A stretch of DNA of 62,519 nt from the NCBI GenBank assembly GCA_001321855.1, contig JPUP01000093.1:1-62519 (forward strand), written 5' to 3'. Below, piece by piece: positions 1 to 62,519 of the stretch; within the stretch, counting starts at the first letter, position 1; every line of letters starts with the position of its first letter. The position numbers and the translations under genes are program-made. The notes beneath the pieces were generated by a model. That model made no database searches, was not told the origin of the DNA, and saw nothing but the letters and a program-made list of their open reading frames with translations. Source of the stretch: SAR11 cluster bacterium PRT-SC02. GTDB taxonomy: Bacteria > Pseudomonadota > Alphaproteobacteria > Pelagibacterales > Pelagibacteraceae.

Positions 1-839
1 ATAATAGGTTTTCCCTTAATACCGTCTCCAGATCTTGCAAAAAATTTTCTTGTTTCTGATACCTTTCTTCCCTTTGTTGATACTATCTCACCATTTTCAA
101 GAAAAAAATCTGTTATACTTATTGCTTGTGTTAAAAGTCCACCAGGATTATTTCTTAAATCGAGAACATATCCAATCAATTTATTTTTACTTTCAAATAT
201 TTTTATTTTATCAAATAGTTGTTTGTCACTGTTCTCATTAAATGATTTTAACCTTAAATATCCAACATTTTTCTTTCTACCTAAAATTGAAGCTTCAACA
301 GATTTTACCTCTATTATTTTTCTTTCAATAAAAAATTCTATTGGTTTTTTAATATTTTTTCTTCTAATAGTTAATTTAATTTTACTTCCAACTTCGCCTC
401 TCATAAGTTTAACAGCCTCCATCAAGGTCTTTCCTTGAACCTGTTCTTCTCCAATTCTTATAATGTAATCACCAGCTTTTATTCCAGCTTTTGCAGCTGG
501 AGTACCATCGATCGGTGAAATTACTTTTACTAAACCCGACTCCATACCAATCTCTATTCCAAGCCCACCAAACTCCCCCCTTGTATCCGTTTGCATACTT
601 TTACATAATTCAGGACTCATATAACCTGAATAAGGATCTAAAGATTGTAGAACTCCATTTATAGCTGAGTCCATTACATCCGCTTGATCTATTTGATCGA
701 CGTACTCACTCTGTATTTTATCCAAAACTTCACCAAATAAGTCTATTTTTTTATAAAGGTCTTGCTTTGCTATTTCATTTGATTTTAAAGATGACGAAAA
801 TCCTATAATTAAAATTAAGATAAAAAAAGACCTTATCAT
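1..839 (-). CDS. ctpA: S41-family C-terminal processing peptidase (CtpA-like), C-terminus cut by window edge
   Basis: Minus-strand translation from ATG at 839: MIRSFFILILIIGFSSSLKSNE...GVLQSLDPYSGYMSPE...GEFGGLGIEIGMESGLVKVISPIDGTPAAKAGIKAGDYIIRIGEE (PDZ) ...LRNNPGGLL; open to window start. Confidence 0.9.
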   Translation of the reverse strand, partial: MIRSFFILILIIGFSSSLKSNEIAKQDLYKKIDLFGEVLDKIQSEYVDQIDQADVMDSAINGVLQSLDPYSGYMSPELCKSMQTDTRGEFGGLGIEIGMESGLVKVISPIDGTPAAKAGIKAGDYIIRIGEEQVQGKTLMEAVKLMRGEVGSKIKLTIRRKNIKKPIEFFIERKIIEVKSVEASILGRKKNVGYLRLKSFNENSDKQLFDKIKIFESKNKLIGYVLDLRNNPGGLLTQAISITDFFLENGEIVSTKGRKVSETRKFFARSGDGIKGKPI

Positions 840-1183
840 ATCATGGCCTTTTCTTTTGGTATTGGTTCAGACCACATTTTTTCAAGATCATAAAAATTTC
901 TTTTTTCAGGGTGAAATAAATGCACAATAATATCTATTGCATCAACCAATTTCCAATCTTCACTTTCTTTACCTTCCATTTTACAATTCTCTATACCAGT
1001 TTTTTTTAACTCTAAAATTAGATTCTCCGATAACGATTGCAAATGTCTTGATGATGTTCCGGAGGCTATTATCATATAATCTGCAATATGAGATTTCTTT
1101 TTAAGATCAATAGAAATAATATTACTTGCCTTATTATTATTAAGAAAATTTTCAATAATTTTTTTAAGGTTTGAAACTCGCAT
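836..1183 (-). CDS. rsfS: Ribosome silencing factor RsfS
   Basis: 115 aa; DYMIIASGTSSRHLQSL and GKESEDWKLVDAIDIIVHLF typical of the RsfS family; follows nadD. Confidence 0.92.
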   Translation of the reverse strand: MRVSNLKKIIENFLNNNKASNIISIDLKKKSHIADYMIIASGTSSRHLQSLSENLILELKKTGIENCKMEGKESEDWKLVDAIDIIVHLFHPEKRNFYDLEKMWSEPIPKEKAMI

Positions 1184-1732
1184 TTACTGATTATTATAAT
1201 ATTTTCTTATAATTGTCGAAGAGATATTAATTTTTTTATTTCTTATAAATTTTATTTTTTTATTTTTGAAACTCTCCATTATAGCAGATTTTCTCGCCAT
1301 TTTATCATATCCTTCTCTTGAAAAAACAACAATGTGACACAAATCTATAATTTTTTCATAATCTTTCCACTTATGAAAGCTTACTAAATTATCAGATCCG
1401 ATTAATAAATAAATTTTATTTGCTTTATTAATTTTCCTTAAATATTCAATAACATTTATAGTTCTTGAAGACCTTATTTTTTTGTCTAAGTAAATTACCT
1501 TAATTTTCTTGTTACTTTTTGAAATTTTTTTACTTTCATATAATCTTTTTTTTAAAGAAAAAAAAGCTTTCTTTTTAAACGGATTTTTTTTTGTAACTAC
1601 CCAAAAAATTTTTGATAATTTTAATTTTTTTAAAGCAATTTCACATAATCTCAAATGACCAAGGTGTGGAGGGTCAAAGCTCCCACCTAAAATTCCAAAA
1701 GAGTTGTAACTAGATTTTCCCATTAATCTCAA
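1184..1732 (-). CDS. nadD: Nicotinate-nucleotide adenylyltransferase
   Basis: GILGGSFDPPHLGHLRLCEIA nucleotidyltransferase motif; position between proA and rsfS. Confidence 0.92.
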   Translation of the reverse strand: MRLMGKSSYNSFGILGGSFDPPHLGHLRLCEIALKKLKLSKIFWVVTKKNPFKKKAFFSLKKRLYESKKISKSNKKIKVIYLDKKIRSSRTINVIEYLRKINKANKIYLLIGSDNLVSFHKWKDYEKIIDLCHIVVFSREGYDKMARKSAIMESFKNKKIKFIRNKKINISSTIIRKYYNNQ

Positions 1733-2970
1733 GATCTAATAATTGAGTTACCAGTTACTACATATTTATAAGAAGTTAACTGATTAATTCCAACCGGACC
1801 TCTTGGTGGTAATTTGTTTGTTGATATTCCAATTTCTCCACCAAAACCAAATTCACCTCCATCTGCAAATTGGGTCGAAACGTTATGCATTGCAATTGAA
1901 CTATTTACACCATCTAGAAAAATTTGAGCATTTTTTTTACTTTTTGTTATTATACTATCAGTATGCATAGTTCCATATTTTAAAATATGGTTCACTGCTT
2001 CATTTACATTTTTTACATTTTTGATCGATATTTTTGCATCAAGATATTCAGTGCTCCAGTCTTTTTCCTTGGCAATTATAAGTTTATTATTATAAAGTTT
2101 ATTAATTTTACTATCCACTCTTACCTCACAACCAGAGTTGATCAAAGCGTTTATAATTTTTATACCATGAGATTTTAAAGCTTTATCTTCAATTAATAAT
2201 GTTTCAAGCGCTCCACATATACTTGTCCTTCTAAGTTTTGCGTTAAGAATAATTTTTATAGCATCATTGACGTTGGAGCTTTTATCAACGTATATATGGC
2301 ATAATCCTTCTAAATGACCAATTACGTGTACTTTGGAAAATTTTTGAACTTTTTCTACTAAACCTCTTCCTCCCCTTGGCACCACAACATCTAAAAATTG
2401 TGACATGTTAGATAATAAATAATTTACGATTTTCCTATTTTTATTCTCAATAAATTGAACGCAATTAGGATCTATGTTGTGATAAGTCAGCGAAGTTCGA
2501 AATAAATTTGCTAAAATTTTATTTGAATTAAATGCCTCAGAGCCCCCTCTTAATATCACGCAATTTGCAGATTTTAAACAAAGAGAGGCAACGTCAGCAG
2601 TTACATTTGGCCTACTCTCATAAATTACTGCTATTACACCAATTGGAGTAGATACTCTTTTTATAAAAAGATTATTCGGTCTTTTCCATCTTTCTAAAAC
2701 CTTTCCAATAGGATTTTCGAATTTTGCAATTTCATTTATGGAGTGTCTCATGGCTTCAATTCTTTTTTCATTTAACAAAAGTCTATCTATTAAATTTTTT
2801 CTTTTAATATTTTTTACATCCTTTGAATTTTCTTTTATTATCATTTTTTTATTTTCTAAAATTTTCTTATTATAATTTTGAAGCACTCTTTTAATGATTT
2901 TATGGTCAACTTTTTTAAGTTTTTCAAATGCAATTCTTGAGTTTTTTCCTATTTTTTTCAAATATTTCAT
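1729..2970 (-). CDS. proA: Glutamate-5-semialdehyde dehydrogenase (gamma-glutamyl phosphate reductase)
   Basis: 413 aa; PIGVIAVIYESRPNVTADVASLCLKSANCVILRGGSEA; next to proB. Confidence 0.95.
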   Translation of the reverse strand: MKYLKKIGKNSRIAFEKLKKVDHKIIKRVLQNYNKKILENKKMIIKENSKDVKNIKRKNLIDRLLLNEKRIEAMRHSINEIAKFENPIGKVLERWKRPNNLFIKRVSTPIGVIAVIYESRPNVTADVASLCLKSANCVILRGGSEAFNSNKILANLFRTSLTYHNIDPNCVQFIENKNRKIVNYLLSNMSQFLDVVVPRGGRGLVEKVQKFSKVHVIGHLEGLCHIYVDKSSNVNDAIKIILNAKLRRTSICGALETLLIEDKALKSHGIKIINALINSGCEVRVDSKINKLYNNKLIIAKEKDWSTEYLDAKISIKNVKNVNEAVNHILKYGTMHTDSIITKSKKNAQIFLDGVNSSIAMHNVSTQFADGGEFGFGGEIGISTNKLPPRGPVGINQLTSYKYVVTGNSIIRS

Positions 2971-2971
2971 A

Positions 2972-5033
<2,062 letters not shown>

Positions 5034-5070
5034 TTAAAGATACTATAAATAATTATAATTATTTATAAAA

Positions 5071-5325
5071 TTAATTGGGTATTACAGATACAAAAGTTCT
5101 GTTAAGTTTAGTTTTTTTGAATTTTACTTTACCTTTGATAAGAGAAAAAATCGAATGATCTTTACCCATCCCAACATTTGTTCCAGGGTGGATTCTTGTA
5201 CCTCTCTGTCTAACAATAATATTACCTGGAATAACCAATTGATCTCCATATTTTTTTACACCGAGACGTCTTCCCTTACTATCCCGTCCGTTTTTCGATG
5301 ATCCACCAGCTTTTTTAGTTGCCAT
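5071..5325 (-). CDS. rpmA: 50S ribosomal protein L27
   Basis: [27 protein letters not shown]. Confidence 0.97.
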
Positions 5326-5331
5326 TTTTTC

Positions 5332-5739
5332 CTACTTTTTAGTTATTTTCTTTTGATTTTTTTTATCTTCTTTTACAATTTTCTTTTTTTCAATTATTTT
5401 TGCTTCATCTACAACTTTTCCACCTTTTGCTAAAATTTTTAAAATTTGAATTTTTGAGTGTCTCTGTCTGTGTCCGTTTTTTTTTCTAGAGTGCTTTCTT
5501 CTTCTCTTATGAAAAACTAAAATTGTTCTATCCTTGACATTATTCAGAAGTTTGGCTTCTACTACTGCACCTTCAATACTAGGGTTTCCAATCTCAGTAT
5601 TTTTACTGTCATTTAAAAGCAAAACTTTATTGAATTTTACAGTGTCGCCTATTTGAGCATCTAGCTTTTCTATTTCTAGTATTTTACTAGCTGAGACTTT
5701 ATATTGTTTTCCACCAGTTTCTATAATTGCAAATGACAT
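5332..5739 (-). CDS. rplU: 50S ribosomal protein L21 with Lys-rich C-terminal extension
   Basis: MSFAIIETGGKQYKVSASKILEIEKLDAQIGD; KKNGHRQRHSKIQI; about 30-aa Lys-rich tail. Confidence 0.95.
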   Translation of the reverse strand: MSFAIIETGGKQYKVSASKILEIEKLDAQIGDTVKFNKVLLLNDSKNTEIGNPSIEGAVVEAKLLNNVKDRTILVFHKRRRKHSRKKNGHRQRHSKIQILKILAKGGKVVDEAKIIEKKKIVKEDKKNQKKITKK

Positions 5740-5805
5740 AATAATTTATTCTTTTGTTTTCCACGCAATATAGCTCTCAATTTTTTCAAGTCAAGAATTT
5801 TGAGT

Positions 5806-6573
5806 TTAAAAAGCATCCTTTAAATCTCTTAATTTAGTAAAAACTTCATGATCTTGAGAGTCTTCTAAATTAAGCGTCTTTTTAAGAACTTTATCGTTGC
5901 ATCTTAGAAAAATATTAGTTTTGAGCTCTTCTCCTATTGACGTTGGAGTAGTAGGCAACGTTCTTTCAAGTTTTGAATTAATATCAAAAGATTTATTTTT
6001 TAGCGCTGTATTATTGGGATCATATTTTAAGCAAAAATTTAAATTATTCTTTGTATACTCGTGACCAAAATATGCTTTAGTATTAAAAGGAAGATTTTTG
6101 ATTTTATTTAAAGATTTAAGCATCTGTTTATGTGTCCCCTCAAATACTCTTCCACATCCGAGAGAAAATAATGTGTCTCCTGTAAAAATTATATCCTCAT
6201 TGTAAAAGTAGAATGCTATATGACCACTAGTATGTCCTGGTATCAAAATAATTTTGAACTCTAAGTTACCTATTTTTTTAATTTCATTATCTCTTAATAA
6301 AATATCAATTCCGGGTATGCGATTTTTATCACCTTCATAAGCCATAATTTTAGAATTGTATTTTCTTTTAAGTTCTACGTTTCCACCCACATGGTCTACA
6401 TGATGATGTGTGTTTAATATGTAATCTAATTTTCTGTATTTACCAACAACTTTATCGCAATCGGAAAACGTTGCAGGGTCGACTATCGAAATAGTATTAG
6501 TTTGTTCATCACAAATTATGTAACTGTAATTGTCAGACAAACATGGAATTATCTCTATCTTCATTTTACCCAA
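5806..6573 (-). CDS. gloB: Hydroxyacylglutathione hydrolase (glyoxalase II)
   Basis: Metallo-beta-lactamase THHHVDHVGG, PGHTSGHIAFY, FTGDTLFSLGCGR, FGHEYT. Confidence 0.93.
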   Translation of the reverse strand: MGKMKIEIIPCLSDNYSYIICDEQTNTISIVDPATFSDCDKVVGKYRKLDYILNTHHHVDHVGGNVELKRKYNSKIMAYEGDKNRIPGIDILLRDNEIKKIGNLEFKIILIPGHTSGHIAFYFYNEDIIFTGDTLFSLGCGRVFEGTHKQMLKSLNKIKNLPFNTKAYFGHEYTKNNLNFCLKYDPNNTALKNKSFDINSKLERTLPTTPTSIGEELKTNIFLRCNDKVLKKTLNLEDSQDHEVFTKLRDLKDAF

Positions 6574-7174
6574 TTAAAAAAATTCCTAGCTTTGAAAAAA
6601 GATTTTTAATTTCTAAATTTCCTCTTTTTATTAAGGATGTTTTATTATTATTAACACCAATTACTTTATTTATTTTAATTTTTTTTTCATAACAAAAATT
6701 AAACAAGTCCTTAATAGTGCACATATGTAGATTTGGTGTATTATACCAGGTATTTGGTAAAGTTTTTGTAACAGGCATTTCTCCAAAAAGTAATAGTTTA
6801 ATTCTTACCTTCCAATATCCAAAATTTGGAATTGAAACAATAACTGACTTACCTATTCTCAAAAGTTCCTTTAAAACTTTTTCAGGATCATAGAAAGCTT
6901 GAAGAGTTTGACTCAAAACGACATAGTCGAAAGATTGATTTGGAAATTGATGCAGTTCAGTTTCCGCATTACCTTGGATAACTGGCAAGCCTTTCATTAT
7001 ACACTTTTGCACGTTGTCTTGGTCAAGCTCCAATCCTCTTACCTCAATATTTTTATTTACTTTAAGCAGATTCATAAGAGATCCGTCGCCACATCCTACA
7101 TCAAGCACTCTTGTATTATTAGGTAACAATTCTGCTATTACTTTAAATTCTTTTTTCATTTTTGAATTTTTCAT
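6566..7174 (-). CDS. metW: Methionine biosynthesis protein MetW
   Basis: VLDVGCGDGSLMNLL; SIPNFGYWKVR; TWYNTPNLHMCTIKDL; directly after metX. Confidence 0.93.
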   Translation of the reverse strand: MKNSKMKKEFKVIAELLPNNTRVLDVGCGDGSLMNLLKVNKNIEVRGLELDQDNVQKCIMKGLPVIQGNAETELHQFPNQSFDYVVLSQTLQAFYDPEKVLKELLRIGKSVIVSIPNFGYWKVRIKLLLFGEMPVTKTLPNTWYNTPNLHMCTIKDLFNFCYEKKIKINKVIGVNNNKTSLIKRGNLEIKNLFSKLGIFLIG

Positions 7175-8282
7175 ACATCGAGTCTAAAAAACCCTTTAGA
7201 GTTTTAAGAAATTCAGGTTCATTAAGTAAAAATGAGTCATGCCCCTTGTCAGTTACTATCTCTGAATATGAGACATCTGCCCCAGATGAATTAAGAGCTA
7301 TCACAATATCTTTATTTTCTTTTGAAGTGTACAACCAATCTGAAGAGAAAGATATTACTAAAAATTTTGTTTTCTGATTTTCAAAAGCTTTTACCAAACC
7401 TCCTTTAAATTGTTTTGCCAGGTCAAAATAATCCATAGCTCTAGTGATATAAAGAATAGAATTTGCGTCAAATCTTTCTACGAAAGCATAACCCTGATGT
7501 CTTAAATAGCTTTCGACTTGAAAGTCTGCATTAAAACTAAATTCATAGTCAGCTTTTTCTTGCAATTTTCTTCCAAATTTTTCTTGCATTCCCTTTTCAG
7601 ATAAATAACTTATATGTCCTACCATTCTAGCTACTGCCAGTCCATTTTTTGGCTGCAAATTTTTCAAACAATATTTTCCTTTATCCCAAACGGGATCAGC
7701 CATAATAGCTTGACGTGCCAATTCATTTAAAGCAATATTTTGTGCACTATGACTTGAACTACAAGCAATAGGAATAGCTGAAAAAGTTTTATCTGGAAAA
7801 GTTGAACAAAATTGTAAAAGCTGCATTCCGCCCATTGAACCTCCAGTTGCACACAAAAGTTTTTTTATTCCAAGGTGCTCGAGTAAAGACTCTTGCGCTT
7901 TTACCATATCTTTAATTGTTATAACTGGAAAATCTAGCCCATAAGGCTTATTTGTTTCTGGGTTTATATTTTTTGGACCAAAGGAGCCCATGCATCCTCC
8001 TATTACATTTGCACAAATTATGAAATACTTATCAGTATCAATTGCTTTTCCAGGTCCAACAGCCGTGACCCACCAACCTTCTTTATTTGTTATTGGATTA
8101 GTCCCGGTAACAAATTGATCACCAGTCAAAGCATGAAAAACAAGCACAGCGTTGTCTTTGTTTTCATTTAAATTTCCATAAGTCTCATATGCAAGTGGAA
8201 AATTGTTAATAGTTTTGCCACAATCTAATTTAAGTGGTTTAGATACACTTAATTTTTTTATATTTTCAATTTTACTATTCAT
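7143..8282 (-). CDS. metX: Homoserine O-acetyltransferase
   Basis: 379 aa; LDCGKTINNFPLAYETYG; GGSMGGMQLLQF; paired with metW; SAM-II leader upstream. Confidence 0.95.
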   Translation of the reverse strand: MNSKIENIKKLSVSKPLKLDCGKTINNFPLAYETYGNLNENKDNAVLVFHALTGDQFVTGTNPITNKEGWWVTAVGPGKAIDTDKYFIICANVIGGCMGSFGPKNINPETNKPYGLDFPVITIKDMVKAQESLLEHLGIKKLLCATGGSMGGMQLLQFCSTFPDKTFSAIPIACSSSHSAQNIALNELARQAIMADPVWDKGKYCLKNLQPKNGLAVARMVGHISYLSEKGMQEKFGRKLQEKADYEFSFNADFQVESYLRHQGYAFVERFDANSILYITRAMDYFDLAKQFKGGLVKAFENQKTKFLVISFSSDWLYTSKENKDIVIALNSSGADVSYSEIVTDKGHDSFLLNEPEFLKTLKGFLDSMYEKFKNEKRI

Positions 8283-8283
8283 C

Positions 8284-8311
8284 CAAAAAAAAAGCCCAGC
8301 TAAACTGGGCT
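8284..8311 (-). terminator. Intrinsic terminator between SAM-II aptamer and metX start
   Basis: Reverse complement AGCCCAG-TTTAG-CTGGGCT followed by a T-tract. Confidence 0.85.
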
Positions 8312-8315
8312 ATCT

Positions 8316-8367
8316 CCTTTTTAGCTACATTTATAAAGCGCCTGCAATATGGTTAAATCGGCGCCTT
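8316..8367 (-). ncRNA. SAM-II riboswitch aptamer upstream of metX
   Basis: Reverse complement AAAGGCGCCGATTTAACCATATTGCAGGCGCTTTATAAATGTAGCTAAAAAGG matches the recalled SAM-II core (GAUUUAACC..AUUGCA..GCGC..AAAUGUAGCUAAAAAGG pseudoknot). Confidence 0.93.
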
Positions 8368-8460
8368 TCGTAAATTAATACTAAATAGTCTTAAACTTGT
8401 CAAATTCATATACTATGAAACTAGCATTACTTAAGCTTTTTATATATTAACTTAATTAAA

Positions 8461-9537
8461 ATGAATTTACCAAAGCCAAAAAAAATTAATGCCGAGAAGT
8501 ACATTGCTGGTCTAAGTCTTTTTAAACAGAAAGTAGCAAAAATTAAACTCTCTGCGAATGAGTCTGCATTAGGTCCGAGTCCTAAGGCAATTAAAGAGTT
8601 TAACAGAGTAGCAAAAAATATTAAAAGATACCCCGACTCTGATGGAGTATTTCTCAGGAATGTTCTTGCAAGAAAATTTAAACTTGACCCAAAGAGAATT
8701 ATACTTGGGTCTGGCTCAGATCAAATTTTCGAACTTATTTGTAAAGCTTTTTTAGATAAAAACGACGAAGTAATAGTGCCTGAGTATAGTTTTATCATTT
8801 ATAGAATTTATAGCAAAATTTATGGTGCAAAAATAAAATACGCTAAGGAAAAAAACTACAAAATTTCAGTAGAAAATATTCTTGATAAAGTTACAAAAAG
8901 AACAAAGATCGTTTTTTTGGCAAATCCTAATAATCCAACTGGAACAATTATAAGTAAAGGGGCATTATTGAATTTAAGAAAAAAATTAAGAGGAAATATA
9001 TTACTTGTAGTTGATGATGCTTATTTTGAATACGTAAAAAGTAAAAATTATTCATCAGGTATGAAATTATTTTCAAATTATAAAAATGTTATTATAACTC
9101 GAACATTTTCTAAAATATACGGATTGGCTGGACTTAGAGTGGGTTGGGGATATGGTCCAAAAAAATTAATATATGCTCTTAATCAAGTGAAGCCACCTTT
9201 TAATATTAACAGAGCAGCTTTATTTGCTGCTGCAGCATCTATAAATGATGTTAAATGGCTTAACAAAGAGATAAAACATGTAAATAGATGGTCAAAGATT
9301 TTTTTTAAAAATTTCAAAAATTTAAGTATCGAAACAAATTTTAGTTATGGAAATTTTTTACTTTTGAACTTTAATAAGATTAAAAAAAATTCAAAAAATA
9401 TATTTTTAAAATTAGCGAAAAAAGGAGTTTTAGTAAGGAAAATGGATGTATATAAAATCAAAAACTCTTTAAGAGTAACGATTGGAAATAATAAAGAAAA
9501 TAAAAAGTTTATAAAAATTTTAAAACAGGTAATTTGA
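8461..9537 (+). CDS. hisC: Histidinol-phosphate / aromatic aminotransferase
   Basis: 358 aa class I/II aminotransferase; FLANPNNPTGT, TRTFSKIYGLAGLRVGWGYG; followed by tyrC. Confidence 0.88.
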   Translation: MNLPKPKKINAEKYIAGLSLFKQKVAKIKLSANESALGPSPKAIKEFNRVAKNIKRYPDSDGVFLRNVLARKFKLDPKRIILGSGSDQIFELICKAFLDKNDEVIVPEYSFIIYRIYSKIYGAKIKYAKEKNYKISVENILDKVTKRTKIVFLANPNNPTGTIISKGALLNLRKKLRGNILLVVDDAYFEYVKSKNYSSGMKLFSNYKNVIITRTFSKIYGLAGLRVGWGYGPKKLIYALNQVKPPFNINRAALFAAAASINDVKWLNKEIKHVNRWSKIFFKNFKNLSIETNFSYGNFLLLNFNKIKKNSKNIFLKLAKKGVLVRKMDVYKIKNSLRVTIGNNKENKKFIKILKQVI

Positions 9538-10442
9538 TGTTTGAAAAAATTTGCATTATTGGATGTGGTCTGATCGGATCTTCAATTTTAAGAGATGTAT
9601 ATAACAGCAAAATAAGCAAATCTGTTACAGTTTTTGATAATTCAAGAGAAGTTATAGAAATAATTAAAAAAGAGAATTTATGCAATAATGTCTCAAAAGA
9701 TATTCAATCCGCTGTGAAAAACTCCGATCTTGTGATTATCGCTGTTCCGTTGAGCGCTTATAAAGAGGTCTTATTATCAGCCAAAGACTCATTTAAGAAA
9801 GATGCTATTGTCACTGATACTGGTTCAGTAAAAAAGGAGGTTAATAAAATTTTTAAAAACTTAAACCTAAAGGACGTTTACTGGCTAGCATCTCATCCTA
9901 TTGCGGGAACAGAAGAAAGCGGGCCTAATGCTGGTCTAAAAAATCTATTTCAAAATAGATGGACTATCATTTGTAATGACCAAAACTCAAAAAGAGAAAA
10001 GGTTGAAAAGTTGAAAAAATTTTGGGAATTTTTGGGAAGTAAAGTCAAGTTTATGAGCATAGAGGATCACGATTATATTCTGTCACTCACTAGCCATTTA
10101 CCTCATGCAGTTGCTTATAATATTGTTTTGACAGCAATTAATACTGACGAAAAATTTAAAGATGAAATTATTAAATATAGTGCAGGAGGTTTAAGAGACT
10201 TCACTAGAATTGCTTCATCCGATCCGTTAATGTGGAAAGATATTTTTATTGATAATAGCGAAAATATTTTAAAGATATTGGAACAATTTTCAAAAAATAT
10301 TGATGATTTTAAAAAAGCTATAATTGAAAAAAATGGCGACAAGCTTTTAAAGATGTTTTCTTCTACAAAGATAGTAAGAAAAGAAATTATAAAGGCAGGT
10401 CAAGACGTCAAGTCGCCTGATTTTGGAAGGAAAAAAAATTAA
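9534..10442 (+). CDS. tyrC: Prephenate/arogenate dehydrogenase
   Basis: GCGLIGSSILRD; VTDTGSVK; SHPIAGTEESGP; TSHLPHAVAYN; overlaps hisC stop. Confidence 0.9.
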   Translation: MMFEKICIIGCGLIGSSILRDVYNSKISKSVTVFDNSREVIEIIKKENLCNNVSKDIQSAVKNSDLVIIAVPLSAYKEVLLSAKDSFKKDAIVTDTGSVKKEVNKIFKNLNLKDVYWLASHPIAGTEESGPNAGLKNLFQNRWTIICNDQNSKREKVEKLKKFWEFLGSKVKFMSIEDHDYILSLTSHLPHAVAYNIVLTAINTDEKFKDEIIKYSAGGLRDFTRIASSDPLMWKDIFIDNSENILKILEQFSKNIDDFKKAIIEKNGDKLLKMFSSTKIVRKEIIKAGQDVKSPDFGRKKN

Positions 10443-11146
10443 TTTAATTTCTCAATTGATGAATAAATTTTAGCTTCTAAATCTTTGATGAATATATTTT
10501 TATCTAATCCTGGTTCTATTGGATCCAAAAATGATATATTAATGTCATAATTAAATTTTAAAAAACTATTTTTTGGCCATACTTTTCCTGTATTTAATGC
10601 TACTGGAACACAAGGTAAATTCAAAGCTTCATAAATTCTACCAGCACCTTTTTTAAATGGTAACCTCTCTCCAAATTTGACTCTAGTTCCTTGAGGGAAT
10701 ATCAACAAAGGTCTATTACTTTTTTCAATATTCTCTTTTATTTTTTGGAAAAAATTCAAATTTTCTTTTGTTGTGGTGTCTCTAATAATTTCAATAGATC
10801 CAATCTTTTTTAAATACCAACCAAATAAAGGTATTTTAAGAAGTTCTTTTTTAAGAATAAAAATAGGGTACTGAAGAGGAGCTTGAAGTATAAATGTTTC
10901 TAGCAATGATTGATGAGCACTCGCAACAAAAAATTTTTTATGTTTTTTGAGGTTTTCTATTCCGGAAAAATTTACTTTAATTCCTAAAACTAACCTTAGT
11001 AAAAAAATTATTTTAAAAGCTAATATTTTTCCACATATTAACGTACTTTTATTTGGTAAAATTAATGTTGGAATAGCTAATATAAAAACTATTACTAAAG
11101 TAGTATAAAATAATATATTAAATAAAAACGATCTAAGAAATAGCAT
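10439..11146 (-). CDS. plsC: 1-acyl-sn-glycerol-3-phosphate acyltransferase
   Basis: Acyltransferase-like motifs SAHQSLLET and FPQGTRVKFG (non-canonical HQSLLE in place of HxxxxD). Confidence 0.8.
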   Translation of the reverse strand: MLFLRSFLFNILFYTTLVIVFILAIPTLILPNKSTLICGKILAFKIIFLLRLVLGIKVNFSGIENLKKHKKFFVASAHQSLLETFILQAPLQYPIFILKKELLKIPLFGWYLKKIGSIEIIRDTTTKENLNFFQKIKENIEKSNRPLLIFPQGTRVKFGERLPFKKGAGRIYEALNLPCVPVALNTGKVWPKNSFLKFNYDINISFLDPIEPGLDKNIFIKDLEAKIYSSIEKLN

Positions 11147-12375
11147 TATTGATTAATTAAATTTTTTAGATTTTGTTTCTTTCTTATAATTCTTTTTTTG
11201 GATTTATTAATAATTATCTCAGCTATCAGAGGTTTTGTATTATAATTTGAGGACAAAGAAGCGCCATACGCCCCTACATCAGCAATTGCAACATGATCTG
11301 ATTGGTTTATTTTTTGGTATTTTTTATACTTTATAAATTTACAAGTAGTCTCACAAATTGGTCCAACAAATTCTAACGGTCCATTATTTTTTTTACTATT
11401 TTTTATAACTGGTAAAATATTATGAACAGCATCGTAAAGCGCTGTTCTCATAAAATCATTCATGCCTGCATTAAGAATTGCAAAAGTTTTGTTAGAACCT
11501 TTTTTTAGATATTGTACTTTTGCCACTAGTAATGCAGTATTTCCTATTATTGCTCTTCCAGGCTCAAAAATTATATTACAATTGTATTTCTTTTTAAATT
11601 TTTCAACAAGTTCTGAATAACTTTTTAAATTTAATTTTTGATCATTTTTTTTGTAAGTTATCCCAAAACCACCGCCGAGATCTACAAACTTAAACTTTAT
11701 TTTTGTTTTTTTGATAATTTCCTCCAAAACTTTCAAGGTTTTTTTAAAAGGATTTTCATTTAATATTTGACTACCAATATGCACACTTATTGCGTCAAGT
11801 CTCAAATTCCTAAATTTACTCATTTTTAAACAAAATGAAATTAAATTGGTTTTTGAAAGACCAAATTTATCTTCAGCTTTACCAGTAGAAATTTTCTTAT
11901 GAGTTGGAGCATTAATATCAGGATTTAGCCTTACACCTATAGAGGTTCTTTTTTTAAGTTGACCTGAAATTTTATTAATCAATATGGCCTCATTTTCTGA
12001 CTCTACATTAATTAATAAAATATTTTTTTTTATTGCCAGTCTTATCTCATCTTCAGTTTTACCAACTCCCGAGAAAACAATTTTACTAGGTTTTATGCCT
12101 GATTTAATCGCTTTGAGCAATTCTCCACCTGAAACCACATCTGCACCAGAACCCATCTTTTTTAAAATTTTTAATATTTGAATATTAGAATTTGCTTTTA
12201 CTGAGAAACAAATCAGAGGCTTTGATCTCTTGAAATTATTTAAGAATGATTTGTAATTTTCGACTATGTTTCCCTCAGAATAAAGATAGAATGGAGTAAC
12301 AATCTGAGATGCTAATTTTTTTACGGAGACATTCTCTACAAAAAGATTGTTTTTTTTATATCTTATATTGGACAT
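11146..12375 (-). CDS. lysA: Diaminopimelate decarboxylase
   Basis: 409 aa; PFYLYSEG, CFSVKANSN, DLGGGFGITY, FEPGRAIIGN, GPICETTC. Confidence 0.95.
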   Translation of the reverse strand: MSNIRYKKNNLFVENVSVKKLASQIVTPFYLYSEGNIVENYKSFLNNFKRSKPLICFSVKANSNIQILKILKKMGSGADVVSGGELLKAIKSGIKPSKIVFSGVGKTEDEIRLAIKKNILLINVESENEAILINKISGQLKKRTSIGVRLNPDINAPTHKKISTGKAEDKFGLSKTNLISFCLKMSKFRNLRLDAISVHIGSQILNENPFKKTLKVLEEIIKKTKIKFKFVDLGGGFGITYKKNDQKLNLKSYSELVEKFKKKYNCNIIFEPGRAIIGNTALLVAKVQYLKKGSNKTFAILNAGMNDFMRTALYDAVHNILPVIKNSKKNNGPLEFVGPICETTCKFIKYKKYQKINQSDHVAIADVGAYGASLSSNYNTKPLIAEIIINKSKKRIIRKKQNLKNLINQ

Positions 12376-12399
12376 ATCTTTTAAATTACTTTAGTGAAA

Positions 12400-12492
12400 T
12401 TACTTATTGAACCTTGGTATTTTGGTTCAGATTTTTTCCCACAAGATGAAAATAACATCACAATTACTACAAAAGACAAAAACAATTTCATT
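12400..12492 (-). CDS. Micro-lipoprotein, LptM-like (30 aa)
   Basis: Minus-strand MKLFLSFVVIVMLFSSCGKKSEPKIPRFNK: signal peptide + lipobox + CGKK..P.IP; lies between argH and lysA; below the ORF-track cutoff. Confidence 0.65.
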
Positions 12493-13876
12493 TGAGCTCC
12501 TTTTTATATTTTTTTATCATATTTTTTACATTTTTTTCAGATGTACCACCAAAAGAATTTTTAGAATTCATTGAATTTTTTACATCAAAAATTTTTAAAA
12601 CACTTATATTTAAATCTTTATAAAATCTTTTTATTTCATTCAATGTAAGTTCATCTAAATTTTTTCTATTTTTTTCTGCGTAGTTTACTATTTTTGATGA
12701 GATTTTATAGGCTTCTCTAAAAGATAAATTTTTTTCTTTTACTAAATAATCTGCAAAATCTGTAGCTGTTGTATAACCACTTTTTGCCATTTCAAACATT
12801 CTTTTTTTGTTTGGCTTAATATTTTTTATTAATTCGTTACTCATTATTAGAGTATCTTTTAATGTATCAAATCCATCAAACACTAAAGCCTTATCATCTT
12901 GTAAATCTTTGAAATAAGAAATTGGAAGTCCTTTCATTATCGTTAAAATTGAATTAAGTTTTCCGTAATTTATTCCTGTTCTTCCCCTTATAAGTTCAGC
13001 TGGATCTGGATTTTTTTTTTGAGGCATAATTGATGAACCCGTCAGCATTTGATCGCTAAAACTAATTAATTGATAAGCATCAGAATTTAATATTATAAAG
13101 TCTTCAGCCAATCTAGATAAATGCATTGCACATACCGCACATACATAAAGAAAATCTATAGCAAAATCCCTATCAGAAACAGTATCTATTGAGTTATTGG
13201 TTGGCTTTTTAAAACCTAATTTTTTTGATGTAAAATTTCTGTCTATTTTGTAAGACGTGCCAGATAAGGCGGCCGCTCCAAGAGGAGACTCGTCGATAAG
13301 ATTTAAATTATTTAAAAATCTTTGATTATCTCTTTTGAACATTTCGTAATAAGCTAATAAATAATGAGCAAAAGAAATTGGCTGAGCATTTTTAAGATGA
13401 GTAAAACCAGGCATGACAGTTTCTGTATTCTTCTCCGCTTTAATAATTATATTTTTCATTAAAGAGTTGAGCTCATTAATTAAAATTAAAGTTGATTCTT
13501 TTACCCATAGCTTAAAATCTGTAACTACTTGGTCATTTCTTGATCTCGCGGTATGCATATATCCCGCTGAGTTACCAATTATATCATGCAATTTTTTTTC
13601 AATATTTAAGTGTATATCCTCGAATTTTTCTCTAAAAATAAATTTACCTTTTTGAATTTGATTTTTAATTTTATCTAATCCCTTAATTATTTTCATTCCT
13701 TCTTTAGCTGGTATGATTTTATTTTTTATTAACATCTGAGTGTGCACTTTCGAAGCAAATATATCTTGTTCGTATAGTCTCTTATCTATCTTTATGGAAG
13801 ACCCAATTCTTTGAAATGACTTAGAAGTTGAACTTTTAAATCTGTTTGACCAAACTGTCTTATTTTTATTTGTCAT
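12488..13876 (-). CDS. argH: Argininosuccinate lyase
   Basis: 462 aa; GSSIMPQKKNPDPAELIRG; HTARSRNDQVVTD. Confidence 0.96.
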   Translation of the reverse strand: MTNKNKTVWSNRFKSSTSKSFQRIGSSIKIDKRLYEQDIFASKVHTQMLIKNKIIPAKEGMKIIKGLDKIKNQIQKGKFIFREKFEDIHLNIEKKLHDIIGNSAGYMHTARSRNDQVVTDFKLWVKESTLILINELNSLMKNIIIKAEKNTETVMPGFTHLKNAQPISFAHYLLAYYEMFKRDNQRFLNNLNLIDESPLGAAALSGTSYKIDRNFTSKKLGFKKPTNNSIDTVSDRDFAIDFLYVCAVCAMHLSRLAEDFIILNSDAYQLISFSDQMLTGSSIMPQKKNPDPAELIRGRTGINYGKLNSILTIMKGLPISYFKDLQDDKALVFDGFDTLKDTLIMSNELIKNIKPNKKRMFEMAKSGYTTATDFADYLVKEKNLSFREAYKISSKIVNYAEKNRKNLDELTLNEIKRFYKDLNISVLKIFDVKNSMNSKNSFGGTSEKNVKNMIKKYKKELK

Positions 13877-13904
13877 AATTTATGTTACTTTAATTTAAAT
13901 TAAT

Positions 13905-14435
13905 ATGCAGATTAGTAAATCTATTAAACTCTATACTCACATTATTATTACTATTTTTTTTGTGAATAAAGTCTTAGCATCTGAAACCTTTTCAAAAAAT
14001 TTGATTATTCACGAAAATCCAAAAATTTTGTCTAAAGTAGAATTTAAAAACCTTAATCTACAAGACGTAGATTTAGCCAAAAATAAAGGCAAGATCATGA
14101 TACTCAATTTTTGGGCAACCTGGTGTGCTCCATGTAAAAAAGAGATGCCTTCCTTAGATAAGCTATCTTTATACTTTAAAGAAAAGATAATTATATACCC
14201 AATTAACATGGAAAAACCCAATAGAGAAAAAACAATAAAATTTTTTAAAGATTTAAAAATCGAAAGTCTAAAAATTTACTTCGATCCAGATTTTAAATTA
14301 GCCAAGAAGTTTAAAATGAGAGGTTTACCGACAACTATTTTAATTGATAAAAATGGAATGGAATTTGGTAGAATTATTGGAGAATTTAACTTTGAAGATG
14401 AAAAGTTCAAAAAAATTCTTCAAGGAAAGATCTAG
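13905..14435 (+). CDS. TlpA/ResA-type thioredoxin-like thiol-disulfide oxidoreductase
   Basis: Signal-like N-terminus; LNFWATWCAPCKKEMPSLDKL; GLPTTILIDKNG. Confidence 0.9.
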   Translation: MQISKSIKLYTHIIITIFFVNKVLASETFSKNLIIHENPKILSKVEFKNLNLQDVDLAKNKGKIMILNFWATWCAPCKKEMPSLDKLSLYFKEKIIIYPINMEKPNREKTIKFFKDLKIESLKIYFDPDFKLAKKFKMRGLPTTILIDKNGMEFGRIIGEFNFEDEKFKKILQGKI

Positions 14436-14632
14436 TCTTTAAAAAAGTAAGCTAACATGACCAGAACAATTATAGCTATAAATTGAAGCAATACTCTAAG
14501 CTGCATTAGTTTGTTTGAATATTTTTTACTGGTGTTACCTCCTTTAAATAAAGTATAAATACCTAGAAGTAAAACAATGGCTACAGCACCTAACAAACTA
14601 AAACCTATAAAATTGAAAATTAATTCAGACAT
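14432..14632 (-). CDS. Small two-TM protein, HIG1-domain/twin transmembrane type
   Basis: MSELIFNFIGFSLLGAVAIVLLLGIYTLFKGG...SNKLMQLRVLLQFIAIIVLVMLAYFFKD. Confidence 0.7.
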   Translation of the reverse strand: MSELIFNFIGFSLLGAVAIVLLLGIYTLFKGGNTSKKYSNKLMQLRVLLQFIAIIVLVMLAYFFKD

Positions 14633-14647
14633 ATATATTCCTTTATC

Positions 14648-15304
14648 ATGAGCCACTCACTTAACACAACAATTATAAAACCAATTTCTAATCAAAAACC
14701 TAAAAATGCAGTTATACTTTGTCACGGCTATGGAGGTGATGGTAAAGATATATCGATCCTTGCTAATTACTGGAAAAATTTTTTGCCAGATACTGTTTTT
14801 ATTTGTCCTGATGCACCAGAAACATGTTCCGTAAATCCATCAGGTTTTCAATGGTTTGATTTAACAAGTGACTCTGCAGATCAGATTTTAACTCAATCAA
14901 TTGTCGCTGAACTAAAATTAAATAAATTCATTGACGAAGTTAAGGAAAGCTACAATTTAGAGTCTGACAAAATCTCTCTTTGTGGATTTAGCCAAGGATC
15001 AATGATTTCGTTACAAACTGGTATTAAGAGAAAAGATAAGATTAATTCAATTATAAGCTATTCAGGAAAAATTATTAATATTGAACATTTAAAAAATAAT
15101 ATAATTTCAAGGCCAGCAATTATATTAATGCATGGAGATAAAGACTCTGTCGTTGCAATTAATTTTTTTTTAGAGGCTAAAGAATTTTTTAAAAATAATA
15201 GCTACGAGATACAATCTAAAATTTTCAATAATTGTGAACACAGAATACCCCAGGAAGGCTCGAGTTTAGGCTTAAATTTTGTTAAAAAAAATTTATATCA
15301 GTAG
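14648..15304 (+). CDS. Phospholipase/carboxylesterase family alpha/beta hydrolase
   Basis: LCHGYGGDGKDI; LCGFSQGSMISLQ; LMHGDKDSVV. Confidence 0.88.
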   Translation: MSHSLNTTIIKPISNQKPKNAVILCHGYGGDGKDISILANYWKNFLPDTVFICPDAPETCSVNPSGFQWFDLTSDSADQILTQSIVAELKLNKFIDEVKESYNLESDKISLCGFSQGSMISLQTGIKRKDKINSIISYSGKIINIEHLKNNIISRPAIILMHGDKDSVVAINFFLEAKEFFKNNSYEIQSKIFNNCEHRIPQEGSSLGLNFVKKNLYQ

Positions 15305-15362
15305 TAACAAGTGATACATTTTATATCTTGATAATATTTTTACTTTCAGTTAACTTTTAAAA

Positions 15363-15932
15363 ATGATTATATCTTCTTCAGAAAAAGTTCCACTCGAAAA
15401 GTGTCCTGCGCTTGTATTGAATGCTGATTTTAGACCGCTAAGTTATTATCCATTATCAATCTGGTGTTGGCAGGATGCTGTAAAATCTGTTTTTCTTAAC
15501 AGAGTAAGTATTGTATCAAATTATAAAAGAAAAATAAGAAGTCCCTCATTTGAAATGAATTTACCAAGTGTTATAGCTTTAAAAAATTTTATAAAGCCAT
15601 CAGAAAATCCAAACTTCACAAGATTTAATGTTTTCTTAAGAGACAAATTTGCATGTCAATACTGTGGAGCAAAAAAAGATTTAACATTCGATCATTTACT
15701 ACCTAAATCTAAAGGAGGTTTAACTGATTGGGAAAACGTTGTGACTGCTTGTTCAACTTGCAATGTTAAGAAGGGCGGTAAGCTTTATGAAAAAAGTGGT
15801 ATGAGATTGTTTTCTAAACCTTATATCCCAACAGTTGACGATTTGCATAAAAATGGAAGAAATTTCCCTCCAAATTATCTGCATGAAAGTTGGATGGATT
15901 ATTTATATTGGGATATTGAATTAGAGCCTTAA
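15363..15932 (+). CDS. HNH endonuclease domain protein
   Basis: CQYCGAKKDLTFDHLLPKSKGGLTDWENVVTACSTCNVKKGG. Confidence 0.9.
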   Translation: MIISSSEKVPLEKCPALVLNADFRPLSYYPLSIWCWQDAVKSVFLNRVSIVSNYKRKIRSPSFEMNLPSVIALKNFIKPSENPNFTRFNVFLRDKFACQYCGAKKDLTFDHLLPKSKGGLTDWENVVTACSTCNVKKGGKLYEKSGMRLFSKPYIPTVDDLHKNGRNFPPNYLHESWMDYLYWDIELEP

Positions 15933-16466
15933 TTAAATTTTTTCAGAAATCGTTATTGCTATCCGAGAGGATGTTTTAATTACTTTATCTAAAACACCAT
16001 ACAATCCTTTTTTAGTTGCACCCTGATCATAAGCAATATCTTTATGATGCAATTCATCATCTCTAAACTTCATAATCTTTTTTTTTAGATCTTTTTCATC
16101 TTCACCTAATTTATAAGTTTGATCTTTATAATGTTGATCAATCACCTCTTCTACCGAGGCTGTACAGAGCATAGCTGCTTTTTTACCAAGCATTGCAGTT
16201 CCAAAACCCAAAGTGACTCCTAACAAATCCCACATCGGTAATAATTTTGTAGGTTTGATATTTCTTTTTTTTATCTGATCTTTAAAAAATTCGTAGTGCT
16301 CTTTTTCATGTTCCTTCATTTCCTCAATTTTTCTTTTTAAATCTTCATCTTGTTTAAATGTTTTTAAAGCTAAAAGTTGACCTTCGTATATTTTTATTGC
16401 CCCTCTCTCACCTGCATGGTCTACTCTGATTATTTCTTCTAAATATTTTTTATTTGTTTTTTTCAT
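15933..16466 (-). CDS. coq7: Demethoxyubiquinone hydroxylase (Coq7/UbiF-type diiron)
   Basis: IIRVDHAGERGAIKIYEGQ; EHEKEHYEFF; DELHHKDIA. Confidence 0.92.
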   Translation of the reverse strand: MKKTNKKYLEEIIRVDHAGERGAIKIYEGQLLALKTFKQDEDLKRKIEEMKEHEKEHYEFFKDQIKKRNIKPTKLLPMWDLLGVTLGFGTAMLGKKAAMLCTASVEEVIDQHYKDQTYKLGEDEKDLKKKIMKFRDDELHHKDIAYDQGATKKGLYGVLDKVIKTSSRIAITISEKI

Positions 16467-16935
16467 AATTTATGTAATTTTTTACTATTATAGCACTTAA
16501 GGCAATTGATATAATTGTATTTATTGTAGCAAGTGAAATGCCAAATATTGAAAAAGTAACGTCTTTGCAACTAATTTTATTATTTTCTAGTTGTCTTAGA
16601 AGATCCTCTTTAGTTCCTTCTAAGGACTTATCACCTATATCGCAAACGAAAGGCTCTTTAAAAATATTTTGTTCAACCCCAACATGATAAATAGACAAAA
16701 TTGCACTCAAAATAAAAATAACAGACAATAAAAGCAAAACTGGTTTTTCAAATCTTTTAATAAAGAGTATCAAAGCTATAAAAATTATTGCAAGAATATA
16801 TGGCACTCTTTGCATTAAGCATAAACTACATGGCAAATGCCCAAGAACATGTTCAATAAAGTAGGCAACCGATAACGCTATAAAACTGAAAAATAAAATA
16901 CCTTTAAAGAGAAATCTCTTTTTAATCTCAATCAT
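16450..16935 (-). CDS. dsbB: DsbB-family disulfide bond formation protein
   Basis: HVLGHLPCSLCLMQRVPYILA; four TM segments. Confidence 0.85.
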   Translation of the reverse strand: MIEIKKRFLFKGILFFSFIALSVAYFIEHVLGHLPCSLCLMQRVPYILAIIFIALILFIKRFEKPVLLLLSVIFILSAILSIYHVGVEQNIFKEPFVCDIGDKSLEGTKEDLLRQLENNKISCKDVTFSIFGISLATINTIISIALSAIIVKNYINYEKNK

Positions 16936-17546
16936 GATCTAAATAAAAAGTAAAAACTAACAGCAACTAAAATTACAATTAAACCGATAAGAGTAAACCA
17001 GAAAGCCCCCTTCTTTTCAATAAATAATCCAAATTTTTTCCCAAATAAATAAGTAAAATAAGAAACCAATAAAAAACGTAATCCTCTAGTAAATAAACAA
17101 ATAAAGAAAAATACAATAATATTAAAATTAATTATACCGCTTGTAATTGTAAATACTTTAAAAGGTAAAGGAGTAAAACCAGCGAGAAACATTATTCCAA
17201 GCCATAAGAAAAATCCTCCTTTTGAAGACATCTTGTTTTGTACTTCAAAGACTTTTTCTTCGTATCCATAAAATTCAATTACCACCATCGCGATATCTAA
17301 AAAAAATACACCTAACATATAACCAAATAATCCTCCTAAAACTGAACCAGTGGTAGCGATAACAAAAATTTTTAAATAATCATCTCTTTTTGCTACAACC
17401 ATTGGAATAATCATTAAATCGGGAGGTACCGGAAAGAAGAAGCTTTCTATAAATGCTACAAAACCTAATAAAGGCTTTGAAAATTTATGTCTAGCAAGCT
17501 CAACACATCTGTCGTATAACTTTTTCAACATGAATTTAAAATGCAC
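16932..17546 (-). CDS. YqaA/DedA family (SNARE-associated) membrane protein; start may be ATG at 17531
   Basis: FIESFFFPVPPDLMIIPMV; VLGGLFGYMLG; AGFTPLPFKVFTITSG. Confidence 0.85.
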   Translation of the reverse strand: MHFKFMLKKLYDRCVELARHKFSKPLLGFVAFIESFFFPVPPDLMIIPMVVAKRDDYLKIFVIATTGSVLGGLFGYMLGVFFLDIAMVVIEFYGYEEKVFEVQNKMSSKGGFFLWLGIMFLAGFTPLPFKVFTITSGIINFNIIVFFFICLFTRGLRFLLVSYFTYLFGKKFGLFIEKKGAFWFTLIGLIVILVAVSFYFLFRS

Positions 17547-17718
17547 AATACTTAAGTACCTTGCAAGTTTAATATTATCACCAATTGCAATTTACGCTGT
17601 GCTTTATATAGCTAAATTTTTTGGTGCAAATTACGATTTTTCTCATGGTGAAACATTTATTATTTGGTTATTGATGGCAATTTTGATATCTAACTCTGTA
17701 ACGTGGAGAAGTAAATGA
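17530..17718 (+). CDS. Small two-TM protein of unknown function
   Basis: 62 aa MNLKCTILKYLASLILSPIAIYAVLYIAKFFG...; ATGA overlap with the next CDS. Confidence 0.65.
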   Translation: MNLKCTILKYLASLILSPIAIYAVLYIAKFFGANYDFSHGETFIIWLLMAILISNSVTWRSK

Positions 17719-18791
17719 GCCTAGATAACAAAGTTGTAAAAAATATAAGTTTTCGGAAAGACGGAACTAAACTTCATTTAGAGGATAATTTTTTATCAAG
17801 AGACGAAGTAAATAATGTTTTGACAGACAACATGGGTCAATTAGGCCGTGCATGGTTTAAATTTCAAACAGCTTGGGCTTACAATGCTTATAGCAGGTTT
17901 AAAGACATGGATAAATATTTAATCCTTATATATTTAATACAAAAAACATTTAAACACTATTCAGATATTTTTGTGATTGTCTCTGAAAAAAGCTTTTACT
18001 CAATTGAAGAATTTGAAATTGAAAAAATGAATTTAATTGAAATTTCAGAGGATCTTCAAATTCCTAAGGAAACAGTTAGAAGAAAAATAAATGAACTAAA
18101 TATGGAGGATATTATTGCAAGAGAGGGAAAAAAATTAACAATCAAATTAGAGGGTTTTAAAATTCAAAGACCTGCCTCATCTGTAACCATGTTATCAAAA
18201 TTTTTATCTCAAGTTACAGATTTTCTCTCAAAAGACTCTAATTTTTTACCAGGACCTATATCAAAAGATGAAATTGAAAATTTTATCAGGGAAAATTTTA
18301 CTTTAATTTGGAGATATTTTTTTCGTTTACAAATTCCAACATTAATTAATTGGAGAAAATTTTATGGCGACCTTGAGAGCTGGCTCATCGCAGGGACGGT
18401 TCTTGTTAATCAAACAGAAAAAATAAAAGAAAAATATCGAGGAAAACGACCAGTAATTTTAGAAGAAAATAACTTAAACAATGATGAGAAATTTTCAAAA
18501 TGGATGAAATTTTTAGTTGCTAATCAAGAGGAAGTGGTTGGGGTAAATGCATCTTCTATTTCGGAAATAACTGCAATTCCAAGGGCAACTGTAATTAGAA
18601 AACTTAAATTTTTAGAAAAAAAAAAGATTTTGTATAAAGACAAGAATCAGCTCTATAGAATGGGAAAACAAAGAAGTTCGCTAGTAGAATTATTAAAGAT
18701 TTATAAGGAAGTTCAATTTAATATATATAAATTTGTAGCTACTTTCTTTGAAATTTATAAGAATAAAACCGATATTCCAAAATCAAAATAA
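17715..18791 (+). CDS. Putative transcriptional regulator with two winged-HTH-like units
   Basis: LIEISEDLQIPKETVRRKINELNMEDIIAREGKKLTI and ASSISEITAIPRATVIRKLKFLEKKKILYKDKNQLYR. Confidence 0.7.
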   Translation: MSLDNKVVKNISFRKDGTKLHLEDNFLSRDEVNNVLTDNMGQLGRAWFKFQTAWAYNAYSRFKDMDKYLILIYLIQKTFKHYSDIFVIVSEKSFYSIEEFEIEKMNLIEISEDLQIPKETVRRKINELNMEDIIAREGKKLTIKLEGFKIQRPASSVTMLSKFLSQVTDFLSKDSNFLPGPISKDEIENFIRENFTLIWRYFFRLQIPTLINWRKFYGDLESWLIAGTVLVNQTEKIKEKYRGKRPVILEENNLNNDEKFSKWMKFLVANQEEVVGVNASSISEITAIPRATVIRKLKFLEKKKILYKDKNQLYRMGKQRSSLVELLKIYKEVQFNIYKFVATFFEIYKNKTDIPKSK

Positions 18792-18830
18792 TTTTTTTTT
18801 ACAAAATAAGTATTATAATCTCTAAAATAT

Positions 18831-18917
18831 GGGCGAATGGTGGAACTGGTAGACGCGCCGGACTCAAAATCCGGTGGTAGCAATACCTTGAGAGTTCGAG
18901 TCTCTCTTCGCCCACCA
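18831..18917 (+). tRNA. tRNA-Leu(CAA), CCA encoded
   Basis: GGGCGAA...CCGGA-CTCAAAA-TCCGG...long variable arm...GTTCGAGTC...TTCGCCCACCA. Confidence 0.95.
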
Positions 18918-18921
18918 AGTT

Positions 18922-20602
18922 ATGGACATAAGTAAATTAAATAGTTTAGTTGAGCTTTATTTTAAAAAAAAAGAGGAAGTTGATAGTAATAAACCTTTTT
19001 TACAATGGTTAAAAATAAACAAAAAAGAGATTTATTCTTGGAAAGATATTACTTCTCAAATATTTAAACTTACTGCTAAAATAAAATCATTGATAAAAGA
19101 AGGGGACAGATGTTTGATTCTATCTGAGAATAGACCAACCTGGTTAATGACTGATATCTCAATTATGAATGCCGGTGGTATTACTGTACCAATTTTTACA
19201 ACTTATTCTTCTAATGATTATAAATATATTTTAAATGATTGTAAGCCTTCATTGATAATAGTTTCTAATCAAGAACAATTTAATAAGATAAAAAAATTTA
19301 TTAATAATGGTGTAAAAAAAATTATATCATTTGAAAAAATTGATACTGACTGTTTATTAATTCAAGATATATTAAATGAAGATAATAACAAAAAAATAAT
19401 AAATTATAATTTAAAAAGAAATATGCCCGCATGTATAATTTATACATCCGGCACTTCCGGCCATCCCAAAGGTGTAGTTTTAAGTCATGGAGGAATTTTA
19501 TCTAATTGCGAAGGAGCAGTTGAACTTCTTGAACCTTTACTAAGAAAAAAAGATCCAATATTTTTAACTTGGCTACCTCTTTCACATTCATATGAGCATA
19601 CTGTACAATTTATCCAAATCATTATTGGTGCAAAAGTTTTTTATGCAGAAAGTTTAGAAAAATTAATTTCTAATATGGTAATTGCTAAACCAACAATTAT
19701 GACAGCAGTACCAAGATTTTACCAAAATCTATATACAAAAATAAATATCAATTTTGAAAAACAATCAGGTCTCAAAAGAAAACTAATAGATAAAACTTTA
19801 AGTCTAGGTAAAAAAGTACTTAAAAAAGAAAGTCTTAGCTTTAAAGAAAAAATTTTAAATTTTATCTGTGAAATATTAGTAAGAAAAAAAATCAGAAATC
19901 AGTTTGGTGGGAATCTTCAAGCATTTGTCTCTGGAGGTGGGGCTTTAGATCAAAATATCGGAGAGTTTTTAAATGCTGTGGGATTACCAACTCTTCAAGG
20001 ATACGGATTAACTGAGGCTTCCCCAGTTGTAAGCTGCAATTTACCAGATTTTGTTAAAGTAGAATCTGTTGGCCCTCCATTTAGAACAAATAAAGTAAAA
20101 ATAGCTGAGGATGGTGAAATTTTAATCAAGGGAGAAAACGTAATGTTGGGATACTGGAATTTAAAAGAAGAGACCGAAAAAGTAATAAAAGATGGATGGC
20201 TACACACAGGGGATATTGGTGAAATTGATAATAAAAATTATTTGAAAATTACAGATAGAAAAAAAGATATAATAGTAAATCTTGGTGGAGATAATATTTC
20301 ACCTAGCAAAATAGAAAATATTTTATGTTTAAATGAAAATATTAAGCAATCTTTTGTTTATGGAGATAAAAAAAATTATTTAGTTGCAATAATTGTTTGT
20401 GAAAAAGAAATTTCTGAAGAAAAAATTAAACTTATAATTGAAAATGTAAATAAAAGTTTAACTTTAATTGAAAAAATAAAAAAAATTTGTTTTAATTAAT
20501 CAGGAATTTTCAATTGATAACGGAATGCTTACACCAACATTAAAGTTGAAAAGAAAAGAAATTATAAAAAATTATAAACAATTACTTGAAAATCTTTATT
20601 AA
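18922..20602 (+). pseudogene. Long-chain acyl-CoA synthetase (AMP-binding) with apparent +1 indel near the C-terminus
   Basis: ORF 18922..20499 has IIYTSGTSGHPKGVVLSHGG, GYGLTEASP, DGWLHTGDIG; the conserved C-terminus FVLINQEFSIDNGMLTPTLKLKRKEIIKNYKQLLENLY* continues in another frame after an A8 run (20478-20485), to 20602. Confidence 0.88.
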
Positions 20603-20732
20603 GAAATAAATTTTATCTTGTTTAATGAGGTTAAAAAAACATTGGTATTATTAACTTTTTTTAAACTTACAAAAAGATAAAAAAAAATTTAAAAATTTTA
20701 ATTTTATTTCAAATTTACAAATTAATTTATGT

Positions 20733-20760
20733 TTGACAATAAACAAAAAAAACTTAAAGA
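20733..20760 (+). promoter_or_regulatory. Candidate promoter for the Lys/Arg microprotein
   Basis: TTGACA, 17-nt spacer, AAAGAT; good -35, weak -10. Confidence 0.4.
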
Positions 20761-20770
20761 TTAATTTATC

Positions 20771-20793
20771 AAACGAATCATTGTGATTTGTTT
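20771..20793 (+). promoter_or_regulatory. 5'UTR hairpin directly upstream of the microprotein Shine-Dalgarno
   Basis: AAACGAATCA-TTG-TGATTTGTTT (10 bp, one G-T wobble); SD GGGAGA at 20801. Confidence 0.5.
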
Positions 20794-20810
20794 TAACAAA
20801 GGGAGATAAG

Positions 20811-20885
20811 ATGGCTAAAAGAAGAAAAAAAGCTAAAAAGAAAACTAAAAAGAAAGCTAAGAAAAGAAGAAAAAGAAGAAGATAG
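20811..20885 (+). CDS. Lys/Arg-only basic microprotein (24 aa), putative nucleic-acid-binding
   Basis: ATG GCT AAA AGA ... TAG = MAKRRKKAKKKTKKKAKKRRKRRR; SD GGGAGA upstream; strong terminator downstream. Confidence 0.75.
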   Translation: MAKRRKKAKKKTKKKAKKRRKRRR

Positions 20886-20906
20886 TTTCCTTTTTATCTA
20901 AAAATC

Positions 20907-20944
20907 AAACGCCCTTTTTTCATAAAAAAAGGGCGTTTTTTTTA
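20907..20944. terminator. Intrinsic terminator, possibly bidirectional, between microprotein and carD
   Basis: ACGCCCTTTTTT-cat-aAAAAAAGGGCGT followed by a T-tract. Confidence 0.85.
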
Positions 20945-21613
20945 TTTTTCATCTAATAAGTTTTGATTTCTGCCTAATGCTTTATCCATTTTTTTTCTAG
21001 CTTCTTCAGAGGTAATTTGTAATACGGCCTCAAATTCAGATTTAAGTCTCTCATAAGCTTTCTCGAATAATTGTCTTTCTGAGTATGATTGATCAGCAAT
21101 AATATCAGTGTTTTTGTTTAAGTCTTTTACAACTTCTGCCAATTCATATATTTTACCAGAATTAATTTTTTGATCGTACTCTTGGGCTCTTCTACTCCAC
21201 ATAGTACGTTTTATTTTTGGCTTTGTTTTTAATATAGATACACATTTATTTATTTGATTAATGGATGAAATTGGTCTTAGATTTGATTGTTGATTTATAG
21301 GCACTGTCAAAGTCAACTTCTCTTTTTCTACAAAGATTTTGTAAAAGTTTATTTCTATTTCACCTATTTTTGCTTTTTCAACTGCTGTAATTTTTCCAAC
21401 ACCGTGTTTTGGATACACCACATAATCTTTAATATTAAACTGTCTTTTTTCTGTTGGTTGTTTTTTTATTTTTTTAATCTCAGGTTTTTGATCAGCGCTT
21501 AAGTTTAACGGCTTATTAGAGGTTTCCTTTTTAGTAGATATGGTACGAGTTTTTTTAGTTATCTTCTTTTTAGCCTTTTTCAATTTTTTTGGCTTTGTCT
21601 TTTTTTTTACCAT
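20942..21613 (-). CDS. carD: CarD/CdnL-family transcriptional regulator with Lys-rich N-terminal extension
   Basis: FNIKDYVVYPKHGVGKITAVEKAKIGE; about 57-aa basic N-terminal tail. Confidence 0.9.
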   Translation of the reverse strand: MVKKKTKPKKLKKAKKKITKKTRTISTKKETSNKPLNLSADQKPEIKKIKKQPTEKRQFNIKDYVVYPKHGVGKITAVEKAKIGEIEINFYKIFVEKEKLTLTVPINQQSNLRPISSINQINKCVSILKTKPKIKRTMWSRRAQEYDQKINSGKIYELAEVVKDLNKNTDIIADQSYSERQLFEKAYERLKSEFEAVLQITSEEARKKMDKALGRNQNLLDEK

Positions 21614-21615
21614 TT

Positions 21616-21954
21616 TTAACTCCCAGGTTTTTCAGAAAAAAATTTAAATTTATCTTTCATATTTTTGAATTTTTCATGATCTTTCATAGGGTCCTTCTTT
21701 TTCGTAATGTTAGGCCATATTGCAGAAAACTTTTTATTAAGCAATAACCATTTTTCTTTTTCCTCTATATTTTCTTCAGTATCAGCAACTATTGCATTGA
21801 TTGGACATTCAGGTTCGCAAACGCCACAATCTATACATTCATCTGGATTTATTACTAACATATTTTCACCTTCATAAAAACAATCTACAGGGCATACCTC
21901 TACACAATCCGTTAGTTTACATTTTATACATTCATCTTTAACAATATAAGTCAT
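21616..21954 (-). CDS. fdxA: 7Fe-ferredoxin FdxA
   Basis: [47 protein letters not shown]. Confidence 0.95.
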
Positions 21955-22342
21955 TTTTTCCCCATTATTCTCATTTTGATTTCGCCAGAAAGTTTATCTG
22001 GAAAATAAATTAAACCACAAATCCTTCTCATTAGATTTGTTTCATAAAAATCTAAATTTTTATCAGATATGATTAATCTCCAAAGATCTTCTATAATTTT
22101 TTCTTTAAATTTATTAGATTTAGTTTTGATAAGATTAGTAAAATTTAACACTTGGTTAGAGTCACTTTCTATTTTCTCAGCATTTGTTAATATTTCTTTT
22201 TCTTTGCCCCTAAAATCTTGATATCCAGATATAAAGTCTAAAACAATTTTTTTTCACCTTCGCTATAATGATCATCTATCTTAGCCGCATGAACTAAGAG
22301 TGCAACAACTTGTGTAAGTTCTTCAATACTTATTTTTTCCAT
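21951..22342 (-). pseudogene. TerB-like small helical protein with apparent -1 indel
   Basis: MEKISIEELTQVVALLVHAAKIDDHYSEGEKK then, after an A8 run (T8 at 22247-22254 on +), IVLDFISGYQDF...LNFTNLIKTKSNKFKEKIIEDLWRLIISDKNLDFYETNLMRRICGLI; the unedited frame hits TAG within three codons. Confidence 0.72.
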
Positions 22343-22344
22343 AT

Positions 22345-24810
22345 TTATTTTATATTTAATGACAATAACTTTTCAAAAGGGTTATCTTTTAAATAAATTT
22401 TATTATTTTTCAATTTCTTTTTATTATCTCCCTTAAAAACATAAGTATCCTTGCTTTTTTTATCCTTTTTATAATTCATATATTCCATTAAATTATAAAA
22501 ATCGCTCTTAGAACAGCCTAAAAGATTCATCATCTGGGAGTTAATTTGAAATTTACGTTTTTTTGTTTTTTCAATGATCATTATAAATAACTTTTCTAAA
22601 ATATCTATTCTTACAAAGTATTTGTTAAATTTCTCAAATCCACACAATAATAGAAATCTTTTATCTCTTTTCTCATTAGTTAAGAAATTTAACCCTGATT
22701 TTGGCACACTTAAAATGTTTTGATTATTAAATAGTTTCCATAACGAAATTCTAAGTTCTACCGCTTTAGGTTTTAACATCTTAGGCAAATAAATATGATA
22801 CCTTCCTATCTTGATACCCATTGACCAAAGTTTTTTTCGATTTTCTGTTGTTATTAATTTTAAAAGGTGCTCAACTTCCTCTCTTTTTATCACACCATTG
22901 TTTTCATAGAGTTGAAACAACAAAGCTCTTAAATATTGATTATCAATCTTACTTTCTGTTAGATTGATTAAGTCTCCAAGAACTTCAGTAATGTGACGTA
23001 AAAACCAATCTTTTAAAAAATTTTCTAGCTTAACTTTGTATTCTTCATCCAAAGTATCATCGGCTATAATATCAATATCAGGATTAAGATAATTATGCCC
23101 TTTTTTTAGATAACCAATAGAGAAGTCTTTCCATATAATTTTATTGTTTTCATTTAAATAAATTTCCTCTTTTTCTATTATATTCTCCACTCTTTTTTGC
23201 AATTCATCCTTAATACCTTTCCTTGCAGCTTTTTTAATTGATTTTACATCTGTATCCAAAGTTTTTGATGTTAAGGCTATATTAAACTTCAGTCCTTTAA
23301 GATCCCCAATATACTGATTATCTATTATGACTTTGTTTTTTTCATCTATATTCGTTTTCAAAATAAGGTCTTGTTTTAAGTTTCTTGATAACACGCTAAT
23401 TTTTTTATCTATGAAACTTCTCGTTAACTCCTCGTGAAGTTTGTCCGATAATTTATCTTCAATACTTTTAGTAAGCTGTACCCAGTAATCTGAATTTTCA
23501 ACCCAATTTTTTTTGTTCGCAACATACGACCAAGTTCTGACGTTTGAAATTCTGTGGGATAATACATCAATATTTCCATGATCTTTACCAAGACCTTTTA
23601 ATTGATCTTTCATGTAGTCGTTTGGAATTCTTCTTTTTCTAGTTGATAAAAACTTAAAAACTTTATCTATAATATTTATATGGTGATTATAAGCTTTTTT
23701 TTCAAAATCTGGTATTTGGCAACATTCCCATAATAATTCTAGATTAGTTTTATATAAATTATTATTTACCCCTTTTTTTAAAAAAAATCTCAGAACACTT
23801 TCATCAAGAGAGTCCTGAGTTCTCATTAAATTCGAGTTCTCCGGTTTTAATTCTAAAGACCCAATTAGTTTGTCTGGATTTTTAAAATTTAATTTAGAAT
23901 TTCTCCAAAATATAATTTTAGCTTCAGGTAAATTGTGTGTTTCTATTTTTTCTATTTCGTCGGAGTTTAAACTCTCACAATCTCCAGTGGTTCCAAATTT
24001 TCCATCATTCTTATATCTACCTGCTCTTCCCGCAATTTGTGAGATTTCAACCAAACTTAATCGTCTTGTTTTTTTACCATCAAATTTTTTTAAATTTGAA
24101 AAATAAATTTCGTTAATGTCCATATTCAGCCCCATCCCAATTGCATCAGTTGCAACCAGATAATCAACATCACCTGACTGATATAATTCAACTTGTGAAT
24201 TTCTAGTTTTAGGACTTAACGACCCCATAATGACTGCTGAGCCGCCTTTCTGTCTTCTTATCAATTCGGCTATTGCATAAACTTCTTCTATTGAAAAAGC
24301 TATAACAGCAACCTTACGATCTAATCTTGAAATTTTTTTATATCCACCGTAAGCTAGCTTTGAAAATCTATCTTTCTTTTCGAATTCAATATTTGGTATA
24401 AGATCGGAAATAATTTTTTTCATTATTTGCGAACCTAAAAACATCGTTAATTTTTCTCCCCTAGCATGCAAAAGTCTGTCAGTAAAAATGTGCCCTCTTT
24501 CTTTGTCTGCGCACATTTGAATTTCATCGATTGCAACAAACTCTACCTTTTTTTCTTTAGGCATGGACTCTACTGTACAGATGAAATAATCAGCATTACT
24601 GGGTATAATTTTCTCTTCTCCAGTAATTAGTGCAACTCTATCGGATCCAACAGCTTTAACACATTTGTCAAACACTTCTCTTGCCAAAAGTCTTAGTGGT
24701 AAACCAAATATTCCATTATTGAATTTGAGCATTTTCTCGATCGCAACAAATGTTTTTCCGGTGTTAGTCGGCCCCAACATCGCAATAATTTTTTGATTTG
24801 AATTTTGCAT
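22345..24810 (-). CDS. Suv3-like ATP-dependent RNA/DNA helicase
   Basis: 821 aa; AMLGPTNTGKTFVAIEKML, LPLRLLAREVFDK, ATDAIGMGLNMDI, QIAGRAGRY. Confidence 0.92.
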   Translation of the reverse strand: MQNSNQKIIAMLGPTNTGKTFVAIEKMLKFNNGIFGLPLRLLAREVFDKCVKAVGSDRVALITGEEKIIPSNADYFICTVESMPKEKKVEFVAIDEIQMCADKERGHIFTDRLLHARGEKLTMFLGSQIMKKIISDLIPNIEFEKKDRFSKLAYGGYKKISRLDRKVAVIAFSIEEVYAIAELIRRQKGGSAVIMGSLSPKTRNSQVELYQSGDVDYLVATDAIGMGLNMDINEIYFSNLKKFDGKKTRRLSLVEISQIAGRAGRYKNDGKFGTTGDCESLNSDEIEKIETHNLPEAKIIFWRNSKLNFKNPDKLIGSLELKPENSNLMRTQDSLDESVLRFFLKKGVNNNLYKTNLELLWECCQIPDFEKKAYNHHINIIDKVFKFLSTRKRRIPNDYMKDQLKGLGKDHGNIDVLSHRISNVRTWSYVANKKNWVENSDYWVQLTKSIEDKLSDKLHEELTRSFIDKKISVLSRNLKQDLILKTNIDEKNKVIIDNQYIGDLKGLKFNIALTSKTLDTDVKSIKKAARKGIKDELQKRVENIIEKEEIYLNENNKIIWKDFSIGYLKKGHNYLNPDIDIIADDTLDEEYKVKLENFLKDWFLRHITEVLGDLINLTESKIDNQYLRALLFQLYENNGVIKREEVEHLLKLITTENRKKLWSMGIKIGRYHIYLPKMLKPKAVELRISLWKLFNNQNILSVPKSGLNFLTNEKRDKRFLLLCGFEKFNKYFVRIDILEKLFIMIIEKTKKRKFQINSQMMNLLGCSKSDFYNLMEYMNYKKDKKSKDTYVFKGDNKKKLKNNKIYLKDNPFEKLLSLNIK

Positions 24811-24964
24811 ATTTGTGTTAGATTTTTATTTTAATACTATATATAGATCCTGATTGAGAACAAAATAAGATTAAAACATGACCGAATCAATTTGTCAAAT
24901 GTTCTAATTGACTTAAAACCTTGGGTCCCCGTATAGATTTTAAATCTTTTAAAGAAAAGTTTAT

Positions 24965-26199
24965 ATGAAAAATTTAGTAAAAAAAAACTTATTAAAACTT
25001 AAGCCTTCCGCAACTTTACAAATTAACGAGAAATCAAAATATTTGATTGAACAAGGCAAAAAGGTATTTAGATTTGGCTTTGGGCAATCACCTTTTCCAA
25101 TACCAGACGATATTGTTTCCACATTAAAAAAATTTTCCGACAGAAAAGAATATTTACCAATGCAAGGCCTTCCAGAATTACGAAAAGCAATATCAGAATA
25201 TTTAACTAAGAGAACAAAAATAAAATATGCGCCTGATAACATTATAATTACACCTGGATCAAAAGAAGCGATGTTACTTATGCACGTTGTTTTTAATGGA
25301 GAAATTATTTTACCCGCTCCGAGTTGGGTATCATATGAGCCACAAGCTATAATTGGTAAAAATAAAGTTCACTGGATTCAAACTTCAAGAGAAAATAATT
25401 GGTTTCCATCTGGAAAAGACATTGAAAGAGTTGCAAAAAAAATTGGAAATAAAAATAAAATCCTTATATTAAATTCACCAAACAATCCATCTGGAACCAC
25501 TTGCAATAATTTTGATGAGATATCTAAAATTGCAAAAAAGTACAAAATTTTAATATTGTCTGATGAAATTTATACAGATATGACTTTTGATAAGAGTTAC
25601 TCATCTATATCAAAATTTTATCCTGAAGCTACTTTTATAAGTGGCGGTTTAAGTAAATGGTGTGGGGCAGGAGGGTGGAGATTAGGTTTTTTGCCGTACC
25701 AGAAAATTTATCTCAATTTATGAAAAGTTTAAAAACATTAGCCAGTGAGTCTTATTCAACAGTGAATAGTCCAACACAATATGCTGCAGTAGAAGCTTAC
25801 AAAGGTGATTATTCTGAATATTTAAATAAAACTACTAATATACTTAAATCAGTAGGCCACTATGTATTTAATAAACTAAAATCAAATAAAATTTTAATTA
25901 ATAAACCACAGGGAGCTTTTTATTTAATGCCAGAATTTTTAAATAAAAGATTTAAAAATTCCTCAGAATTATGTGATGTAATTCTAAATGAAACCGGCGT
26001 AGCAATGCTTCCGGGATCAGAGTTTGGATTTAAACCTGGCAAAATGTTAACGAGATTAAGTTACACAGATTTTAATGGATCTATTTTTTTAGAAAATACA
26101 ACTTTGAACGAGAATATTTTAGACGAAAAAATTGAAAAATATGCTCCTAATGTAGCAGAAGGAGCTCAAAAATTATCAAATTGGGCCAAAAATTTGTAA
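24965..26199 (+). pseudogene. Class I/II pyridoxal-phosphate aminotransferase with apparent -1 indel
   Basis: ORFs 24965..25723 and 25657..26199 join at T6 (25687-25692): ...SGGLSKWCGAGGWRLGF | FAVPENLSQFMKSLKTLASESYSTVNSP... Confidence 0.9.
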
Positions 26200-26208
26200 A
26201 GATTCTCT

Positions 26209-26237
26209 TTGACCTTGGACTTTTTCCATAGTTAAAT
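26209..26237 (+). promoter_or_regulatory. Candidate promoter for TAXI solute-binding protein
   Basis: TTGACC, 17-nt spacer, TTAAAT. Confidence 0.35.
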
Positions 26238-26263
26238 TATTGCAATTAACAAACGGGGGATAC

Positions 26264-27262
26264 ATGAGAAAAATAATATCAACTATCTCTGCAGCATTAG
26301 TATTGTTTGCTGTTACAAGCCCTTTTACAACCATAGCAAAGTCAGCCGAGTTCTTTTCAATAGGAACTGGTGGTCCTACAGGAGTTTATTTCCAAGTAGG
26401 TAATGCAGTTTGTAAAATGGTAGCAAAACTACAATCAGCAGATCATGGAAGAAAAAAAGGAACTGAAAAAGCATATCGTTGCTCAGCTCCTTCAACTGGT
26501 GGTTCGACATATAACATTGGTCAAATCATGCAAGGCGAGTTACAGTTTGGTGTTGCACAGTCGGACTGGCAATATCATGCGTATAACGGGACAAGACCAG
26601 ATAAAGTTAAACCTTATGACAAATTAAGAGCTGTGTTTTCAGCTCATCCAGAACCATTTCAAATTATCACACGAAAAGGTTCCAAAATAAAAGACTGGAA
26701 GTCACTCAAAGGGAAAAAGGTAAATATCGGTAATCCTGGTTCAGGTCAAAGAGGTACTTTTGAAGTGCTTATGGAAGCTCACGGTGTAGATACTGGATAT
26801 TTTGGTTCTACTTCTGAACTTACATCATCAGAGCAATCAGGGGCGCTTTGCGACAAAAAAATAGATGCATTTGGATACACAGTAGGTGTTCCTAATGCTG
26901 GTGTTGCACAGTCAACAGATGGATGTGGAGCAAGCATAATAAATTTGAATACAGATGCAGTTAAAAAACTTGTAGCTGATAATCCTTTTTATGCGTTTGC
27001 GACAATTCCTAAAGGAACTTACAAAACTTCAAAAAAAGATGTAACTACTTTTGGAGTAATGGCATCTTTTGTTACGAGTGCAGATGTATCAGATGACTTA
27101 GTATATGCAGTAGTCAAAGCTGTTTTTGAAAACTTAGATGATTTTAAAAAACAACATCCTGCATTTGCCAACTTAGATCCAAAAAAAATGATCGTAGATG
27201 GTTTGTCTGCTCCATTACACCCAGGTGCAGTAAAATATTACAAAGAAAAAGGCTTAATGTAA
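26264..27262 (+). CDS. TAXI-family TRAP transporter solute-binding protein
   Basis: Signal peptide; FFSIGTGGPTGVYFQVGNAVCKMV; NIGNPGSGQRGTFEVLM; LHPGAVKYYKEKGLM. Confidence 0.94.
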   Translation: MRKIISTISAALVLFAVTSPFTTIAKSAEFFSIGTGGPTGVYFQVGNAVCKMVAKLQSADHGRKKGTEKAYRCSAPSTGGSTYNIGQIMQGELQFGVAQSDWQYHAYNGTRPDKVKPYDKLRAVFSAHPEPFQIITRKGSKIKDWKSLKGKKVNIGNPGSGQRGTFEVLMEAHGVDTGYFGSTSELTSSEQSGALCDKKIDAFGYTVGVPNAGVAQSTDGCGASIINLNTDAVKKLVADNPFYAFATIPKGTYKTSKKDVTTFGVMASFVTSADVSDDLVYAVVKAVFENLDDFKKQHPAFANLDPKKMIVDGLSAPLHPGAVKYYKEKGLM

Positions 27263-27275
27263 GCTAAGAAGAATT

Positions 27276-27307
27276 AAGGCCCAGTTGAAAAACTGGGCCT
27301 TTTTTTT
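27276..27307 (+). terminator. Intrinsic terminator between TAXI SBP and permease genes
   Basis: AAGGCCCAGTT-gaaa-AACTGGGCCTT then T-tract. Confidence 0.9.
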
Positions 27308-27318
27308 ATGCTATTCAA

Positions 27319-29665
27319 ATGTCACAAGTTAATGAAAGTTTTTTTAAAAAGCATGATGAAGAGGGCGGCTCCAGAAGAATACTAAAAAATTGGAATCTGA
27401 AATTAGTTGGTTTTTTAGCTATAACCTGGTCACTCTTCCAATTGTGGTATGCATCACCTCTTCCGTTTTTATTAGATTTTGGAAAATTCATTGATGTTCC
27501 CGCAAGAGCAATTCATTTAGCATTTGGTATGAGCTTATGTTTTTTGGCTTACCCGGTTTTAAAATCAAAAAGAAACTCATCGATAGGAACAGTTGATTTT
27601 ATATTAGCTTTAGTTTCTATTTTAGTCACATTTTATCTTGTAATTGAATATGAAAGGTTAGTTTATAGACAAGGTATACTCGCTTCAATTGATTTTTTTT
27701 GGATTAATAATACCTTACGAGTTAATTCTTGGTAGTTTTGGAGTCTTACTTCTCTTAGAGGCAACTAGAAGAGCCATCGGTATACCATTGGTTGCTATCG
27801 CTTTAATATTTTTATTGTTTTCAATTTTTGGACAAAAAATGCCAGATTTAATATCTCACCAGGGCTTATCTATTACAAGACTCGTTGGTTATCATTGGTT
27901 TGGTGGTGAAGCAATTTTTGGAATACCTATTAGTGTCTCAGTGAGTTTTATTTTTCTTTTTGTTTTATTTGGAGCCACACTTGACGCGGCAGGAGGCGGA
28001 AGATATTTTCTTAATTTAGCTTTTGCACTAGTTGGAAAAATGAGAGGGGGTCCAGCAAAGGCTGCTATTTTAGCTTCTGGTTTAACCGGATTGATTTCAG
28101 GATCTTCAGTTGCAAACACTGTTACAACGGGGACTTTCACAATTCCTATCATGAAAAGAACCGGTCTTACTCCAACAAAAGCAGGAGCCATTGAAGTTGC
28201 TGCTTCAGTTAACGGACAGATTATGCCACCGATTATGGGTGCTGCTGCGTTTGTAATGGCGGAATTACTTGGAATTTCATATTTTACTGTTATAACTCAC
28301 GCGTTTTTACCGGCAATTATTTCCTATATAGCTTTATTTTATATTTCACATTTGGAGTCAGTAAAATTAGATATTAAAGGATTGCCAGATAATCAAATAC
28401 CGCCACTGGGTAAAACATTTTTAAGCGGAATTCATTTTTTAATACCTATATTCATCCTAGTTTACTTGTTATTAGTTGAACGTTGGACAGCAGCATCAGC
28501 TGTATTTTACTCAATTTTATCTTTATTTTTAATTATCATTATTAAAGAGATTTTTACGGCACTAAGATTAAAAGGAAATCTATCAACCGGCTTAAGAGAG
28601 GGTTATAATAAAGTTATTACTGGATTAGAAAAAGGTGCACTTAATATGATTAGTGTTGCAATAGCAATTGCAACTGCCGGAATAATTGTGGGCGCAGTAG
28701 CATCTACTGGTTTAAGCAACAATCTTATTGTTATTGTAGAAGCTATTTCAGGAGGAAATGTAATCACACTTCTTTTATTAACAGCTGTGCTTTGTATAAT
28801 ATTAGGCATGGGGTTACCTACCACAGCCAATTACTTAGTTGTTGCCGCTTTAATGGCCCAAGTGGTAGTAGAAGTGGGAAGCGCATCTGGCTACGTTTTC
28901 CCTTTAATTGCTATTCATTTATACGTTTTTTATTACGGATTAATGGCAGATGTTACTCCGCCAGTTGGACTTGCATCATATGCAGCAGCAGCAATTTCAA
29001 AAGCTGACCCAATTAAAACAGGAGTTCAAGCATTTTGGTATAGTCTGAGAACTGGGATCCTGCCTATTGTATTTATTTTTAATTCTGAATTATTATTAAT
29101 TGGTATTGATAGCATCTGGCATGGAATAACTGTCGTTATAACTTCTTTGGCCGCTATACTAATTTTTACTGCTGCCACTCAAGGGTGGTTTATTAATCGA
29201 TTGAAATGGTATGAAATTATTATCTTTCTTTTAATTTCAATGTCTTTGTTCAGACCAGGATTTATATTAGATAAATTTTACCCAAAATTTGAAAACCAGA
29301 TTTTAAAGGTTGAAAAAATAAACGCACTCCAATTTAGTCCAGATAGAGATGTTCACATAAAAGTTACAAGAAGAACAGAATATGGTGACAGATATAAATT
29401 ATTTGTGATTGAAAAAAATAGCTTTAATAATCAATTTAATCTTGAGAAATACGGATTAAATTTAATCGACAAAGAGGAAATGCTAATAGTTGATACTTTA
29501 GCATGGAATGGTTTAGCTAAAAAAGCTGGTTTTGAAACTGACGATGTTATAAGTGAGTTAAAAATTGAAAATTTAGATAGACCCAACAAGGCTATTATTT
29601 ATCCCTTTTCTTTTTTATTATTTTTAATTTTTGGGTATAATAATTATAGAAGAAAATTAGAGTAA
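27319..29665 (+). pseudogene. TRAP transporter fused permease (4TM/12TM, TAXI-type) with apparent indel
   Basis: ORF 27319..27735 and ORF 27689..29665 join at T8 (27693-27700): ...YRQGILASIDFF | GLIIPYELILGSFGVLLLLEATRRAIG...; GSSVANTVTTGTFTIPIMKRTG. Confidence 0.9.
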
Positions 29666-29669
29666 ATTT

Positions 29670-29819
29670 ATGTTAAAGCAGATTTACAGATTATTCTGCT
29701 ATATAGGTTTTCATCGTTATGAAATAATAGACACGAAGTATGGTTTTGGTGCAGCAGGATCTACTGAAACGATTGAATGCAAAGATTGCGGAATTAAAAA
29801 GATAAGACAAAAAAAATGA
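29670..29819 (+). CDS. Small putative zinc-ribbon protein (49 aa)
   Basis: MLKQIYRLFCYIGFHRYEIIDTKYGFGAAGSTETIECKDCGIKKIRQKK; C..H..CxxC; ATGA overlap with msrB. Confidence 0.6.
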   Translation: MLKQIYRLFCYIGFHRYEIIDTKYGFGAAGSTETIECKDCGIKKIRQKK

Positions 29820-30277
29820 AAATTAAAAAAAGAAACTTTATAAAATATTTATTTTATTGCTTAGTTATATCTATTGGACCACATTTTAGAGTTCTTTCAA
29901 TTGAAAATTCAAAAATAATAAATCCAAACCTAACAGATGAACAAAAAAAAATAATGTTTAAAGAAGGTACAGAGCGACCAGGAACAAGTGAACTATTATT
30001 TGAAAAACGAAAAGGTTCTTATCACTGTGCAAATTGTAACGCAAAATTATTTAATTCAGTTGCAAAATATGACAGTGGAACTGGTTGGCCTTCATTTTCT
30101 GAAGCAATACCAGGAGCATTTAAAACAAAAATTGATTACTCTTATGGAATGAAAAGAATAGAATATCATTGTGCTAAATGTGGAGCACATCACGGCCATG
30201 TTTTTTTTGATGGCCCAGGACCAGGTGGAAAAAGATATTGTAACAATGGGCTTTGTTTGATATTCGTGCCAGATTAA
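29816..30277 (+). CDS. msrB: Peptide-methionine (R)-S-oxide reductase
   Basis: KRKGSYHCANCNAKLFNSVAKYDSGTGWPSFSEAI; RIEYHCAKCGAHHGHVFFDGP; RYCNNGLCLIF. Confidence 0.95.
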   Translation: MKIKKRNFIKYLFYCLVISIGPHFRVLSIENSKIINPNLTDEQKKIMFKEGTERPGTSELLFEKRKGSYHCANCNAKLFNSVAKYDSGTGWPSFSEAIPGAFKTKIDYSYGMKRIEYHCAKCGAHHGHVFFDGPGPGGKRYCNNGLCLIFVPD

Positions 30278-30666
30278 TTTAATATTTTCCAAGTTCCACT
30301 TACTGAAGCAACGATCTCTTTAGAGTTAAATACTTCACAAGATATAAATATAAGCGTCTTTGTTTTCTTTAAAATTTTTACTTTACCTAGCAAAATCTCA
30401 CCCAGTTTCCCAGCTGAAATAAATTTAATATTGAGATTTATTGTTACACATCTTTTACCTGCTGCAATCGTATGTGCAGCAGTTCCCATACCAGCATCAG
30501 CTATTGTTGCTAGATAACCTCCATGCGCAATACCACCAGTATTTAAGTGCATCTCTTGAATTTTTCCTGAAAATTCAAAATTTTTGTCATCATTTTGTTT
30601 AAAAGATAATCCTCCTAGATTTTTGATAAATCCTTTTTTAGACTCGTCCATATTTTTTTTTATCAT
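30274..30666 (-). CDS. PaaI-like hotdog-fold thioesterase
   Basis: LNTGGIAHGGYLATIADAGMGTAA; TINLNIKFI. Confidence 0.85.
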   Translation of the reverse strand: MIKKNMDESKKGFIKNLGGLSFKQNDDKNFEFSGKIQEMHLNTGGIAHGGYLATIADAGMGTAAHTIAAGKRCVTINLNIKFISAGKLGEILLGKVKILKKTKTLIFISCEVFNSKEIVASVSGTWKILN

Positions 30667-31537
30667 AGATCGGAGCTAATTGTGAAAAAATAACTGCAAA
30701 TAAAATAAGAATTATTCCGATAATTTTTACTTCATTTAAAAACTGGCTTAAAACAATCCACCCAAAAATTGAAGCAAATACACCTTCAAGTGAAAATATA
30801 ATAGCCACAGGCGCTGGAGAAAGGTTTTGTTGTCCGTAAATTTGAAGAAGAAAAGCTACCCCGCTTGAAAGAATTCCAGCGTATAACATCTCTTTTCCAT
30901 CCAAAATCATATTTGAAAATTTAACACTTTCAAAAACAAAAGCTGGCATTAATGCAAATATAGATGCAATTAAACATTGAAGGCATGCAATGGTAATTGG
31001 AAAATTAAATATTCTTAAAAATTTTGAAATAAAAACAATATGGAACGCCCAAAATAATGCATTAAAAACTGCAATATTATCTCCAATTCTTACTTGAATA
31101 TTATCGAACTCGGTTAAAAGTATACCTCCAAATAAACAAATTATAATAGATAGCCAAACAGACTTATGAATATTTTTTGAAAAAAAATAGTAAGCAACAA
31201 ATGGCACTAAAATTACATAAAAAATTGTAAATACTGCTGTATTAGCTACATCTGTATAAAGTAGAGCATACTGTTGTAAAACATTTCCCATTGAGAGGAG
31301 AAATCCAATAAGCAATAGATTTAGGATATTTACTTTTTTAAAAATTATTGAATTTACTTTTTTATATTCAAAAATAAATAGAAATGGGACTAGCGTGAGA
31401 AATCCGAGAAAGAGTCTGCCAAAAGTAAAGGTAAATGGTCCATTATAATCCATTCCCATGTCTTGAGCTACGAAAGCTGAACCCCAAATTAAAGAACAGC
31501 TGATAGCACAAATAAGAGAGAAAACTTTTTTATTCAT
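30638..31537 (-). CDS. EamA/DMT-family transporter
   Basis: About ten TM segments; ISCSLIWGSAFVAQD; SLEGVFASIFGWIVLSQ. Confidence 0.9.
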   Translation of the reverse strand: MNKKVFSLICAISCSLIWGSAFVAQDMGMDYNGPFTFTFGRLFLGFLTLVPFLFIFEYKKVNSIIFKKVNILNLLLIGFLLSMGNVLQQYALLYTDVANTAVFTIFYVILVPFVAYYFFSKNIHKSVWLSIIICLFGGILLTEFDNIQVRIGDNIAVFNALFWAFHIVFISKFLRIFNFPITIACLQCLIASIFALMPAFVFESVKFSNMILDGKEMLYAGILSSGVAFLLQIYGQQNLSPAPVAIIFSLEGVFASIFGWIVLSQFLNEVKIIGIILILFAVIFSQLAPIYDKKKYGRV

Positions 31538-31560
31538 GCCTTGTACTATTTTATAATTGA

Positions 31561-32820
31561 TTAAACGGCAAGTTTAAAAGCGAAGTCTTTGCCAAGACAC
31601 TCACTTAAATATACACAAAATCTTGCCCCTTCAGCTCCATCAATTATTCTATGATCGTAAGAGAGCGAAATCGGTAAAATTTTTCTTGAAACGAACTTGT
31701 CTTTAATTTTTACCAATCTATCAAAACTTTTTCCAACTCCTAATATTGCTACTTCTGGTGGATTTATAATTGGAGTAAAGAAAGTTCCCCCAATGCCTCC
31801 CAAGCTCGATATTGTCATTGAGCCACCAAAAAATTCTTTTTTATCAATTTTAAGATCTCTACAAAGTCTGCTTGTTTTTCTTAGAGCAACTCCTATTTCT
31901 TTTATACTCATTTGATCAACATCTCTAATTTTAGGCACCATTAAACCATGTGGAGTATCTACTGCAAAACCAACATGAAAATATTTCTTGTAAATAATTT
32001 TTTCTTTAACTGTGTCAATAGATGCATTAAAATTTGGAAACCTTTTTAAAGCACTCACAAGTGCTTTTGTGATAAAAGCTAAGGGAGACACTTTGATTTT
32101 TTCGCCAGTATAATAGTCGTACAGTGAGGATCTAAATCGTTCCATTTCTGTAATATCAACTTCATCATGTTGAGTAACGTGAGGTATTTCCGTCCAAGAT
32201 CTTACTAAGTGAGGACCAGATAATCTCTTTACTCTCGGTATATCTTTTAATTCGATTTCACCAAACTCTTCGTGTTGGTACTCTTCTTTGTGAACTTTCT
32301 TTTCTACTTTTCCCCCGCTTACTGTTACCTGAGATCTTACAAAATTTTTAACATCTTCCTCAGAAACTCTACCACCTCTTTGAGAACCAGGTATTTCAAC
32401 TACATTGGCACCTAACTCTCTTGCAAATTTTCTAACTTTTGGACTTGCTGACTTACTGCCTGTTTGAGAAGTAGGCACTACAGGAATAATCTCTTTTGGT
32501 TTTCGTGGGTTGACTTTTTTTATTTCTGTCTTCTCTACTTTTTTTTGCTTGCTAACTGCTTCTTTTTTTTGCTCTGTAGCACTTTCTGCATTCAGACTGA
32601 GAATTAAGTCTCCTTTGTTAACTTTATCACCTACTTTAACATTTATTTTTTCAATTACCCCTTCGTGAGTAGATGGTACTTCAACACTTGATTTGTCACT
32701 TTCCAATGTAATAAGAGAGTCGTTTTTTTTTATTTGCTGTCCTTCTTTGACCAGAACTTCAATAATTTCCACGTCCTTGAAGTCACCCATATCTGGAACT
32801 AAAATTTTTGTACTAGCCAT
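31561..32820 (-). CDS. aceF: Dihydrolipoyllysine-residue acetyltransferase (PDH E2)
   Basis: Lipoyl ESDKSSVEVPS; PSBD ASPKVRKFARELG; catalytic SLSYDHRIIDGAEGARF. Confidence 0.95.
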   Translation of the reverse strand: MASTKILVPDMGDFKDVEIIEVLVKEGQQIKKNDSLITLESDKSSVEVPSTHEGVIEKINVKVGDKVNKGDLILSLNAESATEQKKEAVSKQKKVEKTEIKKVNPRKPKEIIPVVPTSQTGSKSASPKVRKFARELGANVVEIPGSQRGGRVSEEDVKNFVRSQVTVSGGKVEKKVHKEEYQHEEFGEIELKDIPRVKRLSGPHLVRSWTEIPHVTQHDEVDITEMERFRSSLYDYYTGEKIKVSPLAFITKALVSALKRFPNFNASIDTVKEKIIYKKYFHVGFAVDTPHGLMVPKIRDVDQMSIKEIGVALRKTSRLCRDLKIDKKEFFGGSMTISSLGGIGGTFFTPIINPPEVAILGVGKSFDRLVKIKDKFVSRKILPISLSYDHRIIDGAEGARFCVYLSECLGKDFAFKLAV

Positions 32821-32822
32821 AT

Positions 32823-35800
32823 TTATAAATTAGATGGAAAATCTCTATCTTTATCAATCTTAAACTTTTTGATTGCACTTTCAGCTTTCTTGGTTTCAAC
32901 TAATTGTTCTTTTGCTAAAGCACTTAATGTATAGGCAACTATGTGCTCTTTATCGACCTCGAAAAACTTTCTTAAATTTTTCCTGGTATCGCTTCTTCCA
33001 TAACCATCTGTCCCTAAAGAGTAAAAAGGTTTTTCAGTGTAAGGTCTTATTTGATCTGCAAATGATCTAGTGTAATCCGATGCGGCAATAACTGGTCCAT
33101 CTGTTTTTTCTAAACATTTTTGAACATATGATTTTTTCTTTTTTTCATTTGGATTTAGTAAGTTCCATCTCTCAGTTTCCATACCATCTTTTCTTAATTC
33201 ATTAAAACTTGTAACGCTCCAAACATCAGAGTCGATACCGTAATCTTTAGATAGAATTTCTGCAGCGGAAATTATTTCTCTTAAAATTGTACCGGAGCCT
33301 AAAAGTTGAACTTTAGTTTTATTCTTGTTGTTATTTTCTTTAAACAAATACATTCCTTTAAGAATTCCCTCATCTGAGCCCTTCGGTTTTTCTGGATGAG
33401 AATAATTTTCATTCATTGCTGTGATGTAATAGAAAATATTTTCTTTTTTTTCGTGCATTCTTTTCAATCCATCTCTAAGTATAACAGCCATTTCGTAAGC
33501 GAATGTAGGATCGTAACTAATACAGTTTGGAATATTCGATGCTAATAAATGACTATGACCATCTTGGTGTTGAAGCCCTTCTCCAGCTAAAGTAGTTCTT
33601 CCAGCAGTAGCCCCAATCAAGAAACCTCTTGCTTGAGAGTCTCCAGCAGCCCAAGCCAAGTCACCAACTCTCTGAAAACCAAACATAGAGTAAAAAATAT
33701 AGATTGGTATCATTTCTAAATCATGATTTGTGTAAGATGTTCCAGCTGCAATCCAGGATGACATTGCCCCAGACTCATTTATACCTTCCTCTAAAACTTG
33801 ACCGCTTTTATCTTCTCTGTAAGAACTCAATTGCTCAGAGTCTACTGGCTCGTACTTTTGACCTTCATGCGCGTATATTCCTATCTTTTGAAAGAAACCT
33901 TCCATTCCAAAAGTTCTGGCTTCGTCAGGAATGATAGGAACTAATCTTGGTGATATATTTTTATCCCTCAATAAAGCTGTGAGCATTCTTACTAAAGCCA
34001 TCGTAGTCGACATTTCCTTATCTCCTGTAGATTTCATAAAGTTATCGAAAATTTCCTTAGGAGGAGCTTTTATTTTTTTTGCAAATGATGATCTCTCAGG
34101 AATAAAACCTCCAAGCTTTGTTCTTTGACTTTTTAAATATTTCATCTCTTCAGAGTTTTCATTAGGTTTATAATATTCAATATTTTTTACCTGTTTATCA
34201 GTAAGAGGAACACCAAATCTATCTCTATAATAAAGTAAATCCTCCTCATCTAATTTTTTTTGTTGATGGGTTGTATTTATACTTTCTCCAGATTTTCCCA
34301 TACCGTAACCTTTTATTGTTTTTGCTAGTATGACAGTTGGTGAACCTTTATGTTGCATTGCAGAATGATAGGCAGCGTAAACTTTATGAGGATCATGACC
34401 TCCTCTATTTAACCTCCAGATATCTTTATCTGTCATGGTAGAAACCATTTCTTTTAATTCAGGATATTTTCCAAAGAATTTTTCTCTCACGTATAAACCA
34501 TCCTTTGCCTTAAAAGCTTGATATTCTCCATCTACACATTCATTCATTCTTTTAACTAGAAGGCCAGACTTGTCTTTAATTAGAAGTTTATCCCAATAAG
34601 ATCCCCAAATAACTTTGATTACATTCCAACCAGTTCCTCTGAAGCTTCCCTCAAGTTCTTGAATAATTTTTCCATTACCTCTAACAGGCCCATCTAGCCT
34701 TTGAAGATTACAATTAATTACAAATATCAAATTATCTAATTTTTCTCTTGCAGCTAGGCCGATCGCACCCATTGACTCGGGTTCATCCATTTCTCCATCT
34801 CCTAAGAATACCCAAATTTTTCTACCTTCATCTTTCACTAATCCTCTATTAATTAAATATTTTAGAAATCGTGCTTGATAAATTGCCATGATAGGACCAA
34901 GTCCCATCGATACTGTTGGAAACTGCCAAAAGTCAGGCATCAACCAAGGATGAGGATAAGATGAAAGTCCATCTTTACCAACTTCTTGTCTAAACCCATC
35001 TAATTGTTTTGCCGAAAGTCTTCCTTCTAAAAAAGCTCTTGCATACATTCCTGGAGCTGAGTGACCTTGAAAATAAATTAAGTCTCCTCCAAATTTATTA
35101 TTTTTTGCCCTCCAAAAATGATTCATACCAACGTCATATAATGTTGCGGCTGATGCAAAAGTCCCAATGTGACCACCAAGTTCAGAACTTTTCTTGTTTG
35201 CTTTTACAACCATTGCAGCAGCATTCCATCTTATGATAGCTCTTAATTTCTTTTCAATATTTTGGTCACCAGGTGATTTAGCTTCTGCTTCTGGCGGAAT
35301 AGTATTTATGTATGGAGTTGTTCTAGTATCAGGCAAAACTAATCCTGATTTATAAGCTTGATCAATAACTTTATTTAATAGATAGCTTGCTCTGGGTGCT
35401 CCATCAGACTCAATTACTGAATTTAATGACTCTATCCATTCATTTGTTTCAATTGGATCAATATCATCTTTAGAGGCTGGCTCTGCAAAAACTTTTTTTA
35501 CTTGTTTTACAGGATTAATATTGCCATTTGTTTTTGGCTGTTCTGGAATACTCTCCTCTTTAACAAGTTCTTTTTTTATTTCCTGTTTTGGCGTTGAAGT
35601 TGCTTGTCCATTTTCAATAGTCGCTAACAAGCTTCCCTCAGATACTTTATCTCCTATTTTAACTTTTAAATCTTTTATTTGGCCAGCTGAAGGAGATGGA
35701 ATTTCAACACTTGATTTATCACTCTCTATAGTAACTATCGGATCATTTTTATTTATTTGATCACCAGGTTTGACCAAAATTTCTATTACTTCAACATCCT

Positions 35801-35840
35801 TAAAGTCACCTATATCTGGAACTGAAATGTTTTGAGCCAT
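32823..35840 (-). CDS. aceE: Pyruvate dehydrogenase E1 (homodimeric AceE) with N-terminal lipoyl domain
   Basis: 1005 aa; N-terminal VPDIGDFKDVEVIEILVKPGDQINKNDPIVTIESDKSSVEIPSP, linker, then AceE (GHIGTFASAATLYDVGMNHFWRAK, FLGDGEMDEPES). Confidence 0.95.
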   Translation of the reverse strand: MAQNISVPDIGDFKDVEVIEILVKPGDQINKNDPIVTIESDKSSVEIPSPSAGQIKDLKVKIGDKVSEGSLLATIENGQATSTPKQEIKKELVKEESIPEQPKTNGNINPVKQVKKVFAEPASKDDIDPIETNEWIESLNSVIESDGAPRASYLLNKVIDQAYKSGLVLPDTRTTPYINTIPPEAEAKSPGDQNIEKKLRAIIRWNAAAMVVKANKKSSELGGHIGTFASAATLYDVGMNHFWRAKNNKFGGDLIYFQGHSAPGMYARAFLEGRLSAKQLDGFRQEVGKDGLSSYPHPWLMPDFWQFPTVSMGLGPIMAIYQARFLKYLINRGLVKDEGRKIWVFLGDGEMDEPESMGAIGLAAREKLDNLIFVINCNLQRLDGPVRGNGKIIQELEGSFRGTGWNVIKVIWGSYWDKLLIKDKSGLLVKRMNECVDGEYQAFKAKDGLYVREKFFGKYPELKEMVSTMTDKDIWRLNRGGHDPHKVYAAYHSAMQHKGSPTVILAKTIKGYGMGKSGESINTTHQQKKLDEEDLLYYRDRFGVPLTDKQVKNIEYYKPNENSEEMKYLKSQRTKLGGFIPERSSFAKKIKAPPKEIFDNFMKSTGDKEMSTTMALVRMLTALLRDKNISPRLVPIIPDEARTFGMEGFFQKIGIYAHEGQKYEPVDSEQLSSYREDKSGQVLEEGINESGAMSSWIAAGTSYTNHDLEMIPIYIFYSMFGFQRVGDLAWAAGDSQARGFLIGATAGRTTLAGEGLQHQDGHSHLLASNIPNCISYDPTFAYEMAVILRDGLKRMHEKKENIFYYITAMNENYSHPEKPKGSDEGILKGMYLFKENNNKNKTKVQLLGSGTILREIISAAEILSKDYGIDSDVWSVTSFNELRKDGMETERWNLLNPNEKKKKSYVQKCLEKTDGPVIAASDYTRSFADQIRPYTEKPFYSLGTDGYGRSDTRKNLRKFFEVDKEHIVAYTLSALAKEQLVETKKAESAIKKFKIDKDRDFPSNL

Positions 35841-35894
35841 TGTTCTTATTATAAACTGGAAAGGAATTTAATAAAAATTGATTTAATAATAAAC

Positions 35895-35937
35895 GTCAAA
35901 AATGAAGCAAATTTTGTAAATAAGCTCAATTTTTGAC
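35895..35937. repeat. Imperfect inverted repeat in aceE / acetoacetyl-CoA synthetase divergent intergenic
   Basis: GTCAAAAATgaaGC ... GCtcaATTTTTGAC. Confidence 0.6.
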
Positions 35938-36104
35938 ATATTTATCCCTATTTTTCGTCATTTAAATTTTGATAATGAAATTAATGATAAAGTTATTAAA
36001 ATTCTTGTTTAAAAAGAAGAAACTTAGACTGGAAAATGATCCAGTCGTACAAAAAATCCTATTAAAAAAATATCTATTAAGATAAGTTTATAAAGCTTTG
36101 CTTT

Positions 36105-38030
36105 ATGAATTATCTTTGGAAACCTTCTAATAAATTAGTTGAAAATTCAATTCTTAAAAATTTTACTAAATATATCGGTTTAGATTTCAAAAATAATTTT
36201 AAAAAAATTTGGAAATGGAGTGTTGAAAATCCTGAGATTTTTTGGTCAAAGTTTTGGGATTTTTCTAAAATTATTGGAACTAAAGGAAATATTATTTTGG
36301 AAAAAAATAATATCTTTAATAAATCGAAATTTTTTCCAGATTCAAAATTAAATTACTCTGAAAATATTTTAAAAAAAAGGACTAGTGAAGTTGCAATAAA
36401 TTTTTTATCTGAAAAGGGTTTCGAAGAAACAATATCTTGGAAAGATTTGTATGAAAAAGTTTGCAGATTTTCTAATTATTTAAAAAAGGCCAATATTCAA
36501 AAAGGGGATAGAGTAGCAGCTTATGTTCCAAACAAAATAGAGTCTATTATCGCATTCTTAGCATGTGCTAAAAATGGAATTATTTGGTCATCCTGTTCAC
36601 CTGATTTTGGTGTTCAAGGTGTCGTAGACAGATTCAAACAAATAGAGCCAAAAATTCTTATTACCTCTGACTATTATTTTTATAATGGAAAAAAAATTAT
36701 TATTTTAGACAAAGTAAAAGAAATTTTAAATAAGATCCCTTCAATCCAAAAAACTATTGTTTTCAATTATGATAAGAGAGAAACAAATAAAATGACAAAC
36801 TATACTCATTTTGAAGATGCTCTTCAAAATAGTTTAGATGAAAATTTCGAAAGATTTGATTTCAATCATCCAATTTATATTCTTTATTCTAGTGGAACAA
36901 CTGGAAAACCTAAGTGCATAACTCATGGCGCAGGAAATGTTTTAATAGAACATAATAAGGAATTTATGCTTCATTGTGATATCAAAAATAATGAAAAACT
37001 TTTTTATTATACTACAACAGGATGGATGATGTGGAATTGGTTGGTTGGAGGAATGGCAACTGGAGCTTCAATATTTTTATTTGATGGTGCCCCAACTTAC
37101 CCAAAAATAGATATTCTGCTTGAGTATTGTCAAAATAAAAAAATAAATCTTTTTGGCGTAAGCGCAAAGTATATTGATCATTTAAAAAATGAAAAATATG
37201 AATGTAAAAATTTAGACTTAAACTCAATTAAAATAATTACGTCTACTGGTTCACCTTTAGCAGATGAAAGTTTTAAATATGTATATGATAATATTAAAAA
37301 GGATGTGCACCTGGCTTCTATTGCAGGAGGAACTGATTTGGTTGGTTGTTTGGTTTTAGGAAATCTCTTTTCAAATGTGTTTAAGGGAGAAATTCAAGGA
37401 CAAAGTCTTGGAATCGAAGTTGATGTTTTCTCTGATGTTGGCAAAAGCACAGCAGACGGTGAAAAAGGTGAGCTAGTTGTTAAACAACCATTTCCATCAA
37501 TGCCTATTAAGTTTTGGGGCGATGATGATAAACAAAAATATCATAATGCTTATTTTACTCGATTTAAAAACATTTGGCATCATGGTGATTTTATTGAACG
37601 AACTGCCAATAATGGATTTATCATGCGCGGCAGGTCTGATGCTACCCTTAATCCCGGGGGCGTAAGAATAGGAACGGCAGAAATTTATCAGCAAGTTGAA
37701 GATATTGATTTTATCACAGAAGGCTTAGTCATCGGTCAAGATTATAAAGATGATGTAAGAGTAATGCTATTTGTTACAATAAAAAATCATGAAGAATTAA
37801 ACGATGAAAAAATCAAATTTATCAAATCTAGAATAAGAAAAAATTGCTCCCCTAAGCATGTACCCACAATTATTATCAAAGTTCCAGAGATTCCAAGAAC
37901 TAAAAGCGGAAAGATTGTGGAGTTGGCAGTAAGACAGGTAGTGAACGGGGAAAAAATTAATAATAAAGAAGCTATTGCTAATCCTCAAGCCTTAAAGTTT
38001 TTTGAAAATTTACAACAACTTAAAGTTTAG
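36105..38030 (+). CDS. Acetoacetyl-CoA synthetase
   Basis: 641 aa; ILYSSGTTGKPKCITHGAG; TTTGWMMWNWLVGGMATGASIFLFDG; PRTKSGKIVELAV. Confidence 0.92.
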   Translation: MNYLWKPSNKLVENSILKNFTKYIGLDFKNNFKKIWKWSVENPEIFWSKFWDFSKIIGTKGNIILEKNNIFNKSKFFPDSKLNYSENILKKRTSEVAINFLSEKGFEETISWKDLYEKVCRFSNYLKKANIQKGDRVAAYVPNKIESIIAFLACAKNGIIWSSCSPDFGVQGVVDRFKQIEPKILITSDYYFYNGKKIIILDKVKEILNKIPSIQKTIVFNYDKRETNKMTNYTHFEDALQNSLDENFERFDFNHPIYILYSSGTTGKPKCITHGAGNVLIEHNKEFMLHCDIKNNEKLFYYTTTGWMMWNWLVGGMATGASIFLFDGAPTYPKIDILLEYCQNKKINLFGVSAKYIDHLKNEKYECKNLDLNSIKIITSTGSPLADESFKYVYDNIKKDVHLASIAGGTDLVGCLVLGNLFSNVFKGEIQGQSLGIEVDVFSDVGKSTADGEKGELVVKQPFPSMPIKFWGDDDKQKYHNAYFTRFKNIWHHGDFIERTANNGFIMRGRSDATLNPGGVRIGTAEIYQQVEDIDFITEGLVIGQDYKDDVRVMLFVTIKNHEELNDEKIKFIKSRIRKNCSPKHVPTIIIKVPEIPRTKSGKIVELAVRQVVNGEKINNKEAIANPQALKFFENLQQLKV

Positions 38031-38042
38031 AAAAATTTTGAA

Positions 38043-38894
38043 ATGAAAAAAATCATTATATTCTATGTTAATGTAATTTTTTTTATGAATACAAGTGTAG
38101 TATTTGCCGAAGTTGTATCTAAAAATCCTAATTATTTAAAAAGGGGTAAGATTGACAAAGTTCATATAGCTAATTATTTAAAAAAAGAATTACTTAAACA
38201 TAATTATACTATAATCAAAGATCCTACTGGCACATCGCCTTTTAAATTAATTGAAAACTTTAGTCCTAGAAAGGGTGATTGTGGAACAGCAGGTCATTTC
38301 TGGAGAGAAAATAAAGTCAAAATAGGAACTGGAACTACCGATTGTAATAGTAATAGATTAAGACTTGAAGTTGCTTCAAGTGGAGACATAAGAATAGGTA
38401 AGAAAGCAAAAGAAATATGGGTAAGTTACTATTTTTATGTGCCTGATACTCCTGACAATTTTAAAGATAAGCTTTTACAACCTTATATAACACAATTTTA
38501 TAGTGTTAACCGCAAAGGCGGTCAAACTGTAGGCGGTTATGCACCCCAATTTTCTGCTTCTATTTACAACGGAAAACTTTCTATTGAAGGTAATCATGTA
38601 ATTGATGAAAAAAATCTTAAAAGTAAATGGCACAAGGTTGAGTTTAATATTAGATACTCAAAAGATTATGATGGTTTTATCAAAGTTTATATAAATGATG
38701 AATTAAAAGTTAATAGATCAGGATTTAAAACAGCTTCCCACGATTATGTTGATATTAAATATGGCACATATTCCCATCCTGAATACGGTGGTGCTAATTA
38801 TCCTGAGGAATATCAATTCCCATCCCATACAATATACTTTGCTGGGTTTAGTATGAATAAATATAGAAGTAAGTTATTAACAAGTAAAAAATAA
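38043..38894 (+). CDS. Secreted jelly-roll protein, polysaccharide-lyase (heparin lyase I)-like
   Basis: Signal peptide; WHKVEFNIRYSKDYDGFIKVYINDELKVNRSGFKTA...DIKYGTY. Confidence 0.55.
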   Translation: MKKIIIFYVNVIFFMNTSVVFAEVVSKNPNYLKRGKIDKVHIANYLKKELLKHNYTIIKDPTGTSPFKLIENFSPRKGDCGTAGHFWRENKVKIGTGTTDCNSNRLRLEVASSGDIRIGKKAKEIWVSYYFYVPDTPDNFKDKLLQPYITQFYSVNRKGGQTVGGYAPQFSASIYNGKLSIEGNHVIDEKNLKSKWHKVEFNIRYSKDYDGFIKVYINDELKVNRSGFKTASHDYVDIKYGTYSHPEYGGANYPEEYQFPSHTIYFAGFSMNKYRSKLLTSKK

Positions 38895-38909
38895 TAAATA
38901 ATAAATACT

Positions 38910-39803
38910 TTAAATAATTTCTGCACAATTTTTGTGTAACATTGAATGAAGTTCAATAAGTTTATCGAAGCTTTTATTATAACCCCCACCTAGAACACCA
39001 CATAAAGGAGTATTTTTAGAATAAAAATTCTCTATTACTATTTGATCTCTTTTATTTATTCCTTCGTCAGAAATCTTGAGTTTACCCAATCTATCTTCAA
39101 AGTGAATATCAACACCAGCAACATAGAAGACAAAATCATAAGAATTTTGATTAAGAATTTTTAAATTTTTATGTAAAACATCTAGGTATTCTATATCTTC
39201 CATATTATCTTTGAGTTCAATATCAATATCACTTTTAGACTTTTTAGCCGGATAATTAGAGGCACAATGCATACTAAAAGTTAGAACATCTTTATCGTTT
39301 TGAAATATTTCCGAATTACCATTACCCTGATGAACATCTAAATCTAATATTAAAATTTTTTTTGCATATTTTTTATTTTTTAAATAATTTGCTGCTACTG
39401 CAGTATCATTAAAAACGCAGTACCCAGCACCAAAATCAAAAGTAGCGTGATGGCTTCCCCCAGCAGTATTACATGCAAGTTTGGCGTCCAAAGCAAGTTT
39501 ACTTGCTAGCACTGTTCCCCCAGTAGCAACAAAAGATCTTCTCACAACACTATCATTAATTGGAAAACCTATCTTTTTTTGTAATTTCATATCTAATGTT
39601 TTATTTTTTATATGATTAATATATTTAAGAGAGTGAGACGTTTTCATAGTCTCAATTGAGCAAGGCTTTGGAATATGAAATTTATTTACAATGCCCTCGT
39701 TTAATAAATGGTTAGCTAGTGCACCAAATTTTTTAATAGGAAATTTATTGTCATCGTTAATTTTTGCTACATAATCAGGATGATTTACAACTGGCAGGCT
39801 CAT
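38910..39803 (-). CDS. Histone-deacetylase/AcuC-superfamily deacetylase
   Basis: NTAGGSHHATFDFGAGYCVFNDTAVAA; LILDLDVHQGNGNSEIF; YVAGVDIHFEDRLG. Confidence 0.93.
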   Translation of the reverse strand: MSLPVVNHPDYVAKINDDNKFPIKKFGALANHLLNEGIVNKFHIPKPCSIETMKTSHSLKYINHIKNKTLDMKLQKKIGFPINDSVVRRSFVATGGTVLASKLALDAKLACNTAGGSHHATFDFGAGYCVFNDTAVAANYLKNKKYAKKILILDLDVHQGNGNSEIFQNDKDVLTFSMHCASNYPAKKSKSDIDIELKDNMEDIEYLDVLHKNLKILNQNSYDFVFYVAGVDIHFEDRLGKLKISDEGINKRDQIVIENFYSKNTPLCGVLGGGYNKSFDKLIELHSMLHKNCAEII

Positions 39804-39813
39804 TTTGACTCAA

Positions 39814-39951
39814 CTAAGATTGATAAGAAAAATAAATAATAAGTATCAATACCCAAAAAAATAAATAATAATATAAATATCCCTTTACGGTAAATGGCAT
39901 TTTTTTCAATTTTCTTTTGCCTTTTCCTTTATAAGGTTTAGAAATTTCCAT
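39814..39951 (-). CDS. Small single-TM protein (45 aa)
   Basis: MEISKPYKGKGKRKLKKMPFTVKGYLYYYLFFWVLILIIYFSYQS; start touches the thiolase stop. Confidence 0.45.
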   Translation of the reverse strand: MEISKPYKGKGKRKLKKMPFTVKGYLYYYLFFWVLILIIYFSYQS

Positions 39952-41126
39952 TATCTTTCAACACACATTGCTATTCCCATACCACCACCGATACATAATG
40001 TTGCTAAACCTTTGTTAACATTTCTTCTTATCATTTCATGTATCAAGGTTACTAAAATTCTAGTGCCGGAAGCACCAATAGGATGACCTATTGCAATGGC
40101 CCCACCATTTACATTTACTTTTTCTTCTGGAATTCCTAATGTTTTAAGCACTGCAATACTTTGAGCTGCAAAAGCCTCATTAACCTCAAGTAAATCTAAA
40201 TCTTTGACTGACCAGCCTGCTAAATCCAAAGCTTTTTTGGATGAAGGTATTGGTCCAGTGCCCATTAAAGCAGGGTCAACTCCACAACTAGCCCAAGACT
40301 TTATTTTAGCTAATTTTTGTATACCTTTTTTATCTGCAGTATTTTCAGTCATTAATGTGACTGCCGCTGCACCATCATTTATCCCCGATGCGTTTCCAGC
40401 TGTTACAGTTCCATCTTTTTGAAAAACAGGTTTTAATCTTTGCAATGCCTCAATGTTTATACCATCTCTAGGATGCTCATCTATGTTAAAATTGATCTCA
40501 GCTTTCTTCGATTTAATTTTAAAGTTTACTATTTCTTTTTTAAAATAATTTTCCTTTTGGGCCTTTATTGCCTTGTTCTGGGAATTTAAAGCAAATCTAT
40601 CCTGCTGATCCCTAGTCACTTGAAATTTTGAGGCAACATTCTCAGCTGTTATTCCCATGTGATAACCGTTAAAAGCATCCCATAAACCATCTTTGATCAT
40701 GGTGTCAGTCATCTCAACATCTCCTAATTTTTTTCCATCTCTTAAATATGCAGCGTGTGGTGCAAGGGACATGCTTTCTTGGCCTCCAGCTATAACAATT
40801 TTACTATCACCTGATTTTATACTTTGAAACCCAGAAGCCACAGATCTTATTCCTGAGCCACAAACTTGATTAACAATATAAGCAGGAGTTTCTTTTGGAA
40901 CTCCTGATTTAATCGCAGCTTGTCGAGCGGGATTTTGCCCAGTTCCTCCTGTTAATACCTGCCCCATTATTATTTCATCAACCTCATCTTTTTGTATATT
41001 AGAAGTTCTTATTGCTTCAGAAATTACAGTTGATCCCAGTTCATCACCGGACACATTTTTAAGTGATCTACCTAAAGATCCAATCGCAGTTCTTACAGCT
41101 GATGTGATTACCACAGAATTGCTCAT
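39951..41126 (-). CDS. Acetyl-CoA acetyltransferase (thiolase)
   Basis: MSNSVVITSAVRTAIGSLG; VNQVCGSGIRSVASG; NVNGGAIAIGHPIGASGTRIL; CIGGGMGIAMCVE; upstream ATG at 41162 also possible. Confidence 0.95.
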   Translation of the reverse strand: MSNSVVITSAVRTAIGSLGRSLKNVSGDELGSTVISEAIRTSNIQKDEVDEIIMGQVLTGGTGQNPARQAAIKSGVPKETPAYIVNQVCGSGIRSVASGFQSIKSGDSKIVIAGGQESMSLAPHAAYLRDGKKLGDVEMTDTMIKDGLWDAFNGYHMGITAENVASKFQVTRDQQDRFALNSQNKAIKAQKENYFKKEIVNFKIKSKKAEINFNIDEHPRDGINIEALQRLKPVFQKDGTVTAGNASGINDGAAAVTLMTENTADKKGIQKLAKIKSWASCGVDPALMGTGPIPSSKKALDLAGWSVKDLDLLEVNEAFAAQSIAVLKTLGIPEEKVNVNGGAIAIGHPIGASGTRILVTLIHEMIRRNVNKGLATLCIGGGMGIAMCVER

Positions 41127-41188
41127 ATAATCAGTATATAGATTTATATCCTTTAATTTCAACAGTTTATTTGATAATTGGCTATTAT

Positions 41189-41262
41189 GCGCCTGTAGCT
41201 CAACTGGATAGAGCGCTTGGCTACGGACCAGGAGGTTCTGGGTTCAAATCCTAGCAGGCGCA
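41189..41262 (+). tRNA. tRNA-Arg(ACG)
   Basis: GCGCCTGTAGCTCAACTGGATAGAGCGCTTGG-CTACGGA-CCAGG...GGTTCAAATCC...CAGGCGCA. Confidence 0.95.
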
Positions 41263-41327
41263 TGATAAAATAAATTATGTCTTTAAAAAATGCAGTTTTA
41301 ATATTTTTTGTATTAACCATTCTTATT

Positions 41328-42665
41328 TTATTTGGAATATCTCTTTTTATTTGAGTTACTTCTTTTTATCTTCATCATTTCTCCGATAATTATACCTAAA
41401 AATAAAAATAAAATAGTAGCATTACTTGTTGTAAAGAAACTTCCTGAAGTTCTAATAGGAAAAATCTCACAGAAAAAAATAATGAAAAATGGTAAAAATT
41501 TAAGATTATCCTTATAAGAAAAATAATTTTTAGACCTCATATATTTTAAAAATAGATAAAATACTGGAAAGAAAAAAATTGTGATTAAAAACGAAAATCC
41601 AATCAAACCTAAATCTGTTAACATTTCTAAATAATAATTGTGAGGGTGCAAATTGCACATGATATATTTTTTCCATTCACAATTTGTTCTAAAAGATTTA
41701 AGTCCTGCACCAAATATTTTATTTTTATTCCAAGTATTAATTGCTGCTCTATAAGTGCTTAGGTGCCAACTTCTATTTTTTGTGATATCCTCACCGATAG
41801 ATAGGCTATCTTTTTTAAAAAGTAATTCATAACTGTGAGCTTTTAAATTTCCCATGTGGTATCTCCAAGGGTTATCGTCGCTTATATTATTAAAATAAAT
41901 ATAATAGCTAACTGTTACAATTCCTAAAAAAATTATTAAAATTTTCCGTACGTTTTTTACAAAATAAAAGATTAATATTAAATTTAAAAAAAATAGAATT
42001 AATGGCATTCTATTTCCTGAAATAAAAATTGTTAAAATAAAAAAAATACTTAGAACTAAAAAAATTAAATCATTTTGTTTAAATGATTTTTTTAAATAAA
42101 AAAAACTAAGATAAAAAAGTACTAATGGGCTAAACCTCTGAAGATAATGACCTGCTACCGGTTCGTCTTTAAAAAGACCTGGGTAATGTCTGTCAAACTC
42201 ACTTGTAAAACCCAAAAGATTTGAGCCGGTATAAAACTGCAAAATTAGATCACAGCCCAAGATTAGTGTAATTATACTTGTAGAAACATATAAATATTTA
42301 GAACGAAATTGATTTTCTGAAACTATTTTTTGAATTATAAGAAATAAAATTAAATATCTTAAAAATAAAAAAGATTTTATTAATCTGTCTTTGTTTAAAT
42401 CGTTTTGATCTAAGATCGGTAAGTAATTTATAATTGATATCAACAATATATAGATAAAAAAAACAATAATTAAATAAAAATAATTTTTATACTTATTAAA
42501 ATTTAAAATTGATAATCCATAAAGTTTAAATCCCAATATTATAATTAAGACAGTCGTTAAATTAACAAAAGAAGTCCCGATGATAAAAGCAATAGGAAAA
42601 AAAGAAATTAAAATGTTTATTAGCAACAATGGAGAAAGAAAGTTTTTTGTTTTCAAAGAAATCAT
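41328..42665 (-). CDS. O-antigen ligase/polymerase-like membrane protein
   Basis: 445 aa polytopic; FDRHYPGLFKDEPVAGHYLQRFSPL; GAGLKSFRTNCE...HPHNYYLEMLTDLGLIG. Confidence 0.85.
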   Translation of the reverse strand: MISLKTKNFLSPLLLINILISFFPIAFIIGTSFVNLTTVLIIILGFKLYGLSILNFNKYKNYFYLIIVFFIYILLISIINYLPILDQNDLNKDRLIKSFLFLRYLILFLIIQKIVSENQFRSKYLYVSTSIITLILGCDLILQFYTGSNLLGFTSEFDRHYPGLFKDEPVAGHYLQRFSPLVLFYLSFFYLKKSFKQNDLIFLVLSIFFILTIFISGNRMPLILFFLNLILIFYFVKNVRKILIIFLGIVTVSYYIYFNNISDDNPWRYHMGNLKAHSYELLFKKDSLSIGEDITKNRSWHLSTYRAAINTWNKNKIFGAGLKSFRTNCEWKKYIMCNLHPHNYYLEMLTDLGLIGFSFLITIFFFPVFYLFLKYMRSKNYFSYKDNLKFLPFFIIFFCEIFPIRTSGSFFTTSNATILFLFLGIIIGEMMKIKRSNSNKKRYSK

Positions 42666-42696
42666 TTATTACTTGATAGCATTTTTTTATTAATAT

Positions 42697-43452
42697 TTAA
42701 AGATAAACTATTGATAAAAGAAAAATTCCCAGAATGATTCTATAAATAACAAAAAATAAAAGGCTAAAATTTTTTAGGAAAATAAGAAAATATTTTATTG
42801 CAATAAGAGAAAAACAAAATGAAAATATCATTGCTATGAAATTTATATCCATTAAAATTGAATTTTCATTTCTTAGGATTTCAAAAAAACCATAACATGA
42901 AATAATAAATAAAGTCGGTATAGATAGTAGAAAAGAAATTTTTGCTGAGTCTATCCTGCTAAATTTTAAAAATCTACAAGCAGTAATTACTATTCCCGAC
43001 CTGCTCACACCTGGTACCAATGATAAACATTGAGCAATTCCGATTTGCAACGCAGCGGTAATTTTAAAATTCTTGATAAAATTTTTTTTTTGTTTTGAAT
43101 TATCACTAATATATAAAAAAATTCCAAATAAAATAGTAGTCCAACCAATAATTTCTAGTGTTCTTAGATCACTAGTTAGGTCAAAACTAATTAAAATGTA
43201 ACCAATTAAAATTACTGGTAATGATGCAATAATGAATAAAATGAACAATTTTTTTTCTTTAAAAAAATCTACCAAATCTTTTCTAAAATATATAATTACC
43301 GCAATAAAAGATCCGATGTGAACACTAACATCTAATAAAATACTGCTGGAGTAATTAAATAATTTTGAGACTATGATTAAATGAGACGATGAACTTACAG
43401 GTATAAATTCCGTTATACCTTGTATAATTGAGATAATTATTATTTCTAACAT
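42697..43452 (-). CDS. uppP: Undecaprenyl-diphosphatase
   Basis: IIQGITEFIPVSSSSHLI; LVPGVSRSGIVITACRFLKFSR. Confidence 0.95.
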   Translation of the reverse strand: MLEIIIISIIQGITEFIPVSSSSHLIIVSKLFNYSSSILLDVSVHIGSFIAVIIYFRKDLVDFFKEKKLFILFIIASLPVILIGYILISFDLTSDLRTLEIIGWTTILFGIFLYISDNSKQKKNFIKNFKITAALQIGIAQCLSLVPGVSRSGIVITACRFLKFSRIDSAKISFLLSIPTLFIISCYGFFEILRNENSILMDINFIAMIFSFCFSLIAIKYFLIFLKNFSLLFFVIYRIILGIFLLSIVYL

Positions 43453-43530
43453 CTCACGTTTTTATTAAACTTTACGTTGAAATCAAAAGGTATATTAAAA
43501 ATGCATATCAGCTATGATTAAAAAATAGTG

Positions 43531-43567
43531 ATTTTTCATTGAAAAATGAAATTTTAGGTAAATTTCA
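43531..43567. promoter_or_regulatory. Two adjacent dyads upstream of gltD
   Basis: ATTTTTCA-t-TGAAAAAT then TGAAATTT-taggt-AAATTTCA. Confidence 0.45.
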
Positions 43568-43620
43568 TTGACCTTTTTTTTCTTTAAATTTTTGGAAAAT
43601 ATAATAACTTCCACCATCAA

Positions 43621-45066
43621 ATGAATAAAATGTTAAAATTTACTGACCTTAGACAAGAAGGTCCAATTAAAAGATCTACAAAAACTCGAAAAAAAGACTT
43701 TAACGAAATTTACGACGAGTTTATTAAAGACAAAGCTAAAGAACAGTCTAGCAGATGCTCACAATGCGGAGTCCCATTTTGCCAAGTTCATTGTCCACTA
43801 CACAATAATATTCCGGATTGGTTAAAGTTAACTGCTGAGGGAAGATTGAAAGAAGCCTACGAACTTTCACAAAGCACTAATAATATGCCAGAGGTTTGTG
43901 GGAGAATTTGTCCTCAAGATCGGTTGTGCGAGGGAAATTGTGTTATCGAACAGTCAGGTCACGGCACAGTTACAATCGGTTCCGTAGAAAAATATATTAC
44001 CGACGCCGCATGGGAAAATGGATGGGTAAAGCCTGTCAAAGTTGAGCAAGAGTTAAAGCAAAGTATAGGGATTATTGGTGCAGGTCCAGCGGGTTTAGCT
44101 ACCGCAGAGGAACTAAGAAAATTTGGATATCAAGTTACTATCTACGATAGGTATGATAGAGCCGGAGGTTTACTTATTTATGGTATACCAAACTTTAAAT
44201 TAGAAAAAAATGTAGTTGAAAGAAGAACTGAAATATTAAAAAAAAGTGGAATTAAATTTGTACAAAATTTTGAAGTTGGTAAAAATAAGTCTCTTAAAGA
44301 ACTGAAAAAAGATCACGATGCAATTTTAATTGCAACTGGTGTTTATAAATCTAGAGAAATAGATATTCCAGGAAGTAATTTGAAAAATATATATCCTGCT
44401 ATGCAATACTTAACTGCTTCTAATAGAAAAGGCTTAGGGGACAAGGTGGAATTATTTGATAATGGCACTTTAAATGCTGAGGGTAAGGAAATCGTAGTTA
44501 TAGGTGGTGGAGATACTGCGATGGACTGTGTGAGAACAGCTATTAGACAAAATGCAAAATCAGTAAAATGTTTGTATAGAAGAGACAAAGTTAATATGCC
44601 TGGTTCATCAAGGGAAGTAAATAATGCAGAAGAGGAAGGAGTTGAATTTAAGTGGTTATCATCTCCAACTAAATTTTTAGGCACAGAAAAAGTAGAAGGC
44701 GTTGAAGTAGTCAAAATGATTTTAGGCCAAGAGGACTCATCTGGTAGAAAAAAGCCAGTTGTTCAATCCGGAACAGAATCAATTATCAAAGCTGACTTAG
44801 TGATCAAATCTTTGGGTTTTGACCCAGAAAATATTCCAACACTATTTGGAGAAAAAGAATTATCAGTAACAAGGTGGGGAACAATAAATATAGATCTAAA
44901 AACAATGCAAACAAATATCGAAGGTGTATTTGCAGCAGGGGACATTGTGAGAGGCGCGTCTTTAGTCGTTTGGGCGATAAGAGATGGAAGAGATGCAGCA
45001 GAACAGATAGATAAATTTTTAAAAAATAAAATAGGAAAAGCTAATCAGAAAATTAAAGCAGCTTAA
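43621..45066 (+). CDS. gltD: Glutamate synthase small subunit
   Basis: CSQCGVPFCQVHCPLHNNIPDWL; IGAGPAGLATAEELRKFGYQVTIYDR. Confidence 0.95.
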   Translation: MNKMLKFTDLRQEGPIKRSTKTRKKDFNEIYDEFIKDKAKEQSSRCSQCGVPFCQVHCPLHNNIPDWLKLTAEGRLKEAYELSQSTNNMPEVCGRICPQDRLCEGNCVIEQSGHGTVTIGSVEKYITDAAWENGWVKPVKVEQELKQSIGIIGAGPAGLATAEELRKFGYQVTIYDRYDRAGGLLIYGIPNFKLEKNVVERRTEILKKSGIKFVQNFEVGKNKSLKELKKDHDAILIATGVYKSREIDIPGSNLKNIYPAMQYLTASNRKGLGDKVELFDNGTLNAEGKEIVVIGGGDTAMDCVRTAIRQNAKSVKCLYRRDKVNMPGSSREVNNAEEEGVEFKWLSSPTKFLGTEKVEGVEVVKMILGQEDSSGRKKPVVQSGTESIIKADLVIKSLGFDPENIPTLFGEKELSVTRWGTINIDLKTMQTNIEGVFAAGDIVRGASLVVWAIRDGRDAAEQIDKFLKNKIGKANQKIKAA

Positions 45067-48000
45067 TGAAACTCTATAAAAAAAATATAAAAAAACTACA
45101 AGAAAACTATTCTTATTTCCCAAGCATGGAGCATGAGGCATGCGGAGTTGGCATGATTGCCTCAACAAATGGAAAAAAGTCTAGAAAGATTGTTGAGTAT
45201 GGTATTGAAGCGTTGAAAGCAGTTTGGCATAGAGGTGCCGTAGATGCTGACGGAAAATCTGGAGATGGAGCAGGAATTAAGCTCGAGATCTCACCTGATT
45301 TTTTTGAAGAAAAAATTGTGCAAACTGGGCATAAACACGATAACTCAAAAAGAATATGTGTTGGGATGATATTCATGCCAAGGAATGATTATGCCGATCA
45401 AGAAAAATGTAGGTCAATTATTGAAAAGATATTGTTAAATAATAATTTTTACATTTATGGATGGAGGCAAGTTCCGGTAAACCCTAAAGTATTAGGTTCA
45501 ACAGCTGAAATAAGTAGACCAGAAATTGCTCAAGTTTTGTTTAGAAAAAACGAAAATTTAGAGACTGATGTTCTTGAAAGAGAGCTCTATGTTATGAGAA
45601 AAAAAATAGAAAAATTAGGTAGAGAGTCTCAATTGAAAAATTTTTATATTTGTTCAATGAGCTCTAGGTCAATAGTTTTTAAAGGTATGTTTTTAGCTGA
45701 GGCATTATCTGATTTTTATCTCGATCTGCAGGATAAAAAATTTACTTCTCGTTTTGCGATATTTCATCAAAGATATTCCACTAACACGTTTCCAAGTTGG
45801 GACTTAGCGCAGCCATTTAGAACTTTAGCTCACAATGGAGAGATAAATACTCTTAAAGGTAACGTTAATTGGATGAAAATCCATGAACAAGATATGTCTA
45901 GCGATTTGTTTAAGGATGTGAATGACCTTAAACCAGTAATAATTCCTGGTAATTCTGACTCGGCATCTTTAGATAATGTTTTTGAATTACTGACGCACTC
46001 TGGCAAGTTAGCCCCATTAATTAAATTAATGATGATACCTGATGCTTGGTCTAAAAGAAGTAAAACTGTTCCAAAAAAACATCAAGAACTTTTCAATTTT
46101 TTGAACAGCACAATCGAACCTTGGGACGGACCAGCAGCTATCTGCGCTACTGACTCAAAATGGGTTATTGCTTCAGTAGATAGAAATGGATTAAGGCCAT
46201 TAAGATACACCATTACTTCTGATAATTTAATTTACGCTGGTTCTGAAACTGGAATGATAAATATACCGGAAGAAAAAATTGTTAAAAAAGGAAGATTAGG
46301 CCCGGGAGAATTAATAGCTGTTGAATTAAAACAAGGCAAATTATATCAAGACAAAGAGATTAAAGATTTAATTTCTAAAGATTATATAAAATTTAATGCT
46401 CAAATAATCGATCTTGATAAAAAAATTTCTTCTGACAAAGAATTTAACAATTTCTCTGGAGACGAATTAAGAAGAAGACAATATTTATCGGGTTTAACAA
46501 TCGAAGATCTGGAGCTCATCTTACATCCAATGGTAGAAGAGAGTAAAGAAGCTACTGGTTCAATGGGTGATGATACCCCTATCGCCGTTTTGTCAAGTCA
46601 TCATCGTCCAATATCACATTATTTTAGGCAGAATTTCAGTCAAGTAACCAACCCACCAATAGACTCACTAAGGGAAAATAAAGTTATGAGTTTAAAAACC
46701 AGGTTTGGAAATCTTGGAAATATTCTGGACTTCAATAATCTGACAGAGGAAAATATTTATGTTTTAGACAGTCCGATTCTAACAAATAATGAATTAAAAA
46801 AATTTAAAGCTATTTTTTCAAAAAAAATTAAATTAATTGACTGCACTTTTGATATTAAAGAAACTTTAAGGACCAATTTAGAAAGGATTAAACAAGAAGC
46901 TGAAATATCAGTTCGGGAGGGAAGCTCAACATTGATATTAAGCGATAAAAACATTAATTCAAAAAGAATGAATATTCCAATGATATTATCTGTTGGTGCA
47001 GTGAATTCTCACTTAGTTAAATTAGGATTGAGAGGTTATTGCTCGATAAATGTTGAGACATCTGAGACACTCGATACACACTCTTTCGCAGTTTTAATTG
47101 GGGTAGGCGCAACAACAATCAATCCTTATTTAATAATTGATTGCATAAAACAGAGATATGAAAAAAAACTATTTGGTAAATTGGATTTTTACTCCTGCGT
47201 TACAAGATTCAAAAAATCTATAGAAAACGGTCTTTTAAAAATTATGTCTAAAATGGGCATATCAATTTTAAGCGCTTATAGAGGTGGATGTAATTTTGAG
47301 ACAGTTGGCCTGAGCAGAGCTTTAGTTTCTGATTATTTTCCTGGAATGGTGTCGAGGATATCAGGTATAGGAATTTCTGGAATAGAAAGTAAATTAAAAG
47401 CTTTACATGAAAAAGCTTATAAGAAAAATGTTTTTATACTTCCAATTGGTGGAATCTATAAATATAGGAAATCAGGCGAGGATCATCAACTCCAAGGAAA
47501 CTTAATACATACAATTCAGCACGCTGTCTCTACAAATTCCTACGAAACGTATAAAAAATACTCAAAAGGAATACATGAGCTCCCACCTATAAGTTTAAGA
47601 GATTTACTCGATTTTAAGAAAAAAAATGAACCAATTGATATTTCTAATGTTGAACCGGTAAGTGAACTTACAAAAAGGTTTGGAAGTGGAAGCATGTCTC
47701 ATGGTGCTTTATCAGCAGAGGCTCACGAAACTTTAGCGATTGGCATGAATAGAATCAAAGGAGCCTCTTGTAGCGGTGAGGGCGGTGAGGATCCTAAAAG
47801 ATTTCAAATTCTCAAGAATGGAGACTCTGCTAATTCTAGAGTAAAACAAGTAGCTTCAGCGAGATTTGGAGTTACTGTAGATTATTTGAATAATTGTAAC
47901 GAGATTGAAATCAAAATAGCTCAGGGAGCAAAACCAGGTGAGGGTGGTCAATTACCAGGATTTAAGGTTACCAAAGATATAGCTAGACTAAGACACTCAA

Positions 48001-49565
48001 CGCCTGGAGTTACGCTAATTTCACCCCCACCACATCACGATATTTATTCAATAGAAGATTTAGCTCAACTTATATATGATTTAAAACAGGTAAACCCCAT
48101 AGCTAGAATTGGAGTAAAATTAGTTGCGGCAACTGGTATTGGAACAATTGCAGCTGGAGTCGCCAAGGCCAAAGCTGACGTAATTCTTATTTCTGGTCAT
48201 TCAGGTGGAACCGGAGCAAGTCCACAAACAAGTGTCAAGTATGCCGGTGTTCCCTGGGAAATGGGCTTGACAGAGGCTAATCAGATTTTAACACTTAATA
48301 ACCTTAGACATAAAGTAACATTAAGAACTGACGGAGGTTTAAAAACTGGAAGAGACGTAGTAATGGCAGCAATGATGGGAGCTGATGAGTTTGGTATGGG
48401 GACTTCCTCTCTTATTGCCATGGGCTGTATCATGGTAAGGCAGTGTCACTCTAATACTTGCCCGGTTGGAGTCTGCACTCAAGATGATGAGTTAAGAAAA
48501 AAATTTACTGGAACACCTGAAAAGGTCGAGAATTTTTTTAAATTTGTTGCTCAAGAGGTAAGAGAAATTTTGGCTTCTCTTGGTTTTAAAAATTTAAAAG
48601 AAATAATTGGAAGAACCGATCTTTTGACTCAGGTTAGCAGGGGATCTTCAAACCTTGATGATTTAGACCTTAATCCACTTTTAGTTCAAGCCGATCCAGG
48701 AAAAAATACAAGATACTGTGAGCAAAAAATCATTAATAAAGTTCCTGATACTTTAGATGAAAAAATTTGGATTGATATAAAAGATAAAGTATCTAAAGAT
48801 AAAAAAACTGAGTTTAGTTATAGTGTTCAGAATACTATGAGAGCAATTGGCACTAGACTATCTCATTATGTGTACAAAAAATTTGGTTATAATAATCTAG
48901 ACGAGGATAATATAACAATCAATTTAAAAGGTTCAGCAGGTCAATCCTTAGGAGCCTTTTTATCTAAAGGAATAAAAATTGTTGTAGAAGGAGACTCTAA
49001 CGATTACGTAGGAAAAGGTTTGTCAGGAGGAAAAATAATTTTAAAACCATCAAAAGAAAGTAAACTTGTGTCACATAAAAATACAATAATTGGAAACACA
49101 GTTTTTTACGGGGCCACTAAAGGAAAATTATTTGCAGCTGGTAAGGCAGGAGAACGTTTTGCTGTAAGAAATTCTGGAGGAATAGCTATTGTTGAGGGAT
49201 GTGGCTCAAATGGGTGTGAGTATATGACTGGCGGCGTTACCGTGTTATTGGGAGATGTAGGAGATAATTTTGGAGCAGGTATGACTGGAGGAATGTCATT
49301 TATTTATGATCCAAAAAATATATTTGAAAATTACGTTAATCCTCAGTCGATCATCTGGCAAAAAATCGAAACCGAACATTGGAGAAAATTTTTAAAAAAA
49401 TTGTTAGAAGATTTTTCAAATGAGACTAGCTCCGAAATCACAAGAAAAATATTAAATAATTTTGATGAAGAAATAAAAAACTTTAAACAAGTATGTCCAA
49501 TAGAGATGCTTGACAAATTACAACATCCTTTAAAACAAAAAGATATTACAGCAAAATCGGCTTAA
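45066..49565 (+). CDS. gltB: Glutamate synthase large subunit
   Basis: 1499 aa; EHEACGVGMIAS, FSTNTFPSWDLAQPFR-like RYSTNTFPSWDLAQPFRTLAHNGEINT, SGEGGEDPKR, FMN domain, C-terminal GXGXG repeats. Confidence 0.97.
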   Translation: MKLYKKNIKKLQENYSYFPSMEHEACGVGMIASTNGKKSRKIVEYGIEALKAVWHRGAVDADGKSGDGAGIKLEISPDFFEEKIVQTGHKHDNSKRICVGMIFMPRNDYADQEKCRSIIEKILLNNNFYIYGWRQVPVNPKVLGSTAEISRPEIAQVLFRKNENLETDVLERELYVMRKKIEKLGRESQLKNFYICSMSSRSIVFKGMFLAEALSDFYLDLQDKKFTSRFAIFHQRYSTNTFPSWDLAQPFRTLAHNGEINTLKGNVNWMKIHEQDMSSDLFKDVNDLKPVIIPGNSDSASLDNVFELLTHSGKLAPLIKLMMIPDAWSKRSKTVPKKHQELFNFLNSTIEPWDGPAAICATDSKWVIASVDRNGLRPLRYTITSDNLIYAGSETGMINIPEEKIVKKGRLGPGELIAVELKQGKLYQDKEIKDLISKDYIKFNAQIIDLDKKISSDKEFNNFSGDELRRRQYLSGLTIEDLELILHPMVEESKEATGSMGDDTPIAVLSSHHRPISHYFRQNFSQVTNPPIDSLRENKVMSLKTRFGNLGNILDFNNLTEENIYVLDSPILTNNELKKFKAIFSKKIKLIDCTFDIKETLRTNLERIKQEAEISVREGSSTLILSDKNINSKRMNIPMILSVGAVNSHLVKLGLRGYCSINVETSETLDTHSFAVLIGVGATTINPYLIIDCIKQRYEKKLFGKLDFYSCVTRFKKSIENGLLKIMSKMGISILSAYRGGCNFETVGLSRALVSDYFPGMVSRISGIGISGIESKLKALHEKAYKKNVFILPIGGIYKYRKSGEDHQLQGNLIHTIQHAVSTNSYETYKKYSKGIHELPPISLRDLLDFKKKNEPIDISNVEPVSELTKRFGSGSMSHGALSAEAHETLAIGMNRIKGASCSGEGGEDPKRFQILKNGDSANSRVKQVASARFGVTVDYLNNCNEIEIKIAQGAKPGEGGQLPGFKVTKDIARLRHSTPGVTLISPPPHHDIYSIEDLAQLIYDLKQVNPIARIGVKLVAATGIGTIAAGVAKAKADVILISGHSGGTGASPQTSVKYAGVPWEMGLTEANQILTLNNLRHKVTLRTDGGLKTGRDVVMAAMMGADEFGMGTSSLIAMGCIMVRQCHSNTCPVGVCTQDDELRKKFTGTPEKVENFFKFVAQEVREILASLGFKNLKEIIGRTDLLTQVSRGSSNLDDLDLNPLLVQADPGKNTRYCEQKIINKVPDTLDEKIWIDIKDKVSKDKKTEFSYSVQNTMRAIGTRLSHYVYKKFGYNNLDEDNITINLKGSAGQSLGAFLSKGIKIVVEGDSNDYVGKGLSGGKIILKPSKESKLVSHKNTIIGNTVFYGATKGKLFAAGKAGERFAVRNSGGIAIVEGCGSNGCEYMTGGVTVLLGDVGDNFGAGMTGGMSFIYDPKNIFENYVNPQSIIWQKIETEHWRKFLKKLLEDFSNETSSEITRKILNNFDEEIKNFKQVCPIEMLDKLQHPLKQKDITAKSA

Positions 49566-50440
49566 TGAGAAAAAAATATTTTTTTTTTGGTTTTGGTCAA
49601 GTTGCTAAAAATTTTGTTCTTTTACAAAAAAAAGAAAAAAAAAATTTTAAATTTGTAGCAACGTCGACCTCAAAAAGCAAAATCAAGAATTTCTTAAATA
49701 AAAAATATCAATCTCTAAAATTTAAAAATAATTTTTTTGATAAGAAAATATATAAATTTTTAAACCAATCCGATTTTATTTTGGTATCTATACCACCTAA
49801 AAAAAATACAGATATTGTGTTAAAATATTTTTCTAAAATTTTAAAATTAAATAAAAAGGCAAAAATAATTTACTTATCTGCTACCAGTGTTTATGGAAAT
49901 CATAAGGGGAAATGGGTAAATGAAAAATCTAGATTAAAACCAAGTTCTCTTTTTGGAAAGCGAAGACAAAAAGCAGAAAAACAGTGGTTGATGTTTCATA
50001 GAAAATTCAAAAATAATATAATAATATTTCGCTTACCAGGTATCTATTCAAAAGAAAACAATGCACTCAGTAGATTGAAATACGGTCAAAATGTATTTGT
50101 TAAACAAAATAAACATTTTTTTTCAAGAATAAGAGTAGAAGATATTGCAACTGCAATTCAAAAGGGTTTTAAAAAAAATAATTTGGGAGGGCAAATTTTT
50201 AATATATCAGATGATTTGCCTGCCTCTAATGAAGTGGTAAGTAAATTTTCAGCAAAACTATTGAAAATTAAAAGTCTTAATCCAATAAAAGTTTCAGAAA
50301 TTAAAAGTAAAATGGCTAGAGATTTTTATAAAGATTCAAAAAAAGTAAGTAATAAAAAAATGAAATCAGTTTTAAAGGTTAAATTAAAATATCCAACATA
50401 CAAGGAAGGTCTAAGAAGCTTGGTTAATAATTATGTCTAG
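49565..50440 (+). CDS. NAD-dependent epimerase-like protein (YeeZ type)
   Basis: FGFGQVAKNF; IYLSATSVYGNHKGKWVNE; FRLPGIYS. Confidence 0.8.
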   Translation: MRKKYFFFGFGQVAKNFVLLQKKEKKNFKFVATSTSKSKIKNFLNKKYQSLKFKNNFFDKKIYKFLNQSDFILVSIPPKKNTDIVLKYFSKILKLNKKAKIIYLSATSVYGNHKGKWVNEKSRLKPSSLFGKRRQKAEKQWLMFHRKFKNNIIIFRLPGIYSKENNALSRLKYGQNVFVKQNKHFFSRIRVEDIATAIQKGFKKNNLGGQIFNISDDLPASNEVVSKFSAKLLKIKSLNPIKVSEIKSKMARDFYKDSKKVSNKKMKSVLKVKLKYPTYKEGLRSLVNNYV

Positions 50441-50462
50441 CTCGGTTATAATTTTTTTTAAA

Positions 50463-51188
50463 TTATTTTTTTTGAGATAGGCTGTGATCTCCATTTTTAA
50501 CTATTATCATTTTTCTTTTTGCTTTTTTGAAAATGGATAAAACTTTTCTAGAAAAATTAACTGGAACCACCTCATCCTTTTGTCCATGAATCATTGTAAC
50601 ATTAATTTTAAGGTTTATTTTTCTTGAGAAAACTTTATTTTTTCTACCATCTTTGAATAGTTGGTGGGTTACTGGATATTCATACTGTTTCTGTTTAAGC
50701 TTTGAGTTTCCATGTTTAATAATACTCACACCTTTTTTTCTTATTTCTTTTTTAATTTTATTTGAAAATTTTTTCCACATTAATCTATCTAGAAATTCAG
50801 GAGCTGATCCAATACCGATGAAACCTTTAATTTGATTTTTAAAATATTTAAACTGATTTAATGAAATCCATGCACCCATGCTTGATCCGATTAAAATAAA
50901 ATTATTTTTTTTAATTATTTTTTTAATTGAAATTCGGGCATCTTTTGACCACACGCTGATATTGCCTTTAGTAAACTTTCCTGATGATTTTCCATGACCA
51001 GAGTATTCTATCGCTAAAAAACCCAACTTTTTTTTGATAGCATATTTTCTAAAAGCCTTTGGTTTTTCTCCATCAATGTCTGACATAAAACCTGGTAGAA
51101 AAACGATAAATGGATTTTTTTTATAATAATTGTTTAAATATCTAAGCTTTTTTGTCTTTGAGATTTTAAGGTATTTAAATTTTTTCAT
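50463..51188 (-). CDS. Alpha/beta hydrolase
   Basis: FLPGFMSDIDGEKP; IEYSGHGKSSG; IGSSMGAWISL; HGQKDEVVP; GDHSLS. Confidence 0.88.
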   Translation of the reverse strand: MKKFKYLKISKTKKLRYLNNYYKKNPFIVFLPGFMSDIDGEKPKAFRKYAIKKKLGFLAIEYSGHGKSSGKFTKGNISVWSKDARISIKKIIKKNNFILIGSSMGAWISLNQFKYFKNQIKGFIGIGSAPEFLDRLMWKKFSNKIKKEIRKKGVSIIKHGNSKLKQKQYEYPVTHQLFKDGRKNKVFSRKINLKINVTMIHGQKDEVVPVNFSRKVLSIFKKAKRKMIIVKNGDHSLSQKK

Positions 51189-51226
51189 TATTTTTAAAAA
51201 TTTATCTATATTATATAAGTTAGATT

Positions 51227-52384
51227 ATGACATCAAAAATTAGAGTATTACAAGTAATACCGACATTAGGTTTTGGTGGCGCTGAGACCGGGTGTTATGA
51301 CCTGGCACACTATCTCGCTGAACAAGATTGTAAGTCATACATTGTAACTAGTGGTGGTGAATTGTTAAAATATGTTAAAAAAGATAAAGTAAGAGTCTTT
51401 AAATTACCAGTTCACTCCAAAAATCCTTTATTAATTTTTTTTAATACTATTTTATTAATTTTTATACAATTTATTTTCAAAATCGATATCGTACATGCAA
51501 GAAGTAGAGCCCCAGCATGGAGTTGCTATTTTTCGTGTATTTTTACTAGAAGAAAATTTGTAACGACTTTTCATGGGACTTATAATTTTAAAAGCGGATT
51601 AAAAAAGTTTTATAATAGCGTTATGTTAAGATCTCGCTTGATTATAGCCGGTTCAAATTTTATTTTTGATCATATAAACGAAAATTATCAAAATTACCTT
51701 AATTCCAAAAAAAAACTTTTGGTTATTTTTAGAGGTATAAATCTAGATTATTTTCATTATAAAAATATATCAGAATTTAAAAAAAACGAACTTAAAAATA
51801 ATTGGGGTTTAGAAGAAAATAAGTTTACAATTTTACTCCCAGGAAGATTAAGTAGTTGGAAAGGACAAGAAAAATTTATCGAAGCTTTAAATATTTTAAA
51901 TGAAGATTATAATATTTCTAACTTTCAAGCTGTGGTGCTAGGTTCAGATCAAGGTAGAAACGTCTATTCAAAAAAACTTACTAGTCTAGTTGAAAGATAT
52001 AACTTAAATCAAAAAATTATATTTATTGAAAAATGCAGAAATATGCCCGCAGCTTATTCTTTAGCTGATGTGATAGTATCATCCTCAATCAGACCCGAAG
52101 CATTTGGTAGGGTTGCTGTGGAGGCTCAGGCTATGAAAAAACCAATTATAGCTAGCAACATTGGTGGCTCAAAAGAAACTATATTAAATAAAAAATCGGG
52201 CTTTTTATACAATCATGAGGATCCAAGAGAGTTGGCTGAGGCAATAAATCGAGTAATGCAAATGGATAATGATGCATTGAATTCCATGGCAAACGAGGGT
52301 AGAAGAAATGTATCTAAAAAATTTGATGTAGACAAAATGTGTCAAAGAACGTTTGCTGAATATAAAAAATTAATTAATATTTAA
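51227..52384 (+). CDS. GT4-family glycosyltransferase
   Basis: VIPTLGFGGAETGCYDLAHYL; LLPGRLSSWKGQEKFIEAL; PEAFGRVAVEAQAMKKPIIASNIGGSKE. Confidence 0.92.
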   Translation: MTSKIRVLQVIPTLGFGGAETGCYDLAHYLAEQDCKSYIVTSGGELLKYVKKDKVRVFKLPVHSKNPLLIFFNTILLIFIQFIFKIDIVHARSRAPAWSCYFSCIFTRRKFVTTFHGTYNFKSGLKKFYNSVMLRSRLIIAGSNFIFDHINENYQNYLNSKKKLLVIFRGINLDYFHYKNISEFKKNELKNNWGLEENKFTILLPGRLSSWKGQEKFIEALNILNEDYNISNFQAVVLGSDQGRNVYSKKLTSLVERYNLNQKIIFIEKCRNMPAAYSLADVIVSSSIRPEAFGRVAVEAQAMKKPIIASNIGGSKETILNKKSGFLYNHEDPRELAEAINRVMQMDNDALNSMANEGRRNVSKKFDVDKMCQRTFAEYKKLINI

Positions 52385-54304
52385 ATGCCAGATATTCAAT
52401 TATTAGATGGTAAAAAAATTCCTTTCACAAAATCGATAAGTGGTTTCGATTTAATTAAGAAAATAAGTAAGTCTCTTGAAAAATCTGCATTGATAATGGA
52501 GGTAAATGGCTCTTTGAAAGATTTAAGTTATGAAATTAAAAACAATTCAAAAGTAAAAATTATTACTTCTAAAGACAAAGAAGGTCTTGAGGTTTTGAGA
52601 CATGATGCTGCTCACATTATGGCAATGGCTGTTCAAGAACTATTTCCAGGGACTCAAGTCACAATAGGTCCTGTTATTGAAAATGGTTTTTATTATGATT
52701 TTGCACGCAAAGAGCCTTTTACAAGCGAAGACTTAAAAAAAATTGAGAATAAAATGGGGGAAATAATAGATAGAGATGTCAAAACTAAACGTGAGGTTTG
52801 GGAGAGAAAGAAGGCTATAACTCATTTTAAAAAATTAGGTGAAAAATATAAAGCTGAAATAATTGAGAGTATTCCAGAAAATGAGGAGTTATCCATATAT
52901 CATCATGGAGAAACTTGGCATGATCTTTGTAGAGGTCCTCATCTGGCTTCCTCTGGAAAAATAGGTAAAGCATTTAAATTAACAAAAGTCTCAGGAGCAT
53001 ACTGGAGAGGAGACTCAAACAATGAAATGCTTCAAAGAATTTATGGAACTTGTTGGAATACCAAAAAAGAACTTGAGGATTATTTAAACAGACTAGAGGA
53101 GGCTGAAAAACGTGACCATAGAAAATTAGGCAAAGAAATGGATTTATTTCATTTTAGAGAGGAAAGCCCAGGCTCAGTTTTTTGGCATGAGAAAGGTTGG
53201 AATTTGTTCCAAAGATTAATTGATTTCATGAGAACTAAACAACGTTTAGCGGGGTATAAAGAGATAAATACACCAGAGCTGTTAGATAAATCTTTATGGG
53301 AGAAATCTGGTCACTGGGAAAAATTTGGCGAGCATATGTTTACATCTGAAACACCGGATGAAAAAATATTTGCAGTAAAACCTATGAATTGCCCAGGCTG
53401 TGTTCAAATATTTAATCAGGGTTTAAAAAGCTATAGAGACTTACCTCTAAAATTATCAGAGTTTGGAAAAGTCCATAGATATGAACCCTCGGGTGCCTTA
53501 CACGGTTTATTAAGAGTAAGAGCTTTTACCCAAGATGATGCTCACATTTTTTGTTCAGAAGAACAAATTACTGAAGAGTGTCTAACTGTAACAAATTTAA
53601 TAATTGAAATATACAAAAGTTTAGGATTTGACAATATAATCTTAAAGTATTCAGACAGACCGGAAAAAAGAGTTGGCGATGATAATGTTTGGGATAAATC
53701 AGAGACTGCTTTGCTTTCAGCAATAAAAAAATCAAAACTTAAATACACTATTAATAAAGGTGAAGGAGCTTTCTATGGACCAAAAATAGAATTTGTACTG
53801 CGTGATGCAATCGGAAGAGATTGGCAATGTGGAACTTTGCAAGTAGATTTAAATTTGCCAGGTAGACTAGGAGCATCTTTTGTTGATAAAGATGGAACTA
53901 AAAAAGTTCCGGTGATGTTACACAGGGCCTTATTTGGATCCTTAGAGAGATTTATTGGCATTTTAATAGAACATTATGCTGGAAAGCTACCATTTTGGAT
54001 GTCTCCAACACAAGCTATTGTGTTGCCAATCTCAGATGAGAACAATAAATACGCGAAAAAGGTATTTGAAGATCTTTTTAAAGAAGGTATAAAATGTGAA
54101 GTGGATTTAAAAAACCAAAAAATAAATTATAAAATTAGAGAATATTCTTTAGCAAAAGTTCCATATCTATTAATATGTGGTAAAAAAGAGGAACAAGACA
54201 ATACTATCACAATAAGAAAATTAGGATCTGAAAAACAAGAAACTATTAAAATCAATCAATTAATAAAAAATATGACTTCACTTAACAAGCTTCCATTAAA
54301 TTAA
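52385..54304 (+). CDS. thrS: Threonyl-tRNA synthetase
   Basis: 639 aa; TGS domain; RHDAAHIMAMAVQELFPG; KPMNCPGCVQIF; class II motifs. Confidence 0.97.
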   Translation: MPDIQLLDGKKIPFTKSISGFDLIKKISKSLEKSALIMEVNGSLKDLSYEIKNNSKVKIITSKDKEGLEVLRHDAAHIMAMAVQELFPGTQVTIGPVIENGFYYDFARKEPFTSEDLKKIENKMGEIIDRDVKTKREVWERKKAITHFKKLGEKYKAEIIESIPENEELSIYHHGETWHDLCRGPHLASSGKIGKAFKLTKVSGAYWRGDSNNEMLQRIYGTCWNTKKELEDYLNRLEEAEKRDHRKLGKEMDLFHFREESPGSVFWHEKGWNLFQRLIDFMRTKQRLAGYKEINTPELLDKSLWEKSGHWEKFGEHMFTSETPDEKIFAVKPMNCPGCVQIFNQGLKSYRDLPLKLSEFGKVHRYEPSGALHGLLRVRAFTQDDAHIFCSEEQITEECLTVTNLIIEIYKSLGFDNIILKYSDRPEKRVGDDNVWDKSETALLSAIKKSKLKYTINKGEGAFYGPKIEFVLRDAIGRDWQCGTLQVDLNLPGRLGASFVDKDGTKKVPVMLHRALFGSLERFIGILIEHYAGKLPFWMSPTQAIVLPISDENNKYAKKVFEDLFKEGIKCEVDLKNQKINYKIREYSLAKVPYLLICGKKEEQDNTITIRKLGSEKQETIKINQLIKNMTSLNKLPLN

Positions 54305-54307
54305 AAA

Positions 54308-54853
54308 GTGCCTTACCCTAAAACTAATTTTTTTCATAGGAGAAGCAAACCGCAAGGTCCAAGAGCAAATGAAAAAATACGTGCTCTTGATGTTCAAGTA
54401 ATTAATAGTGAGGGAAAAAATTTGGGTGTGCTACCTCTTAACAAAGCTGTATCTATCGCAAAAGAGGAGGGATTAGATCTGATCGAGATTTCTCCCAATG
54501 CAAACCCTCCGGTATGCAAGATTATGGACATGGGTAAATACAAGTATGACTTACAGAAGAAAGCAAATTTGGCAAAAAAAAATCAAAAAGTTATTTTACT
54601 AAAAGAAATAAAATTAAGACCAGTCACTGAGATCCATGATTATAATTTTAAAATTAAAAATGCAAAAAAATTTATTTCAAAGGGAGACAAAGTAAAATTC
54701 ACAATTAAATTCAAAGGTAGAGAAATGCAACATTTAGATATTGGTAAAAATTTAATGAATAGAATTATTGATGACACAAAAGATATTGCTAAAGTCGAAA
54801 CCCAACCAAAGTTTGAAGGTAAGCAAATGACAATGATAATTCAGCCAAATTAA
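54308..54853 (+). CDS. infC: Translation initiation factor IF-3 (GTG start proposed)
   Basis: GPRANEKIRALDVQVINSEGKNLGVLPLNKAVSIAKEEGLDLIEISPNANPPVCKIMDMGKYKYD. Confidence 0.95.
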   Translation: MPYPKTNFFHRRSKPQGPRANEKIRALDVQVINSEGKNLGVLPLNKAVSIAKEEGLDLIEISPNANPPVCKIMDMGKYKYDLQKKANLAKKNQKVILLKEIKLRPVTEIHDYNFKIKNAKKFISKGDKVKFTIKFKGREMQHLDIGKNLMNRIIDDTKDIAKVETQPKFEGKQMTMIIQPN

Positions 54854-54905
54854 TACTGAATAATTACTTGTAAACGAGGGTTAAAGTCTATATAAAATTC
54901 CAATT

Positions 54906-55106
54906 ATGCCAAAACTGAAAACAAAAAGTTCAGCAAAAAAAAGATTTAGATTTACCGCAAAAGGTAAAGTAAAAATGCCTCAATCAGGAAAAAGGCATGG
55001 AATGATTAAAAGGACAAATTCACAAATTAGAAAACAATGGGGAACAACGATTATGTCTAAGCAAGATTCAAAAATTGTAAAATCGTATATGCCCTATAAT
55101 TTGTAA
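54906..55106 (+). CDS. rpmI: 50S ribosomal protein L35
   Basis: [33 protein letters not shown]. Confidence 0.97.
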
Positions 55107-55121
55107 AAAAAGAGGAAACAA

Positions 55122-55478
55122 ATGGCTAGGACAAAAAGAGGAGTAGTAAGTAAAGCAAAACATAAAAAGGTTTTGAAGCTCGTAAAAGGTCAATATGGTA
55201 GAAGAAAGAACACCATTCGAGTTGCACGTCAGGCGATGGAAAAGGCCATGCAGTATGCTTATAGAGATAGAAAGGCAAAAAAAAGAGAATTTAGATCTCT
55301 GTGGATTCAAAGAATTAACGCAGGTGTGAGAAATGAAGGAATGACTTATTCACGTTTTATCAACGGGTTGGCTAAGTCAAAAATCAAGTTAGATAGGAAA
55401 GTACTTGCTGAATTAGCTTATAATAATCCAGAAGTCTTCAAATCAATAGTAAAAAAAGTACAATCCTCCCTTAACTAA
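55122..55478 (+). CDS. rplT: 50S ribosomal protein L20
   Basis: [39 protein letters not shown]. Confidence 0.97.
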
Positions 55479-55526
55479 TCAACTTCTTTGATTTATCTTA
55501 TAAAGTTAAAGGAATCATAATTTTCA

Positions 55527-56534
55527 ATGAGTGAATTAGATAAAATAAATAAAAATTTTGTTGAGAAATTGAATAAAATTAAAACCAAGGAAGATCTTCA
55601 GAATTTAAAATCTGAATTTCTAGGAAAAAATGGTTTTGTTACTAATGAGTTTAAAAAAATGAGCCAATTCAACTTGGATCAAAAAAAGGAATTTTCAATT
55701 CAGTTAAATGAGATAAAAAATAGTATAAATGAAAATTTATCAAATAAGTTAAAAGAAATAGAGAAGGATGAAATAAATAAAAAACTTTCTGATGAGAAAA
55801 TAGATATTACTTTGCCAATACGCTCGCAACAAGAAGGAAAAATTCATCCTGTGTCTCAAGTGATAGATGAAATAAGTTCAATCTTTTCTGAAATTGGTTA
55901 TTCGGTCGCTGAGGGTCCAGATGTGGAAACAGAGCATAATAACTTTACAGCACTTAACACGCCCGAAGACCATCCAGCAAGAGATATGCATGACACTTTC
56001 TACCTAGAAAAAAATAAAAGAATTTTGTTAAGAACTCACACTTCTCCAGTTCAAATAAGAACGATGCAAAAAGGCAAACCTCCTTTTAAAATAATAGCAC
56101 CAGGTAGGACTTATAGATGTGATAGCGACCAAACACATGCTCCTATGTTTCATCAACTTGAGGGATTACATGTTGATAAAGAAATTACAATGGCCCACTT
56201 AAAAGGATGTTTGAATTATTTTATCCAAGAATTTTTTGAAATAAAAAATATAAAAATGAGATTTAGACCGAGCCATTTCCCATTTACTGAACCGTCGGCA
56301 GAAGTAGATATTGGTTATAGGATAGAAAATGACAAAATTTTCATTGGAGATGGTGATAAGTGGTTAGAAATTCTTGGATGTGGAATGGTTCACCCTAACG
56401 TTCTTAAAAACTCAAATATTGATGCTAATAAATACCAAGGTTTTGCATTTGGCATGGGTATTGACAGATTAGCAATGCTTAAATATGGAATAAATGATTT
56501 GAGATCTTTTTTGAAACTGATTTCAGATGGTTAA
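55527..56534 (+). CDS. pheS: Phenylalanyl-tRNA synthetase alpha subunit
   Basis: [52 protein letters not shown]. Confidence 0.97.
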
Positions 56535-56589
56535 ATCACTTTGGCTTCGATCCTCTTGATCTACCAACCAATTACAGGGGACTTAGCAG

Positions 56590-58983
56590 ATGATATTAAC
56601 CCTGTCTTGGTTAAAAAAACATTTAAAGACCCCGGCAAATTTAAATAAAATTATTGATAAATTAACTAACATAGGTCTTGAGGTTGAAAACATAAAAAAT
56701 GTAAATAACGCTTCAGAATTATTTAAAATTGCAAAAGTTGTAAAAGTTGAAAAACATCCAAACGCAGATAAATTAAAAATTTGTGACGTTCTTGTCTCAA
56801 AAGATGAAATTAAAAAAGTTGTTTGTGGTGCTGATAATGTGAGGCCAGATTTATATACTGTACATGCTTCACCTGGTGCAATAATTCCAAAATCAAAATT
56901 AAAACTTAAAATTGCTAAGATTAGAGGCGTTGAGTCTTTTGGAATGTTGTGTTCTGAGAGCGAGTTAAATATATCAAATGAGAGTGCTGGAATAATTGAT
57001 TTAAAAAAAAATTCCAACGATGTTGGCAAAAGTTTTTTTAGGGACAAAGATGAAAAAATTGTTGAAATTTCAGTAACACCAAATAGACCTGATTGTCTTG
57101 GAATTAGAGGAATTGCAAGAGATTTGTCAGCAGCTGGACTAGGAAGTTTAATTGATATCAAAAAAATATCTTTTAAACAAAAAAAACCACAGAATATAAA
57201 AGTTTCTATCTCGAAAGATAGAGGTCAAGGGTGTCTTTCTTTTGGAAGCTGCTTAATAAAGAATATAAAAAATACCGAAAGTCCTAAATGGCTAAAGGAT
57301 AAAATAATATCATTAGGTCTTAAACCAATTTCAGCAATTGTAGATATAACTAATTATGTGATGTTCGACCTAAATAGACCCTTACACGCTTATGATGCCG
57401 ATAAAATAGATAACGAAATTATTGTGCGAAACTCGAGGAAAAATGAGACTTTCGACGCTCTGGATGAAAAAAAATATAATTTAGAAGGTGGGATGTGTGT
57501 GATAACTGACAGAAGCGGGGTGCTTGGTTTAGGAGGGGTAATCGGAGGTAAAAGATCAGGCACAGAGCTAGAGACAAAGAATATTTTTTTGGAGTCAGCA
57601 TACTTTCTTCCTTCATCAGTTAGAAAAACATCAAAAGCTTTAAATATTGATACCGATGCTAAATTTAGGTTTGAAAGAGGAATTGATCCAAATTCTATTG
57701 AAGAGGGATTGAAAGTTGCAACAGATTTAATTTTAAATATTTGCGGTGGAGAAGCAAGCAAATTTCAAATCACGGGAAAAAAGAATTTTAATAAAAAAAA
57801 AATAGAATTAAGTTTAAATAAATTTAAAAAAACTATAGGCTTCTCTATAACTGCAAATGAAACAAAAAAAATTCTCTTAGCATTAGGATTTAAAATTAAA
57901 ACAAAAAAAAGTAGTCTTACATTAGAAATTCCAAGCTGGAGACCTGATATCAACCAAGAAATAGACATAATCGAGGAATTAATAAGAATTAAAGGTTTTG
58001 ATAAAATTGAAACAATAGCACCAAATAAAATTAGAGAAAGAGAAACATTAACATTTCCACAAAGACTCTTCCACTTATCACAGCGAGCTATATCAAATCA
58101 AGGTTACCTTGAAGCCATAACATGGTCATTTACAGATAAAAAAATTGATACACTTTTTAATCCAGGAGAAAAACCATTAACTATTTTAAATCCAATATCG
58201 ACAGATCTTGATGTACTAAGAAGGTCAATATTTTCAAATTTAATTTATTACTTAAAAAAAAATCAAGATAGAGGATATCAGGATATATCAATATTTGAAA
58301 TTGGCCCAACTTTCTATGGAAAAAATCCTGGAGAACAAGAAATAGTCATTGGGGGGTTGAGGTCAGGCAAGTTTAATAAAAAAAGCTGGTCTGAAAAAAC
58401 TAGAGGTGTAGATGTATTTGATGTCAAAGCAGATGTACTGCAATGTTTAAAGGAGCTTGGATTAAATGAGAAGCAGTTCAATGTTAATGCTGATTCAAAA
58501 AATTACTACCACCCAGGAAGATCAGGTTCAGTAGTCAAAGAAAATAAAACATTAGCATTTTTTGGGGAAATACATCCAACCATTATTTCTAAAATGGACT
58601 TAAAAGAAAAAAATATTTATGGTTTTGAAATATATTTAAATAACATTCCTCTTCAAGAGAAAAAATTAAGATTATTAAAGGGTAATTTTAAAGTATCAGA
58701 TTTTCAAAAATCTGAGAGAGATTTTGCTTTTATATTAAACAAAGATTATAAAGTAGGAAATCTAAAAAATCTTATTAGAGATGTAAATCCCTCAGTTATA
58801 AAATTTGTGAGTATTTTCGATGTATTTGAAGGCGAAAATTTACCAGATGGAAAAAAATCAGTTGCAATTAATGTTACTATTCAATCCGATGAGAAAACTC
58901 TTTCTGATAATGACCTCAATCAAATCTGTAAAAGTATTATAAAGATTGTTCAGCAAAAAACTGGTGGAAGTATAAGATCCTAA
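56590..58983 (+). CDS. pheT: Phenylalanyl-tRNA synthetase beta subunit
   Basis: 797 aa; tRNA-binding domain, B3/4, B5, FDX-ACB domain [18 protein letters not shown]. Confidence 0.96.
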
Positions 58984-60792
58984 ATGACTGAAATAAATAA
59001 AATAAGAAATTTTTCAATCATAGCTCATATTGACCATGGAAAATCTACAATTGCTGATCGAATTATACATAGATGTGGTGGCTTGACCGATAGAGAGATG
59101 AAAGAACAAGTTCTAGACTCAATGGATATTGAAAGGGAGCGAGGAATTACTATTAAGGCACAAACTGTGAGATTAAATTATAAATCTAAAAATGGAAATG
59201 ATTATACCTTCAACATAATTGATACACCTGGACACGTTGATTTTAGTTATGAGGTAAGCAGATCTTTATCGGCATGCGAAGGGTCTCTTTTAATTGTTGA
59301 CAGCTCTCAAGGTGTTGAGGCCCAAACATTAGCCAATGTTTATCAAGCATTAGACATTGATCAAGAAATAATTCCAATATTAAACAAAATTGATTTGCCT
59401 GCTTCAGATATTGAAAAAACAAAAAAAGAGATTGAGGATGTAATTGGGATTGACACTTCGAATGCTATAAGTTGTTCAGGCAAAACAGGAGAAGGCATTG
59501 ATGAAATATTAGAGACAATTGTAAACAAACTTCCACCTCCTAAAGGAGATAAACCGAATAAATTAAAATCACTTTTAGTTGATAGCTGGTATGATAGTTA
59601 TTTGGGAGTTGTAATTTTGGTAAGAATAATAGACGGATCAATAAAAAAGAATATGAAAATAAAATTTATGTCCAGCAATAAGACTTATGTAATAGAGAGA
59701 GTTGGGATATTTACTCCTAAACCAATTGATGTAAAAGAGCTAAGCGCAGGAGAAATTGGTTTCATAATCACTGGTATTAAAACTTTACAAGAAACAAAAG
59801 TTGGAGACACAATTTGTGAAGCCGTTAATCCAATAGATACTCCCTTGCCAGGATTTAAGCCAAGTAAGCCAGTTGTTTTCTGCGGTCTATTTCCCGTGGA
59901 TAGTTCAGAATATCAAAAACTAAAAGACGGCCTGGCAAAACTTCAATTAAATGATGCAAGTTTTTCTTTTGAGGCAGAATCATCAAGCGCTTTAGGATTA
60001 GGTTTCAGATGTGGCTTCTTAGGTTTACTGCATCTCGAAATAATAACACAAAGACTTGAGAGAGAATTTGATGTTAACCTTATAACTACCACTCCCGGTG
60101 TAATCTATAAGATTAAAAAAAATAATGGTGAAACTTTAAATTTACAAAACCCTACTAACATGCCCGATCCAAGTCAGATTGAAAAAATCGAGGAGCCGTG
60201 GATAAAAGCTACCATCATAACTCCTGATGAATATTTAGGATCAATTATAAAAATTTGCCAGGATAAAAGAGGTGTTCAAACAAATTTAAACTACTCTGGA
60301 AAAAGAGCAGTTTTGACATATGAAATGCCATTAAATGAGGTGGTGTTTGATTTTTATGATAGACTTAAATCAGTTTCCAGTGGTTATGCTAGTTTTGATT
60401 ACGAAATTATTGGGCACAGAGAAGGAGAATTAGTAAAATTAGCAATATTAGTTAATGGTGAAACCGTAGATGCTCTTGCTATGATAATTCATAAAGAGTT
60501 TGCCCAAAAAACAGGTAGGCAAGTTTGCGAAAAACTAAAAGATCTAATTCCGCGTCATAACTTTATGATACCAATTCAAGCAGCAATCGGTTCAAAAATT
60601 ATAGCTAGAGAGTCGATAAAAGGTTTCAAAAAAGACGTACTAACAAAAATTCATGGTGGCGGCGCTATGGATAGAAAAAGAAAACTTTTAGAGAAACAAA
60701 AAAAAGGTAAAGCTAGAGCTAAACAGTTTGGAAAAGTAGAAATTCCCCAAGAGGCTTTTATTGGAGTTTTAAAAATAAATAAAGAGAATTAG
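58984..60792 (+). CDS. lepA: Elongation factor 4 (LepA)
   Basis: [44 protein letters not shown]-terminal [27 protein letters not shown]. Confidence 0.97.
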
Positions 60793-60800
60793 TCTTCTAG

Positions 60801-61448
60801 ATGAAAAAAATAATACTTGAAAATATTAAGAAATTTATCTTTAATTACACTCGTTTTGGAGCGCCAAGCTATTCTTATAATTTAGAACCAATTCAACTTT
60901 CTGAAATTATTCTCTCAATAGAAAAAACGAAAGAATTAAGCGGCTCTATTTGCGAAATTGGTGTAGCGCGTGGTATGACAACGAGATTTATATGTGAACA
61001 TTTAAAATTGCTAAATTATAAAGAAAAGTTTTTTTGTATAGATACTTTTTCGTCTTTTGAAAAAGAAGATATTGATTTTGAAATTCAGAACAGACAAAAA
61101 AGCATGGAAGAATTAAGAGGTTTTAGTTATAATAATTTCGAAAGATGGAAAAAAAATTTCAAAAACTTTAATTTTGTCAAACCTATAAAAGCAGACATCA
61201 AAAAATTTGATTTTAAATTAATTTCTCCATTAAAACTAGTTATTTTGGACGTTGACCTGTATAAGCCAACAATAATTGCGTTAAATAATTTAAAAAAAAA
61301 TATGGTTTCAGGAGGAATTATAATAGTTGACGATATTAAAAATAATCATGCATGGGATGGCGCCTACCAAGCTTTCAATGAATTTGTAAATTCTAACTCT
61401 TATAATTACAGAATTATTGGCACAAAGTGTGGAATAATAAACTTTTAA
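60801..61448 (+). CDS. Class I SAM-dependent methyltransferase (TylF/macrocin O-methyltransferase-like)
   Basis: GSICEIGVARGMTTRFICEHL; LVILDVDLYKPTIIALNNL; GGIIIVDDIK. Confidence 0.8.
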   Translation: MKKIILENIKKFIFNYTRFGAPSYSYNLEPIQLSEIILSIEKTKELSGSICEIGVARGMTTRFICEHLKLLNYKEKFFCIDTFSSFEKEDIDFEIQNRQKSMEELRGFSYNNFERWKKNFKNFNFVKPIKADIKKFDFKLISPLKLVILDVDLYKPTIIALNNLKKNMVSGGIIIVDDIKNNHAWDGAYQAFNEFVNSNSYNYRIIGTKCGIINF

Positions 61449-62473
61449 TGATCAAAAAAATAGTAATTGTTTCTAATGAGAAATTTTACGACTCAGATGG
61501 TAATTTTAGCTGTGATAATATTGCCGAAAAATCTTTACCAGATGAATTAAAAAAAAAATTTCAAATTGAGATTATAGGTAGAAAGAGTAAATTTAAGCGG
61601 GCTCACAATCTAGAAACAAAAAAAATAGAGACCTATACAAACATTTTTTCCTATATTCAAAAAATTTTTGACGAGAGAAAAGATAATAATTCTATCTATT
61701 TAGTTTTATCTATATCTCCCTTTACATTTTTATCAGTTTTTATATTAAGTTTATTTAAAAAAAAAATTTTTACATATTTAAGAAGCAATGGTTACGAGGA
61801 ATACAAAAAAATAATTGGTTCAATAGGACCCAAAATTTATAATCTCATGTTTAATTATACTGCAAAAAAAAGTATTCTTATTAGTTGTAGAAAACATATA
61901 TTAATGAAAAAAAAAGGATTCGTTGTAGAGCCTTCAGAACTAGACGATAATTGGTTAAGAAATATATCTGAAAAAAACATTAAAGATTTTAAATTATTAT
62001 ATGTTGGAAGAGTTAAAGTTGAAAAAGGGGTATTTTCACTTGATAATTTGTTACAGTCCTTGAATGAAAATTTATCTCTAACCATAGTTGGATCCGATAA
62101 AAATCATAAAAAATTGAAATATAAAAATACAAAAATTTATCCTATTGAAAAAGATCAAAAAAAATTAATAAATTTTTATGATGAATGCAACATTTTCATT
62201 CTTCCATCTTTTACAGAGGGGCATCCCATGGCTTTACTGGAAGCATTATCAAGGTTAAGACCGGTTATAATCTTCAAGGACATTGAGCATATTATTGGAG
62301 AAAAAAAAGGAATATTTGCAGTTGAAAGAAACGAAAAAAGTCTTTTAAAAATTCTTTATTTTATAAGAGAAAATTACAACTCTATTCAACAAGAGATGAA
62401 AAAAAATATCTTACCTAATAAAAAAGATTTCATAAATAATTTATCAAAAATTGTTTCTGGGGAGATCTTTTAG
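61448..62473 (+). CDS. Glycosyltransferase (GT4-like)
   Basis: LLYVGRVKVEKGVFSLDNLL; FILPSFTEGHPMALLEALSRLRPVI; start chosen at ATG 61448. Confidence 0.82.
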   Translation: MIKKIVIVSNEKFYDSDGNFSCDNIAEKSLPDELKKKFQIEIIGRKSKFKRAHNLETKKIETYTNIFSYIQKIFDERKDNNSIYLVLSISPFTFLSVFILSLFKKKIFTYLRSNGYEEYKKIIGSIGPKIYNLMFNYTAKKSILISCRKHILMKKKGFVVEPSELDDNWLRNISEKNIKDFKLLYVGRVKVEKGVFSLDNLLQSLNENLSLTIVGSDKNHKKLKYKNTKIYPIEKDQKKLINFYDECNIFILPSFTEGHPMALLEALSRLRPVIIFKDIEHIIGEKKGIFAVERNEKSLLKILYFIRENYNSIQQEMKKNILPNKKDFINNLSKIVSGEIF

Positions 62474-62519
62474 GAGAGGTGGCCGAGTGGTTGAAGGCGC
62501 ACGCTTGGAAAGCGTGTAA
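62473..62519 (+). tRNA. tRNA-Ser(GGA), partial at window end
   Basis: GGAGAGGTGGCCGAGTGGTTGAAGGCGCACGC-TTGGAAA-GCGTG... Confidence 0.9.

Follow-up and report, generated by a model that had tools for sequence, protein, structure and literature searches.

The question raised by this locus is whether a reading frame of only 24 amino acids can be a genuine gene and, if so, what its product could do. The frame lies in a 62,519 bp stretch of DNA (hereafter the window) from a 656 kb SAR11 assembly (Pelagibacteraceae) with a completeness of 60%. It is flanked by an acyl-CoA ligase gene upstream and by the convergent carD, and a ferredoxin gene is also nearby (Table 1). The product, MAKRRKKAKKKTKKKAKKRRKRRR, consists of 12 K, 7 R, 3 A, 1 T, and 1 M, that is, K and R make up 79% of the chain and 23 of the 24 residues are K, R, A, or T (21 according to the earlier note, which was right about the near-pure composition and the lack of acidic residues). 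It begins with MAKRRKK, its N-terminal half is Lys-rich, Arg is enriched at the C-terminus, where it forms a terminal run, and Pro, hydrophobic stretches, and a hydrophobic core are absent, leaving a side-chain charge of about +19. A search for ORFs with a length of ≥20 aa and a K+R content of ≥68% returned this one alone from the window and, from 1.32 Mb of the related genome G297, its orthologue alone; 2.5 Mb of simulated first-order Markov sequence yielded none. A second small basic ORF of G297 (C1, ~357195, minus strand) encodes MSYPKKHRGRRKQGSKKRRAKRKNKKK, 27 aa with 59% K/R, for which no Pfam match was found.

Table 1. Positions of the microprotein gene, its expression signals, and the convergent neighbour in the window
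Feature	Position	Strand	Basis
TTGACA, −35-like element of the microprotein gene	20733–20738	+	68/68 g1-type loci with enough DNA
Candidate −10 box AAAGAT (17-nt spacer, weak match, inferred)	20756–20761	+	Sequence; position partly conserved within clades
5′-proximal leader hairpin, AAACGAATCA-TTG-TGATTTGTTT	20771–20793	+	Local fold, leader comparison
CGAATCA in the 5′ arm of the hairpin, containing GAATC (GANTC/CcrM site)	20774–20780	+	70/70 g1-type leaders long enough
Shine–Dalgarno (SD) GGGAGA, 4 nt before ATG	20801–20806	+	GGGAG in 75/75, the window included
K/R-rich microprotein ORF, 24 aa, ATG...TAG	20811–20885	+	ORF reading, conservation, chance test
Bidirectional intrinsic terminator, AAACGCCCTTTTTT-CATA-AAAAAAAGGGCGTTT, common to convergent carD	20907–20938		CGCCCT..GGGCGTTT in 75/75
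carD (CarD/TRCF RID + CarD_C), convergent to the microprotein gene; product with a K-rich N-terminal tail	20942–21613	−	Pfam PF02559, PF21095

To follow the frame in relatives, 80 carD loci were fetched, approximately 75 of which contained a K/R-rich ORF, while those without one ended near carD at contig ends. Wherever enough flanking DNA was present (75/75 loci), a K/R-rich ORF of 21–25 aa was found convergent to carD, just past its stop codon. Start, frame, and stop were retained, the length differed by whole codons only, and the replacements (K/R, K/A, K/T, few A/T and A/G) were almost all among K, R, A, and T, with a pN/pS of 0.34 in 91 close pairs. Two near-complete genomes of g1, the genus of the window, lacked the ORF, but carD, the leader, and the ferredoxin gene were absent as well, thus a missing block is likelier than the loss of the ORF alone. 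Judged from these sequence comparisons, Pelagibacterales have inherited the ORF vertically as a genuine gene. The earlier note had proposed a real, separately controlled protein-coding gene that should recur beside carD in other SAR11 genomes, and it is upheld by the conserved synteny, by the coding constraint, and by the conservation of TTGACA, leader, SD-box, and terminator along with the frame. In one 11.5 kb contig (CACNAY010000020.1), the carD locus occurs at the two ends, inverted with respect to each other (L040, L041), which looks like an amplification or an assembly palindrome.

The −35-like element, the leader hairpin, the SD-box, and the terminator were located where the earlier note had described them (Table 1). 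In all 68/68 g1-type loci with enough DNA, TTGACA lies 40–41 nt upstream of CGAATCA, and where TTGAC was found in other genera and the sister family, it was 38–42 nt upstream of CGAATC. A generic consensus promoter scan did not call this promoter because of the poor −10 box. The conserved TTGAC spacing and the 17-nt spacer would place the transcription start at ~20768–20771, a few bases before the leader hairpin. The mRNA would then run from near 20770 to the terminator, a length of about 170 nt. This terminator is strong (−17.7 kcal/mol, z −7), as had been noted, but it is not dedicated to the microprotein gene, since carD converges on it and both directions are served.

The leader hairpin forms in the local fold with an MFE of −8 kcal/mol (z −1.5), an energy which is unremarkable by itself. 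The leaders of the other genera examined and of the sister family kept CGAATC, with A as the next base except for a G at one locus. The 3′ arm differed by lineage, being GATTTG in the clade of the window, GATTCG in g3, and TGATTC in the sister family, and a shifted stem (e.g., TCACTTAA/TTAAGTGA) was seen in g2, g278, and g279. Since nearly all lineages have a 5′-proximal hairpin, though with its 3′ arm replaced between genera, the comparison indicates that the hairpin is maintained and that its 5′ arm is conserved more than pairing demands. The covariation analysis recommended earlier gave no column-wise signal above shuffles, which is attributable to a core that never varies. As the hairpin probably begins within a few nucleotides of the 5′ end, like the 5′-terminal stabilising hairpins of the ompA type, it should shield the mRNA from 5′-end-dependent decay, and the strong SD-box should give a high output of the microprotein. 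Sister-family leaders (L126, L127, and others) have an extra CCTCT...CCC...GGGGGGAGAT element with predicted pairing around the start region, which perhaps limits translation.

The conserved 5′ arm bears on the earlier suggestion of the hairpin as a possible control element: the hairpin is there and is maintained, but CGAATCA fits a DNA methylation site as much as an RNA switch. CcrM is known in SAR11 (PMC3973325), and in cultured Pelagibacter 99.86% of GANTC is methylated, linked to the cell cycle (PMC9516812). All six well-covered Pelagibacterales genomes searched (6/6) had both GcrA and an N6/N4 DNA methyltransferase; one of these methyltransferases was tested and was closest to CcrM (6pbd, E 6e-140). 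Neither gene had a match in the window's own 60%-complete assembly. No other 5-mer pair of G297 was avoided as strongly as GAWTC (GAATC/GATTC), whose observed/expected ratio was 0.27 (0.59 for the next pair), which makes an invariant GAATC in the microprotein leader notable. The features of a CcrM/GcrA-type promoter found here are a conserved GANTC at the promoter and, in relatives, GcrA and a CcrM orthologue; in contrast to CcrM/GcrA GANTC promoters, however, the site lies just downstream of the probable start and not at the −10/−35 boxes. Transcription of the gene is perhaps controlled by methylation, and with a CcrM target only a few bases past its start, it may respond to chromosome replication. 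The leader GAATC is a concrete candidate target for GANTC methylation in SAR11.

Several further observations concern this motif. GAATC and GATTC were well under expectation in the window too, GACTC/GAGTC were not avoided in G297 (1.32 Mb, L158–L223), and at the sister-family carD loci (L126–L135; ~34 kb, a small sample) GANTC was not avoided, unlike in G297. The CGAATCA/TGATTCG sites that remain in G297 include ones just before recA, clpP, clpX, and an acetyl-CoA synthetase-like gene. The sole other CGAATCA of the window (24883–24889) lies between a divergent Suv3-like helicase gene (22345–24810, minus strand) and an aminotransferase-like gene (from 24965, plus strand).

Outside the clade of the window, the same place in other Pelagibacteraceae genera is occupied by versions of 21–50 aa (e.g., MPKKRKKAAKKTKKKAKKKAKKKAKKRRR), which in genus g279 contain AAPKKK-like repeats. 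In a sister family of the same order, proteins of 40–91 aa of the type MEELKVIFAKARKKAKKKAAPKKKRKAAKRKPAKKK..., built of K-A-P repeats, are convergent to carD. The Pelagibacterales versions thus range from 21 to 91 aa by repeat number; those of the sister family and g279 (34–91 aa) are Lys/Ala/Pro-rich, low-complexity, repeat-built sequences, and that of the window is made of K/R/A/T without Pro. A tree of CarD placed the sister family in one clade and grouped the longer versions by genus, a topology compatible with a long as well as with a short ancestor. For the homology of short and long forms, synteny, leader, and terminator would weigh more than the residues. No similar convergent ORF was found at 22 carD loci of non-Pelagibacterales Alphaproteobacteria; at one of them, a K/A-rich reading just before the carD match is probably the tail of carD itself. 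A class-wide search with the strict microprotein pattern hit 3/385 genomes, all from the same family as the window, and the pattern MAKRRKKAKK had no match in viral contigs. Among the Pelagibacter intergenic regions that Meyer 2009 tabulated as long and GC-rich, and among the motifs given there, the microprotein locus is not named (PMC2704228).

The simplest reading of a 24-residue chain with a charge of +19 and long K-A-P-repeat relatives would be an electrostatic nucleic-acid binder. We propose, with about an even chance of being right, that the microprotein is a minimal histone-H1-like polycation which binds nucleic acid, most likely the chromosome, and is made from a short, stable mRNA. 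It would probably be cytoplasmic and disordered, and through electrostatic binding it may help to neutralise and compact the DNA of very small cells. DNA is favoured as the ligand by the H1-like relatives and by the tolerance of length. Bacterial histone-H1-like proteins (chlamydial Hc1/Hc2, Bordetella BpH1, Pseudomonas AlgP) are likewise Lys-rich and low in complexity with varying repeat numbers, Hc2 ranging from 165 to 237 aa between strains (PMC2848022), and the sister-family orthologues are such K-A-P-repeat proteins. The window version differs from them in its mere 24 aa, its 79% K/R, and its lack of proline. Six representatives of the short and long forms gave only chance-level scores against Pfam and NCBIfam, thus “H1-like” denotes composition, repeats, and position rather than family membership. 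The histone-H1-tail-like idea of the earlier note gains from the 40–91-aa sister-family versions at the same place, and it is weakened by the lack of a Pfam/NCBIfam match. The 24-aa microprotein appears to have shrunk from the same stock as longer proteins of the histone-H1-like type, but low-complexity sequence can converge, which weakens this kinship. It also resembles protamines in being short, dominated by Arg/Lys, free of acidic residues, and ended by an Arg run; however, it is bacterial, has a Lys-rich N-terminal half, and has no known condensation stage, and homology is not claimed. The putative function is of an ordinary mechanistic class in an unusual size and setting.

SAR11 bacteria make up a large share of ocean cells and have small streamlined genomes. 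Their nitrogen economy makes a protein of nothing but Arg and Lys costly, and still the gene has been kept in place across the loci examined. Should the microprotein turn out to pack DNA, it would rank with the smallest known chromatin proteins, and its relatives, with lengths of 21–91 residues, would form a natural series in which the minimal sequence requirement of a nucleoid protein could be studied. A bolder and rather unlikely version of the proposal is that SAR11 reduced an H1-like protein to a protamine-like microprotein of 21–25 residues and that an order-wide CcrM site times its synthesis to chromosome replication; if true, a group that ranks among the most abundant marine bacteria would possess a chromatin protein that is both minimal and coupled to replication.

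The main rival to DNA binding is binding to RNA or the ribosome. Small basic ribosomal proteins such as eL41 and bTHX (also bL37) have a similar size and charge, and like them the microprotein might thread into rRNA and stabilise ribosomes, or act as an RNA chaperone, a possibility we consider real but clearly less probable than a chromosomal role. The strict conservation, the presumed high expression, and the Arg enrichment at the C-terminus would fit it. Unlike in a fitted part of the ribosome, however, length and repeat number vary freely (21–91 residues), the sister versions are K-A-P repeats, there is no linkage to ribosomal genes, and a PDB sequence search gave no match up to E 10, although a short low-complexity query has little power.

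AlgP, a histone-H1-like protein, affects the spacing of polyphosphate granules (PMC9239181), and its K-A-P repeats, which tie granules to the nucleoid, provide a precedent for a granule organiser to which the composition of the sister-family versions corresponds. Such a role appears improbable for the window version, which has neither proline repeats nor an extra domain, and no linkage to ppk was seen. Even less probable is that the RNA is the functional part, as a small or dual-function RNA in which the hairpin and leader matter and the peptide is secondary: the leader elements are indeed more conserved than the exact peptide sequence, but the strict integrity of the ORF, the low pN/pS, in-frame length changes only, and an SD-box in every locus argue for translation, and an Rfam search of the window returned two tRNAs and nothing else.

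A secreted antimicrobial peptide has to be considered because of MR-22 (MAKRRKKAKKKAKKAKKRRRRR-NH2), a 22-mer chosen from UniProt and reported as antimicrobial (PMC10847306), which is one Lys shorter than MAKRRKKAKKKAKKKAKKRRRRR, the ORF product of locus L096. MR-22 is almost surely a member of the microprotein family by its sequence, and the family thus suggests a source for this peptide; its exact coding sequence was absent from 397 family genomes, and the accessible text of the report mentions neither a SAR11 origin nor a native role (PMC10847306). According to the same text, MR-22 permeabilises the membranes of E. coli with MICs of 4–32 µg/mL, which rise to 256 µg/mL with added sodium, given as 150 µM Na+ in a table and as 150 mM NaCl in the methods (PMC10847306). 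The latter value looks right, but whichever holds, the loss of activity in salt disfavours a secreted antimicrobial role at sea, where the peptide should be inactive. Neither signal peptide, exporter, nor immunity gene was seen among neighbours encoding acyl-CoA ligase, CarD, and ferredoxin, and the microprotein is present across whole clades rather than variable like bacteriocins. On these grounds the secreted role was rejected as very improbable. The membrane damage by MR-22 shows that such chemistry is strongly polyanion-seeking, which favours a nucleic-acid binder. As this near-twin was drawn from UniProt, public protein databases contain at least a part of the family, and the expectation that the gene would usually go unannotated was partly wrong.

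An attenuation leader peptide or a chance ORF in A-rich DNA, where K and R are readily encoded by A/G-rich sequence, is hardly credible and was rejected, as only the terminator and then convergent carD lie directly downstream with nothing co-directional, simulations gave no equivalent, and the frame is conserved in 75/75 loci. A toxin–antitoxin system was dismissed as well, since the gene persists clade-wide, encodes a non-hydrophobic product, and stands without a partner gene.

Two observations were made in the adjoining genes. The N-termini of SAR11 CarD proteins carry long Lys-rich, H1-tail-like extensions (21500–21613 in the window; also L084, L085), and their gene is the neighbour of the convergent K/R-rich microprotein gene. 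The acyl-CoA ligase gene (18922–20499) has an apparent frameshift near 20485, an error or a mutation (region 20460–20602), and its conserved C-terminus ...NQEFSIDNGMLTPTLKLKRKEIIKNYKQLLENLY runs on in the other frame to 20602.
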